Of a DNA stretch of 53,177 nt, positions 1 to 53,177 are shown piece by piece; the stretch's first letter is position 1; every line of letters begins with the position of its first letter. This DNA comes from Singulisphaera sp. GP187. GTDB taxonomy: Bacteria; Planctomycetota; Planctomycetia; Gemmatales; Gemmataceae. Position numbers and translations under genes: made by a program. Under the pieces are notes generated by a model. That model searched no databases and was not told the origin of the DNA. It saw only the letters and a program-made list of their open reading frames with translations. The stretch is taken from contig CAMDQN010000031.1 of NCBI GenBank assembly GCA_945905925.1, forward strand, positions 1 to 53,177, written 5' to 3'.

Positions 1-81
1 GGAACCCTTGAGCTTCTTGATCACCTCGGACAGCGTGGCTCGCTCCGCATCCGTGAGCCGAACGATATACTTCTTCTGCAT
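1..81 (-). CDS. IS630-type transposase, N-terminal fragment (cut by window edge)
   Basis: The complement reads an ATG at 81-79 followed by 27 open codons up to the window edge, starting MQKKYIVRLTDAERATL. This resembles the N-terminal helix-turn-helix lead-in of IS630-family transposases that are abundant in Gemmata-like genomes; the family call is from recall. A GGAGG ribosome binding site lies about 8 bases upstream of the ATG. Only the beginning is visible, so it cannot be said whether the element is intact. The left or right terminal repeat was not identified in the 97 bases before the next gene. Confidence 0.6.
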   Translation of the reverse strand, partial: MQKKYIVRLTDAERATLSEVIKKLKGS

Positions 82-178
82 GGCCGAACCTCCAGGGTAC
101 GACCATCATCCCGAAAACATGAGATCACGAACACCCTAATTCGTTAACCTGACGTTGCACTAGTTCAAGGAGTCACAC

Positions 179-1615
179 ATGAACCGCCTTCTCTGCGAGT
201 TCGGCGCGGTGCTTCTGCTCAGTCCTTGCGCGGACGCGGCCAACGCGCCCAAGAAGCCCAATGTCGTGCTCGTGATGGCCGACGATCAGGGTTGGGGCGA
301 CATGGCCTACAACGGTCACCCGCACGTGAAGACACCGAACTTCGACGCGATGGCGAAGGAAGCGATCCGGTTCGACCGGTTTCACTCCGCGGCACCGGTG
401 TGTTCGCCAACGCGGGCCAGCGTGATGACCGGTCGCACCCCGAACCGCATGGGCACGTTCAAGTGGGGCCACCCGATCCGTCCCCAAGAGACGACCATCG
501 CTCAAGTGCTGAAAGCGGCCGGTTACCGCACTGGGCACTTCGGGAAGTGGCACCTCGGTTCAGTGCAGAAAGACGGACTCGCCACGCCCGGCAAGTGCGG
601 GTTCGACGAGTGGGTCTCTGCCCCCAACTTCTTCGACATCGACCCGGTACTCAGCGACCGCGGGAAGGCGGTCGAGTTCAAGGGCGACAGTTCGGACGTG
701 ACTGCCGACCTTGCGGTGAAGTTCCTCCGCGACTGCGCCGCGAAGAAGAACCCGTTCCTCGCGGTGGTGTGGTTCGGGTCGCCGCACAACCCGCACAAAG
801 CGTTGCCGGAGGACAGCAAGCTCTACGCCGACCGGCCCGCGGCGGAGCGCGACTTCCTCGGCGAGATCACCGCGATGGACCGCGCCTTCGGCCGCATTCG
901 CGGCGAGATCAAGAAACTCGGACTCACGGACGACACCATTCTTTGGTACTGCTCGGACAACGGCGCGCTCCCGAAGCTCGGCTCCGCGGGGAACAGTCGC
1001 GGGAACAAGGGGCAAGTGTACGAGGGCGGGTTGCTCGTTCCGGCGCTGCTCGAATGGCCCTTTCGGTATCCGAAGCCCCGCGTGATCAACGTTCCGTGTG
1101 TCACGTCCGATATCTACCCGACGGTGCTGGAGTGGACCGGCGCAAAGGCCGACAAGCAACCGCCCCTCGACGGCACCAGCCTTGTGTCGCTGCTCAACGG
1201 GAAAGTTACGACGCGAGCGAAACCGATCGGATTCTGGGATCACCCGACGCCCGGTGTCGGAACGCCGACCAAGCAATGGATGGACGATCTGCTCGCCGCG
1301 CAGAAAGCCGGTCGCGAGCCGACCGACCCACAACAGTTGTTCAGCAACGCGGGCAAGATCACAACGAAGCACCCGCTGGACAAGTTCCCGGGGCACTCCG
1401 CGTGGCTCGACGGATCGTGGAAGTTACACCGGATCGAGAACGCGAAGTCCGATGGCGTGAAGTGGGAGCTGTACGACCTCGCCACCGACCCGAAGGAAGC
1501 ACGCGACCTGTTGGCAACCGAACCGAAGCGCGCGGAGGCGATGAAGAAAGACGTGGCCGCGTGGCTCGAATCGGTCGTCCGCAGTCTCAACGGCGAAGAC
1601 TACCCTTCCAAGTGA
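179..1615 (+). CDS. Sulfatase (arylsulfatase family)
   Basis: A 478-residue secreted sulfatase that would hydrolyse sulfate esters, probably from sulfated polysaccharides. The first 22 residues form a signal peptide ending near ADAANA. The metal-binding motif MADDQGWGD lies at about 33-41. The Cys-type maturation motif CSPTR, whose Cys (about residue 75) is converted to formylglycine, is followed by ASVMTGR. Further family motifs are GHFGKWHLG and the C-terminal region ending in WELYDLATDPKEARDL. AAGGAG precedes the ATG at good spacing. The next gene begins 7 bases after the stop, so the two are probably one operon. The substrate cannot be told from sequence. Confidence 0.93.
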   Translation: MNRLLCEFGAVLLLSPCADAANAPKKPNVVLVMADDQGWGDMAYNGHPHVKTPNFDAMAKEAIRFDRFHSAAPVCSPTRASVMTGRTPNRMGTFKWGHPIRPQETTIAQVLKAAGYRTGHFGKWHLGSVQKDGLATPGKCGFDEWVSAPNFFDIDPVLSDRGKAVEFKGDSSDVTADLAVKFLRDCAAKKNPFLAVVWFGSPHNPHKALPEDSKLYADRPAAERDFLGEITAMDRAFGRIRGEIKKLGLTDDTILWYCSDNGALPKLGSAGNSRGNKGQVYEGGLLVPALLEWPFRYPKPRVINVPCVTSDIYPTVLEWTGAKADKQPPLDGTSLVSLLNGKVTTRAKPIGFWDHPTPGVGTPTKQWMDDLLAAQKAGREPTDPQQLFSNAGKITTKHPLDKFPGHSAWLDGSWKLHRIENAKSDGVKWELYDLATDPKEARDLLATEPKRAEAMKKDVAAWLESVVRSLNGEDYPSK

Positions 1616-1622
1616 GGACACC

Positions 1623-3059
1623 ATGAGCGAGAAACGGAAACCGGGCGGCAGGCAGTCGCGGCGCGCGTTCATCGCGGGGGCGACGGTCGTCGCGGTCGCG
1701 TCGGTCGCAAATGGCGCGGATGCGCCCACGCACCGCCAAGCCAGTGGCGTGAAGGTCGGTGAGGTGACCGACACGACCGCAGTGGTATGGGCGCGGCTCA
1801 CGGCGAGCGCGACGCGGAACACCGACGGAACGAAGATCGTCGGTAAGGGTGCCAAGGAAGACGCGCCGCTGACGGACGCGGAGGTTCACAAACTGCACTG
1901 TGCCTGCCCCGGCGCCGCCGGGCGCGTTCGCGTGCGCTACGGGAGCAAGCCCGACCTGACCGACGCGAAAGCAACCGCGTGGGTGGACGTGACCGAGAAG
2001 ACCGACTTCACGCACCAGTTCGCGCTCACCGGTTTGCCCGCCGATTCCGTGGTTCATTACGCGGTGGACACTACCGACCCGAAGCAGACGCCGCACGGAT
2101 CGCTCACCGGGTCGTTCCGCACCGCGGTGAAACCCGATGCCGAAGCCGAGGTCGCGTTCGCGGTCGTCACGTGCCAGATGTACGCGGACCTCGACCACGC
2201 CGACGGGTTCCACATCTACAACGCCATTCGAGAACTGGCGCCCAGGTTCGTCGCGTTCACCGGCGACAACGTGTACTACGACAACGAGCGCCCGCGAGCC
2301 GTCACCCCGGCGCTCGCGCGCTACCACTGGGAGCGGATGTACAGCCTCCCGCGACACGCCGAGCTGCTCCGCACGTTCGCCACGTACTGGGAGAAGGACG
2401 ACCACGACACGCTCAAGGACGACTCGTGGACCGGTCAGAAGATGGGCGACTTGACGTTCGAGGAAGGACAACGCATCTTCCGGCAACAGGTGCCGATGGG
2501 CGAGACGATCTACCGCACCTTCCGCTGGGGGAAGTTCCTGCAAGTGTGGTTCACCGACGGCCGCGACTTCCGCTCGCCGAACTCGATGAAGGACGGACCC
2601 GAGAAAACCATCTGGGGCAAGGAACAAAAGGCGTGGTTGTTCCGCACGCTGAAGGAAAGCGACGCGGCCTGGAAGGTACTCGTCACGCCGACGCCGATGG
2701 TCGGCCCGGACCGCGCGAACAAGGGCGACAACCACGCGAACAAGTCGTTCCAGACCGAGGGCGACGAGGCGCGGGCGTTCTTCAAGAAGCACGTTCCGAA
2801 CAACGCGTTCACCGTCTGCGGCGACCGGCACTGGCAGTACCACTCGGTCCACCCCGAGAGCGGCTTGAACGAGTTCTCGATTGGCGGGGCCAGCGACGCG
2901 CACGCGGGCGGCACGCCCGGTGAGAACAAGGACTACCACAAGTTCCACCGCGTGAAGGGCGGCTTCCTGTCGGTAACCGCCCGCGCGAAGTCGATCGTGT
3001 TCCGGCACCACGACGTAAACGGCAAGGTGGTCTACGCGTACGAAGCCAAGAGCGTGTGA
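1623..3059 (+). CDS. PhoD-like alkaline phosphatase/phosphodiesterase, Tat-exported
   Basis: A 478-residue metallophosphoesterase of the PhoD group, which cleaves phosphate mono- or diesters outside the cytoplasm. A twin-arginine signal (SRRAFIAGA) is at about 12-20, followed by a hydrophobic stretch. An N-terminal Ig-like region (KVGEVTDTTAVVWARL) is typical of PhoD. The metal site motifs are GDNVYYDNERP at about 212, the DDHD block at about 258 and CGDRHWQYHS at about 398. It starts 7 bases after the sulfatase stop, with GAGGA upstream, so it is likely co-transcribed. Together the pair suggests release of sulfate and phosphate from external polymers. The substrate is inferred, not shown. 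Confidence 0.9.
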   Translation: MSEKRKPGGRQSRRAFIAGATVVAVASVANGADAPTHRQASGVKVGEVTDTTAVVWARLTASATRNTDGTKIVGKGAKEDAPLTDAEVHKLHCACPGAAGRVRVRYGSKPDLTDAKATAWVDVTEKTDFTHQFALTGLPADSVVHYAVDTTDPKQTPHGSLTGSFRTAVKPDAEAEVAFAVVTCQMYADLDHADGFHIYNAIRELAPRFVAFTGDNVYYDNERPRAVTPALARYHWERMYSLPRHAELLRTFATYWEKDDHDTLKDDSWTGQKMGDLTFEEGQRIFRQQVPMGETIYRTFRWGKFLQVWFTDGRDFRSPNSMKDGPEKTIWGKEQKAWLFRTLKESDAAWKVLVTPTPMVGPDRANKGDNHANKSFQTEGDEARAFFKKHVPNNAFTVCGDRHWQYHSVHPESGLNEFSIGGASDAHAGGTPGENKDYHKFHRVKGGFLSVTARAKSIVFRHHDVNGKVVYAYEAKSV

Positions 3060-3075
3060 CGCCGTCGTCCCGGTC

Positions 3076-3732
3076 CTACGCTTTGCCCAGCACGAGATCG
3101 ACGACCCAGCACCCGCGAACGTGCGTCTGCTTCGCGTCGCGGCAGTGGTTCAGGATGTCGTCGGAGTCGCAGTCGGCGTCTTGGAGCGCATCCGCGAGAA
3201 TGGGCATCGCTCTAAATTCGCGCGAATCGTACATCTGCCGCGCGAGCAGAACCGCCGTTTCGGTGCGCCACGAAGGTGAAAAGGAGATGGGGCGAAATGG
3301 GTTCCCGATGATGTCGCGAAATACGGGGAACAGCGTTCGTCGAGCGCCTTGATCTGCGATACCTTCCGCAATAATGAGCGATTCGATAACGTGGCAAACG
3401 GTCCCAATGACCGCGTTCTCTGAAGCCGCTACTTGAATGCCGAACAGCGCGTGTTCGACACCGCCATCAATCAGCGGACTGCTTGGCGCGTACAACTCAT
3501 TCCGAAGGACAACGAGCGACTGTCGCGATCGCCGCAGCGCGGCCTTCGTCTTTCCCGTATCCGCGAAGGTCTCGGCGACTTCAAGGGCAGCATGGGCAGC
3601 GGGATAGTTGATCCACTCTCCGAGTACGCGACACGTGGCTACGGCCAGCAATCGCTGGCGACGCGGGCTTGACGCGCCAACAAGATGGCGAATCTCGCTT
3701 TCGCTGATTGCGAACCACTCCTCTTCCGTCAT
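3076..3732 (-). CDS. Conserved Gemmata-type hypothetical protein
   Basis: A 218-residue protein with no signal peptide or membrane segment. It starts MTEEEWFAIS and contains a helix-rich part with RRQRLLAVATCRVLGEW and AALEVAETFADTG, then LLARQMYDSREF and ends near HCRDAKQTHVRGCWVVD. This layout matches a family I recall as common and paralogous in Gemmataceae, often found near TIGR02996-domain proteins; that assignment is from memory. The function is unknown. It is convergent with the PhoD gene, 16 bases from its stop, and divergent from the dihydrouridine synthase gene. Confidence 0.75.
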   Translation of the reverse strand: MTEEEWFAISESEIRHLVGASSPRRQRLLAVATCRVLGEWINYPAAHAALEVAETFADTGKTKAALRRSRQSLVVLRNELYAPSSPLIDGGVEHALFGIQVAASENAVIGTVCHVIESLIIAEGIADQGARRTLFPVFRDIIGNPFRPISFSPSWRTETAVLLARQMYDSREFRAMPILADALQDADCDSDDILNHCRDAKQTHVRGCWVVDLVLGKA

Positions 3733-3807
3733 CGTCCGTTCCTCGGTGGCGCGCTCGCCTTCGGCTTGCGACTAACCGGCCGCGCCGACCTGTTGTAAGT
3801 TAACCAC

Positions 3808-4914
3808 ATGACGACCGAACCCGCCATCATTCCGCAACCACCGGCGTTCTACAAGGAGCCGCTGTCCGTCGGGACCGTGCCACTCGTGTCGCGGTTCAAC
3901 CTCGCGCCGCTCGCGGGGTACACCAACCTTCCGTTCCGACTTTCCATCCGCGAACTCGGTGGCGTCGGACTCTGCACTACCGACCTCGTTAACGCTCGCG
4001 CGATCGTTGACGGCATCCAGAAGACGATGATCCTGCTCGCCACCGACCCGGCCGAGCGCCCGCTGTTCGTGCAAATCTTCGGCTCGAAGGCGAACGAAAT
4101 GGCCGGGGCCGCGAAGTGGCTCGTCGAACGCGGACTCGCCGACGGTATCGACATCAACATGGGCTGCCCGGTTCGCAAAGTCGTCAAGACCGGCGGCGGG
4201 TCGTCGATGATGTGCGACACCACCGGAGCGACCGTCGATCTGGTGCGGCAAGTCGTCGAAGCCGTGCAGGTTCCCATCAGCGTGAAGATGCGCCTCGGTT
4301 GGGACGACGACAACCTGAGTGCTCCCTACTTCGCGCGAGAGTTCGAGAAGGTTGGTGTCGCGGCGGTCACGATCCACGGGCGCACGCGCGAACAGGGCTT
4401 CGCCGGCGGCGTGAACCACGACGGCATCCGGCGCGTGGTCGAAGCGGTCGAAAAGATCCCGGTGTTCGGCAACGGCGACGTGCGCTCGATTCAGGACGCG
4501 GCCCGCATGATCAGCGACACCGGCTGTCACGGCATCGCCATTGGGCGCGGCGCGCTCGCGAACCCGTGGGTGTTCCGGCAATTCGATTCGTGGGTGCGCA
4601 CGGGCGATCCCGGGCCGCGAGCCAGTTATTCCGAACGTCTCGCGTTCATGCGCCTCCACTTGCGCCGACTGGTCGAATGGAAAGGCAGCGAGAAACATGG
4701 GTGCGTCCACTTCCGCAAGGTCGCGACGTGGTACACGAAGGCGCTGCGGTTCCCGAAGAAAGTTCAGCAGCGCCTGGTGATGCTCTCGGGCCTCACGGAG
4801 TTCGAGGACGTTATTTCGCCGTTCGCAGGCGGCCCCGCGCCCGACGGTTGGACCGACTACGACGCGCATCAGGCGCACGTCGCGGTGCCCACCGGACCGA
4901 TCGCGCATTGGTGA
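3808..4914 (+). CDS. dusB: tRNA-dihydrouridine synthase (DusB/NifR3 family)
   Basis: A 368-residue flavoenzyme that reduces specific uridines of tRNA to dihydrouridine. The FMN-binding barrel begins at [14 protein letters not shown], about residue 31. [18 protein letters not shown] carries the catalytic Cys at about 120. Later come the active-site strand TIHGRTREQ and the phosphate-binding GNGDVRS and [11 protein letters not shown]. Length and motif order fit the DusB branch. The exact branch (A, B or C) would need a tree. No strong ribosome binding site is visible before the ATG. Confidence 0.9.
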
Positions 4915-5011
4915 AGAATCGGTGGCCATGCTGGGATCACCGCTAAACTTCTGGACGCTTTGCCTGTATCATTTCCTTGCACTGCCAACCCTAGCACTCT
5001 GGAGAACCCAC

Positions 5012-6070
5012 ATGACTTCGCTTCAGTCGCTGGCCGCGTCCGGCACCAAGTTGTGGCTCGATTCCGTGGACCCGGACCTCATCAAGTCGAACCGCGAACA
5101 AGGGGCCACCGGCGCGACCTCCAACCCCATCATCATCTCGGACCTGCTGAAGACCGGTCGGTTCGATGCCGACATGAAGACTTTCTTCGCTGCCGGACAC
5201 GACGACGAAGCCGTCGCGTGGGCGATGACCGACAAACTCGTCAAGAACGCGCAAGACGTATTCACCGGTGTGTCGGCCGACACGAAGGGCGACGACGGCT
5301 GGGTGAGCTTCGAACTGGACCCGTTGCTCGAAGACAAGGCGCAAACGCGGAACACCGCGGAGCGCTCGGCCGAGTACATCCGGCTCGGGAAGAAGTGGTC
5401 GGCCGGACACAAGAACCGGATGATCAAAGTGCCGGCCACGCCCGGCGGCCTCGGCGCCGTTGAAGAGTTGGTCGCGTCCGGAGTCGCGGTGAACATCACA
5501 CTCATCTTCAGCGAACGGCAGTACATCTTGGCCCGCGACGCGGTGTATCGGGCCGTTCAGCGCCGCACCGACAAAGAGAACGTGAAGACCGTTTACAGCA
5601 TCTTCGTGAGCCGCGTGGACGTGTACACCGAGACGCACGTCCCGAACCTCATCCCGGCCGCACAGGGGCTGGTTGGGATCGTGAACGCGAAGCGCATCTG
5701 GAAGATGAACAAGGATTTCTGGGCCAACAAGGGACTGGCACGCAATCAAGAAATGATCTTCGCGAGTACCGGCACCAAGAAGATGAAGGACGGCAGCACG
5801 CCGCCCGCGTGGAAGTACGTCGAGGCGCTCGCGGGTTCGGACATCGAGACCAACCCACCGAAGACGAATGAGGACGTGCAGAAGTCCGGACGGATGTTCA
5901 CCAAGCAGGTGGATCAACTCCCGCCGACCGATGTGCTCGCCGACATCGACGCGAAGGTGGACATGAAGAAACTGGAAGAGACGCTGATGAGTGAAGGGTT
6001 GGCCAAGTTCGCCGACCCGCACAAGGAGTTGCTCGCGTTGATCACCAAGAAGCGGGCCGAACTGAAGTAA
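5012..6070 (+). CDS. tal: Transaldolase
   Basis: A 352-residue transaldolase of the pentose phosphate pathway, transferring a dihydroxyacetone unit between sugar phosphates. Motifs seen are [12 protein letters not shown], the loop GATSNPIII, the Schiff-base lysine in [11 protein letters not shown] at about 139, and [16 protein letters not shown]. The open frame extends 30 codons further upstream, but the ATG at 5012 is chosen because CTGGAG lies just before it and the extension has no family similarity. The gene ends directly against an 18-bp inverted repeat at 6071. Confidence 0.93.
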
Positions 6071-6118
6071 TTTGTAGGGTGGGTCGAGGCGGCTTTCCGG
6101 CTCGACCCACCCTACAAA
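6071..6118. repeat. GTAG...CTAC inverted repeat (REPIN-like), possible terminator
   Basis: Two perfect 18-base arms, 6071-6088 and 6101-6118, read TTTGTAGGGTGGGTCGAG and its complement around a 12-base loop. The repeat begins with the base after the transaldolase stop codon TAA. The core runs from GTAG to CTAC, as in REP doublets. Folded in RNA it would act as a terminator for transaldolase, and for the tRNA-Cys unit coming from the other side. Confidence 0.75.
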
Positions 6119-6127
6119 AACAAGAAA

Positions 6128-6196
6128 AGACGCCGTTGGGAGTTGAACCCACACCGAACGCTTTGCAGGCGTTCGCCCGACCCGTCGGTCGGCGTC
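6128..6196 (-). tRNA. trnC: tRNA-Cys (anticodon GCA)
   Basis: The complement folds into a cloverleaf. The 7-bp acceptor stem GACGCCG/CGGCGTC is at 6190-6196 and 6129-6135. The anticodon arm has loop CTGCAAA, giving GCA. The T loop is TTCAACT, with four of five T-stem pairs. The discriminator base is U (complement of 6128), as expected for tRNA-Cys. CCA is not encoded. The D arm is unusually short, about 11 bases, which makes the molecule about 69 bases long. It lies 18 bases after the end of the small gene at 6215-6481, on the same strand. Confidence 0.85.
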
Positions 6197-6214
6197 GTTG
6201 TTGTTTGGGCCGCG

Positions 6215-6481
6215 TCAGTTTTTCGACGCGGTCTCGTCGTCGCCGGTGGCTCGCAAGTGCGCCTTGCTCAGCGCGTGGAAGTCTGGGACTTCGCAGGCCG
6301 GAAGCCGCGTCGTGCCGGCTCCGAGAACGACCCAACCGTCGTCCCACGTGCCGTTCTCACGCAACTTCACGATGCGCCCCACCGTCGCATACGGTTCGGG
6401 AATCCACGACACGAGCACCAACTCACCCGTTTCGACGCGTTTGACTAATCGGCACTGGCGATAGAACACTTCCCGGGCCAT
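6215..6481 (-). CDS. Small conserved-looking protein between two tRNA-Cys genes
   Basis: An 88-residue protein beginning MAREVFYRQCRLVKR, with a beta-rich core (GELVLVSWIPEPYATVGRIV and GTWDDGWVVLGAG) and a charged C-terminus. It has no signal peptide or membrane segment. An ATG two codons upstream (6487) is possible, but GGAG sits about 6 bases before the ATG at 6481, which favours this start. The gene is enclosed by tRNA-like genes 20 and 18 bases away on the same strand, so it probably belongs to one tRNA-mRNA-tRNA transcript. I do not recognise the family; the pattern suggests a small beta-barrel. Confidence 0.7.
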   Translation of the reverse strand: MAREVFYRQCRLVKRVETGELVLVSWIPEPYATVGRIVKLRENGTWDDGWVVLGAGTTRLPACEVPDFHALSKAHLRATGDDETASKN

Positions 6482-6501
6482 CGGCATCTCCGCTGAAAAA
6501 G

Positions 6502-6572
6502 TGTCCCCACCAGGAATCGAACTGGGTCCGCAACCTTTGCAGAATTGCGTGCATCCACTACACCCCGAGGAC
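6502..6572 (-). tRNA. Divergent tRNA-Cys-like gene (anticodon GCA)
   Basis: The complement starts GTCCTCGGGGTGTAGTGG and folds with a 7-bp acceptor stem containing two wobble pairs. A D arm carries GTAGTGGAT. The anticodon arm, with stem CAATT/GGTTG and loop CTGCAAA, reads GCA. The T loop is TTCGATT. Two of the five T-stem pairs are mismatched and the discriminator is A, not the U that cysteinyl-tRNA synthetase prefers. It is therefore either a decayed copy or a specialised tRNA. It lies upstream of the 88-residue gene on the same strand. Confidence 0.55.
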
Positions 6573-6645
6573 GGGTACGCGAGGAAAGATGCGGGACATG
6601 GGCGCGAGGTTCGCGCCGGAAATGTTACAGCCGCACAACGCGGCG

Positions 6646-8460
6646 TCACGGAACTTCTTCTCGGCGCTCGTCGCCGCGCAGTACGCGCACCGCGCACCCC
6701 GCCCAAAGCGCGAGCAACAGGAACGTGTCCAGCGGGTACTTCACGCCTGTGTCGCCCTTCACGCGAGGAACGGTGGGGGTGCCGCCCGATTCGGTCGCGG
6801 GGGTCGCGTAGTAGCCGACACCGAACGTCGCTTCCAGGGCCATCCCGCTCAACGAATTCTCCAACACGAACAACATCACCAGAATTGTGAACGGGAACGA
6901 GTTCACGTAACCGAGCATCCGCGCGCCGAACGGCTTCGGGGGATCCGGCGGGATCAGTTCGCGTGTAATGGGTGGTCCGGTGCCAGGCGCCCCGAGCGTT
7001 AATCCGAACGCGCCGGTGCGCACAAGTCGCTGCGGGTCGGCCAACAGCACTGCCAGAGCCACCGACGCGAGCAGCACGTCGTAGTACATGAACCGGTAAC
7101 ACGTCAGGTACGCGCCGAGGAATAGCAACCCGGCGCTCAGTCCAGTGGTTCGTGACCGGTCGCCGCGTGCCAGATAGATGAGTACCGTTCCGCCGAACAC
7201 CACCGCCCACAGCGCCCAGCCCAAGCCGTTGCCGAGGGGAGTTTCGCGCTCGGCTTGCGGTTTGGTGAAGTCGTAGAGGGCGCGCCGTGGGATGCCGTGC
7301 AGGTCGCGGCTCAGGTGAATCCAGTTGTCGTTCACCTTGTACAGCGCGGCCGCTTCCTTCCCGACTTCGAGCCACTTGAACCATGTGTCCAGCCCGACGA
7401 ACGGGAGCGTGAGCGCGCCGAGGGTCGCGCCGGTCAGCACCATCGAGAAGCAGAACCGCCACTTCCGCATCAAAAGCGGCACGAGGAAGAACGACATCGC
7501 CCACACCGGCTTGAACGCGAACAACCCCCACACCATCCCGCCCGCAACCGGATATCCGCGACTCGTCAGCGCCCAACCCCAAATGAGAATGCACAGCGAG
7601 AGCGTCGGGTTCTGGCCGAGATCGAGCGCTCCCCGTGTGCCTGGGAATACCAGCAGGCACAATGTCGCGACTGACCACCAGACGCGACCACGTGTGAGTA
7701 CCTTCACGCCAAGACCGCTCAGCAGAATCATGCACAGGCTGAACGCCTGGAAAACGCGGTACGCGTGCTGCGGATTCTCGATGAGACCAAGCGGGGCGTA
7801 GAAGAGAGCGTGAACGGGCGGGTACAGCGGTCCGCCGATGACCGGCTTGTTCACATTCGCGACGGTCTCCTCCGTGACAACTGGTTTGTGCTCTTCCAGC
7901 GAGAGCGCGACGAAGGGGTTCCCACCCGGGGCTTGCAGGAGCGGTGCGGCAGTTGCTCCGCCGACGGTTCGCCAGTCCTTCGCAGGTTCCTTGTCGCCCC
8001 CCATGAACCAGTCCATGAGGTTGTCGGCGTCGTGATTGAGGGTGTCGTCCGATGCGGTCGAGGTCGTCAGGTGGCGCGGCACCGACGGCCCGCTGCGCTG
8101 CGCCGGGGACTCGGCCGAATCGGGGTACGCGACGCGCAGCACCTGCCACTGCCGCTGCCGGTGGTAGAGTTCGTGCCCGTTTCCGGTGACGAGCATACGG
8201 CCCATGAGCCACTGCCCGCCGAAGTCGATTTGCGCGTGCCCGGCGTTGCCGCCGGCGCGGACGCGCGAAGTGGGAAGGTGCGGTGAGTTGTCGAACCAAC
8301 TGAGCGCGCGGTGGGTGAAGAACGCGCCAACGACGAGGACGATGAGCCACATCAGCGCGGCACGGGCGCGACGCGAACCGAGCCACGACCACAGCCGCGC
8401 CGGGATGACGTAATCGCTACCAGTCGACGAAGGAGGAGTAGAACTCACGCGGTCGGCCAC
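6646..8460 (-). CDS. Integral membrane glycosyltransferase, GT87/DUF2029 type
   Basis: A 604-residue protein with about ten membrane segments, beginning with [19 protein letters not shown] at about 36. A periplasmic loop includes the [20 protein letters not shown] region. Later blocks [12 protein letters not shown] and [18 protein letters not shown] resemble polyprenyl-phosphate-dependent mannosyl/glucosyltransferases of the GT87 family. The likely role is transfer of a sugar from a polyprenyl phosphate donor on the outer face of the membrane. Its start overlaps the end of dapF by 16 bases, indicating co-transcription. The family call rests on the membrane pattern and recalled motifs. Confidence 0.75.
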
Positions 8461-9299
8461 TCGCCGGTGAACACTTCTGTGGCCGGGCCGGTCATGTACA
8501 CGCAGTTATCGGCTTCGGACCATTCCAGTTCGAGGTCGCCACCGGGCAGGTGCGCGAGCAGCTTGCGAGCAGTCTTCCCGGTCAGCACACCGGCGACGCA
8601 CACCGCACACGCCCCGGTGCCACACGCGAGCGTGATCCCGCTGCCGCGCTCCCACGTCCGCATCGTGACTTCGTTCGGGGAATGCACCTTTACGAAGTGC
8701 GCGTTGATGCGCCGCGGGAACGCTTCGTGGTTTTCGATTTGCGGGCCGAGTTGAGCGACCGGATCGCGCGACTTGGTCTGGAAGTACTCGTCCCCGACGT
8801 ACACAACCGCGTGTGGGTTGCCCATCGAAACACACGTCGCTCCGAACGCGACGCCATCGGCCACGAGCTTCGCGTTTACCGGCGGGTCGCCTGGGAGCGT
8901 GGTAGGAATCTTCGCGCTCTCGATGATCGGCTCGCCCATGTTCACGCGAACGCGAACCGCCTTCCCGTTCTGCACTTCGAGCGCAACCGTCAGCACGCCG
9001 CGACCGGTTTCGATCGCGAGCTTTGCCTTGGTTGCGATGCCGTGATCGTGAACGAACTTCGCGACGCACCGCAGCCCGTTGCCGCACATCTCGGACTCGG
9101 ATCCGTCCGCGTTGAACATCCGCATGCGGGCGTCGGCGCGCTCACTGGGGCAGATCAGGATGAGGCCGTCGGAGCCAATGCCGAAGTGCCGGTCGCTGAC
9201 CGCGATGGCGAGCACCGCGGGGTCGCTAGGCGGCTTCTGGCGCACGCAATCGACGTACACATAATCGTTGCCGATGCCGTGCATCTTCGTGAACCGCAT
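8445..9299 (-). CDS. dapF: Diaminopimelate epimerase
   Basis: A 284-residue enzyme converting LL- to meso-diaminopimelate for lysine and peptidoglycan synthesis. It starts [17 protein letters not shown], the family N-terminus; 32 upstream open codons lack similarity and are left out. The two catalytic cysteines are in [10 protein letters not shown] (about 75) and [10 protein letters not shown] (about 222). The intact enzyme agrees with the presence of peptidoglycan in planctomycetes. The following GT87 gene overlaps its 3' end by 16 bases. Confidence 0.95.
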
Positions 9300-9382
9300 G
9301 ACGCTGCTCCGCGGGTGTGCGTTCAGGAATTGTAACGGAGCAGGGTGGGCCGAACAGTAGTAACGGTACTTAGAATTGGCGT

Positions 9383-9691
9383 ATGGGCGAAGCAAAGCCG
9401 AAAACGCGGACCGTGCGCATCGTGTGCCCGCCGAACGCGGACGGTGTTGGCGTGTTCTGTTTCGACATCAACGGTAAGGGGCAGTTTTATACGTTCCGCG
9501 AGATCTGGTGTGACATCGGCGGTCGCGGGTTCGCGGTCCACCGGCTCGGGCAGGGCGAGTTGTATCACGTTCGCGTCGGCAAGCCGGAGGACACGTCGTG
9601 CGAGTGTATGGGCTTCCTGCGATGGGACCGGTGCAAGCACGTCGCGGGGTTGGGGGCGCTGATCAGGAAGGGTGAGTTGAAGCAGGGGTAG
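9383..9691 (+). CDS. Small SWIM zinc-finger-like protein
   Basis: A 102-residue protein starting [17 protein letters not shown]. The C-terminal part has [18 protein letters not shown], which fits the SWIM zinc-finger pattern CxC...CxH. Such fingers bind DNA or protein. The N-terminal half is beta-rich ([20 protein letters not shown]). The last three codons, GGG TAG included, lie within an inverted-repeat element, so the present C-terminus was set by that insertion. The function is unknown. Confidence 0.75.
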
Positions 9692-9799
9692 GCGCCGCTT
9701 GCCGAGCGGCGCAGCGCGAACCTTCGCTGGACCGACACGCATGTTCGGAGAGCAACACAGCGCGTGCAGCGGTGCCGCTGGGCAAGCGGCACCTACCCC
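9685..9799. repeat. GTAG-headed inverted-repeat element carrying stop codons of both flanking genes
   Basis: Arms of 28 bases at 9685-9712 and 9772-9799 match at 25 positions. They read GGGGTAGGCGCCGCTTGCC inward from the left and GGGGTAGGTGCCGCTTGCCC from the right on the other strand. The TAG of GTAG is the stop codon of the SWIM gene (9689-9691). On the opposite strand it is the stop of the receiver gene (9795-9793). About 59 bases lie between the arms. The structure resembles a REP doublet (REPIN). Confidence 0.8.
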
Positions 9800-10161
9800 G
9801 ACAACCACGCGCCAATCTGCTCTTCCAAATCTTTCACGAACTTACTCCGCGGCATCACCTGATCGCACCCGGCTTCTCGCGCGGCGCGCAGCACGTCGGC
9901 TTCTACGTGCGAGCCGTAAGCGGTCACGCGCGGCATCGTCGCACACGCCGCTTTCAGATCGGCGAGCAGCGTTGGAAGATCGAGGCCCGGGTTGTGAACG
10001 TCAAGGATAATCCCGCCCGGCGGCGCGGACCGCACCGCGGCGAGCAACTCCGCTTGAGTGCGGACCATGCGCACGGTCAAGCCAGAGGCGCGAGCCGTAC
10101 CCGAGACGCGGCTGAAGAAGATCAGGTCGTCGCACAACATCAAACCCTGAGGCACCGTCAC
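9793..10161 (-). CDS. Degenerate response-regulator receiver domain protein
   Basis: A 122-residue stand-alone receiver-like fold. The N-terminal acidic pair is in LMLCDD. The phosphoacceptor position is IILDVHNPG (Asp about 54). The conserved Thr/Ser position is VTAYGS. The usual Lys appears replaced in QVMPRSKF, so phosphorylation-driven switching may be altered. There is no output domain. The gene starts 4 bases inside the preceding protease gene (ATGA overlap), so the two are coupled. Its stop codon is supplied by the repeat at 9685-9799. Confidence 0.7.
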   Translation of the reverse strand: MTVPQGLMLCDDLIFFSRVSGTARASGLTVRMVRTQAELLAAVRSAPPGGIILDVHNPGLDLPTLLADLKAACATMPRVTAYGSHVEADVLRAAREAGCDQVMPRSKFVKDLEEQIGAWLSG

Positions 10162-11417
10162 TTCTTCTCCCCCAAGCCCTTCGCTTCAAGCGCCAGGTCG
10201 ATTGCCTTTGTCAAGCCCTCGTCGAACTTGCTGTCCTTGAAACTCGCGACGAGAGCCGACCGAATCTTCGCGCCGGCCTCGGAAGAGAAGTCGGCTGCGG
10301 GACCGTAAACGACGTGCAGCGTCTCCGGTTTCTTGCTGATCAATATGTAAATGCCTTTGAGGTTCAGTTCCTTCGCCCGGGCTTCGGCGAGATCCTTGAA
10401 GAACTTCTGTCGGTCGGCCGGTTTCATTGCGACGATCTTGTCCACGTCGCCTTTCGGTGGGACCATGTACGTTTCGACGAGGAAGTCGGTGTGCTTCTCC
10501 TTGAGCAACTTCTCTGCGGCGGGCGCGACACGCTTCCACGCGGCCTCGCTAAAGAACTTGCCCTCGTCCTTGCTCTCCAGCGCCTTCTCGCGCGCCTTCG
10601 CGGGATCCTTCTTCGGCGGATCTTTCGGCTGTGCGGAAGTCTCTTCCGTGCGGAGCGCCTGCACCGATCGCCGGTTGATGAGCCGCTTCACCTCGGAGAG
10701 ATCAACGAAGATGCTGATCGACTGCGCGTCGATCGCGCCGCCTTGAGTGACGCCGACCAACTCAGCTTTATCGTTGACGAGCGGCCCGCCGCTATCGCCC
10801 GGATTCGTTGGCGAATCCGTTTCGATCACCTTTGCCTCAAACGAAACCGTCGTCCTCTCGTCGAGTTTTGCCTTCCACTTCTTGCTGTACACCTGGCGCA
10901 CCTTGCCGGGCGTGTACACCCAGAGCGCGCCGCTCTTGCCGGGGTTGCCGATCGAATGAACCGACTGCCCGGGGTCCGGGCTGTCGGCCGCGAGTGGGAG
11001 TTCCGGCACGCCGTCCGGGACGCGGGCGATGCGGACGAGCGCGAGGTCGGCTTGCTTGTCGAGTTCGACCACTTCCCCCGAGATGCCGAGCTTCCCGGCG
11101 CGGTCGGTGTAGTACTTCCGATCCGAGATGGTTTTCTTCGCTTCGCGTCCCTCGAACTCCGGGAAGTACACGATGACGTTCTTCACGTCGCCGACGACGT
11201 GGTAGTTGGTGAGCACGAGCCGCCGGCCCTTGTCCACGAGCGTGCCGCTTCCGGTCGCGAGCTTCCCGCCGCCGCGATCGGAATGAACCCAGGCCGTCGA
11301 TCGCACGACCCTCTGGTAGACCGACGCACCGGCATCGACGGGTTCGGGCTTCGGCTGGCCCGGCGCGAGTGGCGTTAACAGCCCAAGTGTAAGGAGAGCG
11401 GAGAGGGTGCGATGCAT
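10158..11417 (-). CDS. Secreted trypsin-like serine protease with C-terminal TPM-like domain
   Basis: A 419-residue exported protease. Its signal peptide is MHRTLSALLTLGLLTPLAPG. The catalytic triad sits in TNYHVV (His about 72), QADLALVRIA (Asp about 122) and GDSGGPLVND (Ser about 207). A charged linker (KDPPKKDPAKAREKALESKD) leads to a domain at about 290-410 with ETYMVPPKGDV and KGIYILISKKPETLHVVYG, which resembles TPM domains; that part is tentative. No PDZ domain is visible, unlike DegP. Ten upstream codons starting at 11447 are excluded because the signal peptide starts here. Confidence 0.82.
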   Translation of the reverse strand: MHRTLSALLTLGLLTPLAPGQPKPEPVDAGASVYQRVVRSTAWVHSDRGGGKLATGSGTLVDKGRRLVLTNYHVVGDVKNVIVYFPEFEGREAKKTISDRKYYTDRAGKLGISGEVVELDKQADLALVRIARVPDGVPELPLAADSPDPGQSVHSIGNPGKSGALWVYTPGKVRQVYSKKWKAKLDERTTVSFEAKVIETDSPTNPGDSGGPLVNDKAELVGVTQGGAIDAQSISIFVDLSEVKRLINRRSVQALRTEETSAQPKDPPKKDPAKAREKALESKDEGKFFSEAAWKRVAPAAEKLLKEKHTDFLVETYMVPPKGDVDKIVAMKPADRQKFFKDLAEARAKELNLKGIYILISKKPETLHVVYGPAADFSSEAGAKIRSALVASFKDSKFDEGLTKAIDLALEAKGLGEKK

Positions 11418-11698
11418 TGGCGATCTCGCAAGAGAGGGAACCGACATATTCTACGCTGTCTTCGCCTTTGGGTTGAGTTGATTTCAGCATGGGTCGGCAA
11501 CCGTGAGGGAAGTTTAGCGGAGGTCCCGGAGGGCCAGGTCGCTTTTGCAAACGGCCCGTCCGGGGCCTACGCTAACCTTCAATCTGCGCGCACTTGAGCA
11601 ATTCCGTTCGTTTTCCTCTGGCGTTCTCTCTGGTGCGTCGCTATTCCCCGCGACACACCAAAAAGTCCGCATCGGTACGCAAGCACGGAGGCAAATCC

Positions 11699-13060
11699 AT
11701 GCGCAAGAAAGCGCTGTTGGGGGTCGGTCTGGCGCTGTTCGGGGGGGGCACGGGGACGGCGCAGTTTCCGATGGACCGCGCGCCGGTCACCACGCCACGG
11801 GCACCGATGGCGCTGCCGCCGGGCCTCTCGCCGGTCACCCCACAACCGGTCTACCCGGTCACTCCCGTGACACCCGGTAGTGGCTACGTTCCGCCGACGA
11901 GCGGGCTCCAGCCGGCCCCAGTCGCACTCGTGCGGCCCGAGGTCGTGCCGCTCCCCACCAACCTGGAAATCAAGACCTCACTCGGGGCCGATCATCCGTG
12001 GCTCATCCGGCCCGAACACGGGCCGTACTTCATCATGGTGAAGAGCTACGTGCGCCCGGCCAAAGGCTCGAAGGGTGCGGAAGACGACAAGGGGTTGACC
12101 GCGCGCGAACTCGCCGAAGGACTCGCGACCGAGATCCGCGATCAGTACCGCGTACAGGCGTTTCTGTTCGAGTACATCTCGGAGGAACGCAAAGCCGAGA
12201 TGCGGCAGATCGCGGTGGCCCGGCAGAAGGCGCAGACCTATTACGCGCAGCTCGACGTGATGCGGCAGAGGAGCCAACTTCAGGGAATGGAGTTCATGCA
12301 ACCGGACAACAAGCTCCATGTGATGACGCACAACCACAAGGACCAGATCGGCGTGCTGGTGGGCGGGTTCCAGACCGAGACCGACGCCACGAAGGCGCTG
12401 ACGAAGTTGAAGACGTGGCCGACCCCGAAGAACGAGGTGTTTCTCGATAAGGGGTCGATCGTGCAACCCGGAGCGGATGGCAAGCCGGAGGTCGTGAGGG
12501 CGGCAATGAACCCTTACGCGACAGCGTTCGTGGTGCCGAACCCCTCGATCCCGCGGACCGCGCAGGCGCAGAAGGGGCTGGATCCGTTCGTGGTGAAGCT
12601 CAACGAGGGGCAACCGTACAACCTGCTCAAAGCGACGAAGGGGTGGACGCTGGCGGTGAAGTCGTTCACTGCGCCAGTGGAACTCGTGAACAAGGATTCG
12701 GACACAAGCCTGATGCGGAAGATCGGGTTCGGGCAGAGTGGCGGCAACGCGCTCGCAGCGGGTGCGGAGCAGGCCGAGTCGCTGGCGAAGGCGCTGCGCC
12801 AGTTGAAGGGGCCGGTGGGTGCGGACGGGCGCGGCGGTCAGTCCCTGAACCTGGAAGCGTTCGTGCTGCACACGCGCAACGCGAGTTTGGTCACGGTGGG
12901 CCAGTTCGACGGCCCGGACGACCCCGCGCTGGTCGCGACCAAGAAGTTGCTCACGTCGTTCAAGGTGAACGCGAGTAAGGATCAAGTCGGGGCGCAACCG
13001 ATCACGAACACGCCCTCGGTGTTCGACAACATGCTCCCGATCCCGGTTCCGCGCCCGTAG
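11699..13060 (+). CDS. Secreted hypothetical protein with Pro-rich N-terminal linker
   Basis: A 453-residue protein starting MRKKALLGVGLALFGGG, a signal peptide, followed by a Pro-rich stretch (about 25-80). The body has two related-looking parts: HGPYFIMVKSYVRPAKGS, with LARELAEG-like helices and QIGVLVGGF, and later GWTLAVKSFTAPVELV with AESLAKALRQLKG. This suggests a duplicated alpha/beta module that may resemble SPOR-like repeats. GGAGG lies 9 bases before the ATG; a longer frame from TTG 11594 is not supported. I do not recognise a named family. Confidence 0.78.
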   Translation: MRKKALLGVGLALFGGGTGTAQFPMDRAPVTTPRAPMALPPGLSPVTPQPVYPVTPVTPGSGYVPPTSGLQPAPVALVRPEVVPLPTNLEIKTSLGADHPWLIRPEHGPYFIMVKSYVRPAKGSKGAEDDKGLTARELAEGLATEIRDQYRVQAFLFEYISEERKAEMRQIAVARQKAQTYYAQLDVMRQRSQLQGMEFMQPDNKLHVMTHNHKDQIGVLVGGFQTETDATKALTKLKTWPTPKNEVFLDKGSIVQPGADGKPEVVRAAMNPYATAFVVPNPSIPRTAQAQKGLDPFVVKLNEGQPYNLLKATKGWTLAVKSFTAPVELVNKDSDTSLMRKIGFGQSGGNALAAGAEQAESLAKALRQLKGPVGADGRGGQSLNLEAFVLHTRNASLVTVGQFDGPDDPALVATKKLLTSFKVNASKDQVGAQPITNTPSVFDNMLPIPVPRP

Positions 13061-13098
13061 GGCGCTCCGCCTCTGGAATCCCGCGCTTGACTGGTTTG

Positions 13099-13115
13099 AG
13101 CCCGCTCCGCGGGCT
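13099..13115. terminator. Short GC-rich hairpin between convergent genes
   Basis: AGCCCGC and GCGGGCT form a 7-bp stem with a 3-base loop in the 117-base gap between two convergent genes. There is no T run, so terminator function is only suggested by position. Confidence 0.35.
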
Positions 13116-13177
13116 GAAAGCGGAAGGCCACTTCCCAACGGCGTCACGCAGATGTCTTTGGCACCGCGAGCGCGTTG

Positions 13178-14890
13178 TCACTTTTTCAGCGGCTTCACGG
13201 TCTTCACGCGAAGCATCAGCTTCAACCCGTTCGCGTCGCCGCGGGTCAGCAGTTCCACCTTCTCGATAGGTTCCAACACCAGCGTCAGCATTCCGAGTTG
13301 CTCGGTCAGGGACTTCTCGTCGCCCACACCGGCGGTGCCGAGGAGTTTCGCGAGTTCGCCGGCGTGCGTCGTCAGATAGGTGCGAGCGGAGATCGCGTTG
13401 AAGCGCGCGAGCGGCACGTCGCCGCCCGGTTTCACGTCACCGGTCGGCGCCTTGAATGACTTGATCGCGTCCGGCGAAGTCGAAATGAGTAAGTAGCCGC
13501 CCTTCAACGCGAAGCACGGGCGGTATCCGCCCGGTAACCCGTCGCCCACGAGCGACTTGATTACCGCGTCGCCGTCTTTCTCTTCCTTCAGTTCGATCTG
13601 ATCCTTGTGCTTCACGTTGTACGCGATGCGCGCCACCTGGAAGCCGTACTCCAGCGCCTGCACCAGCGCCTTCGAGGCTTCCGCGCCGTTCGGGCCGTCG
13701 GTTTGCACCTTCACCGCGGCGACCACCACCGGGAGCGTCGCGCCTTTCGCGGGCGGCGTGACCCACAGCGCCCAGTCCGGCCCGATCGCGTCCAGCACGA
13801 GCGGAAGTTTGTCCTTTCCGACGATCGGGCCGAGCGTTTGCTCCAGCGTCTCGCGAACGCCAGTATTGCCCTCCATCGGGGCCAGCGCCGTCAGCGCGTC
13901 GATGATGTCGTTCGCCTTCACGCGGCCCGCGACCGCGAGCAACGCGTCATCGGGAACGTTGCCCCACAGCGCCGAGGGGGTTCGTTCGCCGACGAGCCAC
14001 GTCTTCGCGGTCGCGGGCAACTTTCCCGGCGCGAAGTGCAGCGACACGCCGAGTTCGGCATCTTTCCCAACAGAGAGGTAAACCGCCGCGGCATCGGTCG
14101 CGGCCCACACCTCCGCGAACTTCGTGAGGAACGCCTTCTCGTTGGGCTTCGCGTTCTTCAACTTCGCCGCGAGTTCCGCGTCGAGCGGGCGCGGGTTCAC
14201 GAGCAGAACCGCGGCGGCATCCGCCACCCCGAGTTTCGTCATGCGCTCGACCAGAACCGGCACCTTGTCCTTCGCGGCCTCGTCGCGGTCTATGACCGCC
14301 TTGATGTCGGCTTCGGACTGCGAGAACGCGAACACGCCGTCGCGGAAGCAGTAGAAGTCGGACGGGCCTTCGGGCTTCACTCGCTCGAAGTACACCGCGC
14401 CAGCGTGCTTTCGCTCTCCCAACGACTTGAGTTCCTTCGACTTCGTCTGAATGTCGTTGAGCGTACCGACGACCTTCGCGAGCGTGTCTGGGTTCCGCGG
14501 GCGAATGAGGATTACAGAACGTTCGCCCTTCGGGTCATTAGCTGGCGCGGGTGCGTACGCGAACACCGCTGCGTCGCCGATGATGTTGTGAAGCAGATCC
14601 GTGGGCGAGAGGCCGAGCGCGCCGAGAATGGGGGTCGCGCCGTCGGTGAACTGCTTGAACGCTTGCGAGTTGAGTAACTGCTTGCCGAGCGCGGAACCCG
14701 GGAACCACGCCGCGAACGGCGATTCGCTCACGTCTTTCGCGTGGTCGCGAAGGTTTTGCACGACCAACACAATCGCGAAATCGTCAGGTGCGAGGCGCAG
14801 CGCTTCGTCGCGCGGTGTCGGCGGAGCAGCGAGAGCCGGGGCACCGAGGCCGAGGAGAACCGCGACGACGAGGGCGGAGCGAACGAGCAT
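13178..14890 (-). CDS. Secreted hypothetical protein, DUF3352-like
   Basis: A 570-residue exported protein. The signal peptide is MLVRSALVVAVLLGLGAPALAA, then RDEALRLAPDDFAIVLVVQN. The body alternates beta strands and helices (DAAVFAYAPAPA, RSVILIRPRNPDTLAKVVG, GVFAFSQSEADIKAVIDR, GGYLLISTSPDAIKSF), the layout of DUF3352-type proteins that planctomycetes often encode. That resemblance is from recall. It lies downstream of the anti-sigma gene on the same strand, separated by a 100-base inverted repeat, and may share the sigma-factor operon. The function is unknown. Confidence 0.78.
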   Translation of the reverse strand: MLVRSALVVAVLLGLGAPALAAPPTPRDEALRLAPDDFAIVLVVQNLRDHAKDVSESPFAAWFPGSALGKQLLNSQAFKQFTDGATPILGALGLSPTDLLHNIIGDAAVFAYAPAPANDPKGERSVILIRPRNPDTLAKVVGTLNDIQTKSKELKSLGERKHAGAVYFERVKPEGPSDFYCFRDGVFAFSQSEADIKAVIDRDEAAKDKVPVLVERMTKLGVADAAAVLLVNPRPLDAELAAKLKNAKPNEKAFLTKFAEVWAATDAAAVYLSVGKDAELGVSLHFAPGKLPATAKTWLVGERTPSALWGNVPDDALLAVAGRVKANDIIDALTALAPMEGNTGVRETLEQTLGPIVGKDKLPLVLDAIGPDWALWVTPPAKGATLPVVVAAVKVQTDGPNGAEASKALVQALEYGFQVARIAYNVKHKDQIELKEEKDGDAVIKSLVGDGLPGGYRPCFALKGGYLLISTSPDAIKSFKAPTGDVKPGGDVPLARFNAISARTYLTTHAGELAKLLGTAGVGDEKSLTEQLGMLTLVLEPIEKVELLTRGDANGLKLMLRVKTVKPLKK

Positions 14891-14902
14891 GGTAGGGTCT
14901 TC

Positions 14903-15002
14903 AGGGTGGTCCGCTCGCTCCGAGAGCGGTGCTACGCGACTGCGACGGTTCCTTTGCTCAATCGGGTCTATCGAACCACTCTCGGAGAGAGCGGAGCACC
15001 CT
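14903..15002. repeat. 100-base inverted-repeat element starting at the anti-sigma stop codon
   Basis: Arms of 24 bases at 14903-14926 and 14979-15002 match at 22 positions (AGGGTGGTCCGCTCGCTCCG on the left). The right arm begins within the TGA stop of the anti-sigma gene. The first 12 bases, AGGGTGGTCCGC, also occur at 52803 directly on another stop codon. Confidence 0.7.
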
Positions 15003-15736
15003 CAAGACTTCGGCTTCACGGATGCAACGTCGCGCAACAGACGGTCGAACGCTTTCTGTGCGGTGCCGGTGACCGGTTCGAGGCTGGTACGCGCCGCGTC
15101 CGGCAGTTCCGCGATCGACTTGCGGGCCGGTTCGAGCATGTCGCCCATCGGCATCGGAGCGGCCGGTTTCGTGAACGCGGCGGTCAGCGCGTCGAGCAAC
15201 TTCGGCGCGGCAGCCACGGAATCCGTCAGCGGCTTCGGCGCGTCGCGGAGCGCCTGTTCCGCCTTCGCGAACGCGTCCCCAATGTTGATCGGGCGAGGCT
15301 CCGGGGCCGGTTGCAACGTCTTTGCGCGCGATTCCGGTGCGACTTCCGGTTGCTTCGCGATTTCGTCCGCCGGCACGGGCTTCGACCCACCGAATATAGC
15401 GACCACCCCGACCAGAACTGCGGCGGCGAGCGCGAACCACGCGGTCGCCTTGTAGACGCCGCGCCGGGTGCGGGTGTGCCGGTCTTCCCACATCGCCTTC
15501 ACAACGCGATCCGCGAAGCCCGCGGGCACCGTGACCGGTTCGGGGTTCGCGAGTACGGAGAGCAGCACTCGGACCGCTTGAACGCGCTCGCGGCACGACG
15601 AACACTCGCCGAGGTGCGGTTTCGCGTCGCGCGTGTCAGTCGAAGCGTCGCCGTCGAGAAGACGCTGGATGCTCGCAACTACTGCGCGGCACTCCGGCGA
15701 GGCTCGTTCGTCGAAGGATTCGTGTGTTTCCAACAT
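15002..15736 (-). CDS. Anti-sigma factor with zinc-finger motif and one membrane segment
   Basis: A 244-residue protein starting MLETHESFDERASPEC. The motif HLGECSSCRERV at about 45-56 is the HxxxCxxC of ZAS-type anti-sigma factors. A single membrane segment (FALAAAVLVGVVAIFGG) at about 104-120 separates a cytoplasmic N-terminus from an Ala/Pro-rich outer part. It starts 5 bases after the stop of the sigma-factor gene on the same strand, which is the standard sigma/anti-sigma arrangement. The expected role is to hold the ECF sigma factor at the membrane until a surface signal arrives. Confidence 0.85.
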   Translation of the reverse strand: MLETHESFDERASPECRAVVASIQRLLDGDASTDTRDAKPHLGECSSCRERVQAVRVLLSVLANPEPVTVPAGFADRVVKAMWEDRHTRTRRGVYKATAWFALAAAVLVGVVAIFGGSKPVPADEIAKQPEVAPESRAKTLQPAPEPRPINIGDAFAKAEQALRDAPKPLTDSVAAAPKLLDALTAAFTKPAAPMPMGDMLEPARKSIAELPDAARTSLEPVTGTAQKAFDRLLRDVASVKPKS

Positions 15737-15741
15737 CTCGC

Positions 15742-16311
15742 TCACCCTGGGCTTTTGGGTGTTTTTGGCACATCTTCGTCGGGCACCAACCCACGACTCC
15801 GCAACCGGTCCAGTATTTCGAGCCGAGCACGGTGCAACCACGTCTTCACAGTGCCGACCGGTCGGTCCACGGCTTCTGCGATCTCTTCGTAGGGGTGTCC
15901 CTGTTCGTGGAATAGAACGAACACTTCGCGGTACTCGGCGCGGAGGGCGTCTACCGCAGCGCGGATTTCGCGAACGAGTTCCGCCGAATCGTCGGCCGGT
16001 TTGCGGTCGGGCGAGTCGTCGAGGTAGTCCGCAATGGTCGGCGCCTTCGCGCGATTGCCGAGCGCTGTGCGACAGCGGTTCACCGCGATACCTAACACCC
16101 ACGGGCGCAGCGGGCGCTCGCCGTCCCAGCGCGTCAGACTGCGGAACACGCGGATGAACACTTCCTGTGCCACGTCTTCGGCGTCGTGTACGTTGCCGAG
16201 CAACCGTCGGCACACCGCGATCACATCGGACGAAAACCGTTCGACGAGTTCGCGCGACGCGACCGGGCAACCGGTCAGGCACCGTTTCACGAGCGCGGCG
16301 TCGGCGGACAC
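15742..16311 (-). CDS. ECF-type RNA polymerase sigma factor
   Basis: A 189-residue sigma factor with region 2 (DVIAVCRRLLGNVHDAEDVA, then QEVFIRVFRSL) and region 4 (YREVFVLFHEQGHPYEEIAE and RPVGTVKTWLHRARLEIL). The GTG at 16311 is chosen because AGAGGGCAGG lies 6 bases before it; a TTG at 16329 would add six residues. The anti-sigma gene follows after 5 bases. Its regulon cannot be read from the window. Confidence 0.9.
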   Translation of the reverse strand: MSADAALVKRCLTGCPVASRELVERFSSDVIAVCRRLLGNVHDAEDVAQEVFIRVFRSLTRWDGERPLRPWVLGIAVNRCRTALGNRAKAPTIADYLDDSPDRKPADDSAELVREIRAAVDALRAEYREVFVLFHEQGHPYEEIAEAVDRPVGTVKTWLHRARLEILDRLRSRGLVPDEDVPKTPKSPG

Positions 16312-16380
16312 GGCCTGCCCTCTGACCAAGACGTACCCGCGAACGCAACGAGGGGTTTCAGAATTGGTGTTCGCCGCGGG

Positions 16381-16644
16381 TCACCCGGTTTTTTCGATCG
16401 CGTCCCGGAGCAGATCGATCACCTCGAGGACTGACGCTTCCTGAACCGTCTTTCCCCGTTTCTCCAGATTCTCACTGAACCGAATCGCGGTCTCTTGCAT
16501 GCGTTCATGCGTCTCTGCGGAACCGCCTACGAGAACCGTTTCCTCGGTGCGGGTTACGCGGGTGTGACCGTCCTCGCCGTCCAGACCGAGGCCCACCACT
16601 TTGGGCCCCGCTTCCTTCCGGCGCTGACGTTTCTTTCTGGCCAT
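16381..16644 (-). CDS. Small basic conserved hypothetical protein
   Basis: An 87-residue protein starting MARKKRQRRKEAGPKVVGLG, with GLDGEDGHTRVTRTEETVLV and a helical C-terminus (ETHERMQETAIRFSENLEKR). The basic N-terminus suggests nucleic-acid or ribosome contact. I recall similar short proteins in other Gemmata genomes, but the function is unknown. The frame continues 44 codons upstream without similarity, so the internal ATG is used; a weak GGGG lies upstream. TACAAT at 16699-16704 on the complement could be its -10 box, without a clear -35. Confidence 0.7.
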   Translation of the reverse strand: MARKKRQRRKEAGPKVVGLGLDGEDGHTRVTRTEETVLVGGSAETHERMQETAIRFSENLEKRGKTVQEASVLEVIDLLRDAIEKTG

Positions 16645-16756
16645 GTGGATTCCCCGAATAATTACCCGGATGCTGCCCGGCGCACCCCGTGTTGAGCGTA
16701 TTGTATCTTGAACACGAATCGCGCGTACGGGCGAGCCGAGGAGGGGCTTGCGCAGT

Positions 16757-16785
16757 TTGGAAAACAAGGCGATCACACGTAGTAT
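16757..16785 (+). promoter_or_regulatory. Candidate sigma-70-like promoter
   Basis: TTGGAA at 16757-16762, a 17-base spacer, then TAGTAT at 16780-16785. It points toward the FHA-GAF-PP2C gene but is about 350 bases away, so it could drive an upstream transcript or be chance. Confidence 0.3.
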
Positions 16786-17050
16786 ACAGACGACCCATAT
16801 TTATTCGCCCGGACGACTGACACTCGAAACACAAGTGATTTCAAGGCGATCGAGTACACTCGCAGCGGTTCCCGTGTTCTGGAGACGTTGGGTAAAAATC
16901 CGTGATGTGAACTGTTCCGCTCCCGAAATGCCCCAAAAACCTTAGCATGTTTGGGGTAAGATTTTTGACCACCCTCCTCGCACCCTGCAATTCCTAGGGT
17001 TCCCGAGACGCGCAATCGCCAGCGCCTCAGCGCCTCCCCGAGCCGGTTGC

Positions 17051-17079
17051 TTGCGAACGTCGGGGCGCGGTGGTATCAT
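17051..17079 (+). promoter_or_regulatory. Candidate sigma-70-like promoter for the FHA-GAF-PP2C gene
   Basis: TTGCGA at 17051-17056, a 17-base spacer, then TATCAT at 17074-17079. Transcription would begin near 17086, leaving a leader of about 57 bases before the ATG at 17143. Confidence 0.5.
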
Positions 17080-17142
17080 CTATCTTGATTTGTCCAAGTC
17101 GCACCAATCTTCGTGTCGTCCTTCACGCTGCGGGCGCCGTCC

Positions 17143-18915
17143 ATGCCGTCACTCATTCTGCTGAAGGCTCCCGAGGGCGCCGCACCGAACAAGAACATCC
17201 CCCTGAACGGGGACATGATGGTCATCGGGCGCGACGAGAAGGAGTGCCAGATCGTCATCCCGCACCACACGGTCAGTCGTAAACACGCGCAGATCGCGTC
17301 CACCAATGGCCAGTTCTACATCGAAGACCTGAACAGCCGGAACCACACGTACGTGAACAGCAAGCAGGTCGTACATCCGACCCGGCAGGCGCTCAAGCCG
17401 GACGACCGGATCAAAATTTGCGACTTCCTGTTCAGGTACCAGGACGAGCGCGCGGTCAAGCCGCAACCGCTCCCGGACTGGCTGTCCAAGGGCCGGCGCG
17501 ACGAAGAAGAAGAAGAGAGCGGGCAGACCACGATCGAGGCGGCCCAGGGTAAAGGCAGCGCGCAGAGCTTCCTGGAGATCGCCCCCTCGGACCGGCTCCG
17601 GGCGCTACTCGAGATCAGCACGAACCTATCCCGCACGCTCGAACTCGACCCGCTGCTGGCGCAGATCGCGGACACTCTGTTCGGAGTGTTCAAGCAGGCC
17701 GACCGGTGCTTCGTCCTGATGCTCGACGAGAACGGCCGTGCCATGCCCAAGGTGGTCAAGAGCCGTCGCGCCACCATGGAAGACACGCGGTTCAGCAAGA
17801 CCATCGTGAAGAAAACCATCGACTCGATGCACTCCTACCTCAGCGAGGACGCGTCGGGCGACGCCAGTTTGGGTCCGGCGGCTTCGATCGCTGAGTTCAA
17901 GATCAGGTCCGTTATGTGCGTGCCGCTGGCGACCGCCGACGGGCGGGCCATCGGTGCGCTCCAACTCGACACCCAGGACCGCACCAAGAAGTTCAGCCTC
18001 GACGACCTGAACCTGCTCACCACCGTCGCCAACCTCGCGGGCATCTCGATCGAGAAGTCGCGGATGCTGGCCCAGATGCTCGAGCGCGAAAAGGAGGCGA
18101 AGGAAATTGAACTGGCCCGCAAGGTGCAACTCGGGTTCCTCCCGCAGACGCTCCCCGAGGTGAACGAATACGAGTTCTACTCGCACTATTCCCCGGCCCA
18201 GACGGTTGGTGGCGACTACTACGACTTCGTCCCGCTGCGCGACGGGCGCGTGGCCATCGTGCTCGGCGACGTGGCGGGCAAGGGCGTTTCGGCGGCGCTG
18301 CTGGTTGCGAAACTCAGTTCCGAGGTTCGGTTCTGCCTTCTCACCAACCCGGACCTCGCGCAAGCGGTCAGTATGCTCAACGACCAGATGAGCAATGGCG
18401 CGATGGGCGACCGGTTCGTGACCCTTGCGGTCATGGTCCTCGACCCGATCGAACACACGCTCCGCATCGTGAACGCCGGCCACATGAGTCCCAAGTGGTA
18501 CCGTGCGGCCACCGCCGAACTGGTGGACGCCATGCCATTGAGCGACGTCGGGACGCCCATCGGAACCTGGCCCGGTCAGGTGTTCGAGCAGGTCACAGTC
18601 TCACTTCAGATCGGCGACGCGATTATTGTGTTCACCGACGGTGTGACCGACGCGATGAACCCGGCCGGTGCGATGTTCGGCGACGAGACCGTGGACCGGT
18701 GTCTGGCCCCGCGCGACTCCGCCGAGAACGCCGACGCGCAGACCCCCAAGTGCCTCGGCGAGCGTTTGGTCAACGCCGTTCGTAAGCACGCCAACGGCCG
18801 CGCGCAGTTCGACGACATCGCCGTCGTCACGTTTGGGCGCCTCGAACCCGGCACCGGCCCGCACACCAGTCCCAGCAAGATCACCGTCTCCGGCGCGCAA
18901 CGGATGCGGGTGTGA
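17143..18915 (+). CDS. FHA-GAF-SpoIIE (PP2C) phosphatase regulator
   Basis: A 590-residue cytoplasmic signalling protein. The FHA domain (about 1-95) has VIGRDEKECQIVIPHHTVSR, the Ser-Arg that reads phosphothreonine. A GAF domain (about 150-310) contains RLRALLEISTNLSRTL and VMCVPLATADGRAIGALQLD. A helical linker (KEIELARKVQLGFLPQTLPE) leads to a SpoIIE/RsbU-type PP2C phosphatase with GGDYYDFVPL, GDVAGKGVSAALL and FTDGVTDAMN supplying the metal-binding acids. The likely job is dephosphorylating an anti-anti-sigma factor or another partner in response to a Ser/Thr-kinase signal. ATG 17143 is chosen over GTG 17113 because the FHA strand starts there. Confidence 0.9.
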   Translation: MPSLILLKAPEGAAPNKNIPLNGDMMVIGRDEKECQIVIPHHTVSRKHAQIASTNGQFYIEDLNSRNHTYVNSKQVVHPTRQALKPDDRIKICDFLFRYQDERAVKPQPLPDWLSKGRRDEEEEESGQTTIEAAQGKGSAQSFLEIAPSDRLRALLEISTNLSRTLELDPLLAQIADTLFGVFKQADRCFVLMLDENGRAMPKVVKSRRATMEDTRFSKTIVKKTIDSMHSYLSEDASGDASLGPAASIAEFKIRSVMCVPLATADGRAIGALQLDTQDRTKKFSLDDLNLLTTVANLAGISIEKSRMLAQMLEREKEAKEIELARKVQLGFLPQTLPEVNEYEFYSHYSPAQTVGGDYYDFVPLRDGRVAIVLGDVAGKGVSAALLVAKLSSEVRFCLLTNPDLAQAVSMLNDQMSNGAMGDRFVTLAVMVLDPIEHTLRIVNAGHMSPKWYRAATAELVDAMPLSDVGTPIGTWPGQVFEQVTVSLQIGDAIIVFTDGVTDAMNPAGAMFGDETVDRCLAPRDSAENADAQTPKCLGERLVNAVRKHANGRAQFDDIAVVTFGRLEPGTGPHTSPSKITVSGAQRMRV

Positions 18916-18937
18916 CTCTCCGTGGAGGAAGGAGGGC

Positions 18938-18978
18938 GTGTATTGGTTTCAGCCTCTTCGGGGCTAAAACCAATACAC
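18938..18978. terminator. 17-bp hairpin after the FHA-GAF-PP2C gene
   Basis: Arms 18938-18954 and 18962-18978 (GTGTATTGGTTTCAGCC and complement) match at 16 of 17 positions around a 7-base loop. They lie 22 bases after the stop. There is no clear T run, so termination is inferred from stem strength and position. Confidence 0.55.
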
Positions 18979-19068
18979 ACTCACTGCTCACTGCCCACAT
19001 CAGGAAGACGCTCTAACAAACACCGGGATACTAGCAGAAACCAATACATGCTCACTGCTCACTGTCCA
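18968..19068. repeat. Two direct copies of a 30-base sequence in the gap before clpS
   Basis: The 30 bases at 18968-18997 and 19039-19068 differ at only three positions; both contain CTCACTGCTCACTG. The first copy overlaps the right arm of the preceding hairpin, so the second is probably a partial duplicate of that element. Otherwise the gap 18916-19238 holds no gene. Confidence 0.7.
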
Positions 19069-19238
19069 TCGCCTGAACGCCAAGTAGACGGGGTAACACG
19101 ATTTCCCGACCCGCACCACCTACGATTCTCGACACGCCCACAATGCGCAAGAACCTCTCCAAACACTGTCCAGGGTTGACCCCGCGCTGGGATCGGTGAC
19201 AATAGGAACAGCCCCCCTGGGTTTCGGAGACCCGCGAG

Positions 19239-19565
19239 ATGCCCGGACCGGCCACTCTCCCCGACACTGAAGTCGAGACCGAACAGCGCACCAAACGGCA
19301 GCCGCCGTACCACGTCATCCTGCTCAACGATGACGACCACACTTACGAGTACGTCATCGAGATGCTGAAGGCACTGTTCGGCCACCCGGTCGAGAAGGGC
19401 TATCAGCTCGCGAAGATCGTGGACACGAAGGGCCGCGCGGTCGTCTGCACCACTAGCCTGGAGCGCGCCGAGTTGAAGCGCGACCAGATCCACGCCTACG
19501 GTGCCGACCCGCGCATCCCGCGCTGCAAGGGGTCGATGACCGCGGAGTTGGAAGCCGCCGAATAA
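19239..19565 (+). CDS. clpS: ATP-dependent Clp protease adaptor ClpS
   Basis: A 108-residue adaptor that hands N-degron substrates to ClpA/ClpC. The core PPYHVILLNDDDHTYEYV at about 25-42 carries the Asn-Asp-Asp that binds the substrate N-terminus. The family ending is REVVCTT-like, here AVVCTTSLERAELKRDQI. The N-terminal tail is short and variable, as usual. There is no clpA/C gene next to it. A GGAGACCCGCGAG leader precedes the ATG. Confidence 0.93.
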   Translation: MPGPATLPDTEVETEQRTKRQPPYHVILLNDDDHTYEYVIEMLKALFGHPVEKGYQLAKIVDTKGRAVVCTTSLERAELKRDQIHAYGADPRIPRCKGSMTAELEAAE

Positions 19566-19582
19566 GCAGAGTAATGTAAAAT

Positions 19583-19637
19583 GTAAACGGTAACAGCGAA
19601 GACGGGCATGGTGCCTGTCTTCGCTGTTACCGTTTAC
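19583..19637. terminator. 26-bp near-perfect hairpin between convergent clpS and cyclophilin genes
   Basis: Arms 19583-19608 and 19612-19637 pair over 26 bases with one G-T wobble and a 3-base loop (TGG). The arms start GTAAACGGTAACAGCGAAG. They fill the gap between two convergent stop codons, so the hairpin would end transcription from both sides. Confidence 0.8.
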
Positions 19638-19646
19638 CGTTCTCCG

Positions 19647-20228
19647 CTATTTCTTCTCTTCCTTCACGACCTTCACCGACTTGATGACCACGTCTTTCGT
19701 CGGGACGTTCTCGTGGCCTTTCACGGTGTCGGTTTCCACGACCTTGATCTTCTCCACCACATCCATGCCGCCGATGACGCGGCCGAAGACGCAGTAGCCG
19801 ACGCTATCGCGGGCTTTCGCCTTGTCGAGGAACGTGTTGTCCTTCAGGTTGATGTACCACTGGGCGCTGGCGCTGTTCGGTTCGTTGGTGCGGGCCATCG
19901 CGAGCGTACCCTTGAGGTTCGACAGCCCGTTGCTCGATTCGTTCTTGATCGGGTCGCGGGCCTTCTTCTCTTTCATGCCCGGCTCGAACCCGCCGCCCTG
20001 GATCATGAAGTCGCTGATAACCCGGTGGAAGATGGTGCCGTCGAAGTGCTTGTCCTCGACGTACGTGAGGAAGTTCTTTACGGTGACCGGAGCCTTGTCC
20101 TCGAAAAGCTCGATCTTGATGCTCCCGTGGTTCGTCTCGACCACGACCACCGGGTTCGCGGCGCGGGCGCTACCGGCGACCATGCCGAACACAACGAAGC
20201 ACAACACCACCACTTTGACCGAAATCAT
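19647..20228 (-). CDS. Peptidyl-prolyl cis-trans isomerase, cyclophilin type, secreted
   Basis: A 193-residue cyclophilin that speeds proline isomerisation in exported proteins. A signal peptide (MISVKVVVLCFVVFG to SARA) precedes the fold. Motifs are GSIKIELFEDKAPVTVKNFL, the catalytic DGTIFHRVISDFMIQGG at about 66-82 and SASAQWYINLKDNTFLD. GGAGG precedes the ATG. The C-terminus ends in a Lys/Glu-rich tail. Its neighbour on the other side is a divergent secreted hydrolase. Confidence 0.93.
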   Translation of the reverse strand: MISVKVVVLCFVVFGMVAGSARAANPVVVVETNHGSIKIELFEDKAPVTVKNFLTYVEDKHFDGTIFHRVISDFMIQGGGFEPGMKEKKARDPIKNESSNGLSNLKGTLAMARTNEPNSASAQWYINLKDNTFLDKAKARDSVGYCVFGRVIGGMDVVEKIKVVETDTVKGHENVPTKDVVIKSVKVVKEEKK

Positions 20229-20406
20229 TGGTTGACCTCCGCGTGCGTGCCTTTGGGAATGTCACGGCCCCTCGCCGCGCCCCCGAAGAGGCCCGTCTCG
20301 CACTCCGATTGTATGCGGAACGGCGTCCGGTGGGTGATTTCGTTACATCGTTGCGAAAGCCGACGCGAGCGGATACCGTGCTGTTCCCCGCCAGGAGATT
20401 CCCGCC

Positions 20407-22434
20407 ATGCGTTTGCTCGTAGCTCTCGGACTGTTCGCCAGTGTCGCCACCACGCTCGTGGTGTCGCAACCGAACATCACGACCGCGCAAGAGAAGAAAG
20501 ACGACAAGAAAAAGGCGCAACCGAAAGCGGACCCGAAAACGTTCATCCCGGACGACGCGACCAAGAAGATCATCGCGGACAAGACGGAAGAACTCCGCAA
20601 GGCGGTCGCGGCACTGAAGGCGAAGAAACTCCCCGACGACGTGTTCGTCGAAGTTGAAATCTACCTGAAGGCGGCTGAGAACATCGTGCGTTTCGAGGAA
20701 TGGCTCGCTGCGGCGAGCGTGAAGTGGGCGCTCGCGACGCTCGACCAGGGGCTCGCCCGCGCAAAGCAAGCAGAGGGCGGCAAGCCCGTGTGGCGCGACG
20801 CACCAGGCAAGTGGGTGGTGCGTGCGTACCGCTCGAACGTGGACGGTTCGATTCAACCGTACGCAGTACTGCTACCGGCCGATTACGGTAAAGACCCCGC
20901 GAAGAAATGGCGACTCGACATCGTACTGCACGGCCGCGACGGGGCGCTCACGGAAGCGAAGTTCATCGCCACACATCAGGGCACCGCACCAAAGGATTTG
21001 GGCTACGTGCAACTCGAAGTGTACGGCCGCGGGAACAATGCCTATCGTTGGGCCGGGGAAGAAGACGTTTGGGAAGCGCAACATAACTTCGCGGGAAGCA
21101 TCGGAAGGAAAGGCACCAACTACGTCTTTTCTGGGAAGGAACCGCTGGACGCTGGACGGGTTGTCTTGCGCGGGTTCTCGATGGGCGGAGCAGGCACCTG
21201 GCACCTTGGCCTGCACCACCCGTCTCGCTTCTCCGTGATCGGACCGGGAGCCGGGTTCACTACCACGCACGGCTACATTGCGACGCTCCCGAAGCAACTT
21301 CCCGACTACCAGGAGAAGTGCCTCCGCATCTACGACGCGATCGACTACGCGGAGAACGCCTTCAACGTGCCGGTGGTTGCTTACTCTGGTGAAATCGACG
21401 CGCAGAAGAAAGCAGCCGACAACATCGAAGCCTTACTGAAGAACTTCAAGGAGCCAGTGAAATTCACGCACCTCATCGCACCGGGGTTGGCTCATGCGAT
21501 GCCGAAGGAGTGGCAAGACAAAGCGGAGTCCGAGTACCGCAAGTACGCCGACCCCGTTCGTGGTAACTCCCCCGAGCGCATCCGGTTCGTGACCTACACG
21601 CCGCGATATGCCTGGTGCGACTGGGTTGGTGTCGATGAACTCGACTCGATGTACGAGAAGGCCACGATCGATGCGATCCGTAAAGACCAAACGTTCGAGG
21701 TGAAAACATCGAACGTCCGCCGATTAGTTTTGCTGTGTTTGCGTAACGCGGCGGACGAGCAATGCGTCTTCTCGATCGACGGGCAGAAGGTGACTGATCC
21801 CAAAGTGTACAACGCGATATTTGAGAAGGTCGATGGGAAATGGATCAACGGTCGTGACCCCGTACTGACCGCTCAGCGCAACAAGGAATTTCGCAAGCGG
21901 AACCGAATCCAGGGGCCGATTGATGACGCATTCACGAGCGGCTTCGTTGTGGTCGGCCCGACCAGCGACACCGGCTACCCGGCTGCGGCGATCAAGCAGT
22001 TCGCCGCCGTGTGGGACCGATATTTCCGCGGGACGTTGCCAACCGCCAAGCCGGACGAAATCAATCCCGACCAACTCCGCAACCTCATTCTCTTCGGTAA
22101 CCCGCAAAGCAACCCGCTCATCGAAAAGATACTCCCCAAACTGCCGATTACGTGGACGAAAGACGAACTCGTCGTGAACGGGGTCAAATACGACCCGAAG
22201 ACGCACGCGCCCGTGCTTATCTACCCGACCTCACTGAACGGCCGCTACGTCGTCATCAACAGCGGGCACACGTTCAAGGAAGCGGACCTGAAAGGCACCA
22301 ACGCTTTGCTCTACCCGCGACTCGGCGACTGGGCCGTCATCAAGCCGACGCCCACCGACAAAGACCCCGCCGCCTACGAAGTCGTTGCCGCTGGACTGTT
22401 CGACGAGAACTGGCAGTTCCCCAAGAAGAAGTGA
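20407..22434 (+). CDS. Secreted alpha/beta hydrolase (esterase/peptidase-like), long form
   Basis: A 675-residue exported hydrolase. The signal peptide is MRLLVALGLFASVATTLVVS; a Lys/Asp-rich linker follows. The hydrolase domain at about 130-400 has LDIVLHGRDGALTEAKF (oxyanion region), the nucleophile elbow GFSMGGAGTWHLG (Ser about 262) and LIAPGLAHAMPKEW supplying the His. The C-terminal half contains FTSGFVVVGPTSDTGYPAAA and VINSGHTFKEADLKG, as in large prolyl-oligopeptidase-like or carbohydrate-esterase proteins of planctomycetes. AGGAG lies before the ATG. The substrate is unknown. Confidence 0.82.
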   Translation: MRLLVALGLFASVATTLVVSQPNITTAQEKKDDKKKAQPKADPKTFIPDDATKKIIADKTEELRKAVAALKAKKLPDDVFVEVEIYLKAAENIVRFEEWLAAASVKWALATLDQGLARAKQAEGGKPVWRDAPGKWVVRAYRSNVDGSIQPYAVLLPADYGKDPAKKWRLDIVLHGRDGALTEAKFIATHQGTAPKDLGYVQLEVYGRGNNAYRWAGEEDVWEAQHNFAGSIGRKGTNYVFSGKEPLDAGRVVLRGFSMGGAGTWHLGLHHPSRFSVIGPGAGFTTTHGYIATLPKQLPDYQEKCLRIYDAIDYAENAFNVPVVAYSGEIDAQKKAADNIEALLKNFKEPVKFTHLIAPGLAHAMPKEWQDKAESEYRKYADPVRGNSPERIRFVTYTPRYAWCDWVGVDELDSMYEKATIDAIRKDQTFEVKTSNVRRLVLLCLRNAADEQCVFSIDGQKVTDPKVYNAIFEKVDGKWINGRDPVLTAQRNKEFRKRNRIQGPIDDAFTSGFVVVGPTSDTGYPAAAIKQFAAVWDRYFRGTLPTAKPDEINPDQLRNLILFGNPQSNPLIEKILPKLPITWTKDELVVNGVKYDPKTHAPVLIYPTSLNGRYVVINSGHTFKEADLKGTNALLYPRLGDWAVIKPTPTDKDPAAYEVVAAGLFDENWQFPKKK

Positions 22435-22474
22435 CATCGCGCCGACGCAGCGCGTCGGCTTGGAGGTTTTCGAC

Positions 22475-23392
22475 ATGTTCCTCATGCTGTTTGCGCTGAT
22501 GATGCCTGGTGCCGAAGAGAAGTCGTTCGTCGCACCAGGGTCGAAGGTCGAAAAGGTCTGGGGCGAAGGCGCGTTCACCGAAGGCCCGGCCGAAGGGCCG
22601 GACGGGTGCGTCTACTTCTCCGACATCGGCGATCGGATCATGAAGTTCGACCCCAAAACCGGGAAGACCGCGGTGTATCGCGATCCAAGCGGGCGCAGCA
22701 ACGGCTTAAAGTTCGACGCCAAAGGAAGGTTGATCGCGTGCGAAGGCGCCAATACCGGCGGCGGGCGGCGTGTCTCCATCTCGGAGAAAGACGGCATCGT
22801 GAAGGCGCTCGCGGACAAGTTCGAAGGGAAGAAGTTCAACTCGCCGAACGACCTCACGCTCGACAGCAAGGGCCGGATCTACTTCAGTGATCCGCGCTAC
22901 ACCGGCGATGAGAAACGTGAACTCGACCACGAGTCCGTTTACCGTATCGACGCGGACGGCACCGTGACGCGAATCATCAAGGACGTGATGCGGCCGAACG
23001 GCTTGGTGATCTCGCCTGACGGCAGGACCCTCTATGTTTCCGACTTCGTGAGCGACCCGAAAGGTGCGCGCGCGCTGGTCGCGTACCCGCTGAAGGAAAA
23101 CGGTACCGTCGGCGAGCGGAAGGTGTTGCACGACTTCGGCAAGGAACGCGGCATCGACGGCATGACCGTAAGCGCCGCCGGCACCATCGTCGCGACGGCA
23201 GGTAAGGCGAAGGCCGCTGGCGTCTACTTCTTTAGCGCGGAAGGAAAGCAACTCGCGTTCCTGCCGACACCGGAAGACCCGAACAACTGCTGCTTCGCGG
23301 GGAAGGATAAGAAGACGCTCTACATCACCGCGGGCAAGAGCCTGTATCGTGTGGAGTTGACATTGGCTGGCGCGCCGACGGCGCCGAAGTAA
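22475..23392 (+). CDS. SMP-30/gluconolactonase-like beta-propeller hydrolase
   Basis: A 305-residue protein of the SMP-30/gluconolactonase/LRE family, which hydrolyses sugar lactones on a six-bladed propeller. Motifs are EGPAEGPDGCVYFSDI (first metal-ligand Glu), GRSNGLKFDAKGRLIACEG, FNSPNDLTLDSKGRIYFSDP and RPNGLVISPDGRTLYVSD (Asn/Asp ligands). The N-terminus MFLMLFALMMPGAEEKS is a short signal peptide. GGAGG lies 9 bases before the ATG at 22475, so the 30 upstream codons are rejected. The gene begins 41 bases after the preceding hydrolase stop, across a small 7-bp hairpin at 22441-22459, so they probably form one operon. Confidence 0.88.
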   Translation: MFLMLFALMMPGAEEKSFVAPGSKVEKVWGEGAFTEGPAEGPDGCVYFSDIGDRIMKFDPKTGKTAVYRDPSGRSNGLKFDAKGRLIACEGANTGGGRRVSISEKDGIVKALADKFEGKKFNSPNDLTLDSKGRIYFSDPRYTGDEKRELDHESVYRIDADGTVTRIIKDVMRPNGLVISPDGRTLYVSDFVSDPKGARALVAYPLKENGTVGERKVLHDFGKERGIDGMTVSAAGTIVATAGKAKAAGVYFFSAEGKQLAFLPTPEDPNNCCFAGKDKKTLYITAGKSLYRVELTLAGAPTAPK

Positions 23393-23412
23393 TCTGAACC
23401 CGTTTGCCGCGT

Positions 23413-23453
23413 GCCGGAGGCGAGCGCCACACCGGGCGACGCTCGCCTCCGGC
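23413..23453. terminator. 14-bp hairpin with flanking similarity to the 24952 element
   Basis: Arms 23413-23426 and 23440-23453 (GCCGGAGGCGAGCG and complement) pair perfectly around 13 bases between convergent stop codons. Extending the right arm on the complement gives GTAGCCGCGAGCCGGAG, close to TTTAGCCGCGACCCGGAG of the element at 24952-25123. It may act as a bidirectional terminator. Confidence 0.65.
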
Positions 23454-23473
23454 TCGCGGCTACGTGCAACCCT

Positions 23474-24919
23474 TCAACCTGCTGCGAACCCCTTGGCCAT
23501 CTCGACAATCGCACGCACCATGCAACCGGTGCCGCCGGCGTCGAGCGCCGCGGACTCGCCCTCCGCGAACGCGGGACCGGCGATGTCCAGGTGAACCCAT
23601 TTCGCGTCGCCGACGAACTGCTCCAAAAACTTCCCGCCCGCGATGGCACCACCCCAGCGCCCGCCACCGGTGTTCCGCATGTCCGCGACCTTGCTCTTGA
23701 TCAGCGCGTCGTAACTCGAATCCATCGGCAACTTCCAGGCCCGCTCGCCCGCCCGCGACACCGCCGCGAGGATTTGCTCGCCCCATTCGTCGTTGTTTGT
23801 CATAAGGCCCGATGTTTCGGTGCCGAGCGCGACAAGACACGCGCCGGTGAGCGTGGCGAAGTCCACCAGGAACTTCGTTTGCTCCACCGCGAAGCACAGT
23901 GCGTCCGCGAGGATGAGCCGGCCTTCGGCGTCGGTGTTCAGCACTTCGATGGTCTTGCCGTTGCGCGCGGTCAGCACGTCGCCGAGCTTCAGCGCGTTGC
24001 CGCTCGGCATGTTCTCGACGAGCGCGAGTACGCCTAACACGTTCACGGGCAACTTCATCTCGGCAATGGCCTGCACGCCCGCGAGTACCGCCGCGGCGCC
24101 GGCCATGTCGCACTTCATGTCCACCATGCCGTCGGTCGGCTTGAGCGACAACCCGCCGCTGTCGAACGTGACGCCCTTTCCGATCAACCCCAGAACCGGT
24201 GCGCCAGGTTTGCCGGTGTAACGGAGGATTGCGAATCGCGCGGGGCGAAGCGAACCTTGCGCCACGCCGAGAAGTGCCCCCATGTGCTCGGCAGCGATTC
24301 GCGACTCGTCCCACACTTCCACTTTAAAGCCGGTTGAGCGGCCGGTGTCCGAAGCCATGACTGCAAACGTTTCCGGGTAGAGTTCGCGAGGCGGCGCGTT
24401 CACGAGTTCGCGCGCCAGCCACAGCGCGCGCGATTCGGCCCGCACTCGCGGCAGTTCGGTTTCGCTTCCGCCGACAAGGACGAACCGCTCAGGCGCGAAC
24501 CGCGTCGGTGTGGTCTTGCGGATGCCTGGCCCCTGACACCCTTGCGCCAGCCCCACACCGACCGCGAGCGTGAACTCCGGTACCGGCACCGCGAACGCGA
24601 CCGTACCCGTCTTCTTCCCGGTGATGTGGCGCGCCGCCGCCGCCGCCGCGTCGTGGAGCATCGCGCGTTTGGCGTCGGCGCGGTAGCCCAAGCCCACGAA
24701 CAGCAGCCGCTTTGCCGCGACGCCGGTCGGGTTTAGGATCGGGGCGAGTTCGAGGTGTTTCGCGCCGAAGTCGCCGCTCTCGCGCAACTTTGCGAGCAGT
24801 TCGGCCGCCGGGCCGGAGTACGGCTGATCGAGCCACACACCGACCGCGAGCCAGTCGGCTTGCACGCTCGCAAGTGCTTCGGCAGTGACATCGAACTGCG
24901 TTTTGGGAAGGTTCAGCAT
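23474..24919 (-). CDS. pepA: Leucyl aminopeptidase, M17 family
   Basis: A 481-residue cytoplasmic metallo-aminopeptidase. The catalytic domain has IGKGVTFDSGGLSLKP with the metal and substrate Lys/Asp, then MVDMKCDMAGAAAVLAG, and the signature NTDAEGRLILADAL, at about 240-340. The N-terminal domain (about 1-160) is variable, as usual in M17. The length is typical. Both metal-ligand blocks are intact, so it should be active. It is convergent with the gluconolactonase-like gene. Confidence 0.95.
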   Translation of the reverse strand: MLNLPKTQFDVTAEALASVQADWLAVGVWLDQPYSGPAAELLAKLRESGDFGAKHLELAPILNPTGVAAKRLLFVGLGYRADAKRAMLHDAAAAAARHITGKKTGTVAFAVPVPEFTLAVGVGLAQGCQGPGIRKTTPTRFAPERFVLVGGSETELPRVRAESRALWLARELVNAPPRELYPETFAVMASDTGRSTGFKVEVWDESRIAAEHMGALLGVAQGSLRPARFAILRYTGKPGAPVLGLIGKGVTFDSGGLSLKPTDGMVDMKCDMAGAAAVLAGVQAIAEMKLPVNVLGVLALVENMPSGNALKLGDVLTARNGKTIEVLNTDAEGRLILADALCFAVEQTKFLVDFATLTGACLVALGTETSGLMTNNDEWGEQILAAVSRAGERAWKLPMDSSYDALIKSKVADMRNTGGGRWGGAIAGGKFLEQFVGDAKWVHLDIAGPAFAEGESAALDAGGTGCMVRAIVEMAKGFAAG

Positions 24920-24951
24920 GAAGCTAATGGTACGAAAACGAAACCAGATGA

Positions 24952-25123
24952 ACGTTTAGCTCCGACACGGAGTCCGCGGAGGGGATCACGCCACGTCGGC
25001 GTGTTCTGGCGCATTGAATTGTGCAGGCGGCACCCTGTTAAGCGCCAGCGACACATTGCCAAGCGTCCAATCGCGCTGAAGTGGCGCGCACCCCTCCGCG
25101 GACTCCGGGTCGCGGCTAAACGT
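24952..25123. repeat. 172-base element with 43-base imperfect terminal inverted repeats
   Basis: The outer 43 bases at 24952-24994 and 25081-25123 match at 37 positions when one is complemented. Both read ACGTTTAGC inward and share CGGAGTCCGCGGAGGGG. The middle (24995-25080) has no open frame of note. It fills nearly all of the 209-base gap between the aminopeptidase start and the next gene's stop and ends 5 bases from that stop codon. It looks like a non-autonomous mobile element or REP doublet. Confidence 0.8.
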
Positions 25124-25128
25124 ACTCG

Positions 25129-26277
25129 TCACTGTTTAGGAACTGAATCGAACAACTTCAGCATCTCTTCGACGCTAGCGACGAGCTTGGGATCGCTTTG
25201 GCGCACCGCTGCGACGAACTTTTTCGCGTCGTCGTTGGGACAACTGAGAGCATAGCGAACGATGCCGCGACGGACGATCGGGGCCGCGTGTGTGGGCTTC
25301 GCGAACTGCGCGAACACATCCGCGCTCAAGTTCCACCAACCCCACCGCCGCAGGTCTTCGACCGCCTGGTCCGCGAAGTCGCCGTCGGGTAGCAGCGCGG
25401 CGCAGCACTTCAGCACTTCGGCTTTGCAGTCGGCGCCGCGCGTTGCCTGAAGGAACCGCACTGTGTTCAGGCTCGACAGGCGCACCGAGTACGGCTGCTG
25501 AGTGTCCACGAGGATGGTAACGCTCAACGCCCAGCCGTTCTTGCTGTCGAGCAGAACGTAACCCGCGAGCAATCCGCCGAAGGAGTCGCGGACGCGCTCG
25601 GACAGTGGCGACTGCTTCAGGAGTTTTTCGAGGAACGTCGCGTCGGTCGCGCCGCCACTTACACCGAGCAGGTAGGCGAACACGCCCAAGCGTTCTGACG
25701 GCGTACTCTCGTCCGCGATCAGTTTCTGGAGGGCACCTGGGTCGAATTGCTTCGCGGCCTTCGCGATGTCGGCATCGCTGGCGCGCGCGAACTCCACGAA
25801 CGCATCTGCCGCGACGACCGCGTTCGCGGAGCCGAGGTGCTTGAAGAAGTACGCGAGCCGCACGGTCGGATCGTTGTCCGCGAGCTTCGCAGCGCCCTTG
25901 AGATATTCCACCACGGCCGCGGTCGCGGGCACGCCGCTGGTGTAACTGAGTTTCCCGTCCGCGACGCTGCAGAACGCGATGTAATCGGGCGGTGTGTCCC
26001 CGATGACCGGCAGGTACGCGCGAATGACCAGGACGTTCTGGTTGCCGCGAGCCGGATCATCCTTCAGTGTGCCGCCGATACTCAGATCGGTGAAGCCTTC
26101 GTCGGTCTTCGGGTCGAATCGCGGGTTCTTGAGTTGGCCGTGCAGGACGGCCTTTGCCTGCGCGTATTGCATCCGCATGGTCGGGCGCGTGCGGACGTTG
26201 TCGCCGCAGAAGGTACACGCCGGCGCGGGCGGAACACTCAGCACAAGAACGGCAACAACGGCGGCGAAGCGGAGCAT
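25129..26277 (-). CDS. Secreted Cys-motif protein, paralogue of the neighbouring gene
   Basis: A 382-residue exported protein. Its signal peptide MLRFAAVVAVLVLSVPPAPA is followed directly by CTFCGDN, a CxxC next to the cleavage site. The rest is mainly helical, with VVEYLKGAAKLADNDP, RLAYFFKHLGSANAVVAADA and FGGLLAGYVLLDSKNGWALS. It aligns by eye with the upstream gene (26474-27688) along its whole length. AAGGGA precedes the ATG at 26277; the 56 codons before it are not family-like. I do not know its function. Confidence 0.8.
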   Translation of the reverse strand: MLRFAAVVAVLVLSVPPAPACTFCGDNVRTRPTMRMQYAQAKAVLHGQLKNPRFDPKTDEGFTDLSIGGTLKDDPARGNQNVLVIRAYLPVIGDTPPDYIAFCSVADGKLSYTSGVPATAAVVEYLKGAAKLADNDPTVRLAYFFKHLGSANAVVAADAFVEFARASDADIAKAAKQFDPGALQKLIADESTPSERLGVFAYLLGVSGGATDATFLEKLLKQSPLSERVRDSFGGLLAGYVLLDSKNGWALSVTILVDTQQPYSVRLSSLNTVRFLQATRGADCKAEVLKCCAALLPDGDFADQAVEDLRRWGWWNLSADVFAQFAKPTHAAPIVRRGIVRYALSCPNDDAKKFVAAVRQSDPKLVASVEEMLKLFDSVPKQ

Positions 26278-26389
26278 GTGTATCCCTTGGTCGTGGCAGC
26301 GATGTGATACACCGATCTTGTCGGGAGAGGGAAGAGGAGTCTCGCGGAAGTGGGAGGTCGAAAACTCAAGGGGAAAGGTGGTTGGCGAA

Positions 26390-26419
26390 AAAGCCCCGCG
26401 ATCGCGGTCGCGGGGCTTT
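26390..26419. terminator. 12-bp hairpin terminator between the tandem paralogues
   Basis: AAAGCCCCGCGA at 26390-26401 and its complement at 26408-26419 form a perfect stem with a 6-base loop. It lies 55 bases downstream of the stop of the leftward gene at 26474. In that direction the stem's 3' side ends in TTT, with more T residues following, so it fits an intrinsic terminator. Confidence 0.7.
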
Positions 26420-26473
26420 GGGGCTTCGTTATGGCCAACTGCCACTGTGCGCCCCGTAGGGACGGTTCGGACC

Positions 26474-27688
26474 TCACTTCGGAGCCTTCGGCGGTTCCGG
26501 CGATTTCGGCACCACCTTGATTTCGTCCTTCAGCAACTCCTCGACCAATTTCACCCGATCCGGGTTCGCCTTCCGAATCTTCGCGACGTGGTCAGCAGCC
26601 TGAACGTTCTTCGGGTCGGCCCAACTTGCCGCGAGCGCGAACTTCAGGACCGACCGGTTGTTGATCGGTAGCGTGTTGTGCGATTCCTTGTCCGCGTACT
26701 TCAGTACGGTGCCGGTCATTTCCCACGCCTTCCACTTGCGCAAGTCGTCGATCGGCATATCGGCGAGGTCCGCGTGCGCCATCAGCGCGGCCATTCCGTC
26801 GAGAACCTGTCGCTTGCTCAGCACGTCCGTGCGATATTCCCAGAAGAACCGCAGTGTTTTCAAGCCAGAGTGCTTCACCAGGAACTCTTTCTCCGGGTCC
26901 GCGACCAGTTTCAACAGGTAATCGTACCCAGCCTTCTTGTCCAAGAGGACGTAGCCCATCAGCATCCCGTCCAGCCCGCTGCTGAACTTGCCGTCCGGGG
27001 CGTCCATCAGTTTGTGCAGTTCCTTCGCGTATTCGGGCTTACCGGAGTGGCCGATCAGGAGGCCATAAAGCCCGAGCCGCGAGGCTCGCGTGTTCGGGTC
27101 TTTCATCCACTTCATCAGCGTGTCGGCCGGTAGCTTCGGCGCGAGTTCCGACACCTCCTTGTACTCCGCGACCGCGAACTCGTTGTACGCGTCAGCGCTG
27201 ATTTCGAGTTCGTTCGATTCGAGGTAGTCGAAGAAGTACCGGAGCCGCGTCGGTGTGTCCTTTGATTTCACTTCGAGCGCGCCTTTTACGTACACCGGCA
27301 GTTTGCTCTCGGTGCTCACGACCACGCCGCGGTACGGGTCGATGTCACCGTTGACGACGTTGAAGAACACCATGTACTTGTACGGCTTCGGGTCCGGCGG
27401 CACGAACCGCGGGATGGTGAACACCTTCTTGTCCTTCACCAGCGCGTGCGACTTCACGATGGCATCGATCGCCATGTCGGTGGTGCCCTTCGAGGACCCA
27501 GGATCTTTCGGGTCAGGTTTTGCGTTCGTGAGCGTGCCGTAGAGGATGAAGTCCGCCTGCGCGACTTCGTTGGTGAGCGTCTGACCAGAGGGCGGGCCAC
27601 ACCCAGGACATGCGATCACCAGTGGCGGCTCGAACGTTAGGCCAACGACCACCGCGAGCGCGGTGGGGATCAAGCAGCGAAGGAACAT
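26474..27688 (-). CDS. Secreted Cys-motif protein, paralogue of the neighbouring gene
   Basis: A 404-residue exported protein. The signal peptide MFLRCLIPTALAVVVGLTF ends before ACPGCGPPSGQT, again a CxxC just after the expected cleavage site. Later blocks RLRYFFDYLESNELEISADA and LDGMLMGYVLLDKKAGYDYL correspond to blocks in the downstream gene, so the pair arose by tandem duplication. It ends in a Pro/Lys-rich tail. AGGAG lies before the ATG. The function is unknown; CxxC could bind metal or haem or take part in redox chemistry. Confidence 0.8.
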   Translation of the reverse strand: MFLRCLIPTALAVVVGLTFEPPLVIACPGCGPPSGQTLTNEVAQADFILYGTLTNAKPDPKDPGSSKGTTDMAIDAIVKSHALVKDKKVFTIPRFVPPDPKPYKYMVFFNVVNGDIDPYRGVVVSTESKLPVYVKGALEVKSKDTPTRLRYFFDYLESNELEISADAYNEFAVAEYKEVSELAPKLPADTLMKWMKDPNTRASRLGLYGLLIGHSGKPEYAKELHKLMDAPDGKFSSGLDGMLMGYVLLDKKAGYDYLLKLVADPEKEFLVKHSGLKTLRFFWEYRTDVLSKRQVLDGMAALMAHADLADMPIDDLRKWKAWEMTGTVLKYADKESHNTLPINNRSVLKFALAASWADPKNVQAADHVAKIRKANPDRVKLVEELLKDEIKVVPKSPEPPKAPK

Positions 27689-27788
27689 CGGTGAGTCTCC
27701 TGCGAATCGGCATAGCCGGGTCACACCGACATTATTCCGGTTCGCGACGCTTCTCCAAAGAAGCAATCCCGTGACACGAGCGAGAATA

Positions 27789-28340
27789 TCACGACGTTAG
27801 ACCGGCTTCGAGTTCCGCGAGCCGCTGCTCCACGAGCGCGAGTGCGGGCTTCACGTTCTCCGGTAAACTCTGGCGAATCGCGTCGAGATAGAGGTGGGTC
27901 TTGTTTACGGTCTTGCGACGCCCCTCGGGTGAGAAGTGTTGACAGTCGCCGAGGTTGTCGTAGAGGTCCGCGAGCTTCAGCGCCTTCACCTGCCAGTCGG
28001 CTGCGGCAAGTCCCTTTGCGTAAGCGTCCTCGCGCGTGTCGTGCGGCAGGCGCATGTCCTTCGTGAGCGTCGCGACCCATGTCGCCACTTCTGAGCCGAA
28101 CCGCTCGATGATGTCGTCACAGTCGGTCGCGGTGTCCTCGATGGTGTCGTGGAGCAGCGCCGCCGCGAGCATCCGCGGGTCGTCGAAGCCGAACGTGTGG
28201 CGCACCACGAGGCACACGCGGAACACATGGCTCACGTAGGGAGTCTGGTTGTCCTTGCGTTTCTGGTGTTGGTGCGCCCTCGCCGCGAACGCAGCGGCTT
28301 CGAATGGCATGTCAGCCGGAGCGATGGTGTTGGTTGGCAT
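27789..28340 (-). CDS. HD-domain protein resembling (p)ppGpp hydrolase (Mesh1/SpoT-like)
   Basis: A 183-residue single-domain HD phosphohydrolase. Motifs are AARAHQHQKRKDNQTPYVSH (first His), AAALLHDTIEDT (HDxxED) and VKALKLADLYDNLGD (final Asp), which matches the hydrolase half of Rel/SpoT enzymes and stand-alone small alarmone hydrolases. It would remove pyrophosphate from (p)ppGpp or act on a similar nucleotide. There is no synthetase domain. The start at 28340 has no clear ribosome binding site; an ATG at 28310 is possible. It ends the leftward LPS gene run after a repeat element. Confidence 0.82.
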   Translation of the reverse strand: MPTNTIAPADMPFEAAAFAARAHQHQKRKDNQTPYVSHVFRVCLVVRHTFGFDDPRMLAAALLHDTIEDTATDCDDIIERFGSEVATWVATLTKDMRLPHDTREDAYAKGLAAADWQVKALKLADLYDNLGDCQHFSPEGRRKTVNKTHLYLDAIRQSLPENVKPALALVEQRLAELEAGLTS

Positions 28341-28371
28341 GGGGGAATTGTATCGCGCCGCGTGACCCGTG

Positions 28372-28451
28372 CGTTGCCCGGGGCTCAGGAATCGCAGGCT
28401 TACAGCCTGCATTCACCCTGAAGGGGTGACATTCCTCAGCCCCGAGCAACG
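28372..28451. repeat. 80-base palindromic element with two internal hairpins
   Basis: The outer arms 28372-28392 and 28431-28451 match at 19 of 21 positions (CGTTGCCCGGGGCTCAGGAAT). Inside are two smaller hairpins, GCAGGCTTACAGCCTGC and TCACCCTGAAGGGGTGA. Together they form a cruciform or three-way shape. It lies in the 208-base gap between the HD gene and the GT4 gene. The remaining 97 bases of the gap are GC-rich and partly repeat the CCCGGGGC core. Confidence 0.75.
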
Positions 28452-28548
28452 TCCGGGGTCGCGACACCGGTGAACGACGCGGACGACACGGGGCAATGCC
28501 CGGGGCGCGATTCGAACACCCTGGCAACGCCGGGATTGCAGTGGGTTG

Positions 28549-29718
28549 TTACGCCGCCATCTTCGTCTTCCGCACTTCGCTGAACACGTCAAGCAGCGCC
28601 TGGTAGTGGTGCTCGAAGGTCCACTTTGTGCCGGTCTGCCGGGCGGCACTCGACGCCTCCGCGCGGTAGCTCCCGTTCGTGAACCGGTGCATCGCGGCTG
28701 CCAGCGCCGGCGCTTCGTGCGGACTGTCGATCACCGCTCCGTCAGTAGGCGGTGTGAGCAACTCGCTTGCGCCGTTGTAGCGCGACGTGACCACCGGTAG
28801 CCCGCACGCTAGCGCCTCCAGCGCGACCAACGAACACGGATCGTAGAAGGTCGGGTGAACGAGGAAGTCCGCGCCGAAGTAGCAGTTCTTCGGGTCGTCG
28901 CGGTGACCGAGGAACACGACGCGGTCCGCCACACCGAGTTGTTGCGCTGCTCGCAGATACCGCCCGAACTTCGGGTGCCCGACCACGACGAGGCGGAATG
29001 GCTTGTCGCGTGGCACCAGTTTCAGCGCGTTCAGCAGTGGGGACAATCCCTTGAGTCGGTAGTTCATCGCGACGAACAGTCCAACGGTTTCTTCTGGGGA
29101 CACCATCCACCGGCCGCGTTCCTCATGGCGCCGCTTCAGGCGGTCGTCTGCCGCAAACCGGTCTGGGTCGATCGCGCTTCGCACCACGCGAACTGCTTCG
29201 GGGGGCACGCCATAGTACTCTTCAAAGTGCCGGCGCACCATGAAGCTATTCACGATGACGAGTGGGCGATTCGCACTGAGGTACTGTTTGCGTTCGAGCC
29301 GCGCGAACGACCACGCGGCCGGGTCGAGCCACTTGCCGATCGCTCCCACGGTGCGCGAGAGTGTGTCGGGGAACTTCAAGAGGTTGTGCGCGGCACTGGC
29401 GGCGTGCAACCCACCCTGCGGGTAGAGTACGTCTTGGCCCCACGTCTTGTCGAAGCCGATGCTCACGTCGTGGTGCGCGGCGCGCAGTGCCTTCTCGCAC
29501 GCGGCCCCGAAGCGCCATGGCCGAAGGAACCGCGGGCCGTCCGGCACGTCGATGCGGTGGAAGTGCGTCGCGGGTGGGAGCGCGTCGGCGTCCCAGCGCG
29601 CGGCGTACAGGTGAACCGCGTGGCCGTCGCGCGCGAGTCGGCGCGCGAGGTCGCCGAGGTAGGTTTCGGCGCCGCCGCGTGCCGGTAGCACGCTCTCGTA
29701 ACACAAAGCGATATCCAT
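28549..29718 (-). CDS. Glycosyltransferase, GT4 family
   Basis: A 389-residue retaining glycosyltransferase of the GT-B fold. The N-terminus has MDIALCYESVLPARGGAETY, with the acceptor-side GGAE loop. The C-terminal donor site shows RLVVVGHPKFGRYL, DRVVFLGHRDDPKNCYFGAD, HPTFYDPCSLVALEALACGL and PVVTS, the E(x7)E signature region. ATG 29718 is preferred over 29733 because GGAG lies 9 bases before it. Its position next to heptose and kinase genes suggests that it adds a sugar to the LPS core. Confidence 0.88.
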   Translation of the reverse strand: MDIALCYESVLPARGGAETYLGDLARRLARDGHAVHLYAARWDADALPPATHFHRIDVPDGPRFLRPWRFGAACEKALRAAHHDVSIGFDKTWGQDVLYPQGGLHAASAAHNLLKFPDTLSRTVGAIGKWLDPAAWSFARLERKQYLSANRPLVIVNSFMVRRHFEEYYGVPPEAVRVVRSAIDPDRFAADDRLKRRHEERGRWMVSPEETVGLFVAMNYRLKGLSPLLNALKLVPRDKPFRLVVVGHPKFGRYLRAAQQLGVADRVVFLGHRDDPKNCYFGADFLVHPTFYDPCSLVALEALACGLPVVTSRYNGASELLTPPTDGAVIDSPHEAPALAAAMHRFTNGSYRAEASSAARQTGTKWTFEHHYQALLDVFSEVRKTKMAA

Positions 29719-29769
29719 ATCGCGAGACTCCATTGCTATCGCGAAGAACCCCCCGGTCCCTCACTGAAG

Positions 29770-29836
29770 GGGAGGGGAGAAAAACCAACGCGCGCTGCTT
29801 GCGTTCAGCGAATTGCGAAGCTCTTGCTCCCCTCCC
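29770..29836. repeat. Inverted repeat between the GT4 and WaaP-type genes
   Basis: GGGAGGGGAG at 29770-29779 pairs with CTCCCCTCCC at 29827-29836, and a second G-rich copy follows at 29837-29865. It lies in the 151-base gap inside the LPS gene run. It may reduce read-through from the WaaP-type gene to GT4. Confidence 0.5.
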
Positions 29837-29869
29837 TGCAGGGGGAGGGGTTGGGGGTGGGTCGGCCCA

Positions 29870-30820
29870 TCATGCCGCGTTGCGATTCTCATACGGGACC
29901 GCCGACGGCTTCCGCTGGTTGTGCCGGCGGTACGCGGCCCACTTCCACCTCACGAGCGGGCGCAGCCACGCGCCTGGGCACTTCCCGTTCGGCCAGTTCT
30001 GCCGATAAAGCTTCCAGAACCGCACACGGTCGCGCGCGGTCACGCCCTCCACCTCCGACGAATACAGCAGTTGCGCCAGGTCTTTCACCTGCCAGATCGC
30101 GCTGCCGATCCTGTGCCGCGAGAGCCGGTGCAGGTCGATCATCACGGCGCGGTTCGTCCAGTCCGACGGCACCGTTCGCGTGAGCGACTCGGGAATGTAG
30201 AAGTGGCAGAAGTAGAGGTCTTTGTGGAACACCTTGCGGCGGTGCAGTTCGCGCGCGAGTCGGGCGAGTTCGGCCGTTAAGCCGCGCTTCCAATTCGCGA
30301 ACGTTCGCGCGTCGAGTGTTCGCGCCGCGCGCGGAACGGCCTCGTGGAGCGGCAACATGCCGTGTAGTTCTTCGACCGCGAGGAACCCCGACAACTTGCC
30401 CCACGGCCCGACGAACTGACCCGCCGCAACCGGGCGCGGGACCGGGAAGCCTTGTTCCTGCGCCCAGCGGATGCGCTGCCACTCTTGAAGCCCCGGCGAC
30501 CACGCACGCCCCGGCATCAGCGTCGCGAGCAACCCGTGCAGCCACGGCAAGCAGTAGTGGCGCTTGAGGTATACGCTGAGCTTGTCGCGCCCATCGGTGA
30601 ACACCTTGCGCCCGATCGATCGGCCCTGCTTCTTGTGTTCGCGGTCCGTGAGCGGTTCCAACATGATGCGGTTCGGCCAGTCGTCGCCCGCGAACCGGTC
30701 CCAGTCGGCTTGTTTGCGCAGGAGTTTCGCGCCGCGCCGCACGCGACTCCACAGCGACGACACCGGATCGCCAACCGCCGGCGCGAGCTTGGTGAGACTG
30801 GTCTGCGGGTGCGCGCTCAT
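29870..30820 (-). CDS. WaaP/RfaP-type lipopolysaccharide core kinase
   Basis: A 316-residue kinase of the WaaP/InaA (Kdo/heptose kinase) family that phosphorylates an inner-core sugar. KLSVYLKRHYCL holds the ATP-binding Lys. The catalytic loop is FHKDLYFCHFYIPE, with Asp at about 198. VMIDLHRLSRHRIG is the metal-binding motif. All key residues are present, so it should be active. It overlaps the downstream end of the two-domain gene by 4 bases (ATGA), so translation is coupled. Confidence 0.88.
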   Translation of the reverse strand: MSAHPQTSLTKLAPAVGDPVSSLWSRVRRGAKLLRKQADWDRFAGDDWPNRIMLEPLTDREHKKQGRSIGRKVFTDGRDKLSVYLKRHYCLPWLHGLLATLMPGRAWSPGLQEWQRIRWAQEQGFPVPRPVAAGQFVGPWGKLSGFLAVEELHGMLPLHEAVPRAARTLDARTFANWKRGLTAELARLARELHRRKVFHKDLYFCHFYIPESLTRTVPSDWTNRAVMIDLHRLSRHRIGSAIWQVKDLAQLLYSSEVEGVTARDRVRFWKLYRQNWPNGKCPGAWLRPLVRWKWAAYRRHNQRKPSAVPYENRNAA

Positions 30821-32397
30821 TCCACTCCTAACAACCAGGCCACGGTCCGAAGGTCGCGCCGCCGGCTTGAATCACTCACGCCGCGCACGATGCGCACCGC
30901 ACGCGGGTCGGCAACGCAAACGCGCCCGTTGCACACCGCGAACGCGGTTTGCGCGTTGGTCAGCACGCACCCGGCCGCGTGCAGTTTCTCCAGACAGCGC
31001 GACACTTCACCGAAGGTCACACGGCGGGCGCCTGAAGATGCCGTGTGGCGCCATTTCCGCAAGGGCACTCCGTTTGGAACCTCATACAGCGCGAACCAAT
31101 CGGCGCGCGCCGCGGAGGTGAGCCGCTGCCCGAACGCGAGCAGTCGTGGGGCCGGCACGCCATAGCGTTCAAGATGAAACAGCACGCGGCCGATAGTAAC
31201 TCCCGCGGAGCGCCAGGGGGTTGCGCGAACCAAGGCGCGGAACCGACCGAGCGGTGCGGAAGTGCATCCGCGAACGAGGACCGCGTCGCGCCCTGCGATG
31301 CGCACGTGTGTCGTGCCGTCCGCACCGAAGCCGTAGAACGGCGGGGCGATCGCGGGTTTGGGCCACACTGCCGCGATTTCGGGAATCGCGCACACCGCTT
31401 CGCCCGCGAGCCACACGAGGCGCTGCGAAGGGGCTTCGGGCTGGAGTTGGTCGCGCACGCTGCGCCGTTTCGCGTGGCGATTCGCGGCGCGAAGGACGTT
31501 CTGAGTGAGGTCTTGGCGAGCGGCGCGGCGTAAGCCCGCCAGTGCGTTCCCAGAAGCGAACGCGAGCCGTGCTTGGTTTTTCGCGCGGGGTTGTTTCTCG
31601 TGCTGATTCTTTCGTACCTGCGGGCTTACGCCGCGCCGCTCGCTAAGACAAATTCGCGCACAATACCCCCGCAGTACCCGCACGCGGTCCGCGGACGAAG
31701 CCAGCGTGAGCGAAGCGTGCAGCGCGCCGAGCGCGTCCGCGCGGGCCGCATCGCTCACGACGCCGCGGGTCGCGGACGGCCAGTCGAGAAAGGTGATTCC
31801 GAGCGTGTCCGGGTTCACGAGAACGTGCTTCGCGGTCAGGTCTGGCGTGCTGAACCCGGCCGCGTGAACGGCCGCCACCGCTTCGCCAAGCCGCACCGCG
31901 AGTTTGCGCCGTTGCACGATTGACAACGCATTGTCACTGAGTATCCGCCGGAGATCGACCGCGTCAGGCACTTCTTCCGCCAGGAGGAACGCGCGACCGC
32001 CGTGCGCGCCGAACGCGGCCCAGTGAGGGGCGGGGAGGTTCGCCGCGTCGAGTTGCTCCAGGAGTTCTGCTTCGCGCTCGCACCGCGACACCCACCCGAA
32101 CCCGGCACGCCGGTTCAAGAACTTTTCACGCCAGCCGACGACATGCTGACGCTTCAGGTAGAACGCGCGCGGCGCACCAGGGATTTCGACGCGCATCACG
32201 TGCCGGTCCGCATGTCCGCTCACCACTTCGCCAGGCAGTTCGAGAAACGCGGCGGCGTGGTTCAACCCGGCACGCGCGAACAGCTCCGCGAACGCGGGGT
32301 GTATCTTCCGTGTTCCGCCGGTGTCGGTCGGCGACGAAACCACGACTTGCGGTTCGCGCAGGCGCACGTCCGGCGGTGCGGTGGCTTCACGCGGCAC
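30817..32397 (-). CDS. Two-domain LPS kinase-like protein with a repeat-derived linker
   Basis: A 526-residue protein with two tandem WaaP-like kinase folds. Domain one (about 1-245) has RAFYLKRQHVVGWREKF, the catalytic-loop-like STPDLTAKHVLVNPD (Asp about 185) and ITFLDWPS. Domain two (about 310-526) has a matching PLRKW and LEKLHAAGCVLTNAQTAFAV, where the catalytic Asp is missing, so it may be a pseudokinase. Residues about 250-296 are encoded by the inverted-repeat element at 31510-31649. GTG 32397 is chosen because GAGGAGG lies 7 bases upstream; it overlaps the GT9 gene by 11 bases. Domain one probably phosphorylates a core sugar. Confidence 0.75.
   Translation of the reverse strand: MPREATAPPDVRLREPQVVVSSPTDTGGTRKIHPAFAELFARAGLNHAAAFLELPGEVVSGHADRHVMRVEIPGAPRAFYLKRQHVVGWREKFLNRRAGFGWVSRCEREAELLEQLDAANLPAPHWAAFGAHGGRAFLLAEEVPDAVDLRRILSDNALSIVQRRKLAVRLGEAVAAVHAAGFSTPDLTAKHVLVNPDTLGITFLDWPSATRGVVSDAARADALGALHASLTLASSADRVRVLRGYCARICLSERRGVSPQVRKNQHEKQPRAKNQARLAFASGNALAGLRRAARQDLTQNVLRAANRHAKRRSVRDQLQPEAPSQRLVWLAGEAVCAIPEIAAVWPKPAIAPPFYGFGADGTTHVRIAGRDAVLVRGCTSAPLGRFRALVRATPWRSAGVTIGRVLFHLERYGVPAPRLLAFGQRLTSAARADWFALYEVPNGVPLRKWRHTASSGARRVTFGEVSRCLEKLHAAGCVLTNAQTAFAVCNGRVCVADPRAVRIVRGVSDSSRRRDLRTVAWLLGVE
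31510..31649. repeat. 140-base inverted-repeat element inside a coding sequence
   Basis: Arms of 30 bases at 31510-31539 and 31620-31649 match at 29 positions (GTCTTGGCGAGCGGCGCGGC on the left), with 80 bases between them. The whole element is read in frame through the two-domain kinase gene and codes for a Lys/Arg/Gln-rich linker. Confidence 0.85.
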
Positions 32398-33460
32398 GTC
32401 GCACCTCCTCGCACAAGCGAAGCGGAAATCGCGTGAGCAGGCGTTCTGCCGCCGCGAACACCGCTGCGGGCGTGAGTTCGCGCATGCACCGGTGATGCCC
32501 AAGCGGGCACACTCGCTGCTGACACGGCCCGCACGCGAGCTTCTTCTGGAGGCAGATTTCCTTCGCGAAATACGTTTCGGTCCACTCGATGTGCGTCGGG
32601 CCGAACAGCGACACCACCGGTCGGTCGAACGCCGCCGCGAAGTGCCTGGGCCCGCTGTCCGTGGTCACTAATAGGTCGGCGCGCTTCACGACGGCCTTCG
32701 TCAAACCGAGTGACAGCGTGGTGTCATCAAGTGAATAAACGTGCGGCGAGCGGCTTCCCTCCGCGATCTGCTTCGCGATGTGCCGTTCGGCCGGACCGCA
32801 CAGCACGAGGACGCCGCAGCCGAGGCGCGACGTGAGCGAACGTGCGAGTTCCGCGAAGTAATCGCAGCCCCAGTGTTTCGCCGCGCCGAACGCCGCGCCT
32901 GGGTTGAGCGCCACCACGCGCGAATACCGCGCGAGCGCGAAATGGTTCCAAACGGCTTCGGCGCTCAGGTCGTCGGCCGGTGTGGTGAACAGTTCCATCC
33001 GGTGGCCGGGGTCGGGAGTGCCGAGCGCGACCGCGAGCCGATTATAGTCGTCGATCGCGGGCGCCGGCACGAACTGGCCTCGCGCGTCCGTCTTCGCGTG
33101 GAGCTTGTTGGTCAGCATCCAACCGCGGGCGTAGCGCGAGAACCCGACGATTCGCTTGCACTTTCCGAGGTACGCGAGCATCGCCGTGCGGAATGAATTG
33201 GGAAAGAGGAGCGCGCCGTCGATGTGTGCTTCGCGCAACTGGCGTGTTACGCCGAAGAGTCGCTGTGGTTGCGGGCCGCGCTTGTCCGCGAGGATCGTTT
33301 GTGCGAACCACGGCGCGCCGGCGAGCACGTCAGCCACATAGGGCTTGCACACCGCGACGAGTTCCGCGGAGGGGAACGTCGCGCGCACGGCCCGGATCGT
33401 GGGAGTGGCCATCACCACGTCTCCGATCCAGTTCGGCAGGAACAGCGCGATGCGATTCAT
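32387..33460 (-). CDS. ADP-heptose:LPS heptosyltransferase-like, GT9 family
   Basis: A 357-residue GT9 enzyme that transfers a heptose to the LPS inner core. It starts MNRIALFLPNWIGDVVMATP, the family N-terminus that binds acceptor. The C-terminal donor site has VALNPGAAFGAAKHWGCDYF, VLVLCGPAERHIAKQI and LVTTDSGPRHFAAAFDRPVV, SLFGPTH. CGPCQQRVCPLGHHRCM near the end is a Cys-rich insertion seen in some members. The ATG shares one base with the hldE stop (TAATG). It is most like WaaF or WaaQ; the exact position of the transferred sugar is unknown. Confidence 0.9.
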   Translation of the reverse strand: MNRIALFLPNWIGDVVMATPTIRAVRATFPSAELVAVCKPYVADVLAGAPWFAQTILADKRGPQPQRLFGVTRQLREAHIDGALLFPNSFRTAMLAYLGKCKRIVGFSRYARGWMLTNKLHAKTDARGQFVPAPAIDDYNRLAVALGTPDPGHRMELFTTPADDLSAEAVWNHFALARYSRVVALNPGAAFGAAKHWGCDYFAELARSLTSRLGCGVLVLCGPAERHIAKQIAEGSRSPHVYSLDDTTLSLGLTKAVVKRADLLVTTDSGPRHFAAAFDRPVVSLFGPTHIEWTETYFAKEICLQKKLACGPCQQRVCPLGHHRCMRELTPAAVFAAAERLLTRFPLRLCEEVRRAA

Positions 33461-34950
33461 TACGCCGCTTCCATTCGCGCGATGAGGTTCGTCGTGGAGA
33501 ACCCGTCGCGCAGTCCCGCGAGGTGAACGCGACCGCCGTAGCTCTCCACGAACTCCGCACCCACCACGTTTGACTTCGTGTAGTCCGCGCCTTTCACCAG
33601 CACGTCGGGTCGCACCGCTTCGATGATCGCGGCCGGCGTTTGCTCCGCGAAAATGGTGACGTAGTCCACATCTTGAAGGCCCGCGAGTACCATTGCCCGT
33701 GCTTCCACCGGGTTGAGCGGGCGCGTCGGCCCCTTGAGCTTCTGCACACTCGCGTCGCTGTTGATCGCAACCACCAAGCAATCCGCTTGTGCCCGTGCTT
33801 CCGCGAGGTACTGCACGTGACCCGCATGCAGCACGTCGAAACACCCGTTCGTGAACGCGATTTTTTGCCCACTACCGCGGCGTGATCGGAGTTCGGATAA
33901 CAGATGGGGAAGGGCGGTGATTTTCGCCGCGCCTCGCATGCGCTCGGTCGTGTGAAATGGGGTGTGCAACAGGTCCGACATTATCTCGTCGCGCGTCACG
34001 GTCGCGACGCCGATCTTCTCGACTTCGAGTCCTCCTGCGACGTTCGCGAGCCGAATCGCCCGGTCGTAGTCGGCGCCGGCTGCGAGCGCGAGACCGAGCG
34101 TCGCCATCACCATGTCGCCGGCCCCGGTGATGTCGTACACCTGGCGCGGGCGCGTCGGGAACACAGTGCGGTGCCCGTCGCGGTGCGCCAGCGCGATGCC
34201 GTCTTTGTCGAGTGTGACGATGCCGGCTTCGAGTTGAAGTGTGTCGCGCAGGTGCGAGGCCGCGTCGAGCGCGTCGTTGTGCGTGTGAATGGTGCGGTTC
34301 GTGGCAAGACCCGCTTCGAGGCGGTTCGGCGTCATGCTCGAACACCCGCGGTACTTCGCGTAATCGCCGCCGCGCGTCGGGTCCGCGATCACTCGAATGC
34401 CTCGCGCCGTTGCGACTTCCACCGCGACGCGCAGCAAACCCGGCGTGCAAACGCCTTTGTCGTAATCGCTCACGAGAACGATGTCGGCTTCGCGAATCTT
34501 GGCAACGAGCGCGACTGCGAGTTGCCGCTCGACGGCTTCGGAAGCCGGTTCGCGGCTCTCGTAGTCCACGCGAATCATCTGCTGTGGGTGCTTGGCCTGC
34601 GCGCGCCCGATATAGCGTTCCTTCACCGTGGTCGGGCGGTCGGGGTCCGCGACGACACCCTCCGCGTCGATGCCGAGGTCCGTGAGAATGCGCCGCGCGT
34701 GGAACCCGTCGCCGTCGGTGCCAACTACGCCCAGCACGCTGGTCCGCGCGCCGAGCGCTTGAAGCATCGTCGCGACGCTACTCGCCCCGCCGAGGCGCTC
34801 TTCGCGTTTGTCGGCTCGTAGCAGAATGACAGGCGCTTCCTGGCTGATGCGCTCCGCGTCGCCCCACACGTAGCGGTCGAGCATCACGTCGCCCACGACG
34901 AGTACGCGGGGCGCGCCGAGGTTCTGAACGAGTTCGATCAGGTCGGTCAT
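33460..34950 (-). CDS. hldE: Bifunctional heptose-7-phosphate kinase / heptose-1-phosphate adenylyltransferase
   Basis: A 496-residue fusion that makes ADP-heptose for the LPS core. The N-terminal PfkB-type kinase (about 1-330) has VLVVGDVMLDRYVWGDAERI, GGASSVATML and the anion hole YDITGAGDMVMATLGLAL. The C-terminal nucleotidyltransferase (about 360-496) has FTNGCFDVLHAGHVQYLAEA and ends with STTNLIARM. Both catalytic regions look complete. It is followed by the GT9 gene with a one-base overlap, giving precursor and transferase from one message. Confidence 0.95.
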   Translation of the reverse strand: MTDLIELVQNLGAPRVLVVGDVMLDRYVWGDAERISQEAPVILLRADKREERLGGASSVATMLQALGARTSVLGVVGTDGDGFHARRILTDLGIDAEGVVADPDRPTTVKERYIGRAQAKHPQQMIRVDYESREPASEAVERQLAVALVAKIREADIVLVSDYDKGVCTPGLLRVAVEVATARGIRVIADPTRGGDYAKYRGCSSMTPNRLEAGLATNRTIHTHNDALDAASHLRDTLQLEAGIVTLDKDGIALAHRDGHRTVFPTRPRQVYDITGAGDMVMATLGLALAAGADYDRAIRLANVAGGLEVEKIGVATVTRDEIMSDLLHTPFHTTERMRGAAKITALPHLLSELRSRRGSGQKIAFTNGCFDVLHAGHVQYLAEARAQADCLVVAINSDASVQKLKGPTRPLNPVEARAMVLAGLQDVDYVTIFAEQTPAAIIEAVRPDVLVKGADYTKSNVVGAEFVESYGGRVHLAGLRDGFSTTNLIARMEAA

Positions 34951-34974
34951 TGTGACAGTCCGTTGTCACCGGAT

Positions 34975-35047
34975 AGTAGTAGGCACACTCCGTGTGCCGT
35001 CGCTACTCCCAGCGCGTTGCAACGGCACACGGAGTGTGCCTACTACT
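34975..35047. repeat. Perfect 26-bp inverted repeat carrying the lpxK stop codon
   Basis: Arms 34975-35000 and 35022-35047 are perfect complements (AGTAGTAGGCACACTCCGTG inward from the left), with a 21-base loop. The lpxK stop TAG at 35045-35043 lies within the right arm's GTAG motif. It sits between lpxK and hldE, and may attenuate read-through between them. Confidence 0.8.
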
Positions 35048-36107
35048 TTGAAATCACCCGCTCCAATACCCCTGCGAAGGCTTCTTCTCCATCGCGGAAT
35101 TTCAGCCCGATTCGCACGGCCCATAGCGGGCGGGCGGCAAGATCGGGCACGCGTAACTTCACCCAGTCCTTCTGCGTCGTCGCGATCACCGCATCGGCCG
35201 GAAGCGCGTTCGCCCAGCGGGTGAGGTCGCCCACGTCTTCGCGCGTGTAAGCGTGGTGGTCCGCGAACGCGCGGAAGTTCACCACTGTCACGCCTAACCC
35301 TTCAAGCGTGTACCGAAACGCGGTCGGGTTGCCGATACCGCAGAACGCGCCCACCGGTTTGCCGCGGAGCGATTCCAGCACCTCGTGCGAACCGTTGCAC
35401 CCGATTAACTCTGTTGGCCGGTGTTCCGTCGTCGCGATAGGCACGTCGGGTAACCTCTGCCTCAGCCACGTACGAATCGCTTCGGCTTCGCCGACGGCCA
35501 CCTGATCACATCGCGTCAGCAGCACGGCACCGGAGCGTCGTAACCCCCTCGCGGGTTCGCGGAGCGTGCCGCGCGGGAACATGTGGTCGCACATCGGCGG
35601 GCACGTCGTATCAATCAGCACGATGTCGAGGTCGCGGTGCAGCCGGCGGTGCTGGAAGCCGTCGTCGAGTACGAGCAGTTCAGCCTCCAACTCCTCGACC
35701 GCAGTGGCCGCGCTCACCACGCGATCCGCGCCTTGAAGGTGCGGCACATCCGGCAGGTTTTCTTCCAACACCATCGCTTCGTCGTTGCGCCCTTGTTCGC
35801 TTCCGTAGCCGCGACTGAGGATCGCCACTTGTACGTCGCGTTCGCGGAAGTATTTCGCGACCCATTCGACGCACGGGGTCTTGCCGGTGCCGCCGAGCGT
35901 GAGGTTACCGACGCTTACCACCGGCACCGCGGCGCGATGTACACGCTTCCATCCGCGATCGAATAAGCCGTTCCGCGTGCGCACCGCGAGGCCGTAGGGC
36001 AGGCTCGCGAGCAGTAATCCGGATCGCGCCGCCATCGCGAGCGGGCCGCGCCGTTCCCCGCGAATCAGTGCGTACCACGACTCCGGGTTAATCCTCTCGG
36101 CCTCCAC
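35043..36107 (-). CDS. lpxK: Tetraacyldisaccharide 4'-kinase
   Basis: A 354-residue membrane-associated kinase that adds the 4' phosphate to lipid A. The Walker A motif GNLTLGGTGKTP is at about 68-78. LVLDDGFQHRRLHRDLDIVL carries the catalytic Asp/His, followed by CPPMCDHMFPRGTLREP and LLTRCDQV. An N-terminal helix (about 24-45) is the usual membrane anchor. The GTG at 36107 has no good ribosome binding site. An ATT at 36092 follows GGAGG and GAGAGG and would give a start IN(M)PESWY, so a rare start codon is possible. The last codon's TAG comes from an inverted repeat. Confidence 0.9.
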   Translation of the reverse strand: MEAERINPESWYALIRGERRGPLAMAARSGLLLASLPYGLAVRTRNGLFDRGWKRVHRAAVPVVSVGNLTLGGTGKTPCVEWVAKYFRERDVQVAILSRGYGSEQGRNDEAMVLEENLPDVPHLQGADRVVSAATAVEELEAELLVLDDGFQHRRLHRDLDIVLIDTTCPPMCDHMFPRGTLREPARGLRRSGAVLLTRCDQVAVGEAEAIRTWLRQRLPDVPIATTEHRPTELIGCNGSHEVLESLRGKPVGAFCGIGNPTAFRYTLEGLGVTVVNFRAFADHHAYTREDVGDLTRWANALPADAVIATTQKDWVKLRVPDLAARPLWAVRIGLKFRDGEEAFAGVLERVISK

Positions 36108-36368
36108 GCGCGCATTGGGCGATGAACTGTATCCGCGGCGAACCAAGCGTGTCAACGCGAAGCGCACAGGAACAGACACGACAACTCGCCATACTTGCCC
36201 ACGGCGAGAAAGCGAACACCGAAACGCCAGCCGGGTACGAACCGCGGATGAGAAATGAGGCAGCGCACACGTTTTCAGTTGCGGAACCGTACCGGTCGCG
36301 TTTATCACTTGAGATGACCCGTCATTCGCGATCCGACACTGCGCCCATCTCATTCTCCGAGGTTTTGC
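36108..36368. other. Divergent intergenic region between lpxK and DUF1559 genes
   Basis: About 260 bases without a supported gene. No convincing promoter pair was found on either strand by eye. GAGG at 36360-36363 is the ribosome binding site of the next gene. Confidence 0.5.
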
Positions 36369-37289
36369 ATGTGTTCGAGTTCCCTCTTGCGCCCGCGTCG
36401 CGCTGGTTCTGGCTTTACGCTGATTGAACTGCTGGTCGTCATCGCCATCATTGCCATCTTGATCGGGTTGTTGCTCCCGGCCGTTCAGAAGGTGCGTGAG
36501 GCCGCCGCGCGCATGAAGTGCCAGAACAACCTCAAACAGATCGGTCTCGCCCTGCACGGCTTCCACGACGCCACCGGTTCCATGCCGCCCGCTTGCACCG
36601 GTGGCTCGTACGGCACCATCACCGCGCCGACGGGGCAGAGCGGGAGCATCGGCTACACCGTTTTCATTCTTCCGTACATGGAACAAAACGTGGTATTCCA
36701 GACGATGAACCTCACCGTTGCCTACACCACCGCGCCCAACAACGCTCAACTCTTTACACGGTTTTCAACGTTTCTCTGCCCGTCCGGCGAGGTCGAGGAC
36801 GCGGGCAACGTGGCGGGGAAAACGCAGCACTATCCGGCCGTACTCGGCGCGAAGGGCACGAACCCGCAGGGTGGGACGGCGTACCCGCTCGTGGTGACCG
36901 CAGCGACGCCCGCCCACGGCGGCGTAGCCACGAACGGGATCATGTACTTGCAATCACGGACGAAACTGACGGGCATCACGGACGGCGCCTCCAACACACT
37001 CATGGTTGGGGAGATGTCGTTCAAGACCGCGAACTGCTTCCGGCCCTGGAGCCGGGGATGGGACAGCGAAGCGACCCCGACCGGGAAGAACGTGATCAAC
37101 CCTATCAACAGCACCCCATACGATGGCGCGAACGGTTTCAACGACGTGAGCTTCGGCAGCCCGCACACGCGTGGGTCCAACTTCGTTCTCGGTGACGGTT
37201 CGGTCCGGTTCGTATCGCAGACGATCGCGATGCCGAACTATTTGGCGGCTGCGAGTCGGGACGGTGGCGAGATCCTTCCCCTGAACTGA
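36369..37289 (+). CDS. DUF1559 protein with type IV pilin-like N-terminus
   Basis: A 306-residue protein of the DUF1559 (SBP_bac_10) group that planctomycetes carry in many copies. The prepilin cleavage and methylation site GSGFTLIELLVVIAIIAI at about 13-30 starts the hydrophobic helix. LLPAVQKVREAAARMKCQNN and LKQIGLALHGFHDA follow, which are family hallmarks. The C-terminus contains FGSPHTRGSNFVLGDGSVRF, the usual H-x-G...GDGSV motif. It probably forms a pseudopilin-like surface fibre or secretion part. A lipoprotein gene follows after 39 bases and a small hairpin at 37291-37312. Confidence 0.92.
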   Translation: MCSSSLLRPRRAGSGFTLIELLVVIAIIAILIGLLLPAVQKVREAAARMKCQNNLKQIGLALHGFHDATGSMPPACTGGSYGTITAPTGQSGSIGYTVFILPYMEQNVVFQTMNLTVAYTTAPNNAQLFTRFSTFLCPSGEVEDAGNVAGKTQHYPAVLGAKGTNPQGGTAYPLVVTAATPAHGGVATNGIMYLQSRTKLTGITDGASNTLMVGEMSFKTANCFRPWSRGWDSEATPTGKNVINPINSTPYDGANGFNDVSFGSPHTRGSNFVLGDGSVRFVSQTIAMPNYLAAASRDGGEILPLN

Positions 37290-37328
37290 TGCGCCGGGCT
37301 GCAGTCCGGCGCGCTATACGGAGGCGTC

Positions 37329-37781
37329 ATGTCGCTTCGTCGATCGGTTCGCGCTCTCGTGGGTGTTGCTTTTCTGGTGACTGGTTGTTTGGCCGCAGGG
37401 TGCGGTGGTCAGAAGACCGCGCGCGTTTCGGGGAAGGTGATGTACAAAGGACAGCCGCTTCCCGCGGGGAAGATCTATTTCATGCCGGACACGGCGAAGG
37501 GCAACACCGGGCAGCCGGGCTACGCCGACATCAAGAACGGGCTGTACGACACCGCGGCGCCCGGCGGTCAGGCGGCGGTGGGCGGCCCCATGCTCGTTGC
37601 GATCACGGGGGTCGATCCGTCGGTGAAACCCGAAAAGGCCACGGGCGACGTGACTGCGAAGTCGCTGTTCGAGCGCTACGAGACGGCGACCGAACTCTCC
37701 GGCTCGGACAACGTGAAAGACTTCGACGTTCCCGAGGATGCCGGCAAGCGGCCAGCGAAGAAGGCGAACGCCGGTCCATAG
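37329..37781 (+). CDS. Small lipoprotein paired with DUF1559
   Basis: A 150-residue lipoprotein. The signal peptide MSLRRSVRALVGVAFLVTGC ends in a lipobox (LVTGC, or LAAGC two turns later). The mature part contains RVSGKVMYKGQPLPAGKIYF, like the carboxypeptidase-regulatory beta sandwich. Such short lipoproteins commonly follow DUF1559 genes, so they may work together at the cell surface. GGAGG is just upstream (CGGAGGCGTC before the ATG). The function is unknown. Confidence 0.85.
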   Translation: MSLRRSVRALVGVAFLVTGCLAAGCGGQKTARVSGKVMYKGQPLPAGKIYFMPDTAKGNTGQPGYADIKNGLYDTAAPGGQAAVGGPMLVAITGVDPSVKPEKATGDVTAKSLFERYETATELSGSDNVKDFDVPEDAGKRPAKKANAGP

Positions 37782-37917
37782 CTACCCACGAAGCCACGAT
37801 CGTTTCCCTCGCTGCGCGTCCGTCGGACATGCGATCCGGCGGTGCGCGGTCGTACTCAATGTGGCGGCGAACCACCTCCCCGGAGTATCATGTCAACGTA
37901 ACCACGAGGGCGCGGCG

Positions 37918-38235
37918 ATGACGGTGCGGCACATGCGGCTCACGGTCGGTCTGTTCTTCCTGTGCGCCGGAACCACACTTCTGGCCCTTCGCCTGTTCGT
38001 GCCAGGCGCCATGGCGCAACTGTTCGATCCCACACGAATGCTGCTCGGGGCGTTCCTCGCGCTGGTGTTCGCGGGGTTAAACCTGGTGAAGTGGTACGCG
38101 GGTTGGCTCGCCTATCAGGAAGCGACGACACCGGTGCGCCGGCCGCTTCAACCGGACTCGGCCGCGACGCGGGACTCCGGACCGAACCCGGCATTCGACT
38201 TCAGCGAGCCGACCGACAAGCCGCCGAACCCCTGA
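37918..38235 (+). CDS. Small membrane protein, hypothetical
   Basis: A 105-residue protein with two membrane segments, LTVGLFFLCAGTTLLALRLF (about 8-27) and MLLGAFLALVFAGLNLVKWY (about 42-61), then a hydrophilic tail rich in Pro and Asp. GAGGG precedes the ATG. It is read in the same frame as a longer upstream open frame that has no support. It has no recognised family. It lies 25 bases upstream of larE and may be co-transcribed with it. Confidence 0.65.
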   Translation: MTVRHMRLTVGLFFLCAGTTLLALRLFVPGAMAQLFDPTRMLLGAFLALVFAGLNLVKWYAGWLAYQEATTPVRRPLQPDSAATRDSGPNPAFDFSEPTDKPPNP

Positions 38236-38260
38236 CCCTACCCGCGGGTATACTGAAGAC

Positions 38261-39133
38261 ATGGGCCTAGCAACACAACCGCACGTCCTGAGCGCGGAAC
38301 TCGACGCAAAACAAGATCATTTGCTCACGGTGCTGCGAGAACTGGGTGGCGTGGCGGTCGCGTTCAGTGGCGGCATCGACAGCACGGTCGTTGCAAAGGC
38401 CGCGTTCCTGGCGCTCGGCGAACGGGCGATCGCGGTCACGGCCGACAGCGCGAGCGTCGCTCGCACCGAACTCGCGGACGCACGCGAACTCGCGACGCTC
38501 ATCGGCATCCGGCACGTCGTCGTTCGCACCGACGAGTTTCGCAACCCGGACTACACGAAGAACGACGGCACCCGCTGTTACCATTGCAAGACGGAACTCT
38601 ACACCACGGTCGAATCGCTGCTGCCGGGACTCGGGGTTACGTTCATCGTGAGTGGCGCGAACCTCGACGATCTCGGTGACTACCGGCCGGGACTGGTCGC
38701 GGCGACGGAACACCATGTCCGGCATCCGCTCCAAGAAACTGGGTTCACGAAGGCCGACGTTCGCGCGCTCGCGCTTCACTGGGGACTTCCCACGTGGGAC
38801 AAGCCCGCTGCGCCTTGCCTGTCGAGTCGCATGGCGCCCGGTGTCGCGGTCACGCCGGAACGCACGAAGCGCGTCGAGGATGCGGAAGCGTTCTTGCGAT
38901 CTCTGGGTCTGCGTGAGTGCCGCGTGCGCTACCACGAAGGCGATCTGGCGCGTGTGGAAGTGCCGCTGGGCGAAGTCCCGAAACTTGCGTGCGACCCATT
39001 GCGCACCGAACTCACGGGCACGCTGCACGCGCTGGGCTTCAAGTTCGTGACGCTCGACCTCGACGGCTTCCGCAGCGGCAGCCTGAACGAACTCGTACCG
39101 CTGGAAATTCGGAAAGTGTACAGCAGGCAGTGA
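38261..39133 (+). CDS. larE: ATP-dependent sacrificial sulfur transferase LarE
   Basis: A 290-residue PP-loop enzyme. AVAFSGGIDSTVVAKA at about 31-46 is the ATP pyrophosphatase loop. The block KNDGTRCYHCKTELY is a family marker. APCLSSRMAPG holds Cys about 186, the sulfur donor in the one-Cys type of LarE. LarE loads sulfur onto the nickel-pincer nucleotide cofactor of lactate racemase and relatives. The partners LarB and LarC are not in this window, so the target enzyme is unknown. Confidence 0.92.
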   Translation: MGLATQPHVLSAELDAKQDHLLTVLRELGGVAVAFSGGIDSTVVAKAAFLALGERAIAVTADSASVARTELADARELATLIGIRHVVVRTDEFRNPDYTKNDGTRCYHCKTELYTTVESLLPGLGVTFIVSGANLDDLGDYRPGLVAATEHHVRHPLQETGFTKADVRALALHWGLPTWDKPAAPCLSSRMAPGVAVTPERTKRVEDAEAFLRSLGLRECRVRYHEGDLARVEVPLGEVPKLACDPLRTELTGTLHALGFKFVTLDLDGFRSGSLNELVPLEIRKVYSRQ

Positions 39134-39251
39134 GCAGGGGGGTAGAGTCAGAGAGGAACTTGAACGCTGTTCGCCACCCTGGTTTTTGTCGTCTGTTCTC
39201 TGTCGCCTGCGATCTACCCACTGCCCACTACCTCCTGACAACTTTAAAACC

Positions 39252-39512
39252 ATGACCCCGCTACCTGCCGCGACCGCGCTGGATCAGTTCTTCCTCGACG
39301 CCCGCAGCAAGTTGCTTGAAGCGGCGGCGATCTTCGATCGTGTCGGGCGCGGCGATGGCTCCGAGAACGCCGCCACTGACCCGCGCCTTGTGAAACTGCG
39401 GAAGGCCGTCGAGGTGCTGCTCGGCGACGCGCCGAACAAGGCCGAGTTGCTTCAACAACTTTTCTCACTTCCGTACGATGCGGACTGGGCGCGGCCCGCA
39501 CCGCGGTACTGA
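39252..39512 (+). CDS. Small hypothetical protein
   Basis: An 86-residue, mostly helical protein (ALDQFFLDARSKLLEAAAIF, then RLVKLRKAVEVLLGDAPNKA, ending SLPYDADWARPAPRY). It has no membrane segment or known motif. ATG 39252 is taken as start; the frame upstream lies in a repeat-like gap. Its Ala/Leu-rich helices and good codon use for this genome support a real gene, but no family is recognised. Confidence 0.6.
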   Translation: MTPLPAATALDQFFLDARSKLLEAAAIFDRVGRGDGSENAATDPRLVKLRKAVEVLLGDAPNKAELLQQLFSLPYDADWARPAPRY

Positions 39513-39515
39513 CTC

Positions 39516-39544
39516 TTGCGCGTGTAGCGGTCGTTCCGTAATAC
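39516..39544 (+). promoter_or_regulatory. Candidate promoter upstream of the zinc-ribbon gene
   Basis: TTGCGC at 39516-39521, 17 bases, then TAATAC at 39539-39544. It begins right after the preceding stop codon and is about 130 bases before the next ATG. Confidence 0.35.
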
Positions 39545-39672
39545 GATGCGCGATTTTTCCCAAGCGTGGGGTTCCGCCCCGTCGCGTTCGCGTTTACCAT
39601 GTTCCGCACAGATCGTTCCGTTACGTCGCGAAACCTGCTCAATCTCCTGCCTCACGCGGGGAGTTCGTCACC

Positions 39673-41076
39673 ATGCCGATTACGTTGGGTTGCCCGTCGT
39701 GCGGGAAGCGGTTCCGGGCGCGGGACGAGTCCGCGGGGAAGAAGGTGAAATGCCCGTACTGCCAGGCGGCGGTGCCGGTGCCCACTGCGGAAGAGGCGGC
39801 CACGGCCGGCGCGCCGACCGCTCCGCTCCCGCCGTCGTTCGAGCCTCCAGTCCCTCCGCCGCCTCCCTCTCGCCCGGTTCCTGCGTCCCCGGCACCGGTC
39901 GTTGCGTCCCCCGACGATTGGGGTGCGCTCCCCGCGGCACCGGCCGAAATCGCACCGGAACCCGAACCGAACCCGTTCCCGACCGCAACGCCGCGCGAAC
40001 GGGACCGCGGGGACAAGCCGCGCCCGAAGCCAGCCCAGCCCGTACCGATGAAGGGCGAGAAAGGTGAGAAGGGCGAGAAGGGGAGCACGAAGAAGAAGGA
40101 AACCGAGAAGACGCCCGACGAGGTGCTAGCGAAGAAGTGGGGGTCCGTGCGGCGTGGGTTGTTATTGGTGCAGTTCGCGCTGTTGTTCGTCGCCTTGCTC
40201 GGGTTCGTCGGGTTTGGAAAGGCGGTGTACGAGAGGTCTGTCGGTCCGCTACCCACGGACAAGGATCCCGGGCTGATCAAAATCGAAGGGTACATCAACA
40301 CCGGGGGCACGCAGGCCATCGATATATCGAAGGCGGAGGAACTCGACTTACTCGTTTACGGGTTGCCGGTGTTCGCGGCCGGTTTCTTCCTGACGCTCGG
40401 TCGATTGTTCAGCAGCGGCGGCCCGCGGAACAGTGGCGCGCGCGGGCTGTTCGCGCTGAGCGGGTTGCTCACGCTGGCCACACTGATCGCGCTGGTGGCC
40501 TCGGCCGTGTGTTGGAAGATGCTCTTCCTCGCGGAGTCCCATTACGCCCTGCTGGCGCTTGTGGTCTGTGGTCTGTTGGCGGAGTTCTGGTTCCTCACCG
40601 CGCTGACTGCGAGCGGACTGGCGCTGAAGCGACCGGCCGTCGCGCGGGCGGTGGGGTTCGTGGGGCTCGCGGAGGGTATGAGTATAGTGATCGCGACGCT
40701 CGTGCTGGTTCAGGTTCCGGTGTGGCAGTCGCTGGGCTGGAACCCGTACGTGCAGCAGACCGGTCGCCCGAAGGAAAAGGAACTGGTCCGCGTTGCCCCG
40801 GCCCCGAAGGAAAAAGAGCCGCCCCCGAAGAAGGGTGCTCCTCCTCAACCAGCCCCGCCCCCTCAACCGGCGCCGGCCGTTGCCCCGAAGGAAACGGACC
40901 CGGCCCTGGTCGAATGGCGGATGTACGAACAGGCCGTGCTGATGATCGGTTGGTTGATCTTGGTGGCCTCGTACTCGCGCGCGGTGCGCGGCGTGCGGGT
41001 CGGCGCCCGCGATTTCATCCGGACGGTGGAAGACAAGGACGACGACAAGGATGAAGGGAAGGGCGCGGAGAAGTGA
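39673..41076 (+). CDS. Zinc-ribbon membrane protein with Pro-rich and GEK-repeat linker
   Basis: A 467-residue protein. The N-terminal zinc ribbon CPSCGKRFRARDESAGKKVK-CPYC is at about 7-30. A long Pro/Ala linker follows, then PMKGEKGEKGEKGSTKKK (about 122-139). Five or six membrane segments come next: LLLVQFALLFVALLGFVGFG, LLVYGLPVFAAGFFLTLG, LFALSGLLTLATLIALVASA, YALLALVVCGLLAEFWFL and VGLAEGMSIVIATLVLVQV. A second Pro/Lys linker and one more membrane helix end in a DKDDDKDEGK tail. This layout recurs in Gemmata proteins. The function is unknown. GGGGAG lies before the ATG, and the stop overlaps the next gene. Confidence 0.82.
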   Translation: MPITLGCPSCGKRFRARDESAGKKVKCPYCQAAVPVPTAEEAATAGAPTAPLPPSFEPPVPPPPPSRPVPASPAPVVASPDDWGALPAAPAEIAPEPEPNPFPTATPRERDRGDKPRPKPAQPVPMKGEKGEKGEKGSTKKKETEKTPDEVLAKKWGSVRRGLLLVQFALLFVALLGFVGFGKAVYERSVGPLPTDKDPGLIKIEGYINTGGTQAIDISKAEELDLLVYGLPVFAAGFFLTLGRLFSSGGPRNSGARGLFALSGLLTLATLIALVASAVCWKMLFLAESHYALLALVVCGLLAEFWFLTALTASGLALKRPAVARAVGFVGLAEGMSIVIATLVLVQVPVWQSLGWNPYVQQTGRPKEKELVRVAPAPKEKEPPPKKGAPPQPAPPPQPAPAVAPKETDPALVEWRMYEQAVLMIGWLILVASYSRAVRGVRVGARDFIRTVEDKDDDKDEGKGAEK

Positions 41077-41753
41077 CGACACCCACGTTCACACCCGGCC
41101 CGAAGCTGAACATGGTTCGGGCGCCCGACGGCACCGTTCACACCGTCCCCGAGGGCTGGGCGCTCGTGCCGCCCGGTGACGCGGCCCTCACTCGCCGGGT
41201 GCGCGCCGCCGGCGAGAGCTGGTCCGTCGCGGAGAATCGCGGGCGCAAGGTGTTCTCGCGCGGCGTGTGGGCACCGGCCGACACTGTCGCGCGCGTCAAA
41301 CTCGAACTCGAAGCGGAACGCTCTACGGAAAGTTTCGCACGCCGCAAACTCGCAGACGCGGGCCGGCGCGAGAATGCACAGACCGAGTACGTCGAAGAGT
41401 TTTGGCTCGCGGTGCGCACGTTCCTCGACTTCCACCCGAACCACGCCGAACTCGCGGACCGCCTCGCGCGAGCGGTGGCCGACCAAGCCACTCCGGTCGG
41501 CAGCGGAACGGTCGCGCGCACGAAACGCATCCCCGTCGAACAGCGTGCCGAAGCTGCGGTCTTCGCGTGGCTGCGGCACCAGACCACCGGTTACGATTCC
41601 ATGACGATCCCGCGAGTGAAGGGGAAGCGGCGCGAGGTGCGCCGGATGCTCGCGCGGCGGTCACAAGAGTTGCTCGGGCGCTACCGCAACGGCGAGGCGC
41701 CGGTCGAGACGTGTCCACTTCAACAGGCGCTGGTCAACGAAGCCGCCGCTTAG
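41073..41753 (+). CDS. DUF2293 domain protein
   Basis: A 226-residue cytoplasmic protein. The C-terminal half has AVFAWLRHQTTGYDSMTIPR followed by VKGKRREVRRMLARRSQELL, the pattern of DUF2293. The N-terminal half (NMVRAPDGTVHTVPEGWALV, PPGDAALTRRVRAAG) is less conserved. It begins with GTG in a 4-base overlap with the stop of the zinc-ribbon gene, so the two are translationally coupled. The biochemical role of DUF2293 is not known to me. Confidence 0.82.
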   Translation: MTTPTFTPGPKLNMVRAPDGTVHTVPEGWALVPPGDAALTRRVRAAGESWSVAENRGRKVFSRGVWAPADTVARVKLELEAERSTESFARRKLADAGRRENAQTEYVEEFWLAVRTFLDFHPNHAELADRLARAVADQATPVGSGTVARTKRIPVEQRAEAAVFAWLRHQTTGYDSMTIPRVKGKRREVRRMLARRSQELLGRYRNGEAPVETCPLQQALVNEAAA

Positions 41754-41823
41754 CGTTGGACACGGAGAGGCCATTTCTTGCACCACCTGGCCCGACGGGT
41801 CCAATCCTAAACGACTGCGAAGG

Positions 41824-43098
41824 CTACATGTACAATTCGCGGACCGGCTTGCCGGTCTTCACCACACGCGGGAGCGGGCGCCCGCCGGGCGTGTCGCGCT
41901 CCGTCGTGTAGTCGATGCCGAGCATCTCGCAGACCGTGGCGAAGAAGTCCGCGGTCGATACCGGACGCTCCTCGACCTTCGCGCCGGTCTTGTCGGTGCA
42001 GCCGATCACCTGACCACCCCTCACGCCGCCGCCCATGAATACCGTGGACCACGCCTTCGCGAAGTGGTCGCGACCCTTTCCCTTGAACACCGGCGTGCGA
42101 CCGAATTCGCCCATCCAGATCACAAGCGTGCTGTCGAGCATCCCGCGTTCTTGCAGGTCGGTCACGAGCGCGGTCATCGAGTGGTCGAGCGGGCCGCACA
42201 GTTTCTTGACGGCCTCGTTATTCTCGAAGTGCGTGTCCCAACCGCCCAACCCGACCTCGACGAACTTCACGCCGGTCTCGATCAAGCGGCGGGCGAGCAG
42301 ACACCCCTGCCCGAACGCGCTGTCGCCGTAAGCGGTGCGTGACTTCGCGGGTTCCAGCGACAGGTCGAACGCTTTCGCCTTCTCGGTGTGCATCAACTGA
42401 ACCGCGCGGTCGTACACGCTGCGGTGGGCCTGGCTCAGCGGCGCCTTGTACTCGCCCGCGAAGCCCTTTTCGAGTTCGTCGAGGAGCCCGAGTCGGCCCT
42501 CGACCGTGGGCGCGCTGACCATCGCCTTCAGGTTCTGAACCCCTTTCGCGGGGTCGTGGACGAACAACGGCTGGTACTTCGGGCCGAGAAAGCCGGGACC
42601 GTGACTGCGGTCGCGCACGTCGGCGACCGCGACGTAACTCGGCACGGGGAACTCAGGATCGCCGATCGCTTCCGACGTGATCGACCCCATGCTCGGGTAT
42701 GTCAACCCGCCTTGACCGGACTGGTAGCCAGTCCGCAGGTGAACGCGAGCGCGGAGGTGTTCGTTCTCGATGGTGCTCATCCCGCGAACGATCGCGGCGT
42801 GCTTCATCTGGTCCGCGAACTTCGGCAGCAGTTCGCTAATCTGGATGCCGTTGACTGCGGTGGGAATGGCCTTGTAGATGCCGCACTCGGGCACGTCCGG
42901 CTTCATGTCGAAGGTGTCGGTGTGCGGCGGTCCGCCGTCCATCCAGAGGACGATGCATGCCTTCGCTTTGGCCTTCGGTTTCGCTTCGCCGTCGCGCGCG
43001 GCGAGGATCGGCAGCCAACCCGTGAGCGAAGCGGCCGAGACGCCGGCGGCAGCAAGCTTCAGCGCGTCTCGACGATTCAGCGATTGGAATGAAGACAT
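41824..43098 (-). CDS. DUF1501 protein, Tat-exported sulfatase-like fold
   Basis: A 424-residue protein of the DUF1501 group. NRRDALKLAAAGVSAASLTG is a Tat signal at about 8-27. Then come ACIVLWMDGGPPHTDTFDMK at about 47-66, GMSTIENEHLRARVHLRTGY, EVGLGGWDTHFENNEAV and WMGEFGRTPVFKGKGRDHF, matching the metal-site order of alkaline-phosphatase-like proteins. It lies downstream of the DUF1549 gene (gap 113 bases) on the same strand, the usual planctomycete pair. The substrate is unknown; roles in polysaccharide handling have been proposed. Confidence 0.93.
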   Translation of the reverse strand: MSSFQSLNRRDALKLAAAGVSAASLTGWLPILAARDGEAKPKAKAKACIVLWMDGGPPHTDTFDMKPDVPECGIYKAIPTAVNGIQISELLPKFADQMKHAAIVRGMSTIENEHLRARVHLRTGYQSGQGGLTYPSMGSITSEAIGDPEFPVPSYVAVADVRDRSHGPGFLGPKYQPLFVHDPAKGVQNLKAMVSAPTVEGRLGLLDELEKGFAGEYKAPLSQAHRSVYDRAVQLMHTEKAKAFDLSLEPAKSRTAYGDSAFGQGCLLARRLIETGVKFVEVGLGGWDTHFENNEAVKKLCGPLDHSMTALVTDLQERGMLDSTLVIWMGEFGRTPVFKGKGRDHFAKAWSTVFMGGGVRGGQVIGCTDKTGAKVEERPVSTADFFATVCEMLGIDYTTERDTPGGRPLPRVVKTGKPVRELYM

Positions 43099-43211
43099 CG
43101 AACTCTCATAGAAGTTGCTTGAGGGTATCTTGAGCTTCGCTTGACTAAGGAGTCGTTTAGCGTTGGTCCCGCAGGAGCTATCTTGGGTTTCCTCAGATTG
43201 TAAACCGATCC

Positions 43212-44762
43212 TCAGTGGTCGCTGATGAACTCAGTAAGGTTGATTAGCGCCCACAGGACGTCGTGGTACACCGCTCGCTTGTCGGTTGCCTTGGCGATGT
43301 AGTCGAGTACCTTCTTGTTTTCCTGTTCGGTCGGAGGCCGCGACAGCGTCGACAGGAACATCGTCTCCACGAAGCTCTCTGGAGTCTTCGTCCGGATCAC
43401 GGTTTCGTTCGCGGCCTTCGCGATCCGGTAGTGGTGCCCGGAGTTCATCAGGTAGAGCACCTGCGGGATGCCCGCTTCGTAGTCCGTGGGGTCGGCGTCG
43501 TCCTCGCCCCGGAAGAACGTGGCGAACCGGCCGCGTTCACCGGCCTTCACCTTACGGGTCGCGTCCGTCGGCGCGGGTGTCTTCTCGTTGTTGGCGAGCG
43601 CGAACACCACTTCGAGCGAATCGAAGAGTTGGTTCGGCGTCATCACCCGCACCGCCATGTGGCTGTACAAGGTCTTGTCGGTCACGTTGCTGTTGAGCGG
43701 TTTGCTCGTTCGCTGGTACGCCTTGCTGTTGCAGATACCGCGAATCATATGCTTCAGGTCGAATCCGCTCTCCGCGAACTCGCGCGACAGTGCGGACAGT
43801 AGTTCTGGGTGCGTGCCCTTGTTGTCGTCAGTCATGTCATCGACCGGGTTCACCAGTCCGCGGCCGAAGAACTGACGCCACACGCGGTTCACGTTGGCCC
43901 GTGCGAAGTACGGGTTCTTCGCGGACGCGATCCACTCCGCGAGCGCGGGCAAGTACGGTCCGTCGGCCGATACGTTCGCCTTTTCGCCGCGCAGGAACGT
44001 CGGCGCGATCTCTTTCCGCGACGGCGGCACCATTAGCAGCGCTTTCGATTTCGGCGCATTGTCTTCCTTCGCGCCGTAGCGCTGGATGTTGCCTTCTTTC
44101 ACGTACATCGACTTCATCTTCGTGAAGAACGCGGCGAAGCCCCAGTATTCGGCCTGTGTCCAGTCGCCGAATGGGTGCTTGTGGCACTGCGCGCACTGAA
44201 GTTGCACGCCGAGGAACACGCGCGACACGCGGTCCGTGATTTCGTCCACCGATTCGTGGGTCATGAAGAACGTGACCGCGCCGTTCTCGTCCTGCATGCC
44301 GCCGGCGGTGAGCACGTCGCGAGCGAGAACGTCGAGTTTCTTGTTCGCAGAGAATCCCGTTTCGAGCCATTGCGTGAACGGCTCGTGCTTCTGCCGGGCG
44401 CTCGCCGCGGTGTTCGGGATGAGCAGACCCTTCCAAATGTCGGTCATGCGCCGTGCGTATTCGGGAGACGCGAGCAACTCGTCAATGAGTTTGGCGCGCT
44501 TGTCGGGTACTTTTGAGTCGAGGAACGCGCGAGTGCGATCGACGTTCGGAATCTCCCCGGCGATGTCGAGACAGACGCGCCGGATGAACTCGGCGTCGGA
44601 GGCCGCGGGCGAAGCGGTAATCTTCGCGTCGTCGAGGCGCTTTTGAATGGCGTCGTCGAGGAGTCGCGCGACCGCTTTCGGGTCGGCCGCGGAAACCGCT
44701 GGCGCTGCCCCGAAGGACGCGACGAGGCACGCGACGAGTCCAGTTCGGGAGAGAGCGCGCAT
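43212..44762 (-). CDS. DUF1549/DUF1553 secreted protein with CxxCH motif
   Basis: A 516-residue exported protein. A signal peptide MRALSRTGLVACLVASFGAA comes first. The DUF1549 part (about 25-230) contains DAEFIRRVCLDIAGEIPNVD, RAKLIDELLASPEYARRMTD and LGVQLQCAQCHKHPFGDWTQ, in which CAQCH may bind haem. The DUF1553 part (about 270-510) has LAEWIASAKNPYFARANVNR, VWRQFFGRGLVNPVDDM and TLSRPPTEQENKKVLDYI. It is the usual upstream partner of DUF1501. The ATG at 44762 starts the signal peptide; a TTG nine codons earlier is not needed. Confidence 0.92.
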   Translation of the reverse strand: MRALSRTGLVACLVASFGAAPAVSAADPKAVARLLDDAIQKRLDDAKITASPAASDAEFIRRVCLDIAGEIPNVDRTRAFLDSKVPDKRAKLIDELLASPEYARRMTDIWKGLLIPNTAASARQKHEPFTQWLETGFSANKKLDVLARDVLTAGGMQDENGAVTFFMTHESVDEITDRVSRVFLGVQLQCAQCHKHPFGDWTQAEYWGFAAFFTKMKSMYVKEGNIQRYGAKEDNAPKSKALLMVPPSRKEIAPTFLRGEKANVSADGPYLPALAEWIASAKNPYFARANVNRVWRQFFGRGLVNPVDDMTDDNKGTHPELLSALSREFAESGFDLKHMIRGICNSKAYQRTSKPLNSNVTDKTLYSHMAVRVMTPNQLFDSLEVVFALANNEKTPAPTDATRKVKAGERGRFATFFRGEDDADPTDYEAGIPQVLYLMNSGHHYRIAKAANETVIRTKTPESFVETMFLSTLSRPPTEQENKKVLDYIAKATDKRAVYHDVLWALINLTEFISDH

Positions 44763-45002
44763 AGGAAATTGTTTGGAGGGTGTGGGCAAAAAGCCACATC
44801 GGCGGGAGTATCAATCGAGGTTACCCGCGGAACGGGTCGCGGTCAACCGATTCCCGCGCATTGCGTTCGGCGCCGGCGTGGGTTACTCTGGCCTCCGTTC
44901 CCATGGCGAGTCTAGCTCGTCGCTTTGCGACAGGACGATGTTGCGTCGTCCGAGCATCTGCCAGTGCGTTCGACGCGGGGAAGGCTGTTCCAGCACCGCT
45001 TT

Positions 45003-45087
45003 CGAGCAGGAGCAGAGCCTGCCTGCATCGGTCTGGAGCAACCTCGCACGTCGCCGTTCCGATACAGGCAGGCTCTGCTCCTGCTCG
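45003..45087. repeat. Perfect 23-bp inverted repeat
   Basis: CGAGCAGGAGCAGAGCCTGC... at 45003-45025 is perfectly complementary to 45065-45087, with 39 bases between. It resembles the other intergenic palindromes here but has no GTAG head. Confidence 0.8.
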
Positions 45088-45143
45088 GCGGCGCCGTGAG
45101 CCTCCCGCGCCAAAGGAAGAGAAGTAGCCGACACGGGAACACG

Positions 45144-45173
45144 GACCGGCCCGCGCTTCCGCGCGGGCCGGTC
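45144..45173. terminator. 13-bp GC-rich hairpin upstream of the esterase gene
   Basis: GACCGGCCCGCGC at 45144-45156 pairs perfectly with 45161-45173 around TTCC. It lies 53 bases before the esterase ATG, so it may be an mRNA leader hairpin or a terminator for upstream transcription. Confidence 0.5.
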
Positions 45174-45225
45174 TTCGATCGTCATCGCGCCGCTCGCCCG
45201 CTTCGACCTCACCCCGGAGAACGAC

Positions 45226-46218
45226 ATGCTGTCCCGCAGATTCCTTTGCCCCGCAATCGTCTTCGCGCTGACCACCGTCTTCGCCCTCGCGGGCGGACAG
45301 GCACAGGAGAAGAAAGACGAGAAGAAGGACGAAAAGAAGAAAGACGAGAAGAAACTACCGGTGCCGGCGATCAAGCCGACCGCGGAGAACGTCCCGTATG
45401 GCAAACTCGAACGCCAGGTACTCGACTTCTGGCAAGCCAAGTCCGACAAGCCGACTCCGGTCGTGTTCTGTATTCACGGCGGCGGATGGTCGGGCGGCGA
45501 CAAGAGCGGCTACTACGGCGGCGTCAAGAACTACCTCGACAACGGCATCTCGGTGGTCACAATCAACTACCGGCTGATGGCACAAGCCAACGCGCAGAAG
45601 GTGGTGCCACCGGTGAAGGCTCCACTCGAAGACGCGGCTCGCGCGCTACAATTCGTGCGGTCGAAGGCCGGGACCAAGGAGGGCGAGTGGAACATCGACA
45701 AGAAGCGGATCGGCGCCACCGGCGGTTCTGCGGGCGCGTGCTCGTCGCTGTGGCTCGCGTTCCACGACGATATGGCCGATCCCAAGAGTGACGACCCCGT
45801 GGCGCGAGAATCGACCCGTCTCTACTGTGCCGCCGTCCAGGGCGCACAGGTCACGCTCGACCCGAAGGAAGTTCGCGAGTGGCTCCCGAACTACACCTAC
45901 GGCGCGCACGCGTTCGGCTTGAAAAACCTGGACGAAGTCGAGAAAGAGCGGGCAAAGATCGCGGATTGGATCAAGGAGTATTCACCGATCCGGCACGTGA
46001 CGAAGGGCGACCCGCCCATCGGGCTGTACTACACAGGGACCGTGGGCGCGAAGGTCGGCGAGAGCCACCCGGACCCGACCCACTCCCCGATTCTGGGCAT
46101 CAAACTGGCCGAGAAGCTCAAGGAGGCTGGTGTCGAGGTGGTCTTCCACTCCGCTACGGAGCCGAACAAGGAACTCCCCACCGCGCAAGCGTATCTAATC
46201 GCCAAACTGAAGAAGTGA
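45226..46218 (+). CDS. Secreted alpha/beta hydrolase, carboxylesterase-like
   Basis: A 330-residue exported esterase. The signal peptide MLSRRFLCPAIVFALTTVFA leads to a run of Lys/Asp/Glu repeats (EKKDEKKDEKKKDEKK). The hydrolase domain has VVFCIHGGGWSGGDKSGYYG, with the HGGGW oxyanion hole at about 83, and IGATGGSAGACSSLWLAFH, with the nucleophile Ser about 169. The C-terminus HSATEPNKELPTAQAYLIAK is the expected end of the fold. It is likely to cleave carboxylic esters, possibly acetyl groups on polysaccharides; the substrate is a guess. Confidence 0.85.
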   Translation: MLSRRFLCPAIVFALTTVFALAGGQAQEKKDEKKDEKKKDEKKLPVPAIKPTAENVPYGKLERQVLDFWQAKSDKPTPVVFCIHGGGWSGGDKSGYYGGVKNYLDNGISVVTINYRLMAQANAQKVVPPVKAPLEDAARALQFVRSKAGTKEGEWNIDKKRIGATGGSAGACSSLWLAFHDDMADPKSDDPVARESTRLYCAAVQGAQVTLDPKEVREWLPNYTYGAHAFGLKNLDEVEKERAKIADWIKEYSPIRHVTKGDPPIGLYYTGTVGAKVGESHPDPTHSPILGIKLAEKLKEAGVEVVFHSATEPNKELPTAQAYLIAKLKK

Positions 46219-46229
46219 CCCGATGAATT

Positions 46230-46261
46230 GCCGCTTGCGGCTTTGCAAAGCCGCAAGCGGC
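46230..46261. terminator. 32-base perfect palindrome
   Basis: GCCGCTTGCGGCTTTG followed by its exact complement, without a loop spacer, lies between the convergent esterase and RidA stops. It can form a hairpin on either strand and is a likely bidirectional terminator. Confidence 0.75.
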
Positions 46262-46267
46262 GAAACC

Positions 46268-46666
46268 TCACCCCACCACGGCCACCAACTCAATCTCGAT
46301 GAGCCATTCAGGAACCACCAGCGCGGCGACGCCAATTAAGCTGCTTGCCGGCGGGTTTTCCGGGCTGAGGTACTTCTTCCGCACCTCGCGGATGTGCGGC
46401 ACGTGTTCCGGTTTCAGATCGACCACGAAATAGGTGATCTTCACCACGTCGTTGAAGGTCGCGCCGGCGGCCTCAAGAGCGATCTTGAGATTTGCGAATA
46501 CGTGCTCGACTTGCGCGCGCATGTCACCTTTGCCGACCACTTCGGCCTTTTGGTTCACGCTCACCTGACCCGAGACGTAGATCGTCTTCCCGCCGGTCGC
46601 CGCGACGACGTGAGTGAAACCGTTCGTCGGATTCAGCGCGGGCGGGTTGATAAACTGCTTCGACAT
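46268..46666 (-). CDS. ridA: RidA/YjgF/Rid family protein
   Basis: A 132-residue trimeric enamine/imine deaminase. Motifs are GFTHVVAATGGKTIYVSGQV at about 16-35, MRAQVEHVFANLKIALEAAG and the C-terminal PASSLIGVAALVVPEWLIEI with the family Glu. It usually detoxifies reactive 2-aminoacrylate. The Arg that binds the carboxylate in RidA proper is replaced here by Gly-Val, so this may be a Rid2-Rid7 type with another substrate. It is separated from ThuA by 95 bases. Confidence 0.88.
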   Translation of the reverse strand: MSKQFINPPALNPTNGFTHVVAATGGKTIYVSGQVSVNQKAEVVGKGDMRAQVEHVFANLKIALEAAGATFNDVVKITYFVVDLKPEHVPHIREVRKKYLSPENPPASSLIGVAALVVPEWLIEIELVAVVG

Positions 46667-46761
46667 GTTCGAGTTCCTTTCGAGAACGAGCGAGGGATTC
46701 CTGGTCGTTGTAGTGAAGACGTTCCCTCAATGCGTGTCGCCGGAACTCGCGAATTCCAGTT

Positions 46762-47622
46762 TCACTTGCCCGTGTCATCGAGCATCACCTTGGCGGCCGG
46801 CTTCAGGTGGGCATCGTCGAGCTTCCCGACCGACCAGAGCAGACCGCGAGCGACCAGATCGAGATAGCGGGCGTCCGCGACGGTTTCGTTGTGGTGCCCG
46901 AGCGTGGTGGCGAACACTTTCGTCTTCCCGTTGTAGGTGTTCGTCCACGTGACGATGGCCTCGTCCGTTCGCTCTTTCCCGTCCTTGTTCTTGATGATCT
47001 GCTTCCCTCGGGCGAGCGGTTGGGCCGTGTCCAACAGTTTCCCGGCCGAGTTGTTGTACAGCTCCTCGTTGACCGTCTTCCACCCGTCCAGACCCTTGGT
47101 GATCAGGCTTTCCTTATCGAGGTACTGGATTTCGATTGGGGCTTGCGGACCGTGGCCGGTGCTCGCCAGACCGGTGAATTCGAACCACGGCGTCGCCTTC
47201 GGGTAGCCCTCGCTCCGGTAGCTGTGCATGCCACAGTGCAGCACCACCCCCGGCAACCCGGCCTTGTGAGGCTTCAGGATTCGCTCGATGATCTTCACGT
47301 CCTTCACGTCGGACGAACACTCGTCGTGAACGATCACGTCAAACCCCTTGGCCCAGTCTTCTTTCTCGTACACCGGGTTGAGGTGCTTCGTCGTCGTGTC
47401 CGAGTCGTATGCGATGGCCCACTGTACGTTTGCCCGCGCGGAGATGCCGCGCGTCAACAGTTCCTGTTGCTTCTTGTAGTCGTGGCAGCACCCGCCGATG
47501 ACCAGCAGGGCGCGAACGGGTTTGGGGTCCGCGGCGGGGGCGGCTCCGGTCGGGGTGCCGCCGAAGAGCGCGGCCGCGAGTGCGACACAGGTGAGCGCCG
47601 CGAAGAGTCGGGTGGATCGCAT
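46762..47622 (-). CDS. ThuA-like domain protein, secreted
   Basis: A 286-residue protein with the ThuA-like (glutamine amidotransferase-like) fold. The signal peptide is MRSTRLFAALTCVALAAALF. KPVRALLVIGGCCHDYKKQQ at about 38-57 and WAKGFDVIVHDECSSDVKDV, GLPGVVLHCGMHSYR and TKVFATTLGHHNETV are the family motifs. ThuA relatives in planctomycetes often accompany sugar catabolism and dehydrogenase genes. There is no ribosome binding site of note. Sixteen upstream codons from 47670 are excluded. Confidence 0.87.
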   Translation of the reverse strand: MRSTRLFAALTCVALAAALFGGTPTGAAPAADPKPVRALLVIGGCCHDYKKQQELLTRGISARANVQWAIAYDSDTTTKHLNPVYEKEDWAKGFDVIVHDECSSDVKDVKIIERILKPHKAGLPGVVLHCGMHSYRSEGYPKATPWFEFTGLASTGHGPQAPIEIQYLDKESLITKGLDGWKTVNEELYNNSAGKLLDTAQPLARGKQIIKNKDGKERTDEAIVTWTNTYNGKTKVFATTLGHHNETVADARYLDLVARGLLWSVGKLDDAHLKPAAKVMLDDTGK

Positions 47623-47707
47623 CGGGAGAAGTCTCTGTTTGTGGGTGTTGATCGAGGCAACAGGGCGCATTATCCCCGGTCGGACCGGGCGACGCCAGGC
47701 CGCGGCG

Positions 47708-50215
47708 CTACTTCACGACCCGGACCGCGAACGTGTGGAACACTTCCTGCCCACCTCCGTCGCGAACGGTCAGAATCACGTCGTGGTCGCCGGTCGTGTT
47801 GGCCGGAACTGTCCACGTTACCACCCCGGCTGCCGACACTGCCATCCCCTTCGGCCCGCTGTCGAGTTGGTACGTCAGCTTCTTGTCCTTCGCCTTCACC
47901 TTGAGTGGGTACGCGAACGTCGTCCCGGCCTTCGCCTCTCGCGGCGCCTTCGACGTAACCAACAGGTAGTTCAGCCCGGATTTCTCCAGCGCCGCGTCCG
48001 CGTCGAACTTGTGTAGCACCACCTGATCGTTGCTCGGCGGAAGCACTGCGATTACCTTCGCATCCGGGACAAAGTACACGCGCTTCCACGGGCCGAAACT
48101 CTCGCGGTCCCACCCGTCGAAACCCAGTCCGTGTTCGGCCTTGTCCAGTTTCGCGACTGACTGTTTCAGACCGCGCAGGTAGACCGTGAACGCGCCGCCC
48201 TTGCCGTTGGTGGCCGAAGTGAGGGCCAGGAAGTAGTCGCCGCGCACGGCCGGTAGACAGTAGCCGTAAGTCGCGTCGTCCGCGTCAGCGTACTTCAGCG
48301 TGCGGGACAGAATCCCCTTGCCGGTGAACATGGTGCGGCCGTCTGGACCGGGTACGACGTGCTTGAGGTCGCCCTCGTCGTATCGCTTCACCACACCGCC
48401 CTCGTTCACAAAGGTGGTGGCGGTGCTGGGCGAGTAGTGGGTGTTCCAGGCGCTGAACACGGTCCCGTCGGCTGACGGGATGCGCCCGTCGGCCGCGCCC
48501 CACACTCGCTCGTGGCGGTTCGCGTCGAGGATCGGCAGTTGCTGGAACGTCGCGAGATCGAGGAAGTACCCGTTGGCGACGAGCGGCCCGTTCGACCCGT
48601 GGCCCATGAGAACGATCTTGATGTCCTCCCGGAACGACGGCGGCGCGGACTTCTCCAACTCGAACGTGGTCAGGCTCCATCGCTCCAACTTTCCGGCCTT
48701 CTTCAGCCCGATGACGACGCAGTCCAGACCCGCGGCGAACGTGATCTCGTCTTCGGTGAGCGGGATGTACTTTGTGACGCGTGCCTCGTTCACGTCGAAC
48801 ACGGCCAGTTTCTTCAGCTTCGGCATGTGGAAGATCAGATAGCGCCCGCCGCCTCCCACCACGACATCGGTGAACGTTTCCGGGAGTTTCTTGACGACCT
48901 TGTCCGTGTCGAGCGTGGGCGGCGTGATGACCACCGACGACGGGTCGGCCGGGGCGAGCACGCTCGCGTCCTTCACTGCGATCCTCGCCTCGGTCCGCGC
49001 GACCTCCTTGCCTCCGACAGTGGCGACAACCGCGGCCGACACCGACGCGACCTCTGGTGCTGTCTGGACCGTCACTTGTGACGCCTTCGACAGATCGAAC
49101 TTGGCCTTCTGCCCACCCACGTCGATCTCGGTCGCGCCCAGTCCGCCGATTGCGCCTTCGAGCAAGGTCCGGCCGTCCGCGAGCAGCACGCCGGGCTTCG
49201 GCGCGAAGTCGATTCGGCGGATTGCACTGAGGCGCACCGGCTTGCCTCCGACCGTGACAACCGCGTCCGCGACCGTGCCGGTAACCATTCCCGCGCCGAG
49301 CCGGGCCGAGATTTCCACGCGCGCGGCCGTCTTGACGACCGGGGTCGCGGTCACCGACCACACGCCGCCGGTCTTCTTCATCGGGAACTCGCGGGCTTCT
49401 TCGTCGCCGGACTGGAGCACGAGTTTCAGGCTCGGCTCGGGCGCGTCGGGCACGAAGAACGCTACGCGCGCGGTGAACTCGGTCGGCTTGTCGAGGCTGG
49501 CGCGGGTCAGCGTCGGCGCGGTGAACGTGACATGGGGAGCCTTCAGGAATCGCTCCAGACGGCTCACCGGAATGGCCTGGTTGATGCCGGCCTTGCCGCC
49601 GCCGAAGCCGGAGACGACCACGCCGATGATCTTCCCGTTGTCGTCGAGAACCGGCCCGCCGGAGTTGCCGTAGGTGAGCGACACGTCCACCTGGATCGAT
49701 TGCAACTCGCCGGCCTTCATGCGAAGGGAAGTAACGCTACCGGCATTCACGCTGACGGCTGGGTATTCCTTGCGGTCGGGAGAGAGCGCTTTGCCGAGCG
49801 GGAACCCGCACGCGACCACGTCGGCCAGTTCGGCCACGTCCTTGATCGAACCGAGCGGCAGGCTCGGTAGTTCCTTCGCGCCGTCCACGCGCAGGAGGGC
49901 GAGGTCCGCGTCCTTGTCCGAGCGGACGACTCTCGCCTTGAGTACTCGCTGGGTTTCCAGGGCCGGGTTGAGGACGAGCGTGACCTCGCCGTTGGTCGCG
50001 GCGCGGACGACGTGCTCGTTGGTAACGAACAGCCCCGACGGGTGGACGCAGAACGCAGTGCCGCTCCCGCCGCCGGGCACTTCGACGAACGCGGTGGCAG
50101 CCTTGGCACGCTTGCCGATCTCGACTTTGCTCGGCTTGTCGGCCCCGGATGTGGTTGGCAGCGCCAGTGCGATCAGCGCGACGGTAAGGGCCGCGTTTGC
50201 GAGGGAGCGTAACAT
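47708..50215 (-). CDS. Large secreted trypsin-like protease with propeller and Ig-like domains
   Basis: An 835-residue exported protein. The signal peptide is MLRSLANAALTVALIALALP. The S1C-type protease domain (about 25-240) has FVTNEHVVRA (His about 64), DADLALLRVDG (Asp about 103) and TYGNSGGPVLDD (Ser about 184). A beta-rich middle part (about 260-420) follows, then a propeller-like section from about 450 (GRYLIFHMPKLKKLAVFDVN, KAGKLERWSLTTFELEKSAP). The C-terminal Ig-like (He_PIG-type) domain ends KLTYQLDSGPKGMAVSAAG and GDHDVILTVRDGGGQEVFHT. Only 59 bases separate it from the upstream DUF1501 gene, so they are probably co-transcribed. Confidence 0.85.
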   Translation of the reverse strand: MLRSLANAALTVALIALALPTTSGADKPSKVEIGKRAKAATAFVEVPGGGSGTAFCVHPSGLFVTNEHVVRAATNGEVTLVLNPALETQRVLKARVVRSDKDADLALLRVDGAKELPSLPLGSIKDVAELADVVACGFPLGKALSPDRKEYPAVSVNAGSVTSLRMKAGELQSIQVDVSLTYGNSGGPVLDDNGKIIGVVVSGFGGGKAGINQAIPVSRLERFLKAPHVTFTAPTLTRASLDKPTEFTARVAFFVPDAPEPSLKLVLQSGDEEAREFPMKKTGGVWSVTATPVVKTAARVEISARLGAGMVTGTVADAVVTVGGKPVRLSAIRRIDFAPKPGVLLADGRTLLEGAIGGLGATEIDVGGQKAKFDLSKASQVTVQTAPEVASVSAAVVATVGGKEVARTEARIAVKDASVLAPADPSSVVITPPTLDTDKVVKKLPETFTDVVVGGGGRYLIFHMPKLKKLAVFDVNEARVTKYIPLTEDEITFAAGLDCVVIGLKKAGKLERWSLTTFELEKSAPPSFREDIKIVLMGHGSNGPLVANGYFLDLATFQQLPILDANRHERVWGAADGRIPSADGTVFSAWNTHYSPSTATTFVNEGGVVKRYDEGDLKHVVPGPDGRTMFTGKGILSRTLKYADADDATYGYCLPAVRGDYFLALTSATNGKGGAFTVYLRGLKQSVAKLDKAEHGLGFDGWDRESFGPWKRVYFVPDAKVIAVLPPSNDQVVLHKFDADAALEKSGLNYLLVTSKAPREAKAGTTFAYPLKVKAKDKKLTYQLDSGPKGMAVSAAGVVTWTVPANTTGDHDVILTVRDGGGQEVFHTFAVRVVK

Positions 50216-50274
50216 CGGGCGGCCTCGTAGTCGGAGGAGGGTGAGGAGTGAGCCTACCGTCGAGATCGGGGCTG

Positions 50275-51681
50275 TCACCGGAGAACGCCGTCGATGACCT
50301 TGCCATCGCAGAGGGTCAGCGGGCGCCCGAGGCGGTCGTGGATTTCGGTGCGAGGTTCGACCCCGAGGCAGTGGTACACGGTGGCCGCGAGGTCCGCCGG
50401 CGGGACCGGGTTCGTCGCCGGTTCCGCCGCGAACCGGTCGCTCGATCCGTACACGGTGCCACCCTTCACGCCGCCGCCCGCGAGGACCGACGTGAACACC
50501 TTGCCCCAGTGGTCGCGCCCGTCGCGCCCGGCGCCCGCGCCGCCCGGCACCGACTGACCCACCTTCGGCGTGCGACCCATTTCGCCGGTCCACACGATCA
50601 ATGTGTCGTCCAGCATCCCGCGCCCCTTCAGGTCGTCGAGCAGCGCGGAGAACGCCTGATCGGTGACCGGGCAGAGGCGGGTTTTCAGGTCGAGGAAGTT
50701 GCGGTTGTGCGTGTCCCAATACACGCTCACGTTGGTGATGCCGTCGTTCGGCCAGAACACCGTGACGAGCGGCACACCGGCTTCGACCAGCCGCCGCGCT
50801 TGCAGCACCGATTGCCCGTGTGCGTTCATGCCGTATCGCTCGCGAATCTTTTGCGGTTCGCGTGAGATGTCGAACGCCCTGGCTGCGGCCGGCGTGGAAA
50901 GCAACGAGAACGCGCGGTCGTAATGCGCACCCATCGCTTCCGCCGCAGCCTGACTCTCGAACTTCCGCGCCTGTCCGTCGAGCGACCGGAGCAATCCTTC
51001 GCGGTCGCGCAGTTGAGCTTCGCTCACATCGGTCCGCGGTTCAAACTCGCCGACGCGGTAGTCCGGTTTGGAGGCGTCGGCATCGATCCGCATGGGGTTG
51101 TGAACGGGGCCGAAGATACCCGCGCCCTGCCCGCGGGTTTCCTCGACAAACCTGGGCGCGCCGTTGGGGACGATGGGCATCATCGAGACGTAGGGCGGGA
51201 GCGGCCCACGTCCGCGGCCCATCTTCGCGAGCACCGCGCCGTAGTTCGGCCAGTCGTCGGACAGTTGTCCGACCGGGGCCGGTTTGCCGGTCAGCAAGTG
51301 GTGCGGTGCGGTCAGGTGGTTCACGTCGTTGTGCGTCACCGAGCGGATCAGACACAGCTCGTGCGCCCGCTGCGCCAACTGCGGCAGGTGTTCGCACACG
51401 CGCAGCCCGTTCACGCTCGTCGCGATGGACTTGAACTCGCCGCGGTACACGTCGGGCGCATCGGGTTTCATGTCCCAGGTGTCTTGCTGGGCCGGACCGC
51501 CCCACATGAACAGCACGATGCACGCTTTCGCGTGTCGCCGTTTCTGGGGTTGGCGAAGTTGTCGCGCCTGGAGTACCTGCGGCAACCCGATTCCGAACAG
51601 ACTCAGCGCGCCGGCGCGCAAGACGGCGCGTCTCGGCACGGCGGGGTCGAAGCACGGTGCGTTCGCGTCGCGGGTTGGCAT
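50275..51681 (-). CDS. DUF1501 protein (second copy)
   Basis: A 468-residue DUF1501 protein. The N-terminus has PRRAVLRAGALSLFGIGLPQ, a Tat-like signal at about 17-36. Then come ACIVLFMWGGPAQQDTWDMK at about 53, SVTHNDVNHLTAPHHLLTGK, VTVFWPNDGITNVSVYWDTH and TGEMGRTPKVGQ followed by GRDHWGKVFTSVLAGGG. Unlike the first copy, no DUF1549 gene stands next to it. Its partner here is the large protease downstream. The ATG at 51681 is chosen as the signal peptide start; the 103 upstream codons are antisense to the neighbouring gene's leader. Confidence 0.92.
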   Translation of the reverse strand: MPTRDANAPCFDPAVPRRAVLRAGALSLFGIGLPQVLQARQLRQPQKRRHAKACIVLFMWGGPAQQDTWDMKPDAPDVYRGEFKSIATSVNGLRVCEHLPQLAQRAHELCLIRSVTHNDVNHLTAPHHLLTGKPAPVGQLSDDWPNYGAVLAKMGRGRGPLPPYVSMMPIVPNGAPRFVEETRGQGAGIFGPVHNPMRIDADASKPDYRVGEFEPRTDVSEAQLRDREGLLRSLDGQARKFESQAAAEAMGAHYDRAFSLLSTPAAARAFDISREPQKIRERYGMNAHGQSVLQARRLVEAGVPLVTVFWPNDGITNVSVYWDTHNRNFLDLKTRLCPVTDQAFSALLDDLKGRGMLDDTLIVWTGEMGRTPKVGQSVPGGAGAGRDGRDHWGKVFTSVLAGGGVKGGTVYGSSDRFAAEPATNPVPPADLAATVYHCLGVEPRTEIHDRLGRPLTLCDGKVIDGVLR

Positions 51682-51946
51682 GTGCGATCCGGGGCGTGCG
51701 GGCAATCGATTCGTCGAGTGTAACCCTTCGCGCCCGACTCGGCAACTTCGGCGTACTGCAGGTTCAGAAGTAGACACCGTGGGAATACCGCGGGCCGGGG
51801 AGCGCAGATCGCGGTCGAGCGGGTCGGTCTTGACGAAGCCCTTCTTTCTCGCCCACGGAACCGCGGCTAGAATGAATGCTCCCGGAGCGCCGGACCAGTG
51901 CGGCCCGGCCCCACGAGTGACGCTCACCACGAAGAATGGGACGCGA

Positions 51947-52804
51947 ATGAAGTACATCGACCCGCACATCCACATGATCTCGCGGACCACCGACGACTAC
52001 CAGCGGATGGCCTACGCGCAGTGTGCCGCCATCTCCGAACCGGCGTTCTGGGCCGGCTTCGACCGCGGCAGCGCCGCCGGATTCCACGACTACTTCCGAC
52101 ACCTCACGGAATTTGAGCCCAAGCGCGCCGCGCAGTTCGGCATCAAACATTACTCCTGGCTCTGCATCAACGCCAAGGAAGCGGAGAACGTGTCGCTGTC
52201 GCGTGAAGTCATTTCGATGATCCCGGAGTTCCTGTCGCGGCCCGGCGTGCTCGGCATCGGCGAGATCGGGCTGAACAAGAACACCGTGAACGAAGCCACC
52301 ATCTTCCAGGAACACCTCGACCTCGCGACCAAGACCAACGAACTGATTCTGATTCACACGCCACACCTGGAAGACAAGTACAAAGGCACGCGGATGATCG
52401 TGGACATGCTCAAGGGCGATTCGCGCATTATCCCGCACCGCGTGTGCATCGATCACGTCGAAGAACACACGGTGAAGCTCGCGCTCGATAACGGCTTCTG
52501 GTGCGGGATGACCCTGTATCCCGTTACGAAATGCACGCCGGCGCGAGCGTGTGATATCATCGAGATGGTCGGCACGGACCGGATCATGGCGAACTCCGCC
52601 GGCGACTGGGGCAAGTCGGATCCGCTCGCGGTGCCGGAACTGATTCAGGAGATGAAACGTCGCGGGCACCAGGAGGCCGAGATTCGGAAGGTTGTGTACG
52701 AGAACCCGCTGGCGTTCTGGCGGCAGGCGAACAACTGGAAGGAGTGGCCACCGGAGCCGAGCACTAATGGTGTCGTGTTCCAGAAGGTGAAGGCGGGGTA
52801 TTAG
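51947..52804 (+). CDS. TatD-like metal-dependent hydrolase, EboB type
   Basis: A 285-residue amidohydrolase-fold protein. It starts MKYIDPHIHMISRTTDDYQR with the HxH metal motif. GVLGIGEIGLNKNTVNEATI, LILIHTPHLEDKYKGTRMIV, CIDHVEEHTVKLALDNGFWC and ANSAGDWGKSDPLAVP supply the remaining ligands. I recall this sequence type from the Ebo clusters (EboB) that help export polyprenyl-linked compounds, but no other ebo gene is in this window. The upstream open frame from 51284 is not used because the family starts at this ATG. The stop codon TAG merges with a repeat motif. Confidence 0.85.
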   Translation: MKYIDPHIHMISRTTDDYQRMAYAQCAAISEPAFWAGFDRGSAAGFHDYFRHLTEFEPKRAAQFGIKHYSWLCINAKEAENVSLSREVISMIPEFLSRPGVLGIGEIGLNKNTVNEATIFQEHLDLATKTNELILIHTPHLEDKYKGTRMIVDMLKGDSRIIPHRVCIDHVEEHTVKLALDNGFWCGMTLYPVTKCTPARACDIIEMVGTDRIMANSAGDWGKSDPLAVPELIQEMKRRGHQEAEIRKVVYENPLAFWRQANNWKEWPPEPSTNGVVFQKVKAGY

Positions 52805-52814
52805 GGTGGTCCGC
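52803..52814. repeat. Half copy of the AGGGTGGTCCGC repeat on the EboB-like stop codon
   Basis: AGGGTGGTCCGC is identical to the first 12 bases of the element at 14903. Its AG is the end of the TAG stop codon. No inverted partner was found in the remaining 363 bases. Confidence 0.5.
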
Positions 52815-52886
52815 GAGCGGTTCGTTTCGCGAATCAGATCGCTTCCCATACGGAGATTCGCCCGCCGCCGATCACGTGATGCACCC

Positions 52887-52985
52887 GAATCGCACACCGG
52901 ACTCGTGTTATCCGCGTCGGTCAGCGCGGTCGAGTCGCGGATCGTGACCGCGAGTGAGGACCGGACGGTGAAGGTGTCGGACGCG
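52887..52985 (+). pseudogene. Decayed WD40-repeat fragment
   Basis: This stretch reads ESHTGLVLSASVSAVESRIV then TASEDRTVKVSDA, which is one WD40 blade with the usual HTG...SRIVTASEDRTVKVWDA pattern and some changed positions (W to S before DA). The open frame around it (52806-53162) has no other blades and no start signal, so it is a remnant of a larger WD40 protein. Confidence 0.55.
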
Positions 52986-53177
52986 CCGCCGCTCGACCGC
53001 GAGTTCATACTGAATGAACTGGCCCTGCACCGAATGGCACTTCCGTGGTGTTTTTCGGCGAGCCAGGCGCGGACCTTGATCGGGGACACCCGCGGCATCC
53101 AGAATAATCACTCTGTGGCGGCTTTGCCGCCTTGGTCACCGGGTCTGCCGACGCTAACGTAATACCAGCATCGAGGT
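52986..53177. other. Right edge, no supported gene
   Basis: Open frames are present on both strands, but none shows a motif or ribosome binding site. A short GGCGGC...GCCGCC inverted pair lies near 53117. The region looks like decayed sequence following the WD40 remnant. Confidence 0.4.

Follow-up and report, generated by a model that had tools for sequence, protein, structure and literature searches.

A GTAG-tagged REP pair at the junction of two convergent genes in a planctomycete genome

How does a single inverted repeat come to provide the stop codons of two genes that run into it from opposite sides? The question arises at positions 9688-9796 of the window (the whole stretch of 53,177 nucleotides that was analysed), where a SWIM-like gene and a receiver-like gene converge. 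The initial annotation had proposed that the TAGs of the repeat end both genes, an assignment that the coordinates below confirm. The account favoured here, and held to be very probable, is that a non-autonomous GTAG REPIN inserted at the convergent junction and that, among insertions swallowing a stop codon, only those in frame persist.

Anatomy of the element and its neighbours

The features of the locus are the following:
9383..9691, + strand: SWIM-like gene, 102 aa, with a CxCx8CxH finger; its ORF ends at the TAG 9689-9691
9688..9712, + strand: left REP arm, a GTAG tag plus an 8-bp stem with a 5-nt loop (GCGCCGCT-TGCCG-AGCGGCGC)
9689..9691, + strand: TAG of the left arm, stop codon of the SWIM-like gene
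9713..9771, no strand: spacer between the two REP arms
9772..9796, - strand: right REP arm, head-to-head with respect to the left arm
9793..9795, - strand (read 9795-9793): TAG of the right arm, stop codon of the receiver-like gene
9793..10161, - strand: receiver-like gene, 122 aa (Response_reg E = 9.6e-4, below Pfam's cut-off)

The element is 109 nt long and consists of two 25-nt stem-loops, with both GTAGs unpaired and facing outward. At up to three mismatches, the arm pattern GTAGGYGCCGCTTGCCNAGCGGC matches the whole window only at 9688-9710 (+) and 9774-9796 (-), compared with 0.02 matches in shuffles. In the left arm, the stem carries a compensated C:G pair where the family usually has T:A. 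Folded as RNA, a stretch of 115 nt reaches -73.9 kcal/mol (z = -6.7 against shuffles), and in this fold the left and right arms also pair mutually to form one long hairpin. Near the element, Rfam yields sub-threshold matches only. The initial annotation had also taken GGGGTAGG as the head of each arm. Its GTAG portion does hold throughout the family, but the preceding Gs vary among copies: G is found at -3, -2 and -1 before the tag in 32, 29 and 46 of 83 arms, and is therefore not fixed. In the window copy, these Gs belong to the last glycine codon of each gene.

The CxCx8CxH finger of the 102-aa protein is what we take to be a SWIM-like motif; the protein has no match in Pfam or NCBIfam at E 0.001. 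Matches to it, some of them weak, occur in 26 of the 59 genomes searched (the window's own genome counted), and its near relatives at five named public loci come from Gemmata sp. and other Planctomycetota. The convergent pair formed with the receiver-like gene is kept in eight relatives (L045, L050-L056), and the element is absent from all eight. In four of them (L051, L053, L055 and L056), the matched parts of the two genes lie no more than 4 nt apart; the junctions of the other four (L045, L050, L052 and L054) are occupied by different sequence, in which perfect inverted repeats of 10 to 15 bp are found. The palindromes at these four junctions differ from one species to the next, as though palindromes of many kinds tended to settle at the ends of genes.

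What then happened to the two protein ends? In these relatives the receiver-like protein has the same 122 aa in L045 and L052, is one residue shorter in L050, and is longer by 3 in L056, by 6 in L051, L053 and L055, and by 40 in L054. The SWIM-like protein has 99 aa in L051, L052 and L056, 98 in L050, and 113-177 in L045 and L053-L055, where the frame runs on. At the window itself the effect is thus small: the receiver-like length is unchanged in two of the eight relatives, and the SWIM-like protein exceeds those of L051, L052 and L056 by three residues. The initial annotation would have been contradicted by relatives with GGG TAG at both gene ends and no palindrome; none of the eight has GGG TAG at both ends.

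A dispersed family at the ends of genes

The genome that holds the window (6.47 Mb in 251 contigs, 96.6% complete) contains 93 matches to the arm pattern at up to three mismatches, against 8 for the reversed pattern, and 42 of the 93 are exact to the full pattern, GTAG included. These matches make up 57 elements with 97 arms, namely 37 head-to-head pairs, 17 single arms and 3 compact palindromes. The element count takes in degenerate partners at 4-5 mismatches; two lone 5-mismatch arms (L080:2709 and L107:223) as well as L125, a duplicate of L080, were excluded before arms were counted. The length of the pairs is narrowly set, at 106-109 nt in 29 of 37. Over 57 distinct arms, 420 of 456 cells of the 8-bp stem are paired, compared with 110-220 when one side is slid. 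Support for the stem comes mostly from conservation, with two-sided changes in two of its eight pairs, each in one distinct arm, one of these being the left arm of the window. At least one arm match was found in 10 of the 59 genomes searched, again counting the own genome, whose nearest relatives share about 80% protein identity with it; the richest relatives, of the same genus, are G002 (146 matches), G010 (69 matches) and G015. The tag, the stem-loop, the pairing and the 57 elements bear out the earlier proposal of a REPIN with a GTAG-headed palindrome, and support the description of 9688-9796 as a GTAG-tagged head-to-head REP pair belonging to a multicopy, dispersed family. Copy number and dispersal point to a family that is, or has been, mobile.

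Other palindromes occur in the window. At 6074-6115 lies a copy of a second GTAG family, GTAGGGTGGGTCGAG, with 58 matches in the own genome; its tag starts 3 nt after a TAA, and this second family is equally close to stop codons. An inverted repeat at 34975-35047, whose arms are 9 nt apart, includes a GTAG-tagged hairpin (GTAGGCACACTCCGTGTGCC), and further long hairpins are present at 45003-45087, 19583-19637, 46219-46267 and 23393-23473.

How close do the arms of the first family lie to genes? According to gene calls, made with an in-house codon-score script trained on the own genome and reused on G010 and G002, the distance from a stop-facing arm to the stop codon is at most 12 nt in 54 of 61 cases. 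With three arms beyond 300 nt omitted, the proportion is 54 of 58, where random insertion is expected to give 12% if gaps are weighted by length and 26% if all gaps count equally; in 2,000 simulations the maxima were 31% and 53%, respectively. This model takes in all non-REPIN gaps of length at least 0 between confident genes in the stretches fetched. Where both flanking genes were confident, the gaps holding the family comprise 33 tandem, 17 convergent and 2 divergent ones, against 97, 22 and 38 among the other gaps, so that divergent gaps are nearly devoid of it (2/52 versus 38/157, Fisher p = 0.0009). On the other side, 13 of 35 start-facing arms sit 10-14 nt from a start codon; many elements thus fill almost the entire gap, and may border or replace ribosome-binding regions.

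Among genes that end no farther than 45 nt from an arm, 26 of 56 have TAG as their stop codon, compared with 36 of 176 elsewhere (Fisher p = 2e-4). The stop-codon bias of the family is real and its concentration at gene ends strong. The initial annotation had suggested searching the genome for the arm and tabulating the distance of each copy to the nearest stop codon, and would have had to yield to copies scattered with no such bias; these were not seen.

The distances alone say little about frame, which was followed by scoring 40 codons that read toward the arm, retaining a frame whose codon score was better than those of the antisense frames, and locating its first stop. A gene whose end is farther than about 27 nt ahead of an arm escapes this test but is included in the gene-call distances. 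In the own genome, a coding frame enters 59 of the 97 arms. In 19 of these 59, the frame first meets a stop at the triplet of the arm itself (18 TAG and 1 TAA, the sole TAA case having a tag that reads GTAA instead of GTAG); the left arm at L074, a TAG end by gene call that falls below the score of the frame test, accounts for the 20 counted by the one method versus 19 by the other. In the remaining 40, the first stop begins 2-28 nt upstream of the tag, 27 of these falling in the range of 7 to 12 nt. In none of the 59 does it lie deeper inside the arm. Read in either of the two alternative frames, the genes at the 19 tag-stop arms would be extended by 9 to 645 codons. Of the entered arms, 19 match the consensus exactly, and at every one of these the stop falls somewhere from -11 to the tag, so that presumably young copies are also tight to stops.

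The same pattern recurs elsewhere. Among 20 regions sampled from the 69 matches of G010, the stop is at the tag in 5 of 20 entered arms and upstream in 15, and among 20 sampled from the 146 matches of G002 it is at the tag in 4 of 7 and upstream in 3. In 30 loci examined of the 58 matches to the second GTAG family in the own genome, which is unrelated in sequence to the first, the corresponding figures are 2 and 14 of 16. In these three tests, arms too near the end of a stretch for 40 codons to be scored were skipped. Genes still open when they reach an arm are thus in the stopping frame in 30 of 30 cases (own genome, G010, G002 and second family), where one third would be expected if all frames were tolerated equally; some of the insertion sites pooled in the 30 are possibly shared by descent between genomes.

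C-termini, selection and targeting

The initial annotation had held that insertion of the element set both C-termini. Six genomes were searched for orthologues of 17 further arm-stopped genes, and 80 orthologue places were tabled, one of them from G016; with the arm-bearing L236 and L250 excluded, 78 arm-less orthologues remained. Their length is the same as that of the arm-stopped protein in 24 and differs by one residue in 14, and in the rest the difference is at most 12, with one exception. Lengths run from the start of the match to the stop and are compared by plain difference, in which inner insertions count as well (L094 is such a case). The proteins at L093, L097 and L113 end at the identical residue in 14 of 15 orthologues, by means of TAG, TGA or TAA. 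That at L106 exceeds four of its five orthologues by three residues, and those at L075, L078, L086 and L121 are shorter than every orthologue, by 3 to 26. The claim accordingly stands in part: arm-less homologues mostly do end differently, but the effect is small, and C-termini have changed little, because the ends of these orthologues coincide with, or fall a few residues from, those of the arm-stopped proteins.

A plausible course of events can be set out from these observations. A REPIN, spread by a single-strand transposase of the RAYT/TnpA-REP type as its anatomy suggests, would have landed at 9688-9796, at the junction of the two convergent genes. With GTAG facing outward, a gene entering an arm in one of three frames would stop immediately at the TAG, and in the other two would gain 9 to several hundred extra residues. 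Since the stop is offered in one frame only, insertions that swallow the native stop would persist solely in the stopping frame, and the two ends of the REPIN would thereby become the stop codons of both neighbours. Copies that spare the native stop would sit a few nucleotides behind it, and the C-terminal change would range from zero to about a dozen residues. The frame bias is an observation; selection is the cause that we infer for it. The word "tolerated" in the initial annotation is in keeping with this frame filter, and "prefers" is suggested only by the tight clustering, which is inseparable from selection.

Could the transposase instead direct the element to gene ends, through a stop-like or T-rich site just behind them? 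Such site-directed insertion is possible, although we consider it rather unlikely. It would account for the share of stop-facing arms that lie no more than 12 nt from a stop (54 of 58, against the 12-26% expected), for the tightness of the exact-consensus, presumably young arms (19/19), and for the equal spacing of the second GTAG family, in which CTT or TTT often precedes the tag. It also draws on the leader just 5′ of the arms, which is T-rich and enriched in CT: the dinucleotide is found in 35 of 83 leaders of the own genome versus 17 of 83 in a control stretch, and in 38 of 64 versus 11 of 64 in G010 and G002 together. Studied TnpA-REP enzymes cleave at CT (or CA) next to the REP, as described for REPtrons (PMC8266576), and the enrichment here fits that dinucleotide. 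On the other hand, the gaps behind the random model are those free of REPINs today, in many of which other palindromes are present, and the model ignores selection against insertions into promoters and genes; the near absence of the family from divergent gaps is what selection predicts. As for a native TAG being the target, the orthologue stop is TAG at 11 of 24 unchanged ends and at 14 of 54 changed ones, a suggestive difference between non-independent counts. Active targeting of stop codons by the enzyme is possible.

The arms that themselves serve as stops behave differently in their leader. CT is present at -9..-2 in 4 of 17 of them (control 3/17), versus 13 of 30 and 18 of 36 other arms, a lack that a uniform insertion model does not predict. 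The leader of these arms is coding sequence, so that the junction may have changed once the element was in place; alternatively, these arms may have a different point of insertion. In these 17 arms, G occupies -3, a third codon position, in 82%, and C in none.

A bolder proposal, for which the odds seem poor, is that in the GTAG REPINs of Gemmata-like bacteria the transposase recognises the ends of ORFs, the tag being a portable stop by design and not by survivorship. Which enzyme would do this? The initial annotation had named RAYT, and this part found no backing: no Y1/RAYT match examined is flanked by an arm of the family. The own genome has three Y1_Tnp matches, one IS200-like (C25) and two RAYT-like (C29 and C99), the latter two scoring 41.6 and 39.8 bits against an NCBIfam cut-off of 80 and having palindromes of their own at their borders. 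No arm at up to three mismatches was found near these three, near the 30 Y1_Tnp matches of six arm-bearing relatives, or in the 20 loci examined of 26 NF047646 matches. The best of the weak arm matches near a Y1/RAYT-type gene, with 4 mismatches, is 1.4 kb away (L168). RAYT loci reach 1.5 kb on each side, several of them less because the contig ends there, and repeats interrupt draft assemblies; an arm copy near a RAYT gene may therefore have been missed. The flanking test is nonetheless able to succeed, since Y1/RAYT-like genes at L139, L142, L149, L151, L168, L171, L176, L178 and L183 have other GTAG hairpins on both sides. The association of GTAG hairpins with RAYT is thus general in the group, and the family of 9688-9796 is an orphan in the data examined. 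A gene lying between two arms on C14 was considered as a RAYT and rejected, as it is a uracil phosphoribosyltransferase.

We consider it very unlikely that 9688-9796 is immobile DNA that serves the two convergent genes as an ordinary bidirectional terminator of transcription. The strong fold of the window copy is compatible with such a role, and perfect inverted repeats of at least 10 bp do occur in 9 of 14 other convergent gaps longer than 40 nt in the sampled regions. However, independent terminators would not look alike at 57 places and share a conserved GTAG, and a scan at the element for terminators, meaning a GC-rich hairpin ahead of a run of T, found no match with a simple pattern that admits hairpin loops of 3-8 nt only. 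Terminator activity may be a side effect of the element. Least credible of all is a fail-safe role, with selection holding the arm in frame so that translation running past a native stop would end at its TAG. In G003 the orthologue at L099 terminates at its own TAA and an arm starts 8 nt downstream of the first base of that codon, whereas the own-genome gene there runs into the arm's TAG; take-over may therefore happen. The upstream stop is, however, in frame with the arm's TAG in only 10 of 40 cases, no more than the expected one third, and the idea was rejected. At L105, the G003 orthologue has an arm that also supplies its TAG.

A REPIN tolerated through the frame of its tag remains the preferred reading, and it has several consequences. 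For an element whose end is a stop codon, landing on the last codons of a gene is nearly harmless in one frame of three, which shows how a selfish repeat can persist in a tightly packed genome. The occurrence of the same bias in two unrelated GTAG families and in related genomes makes insertion preference versus survival directly testable. Annotators should be aware that C-termini here are possibly defined by a repeat. In the mRNA, moreover, the hairpin starts at or directly behind the stop codon, and it might plausibly influence termination, translation or the stability of the 3′ end.

Comparison with known REP systems

Association with RAYT genes reportedly belongs to the REPIN system of Pseudomonas fluorescens SBW25, whereas the 9688-9796 family has no linked RAYT that could be found. 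The two resemble each other in form, the SBW25 REPINs being extragenic inverted REP doublets that fold into one long hairpin, with the doublet as the replicating unit (Bertels and Rainey, 2011; PMC3116915). Neither "stop codon" nor "GTAG" occurs in the main text of that paper. Among the REPs treated in the account of REPtrons, group 3 of S. maltophilia has, like the arms here, a GTAG, a perfect 8-bp stem and a short loop, of 3 nt there and of four bases in Marinomonas, compared with the 5-nt TGCCG here (PMC8266576). In E. coli, REPs within 15 nt behind a stop are linked to ribosome stalling and lower translation, as the RepRanger article relates from an earlier study; it places about 11% of REPs (446/4,072) within that distance (PMC12306157), whereas in the present family 54 of 61 stop-facing arms lie no more than 12 nt away.

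The closest parallel is provided by the GTAG REPs of Di Nocera et al. (2013; PMC3733652), whose carriers include Planctomycetes; "Gemmata" is absent from the main text. Like the arms described here, they have an unpaired GTAG at one end and stems mostly of 6-9 bp, and their head-to-head dimers, mostly 20-100 bp apart, are found mainly in convergent and tandem gaps. Most of those between convergent genes lie within 20 bp of both 3′ ends in the genomes plotted, and their termini often supply the TAG stop of flanking genes. The abstract and sections 5 and 15 of that article contain no frame analysis and no comparison of orthologue C-termini. Stop-supplying ends of GTAG REPs having been described there already in 2013, the finding at 9688-9796 is ordinary in kind; what is added here is the all-or-none bias in reading frame and the comparison with orthologues.
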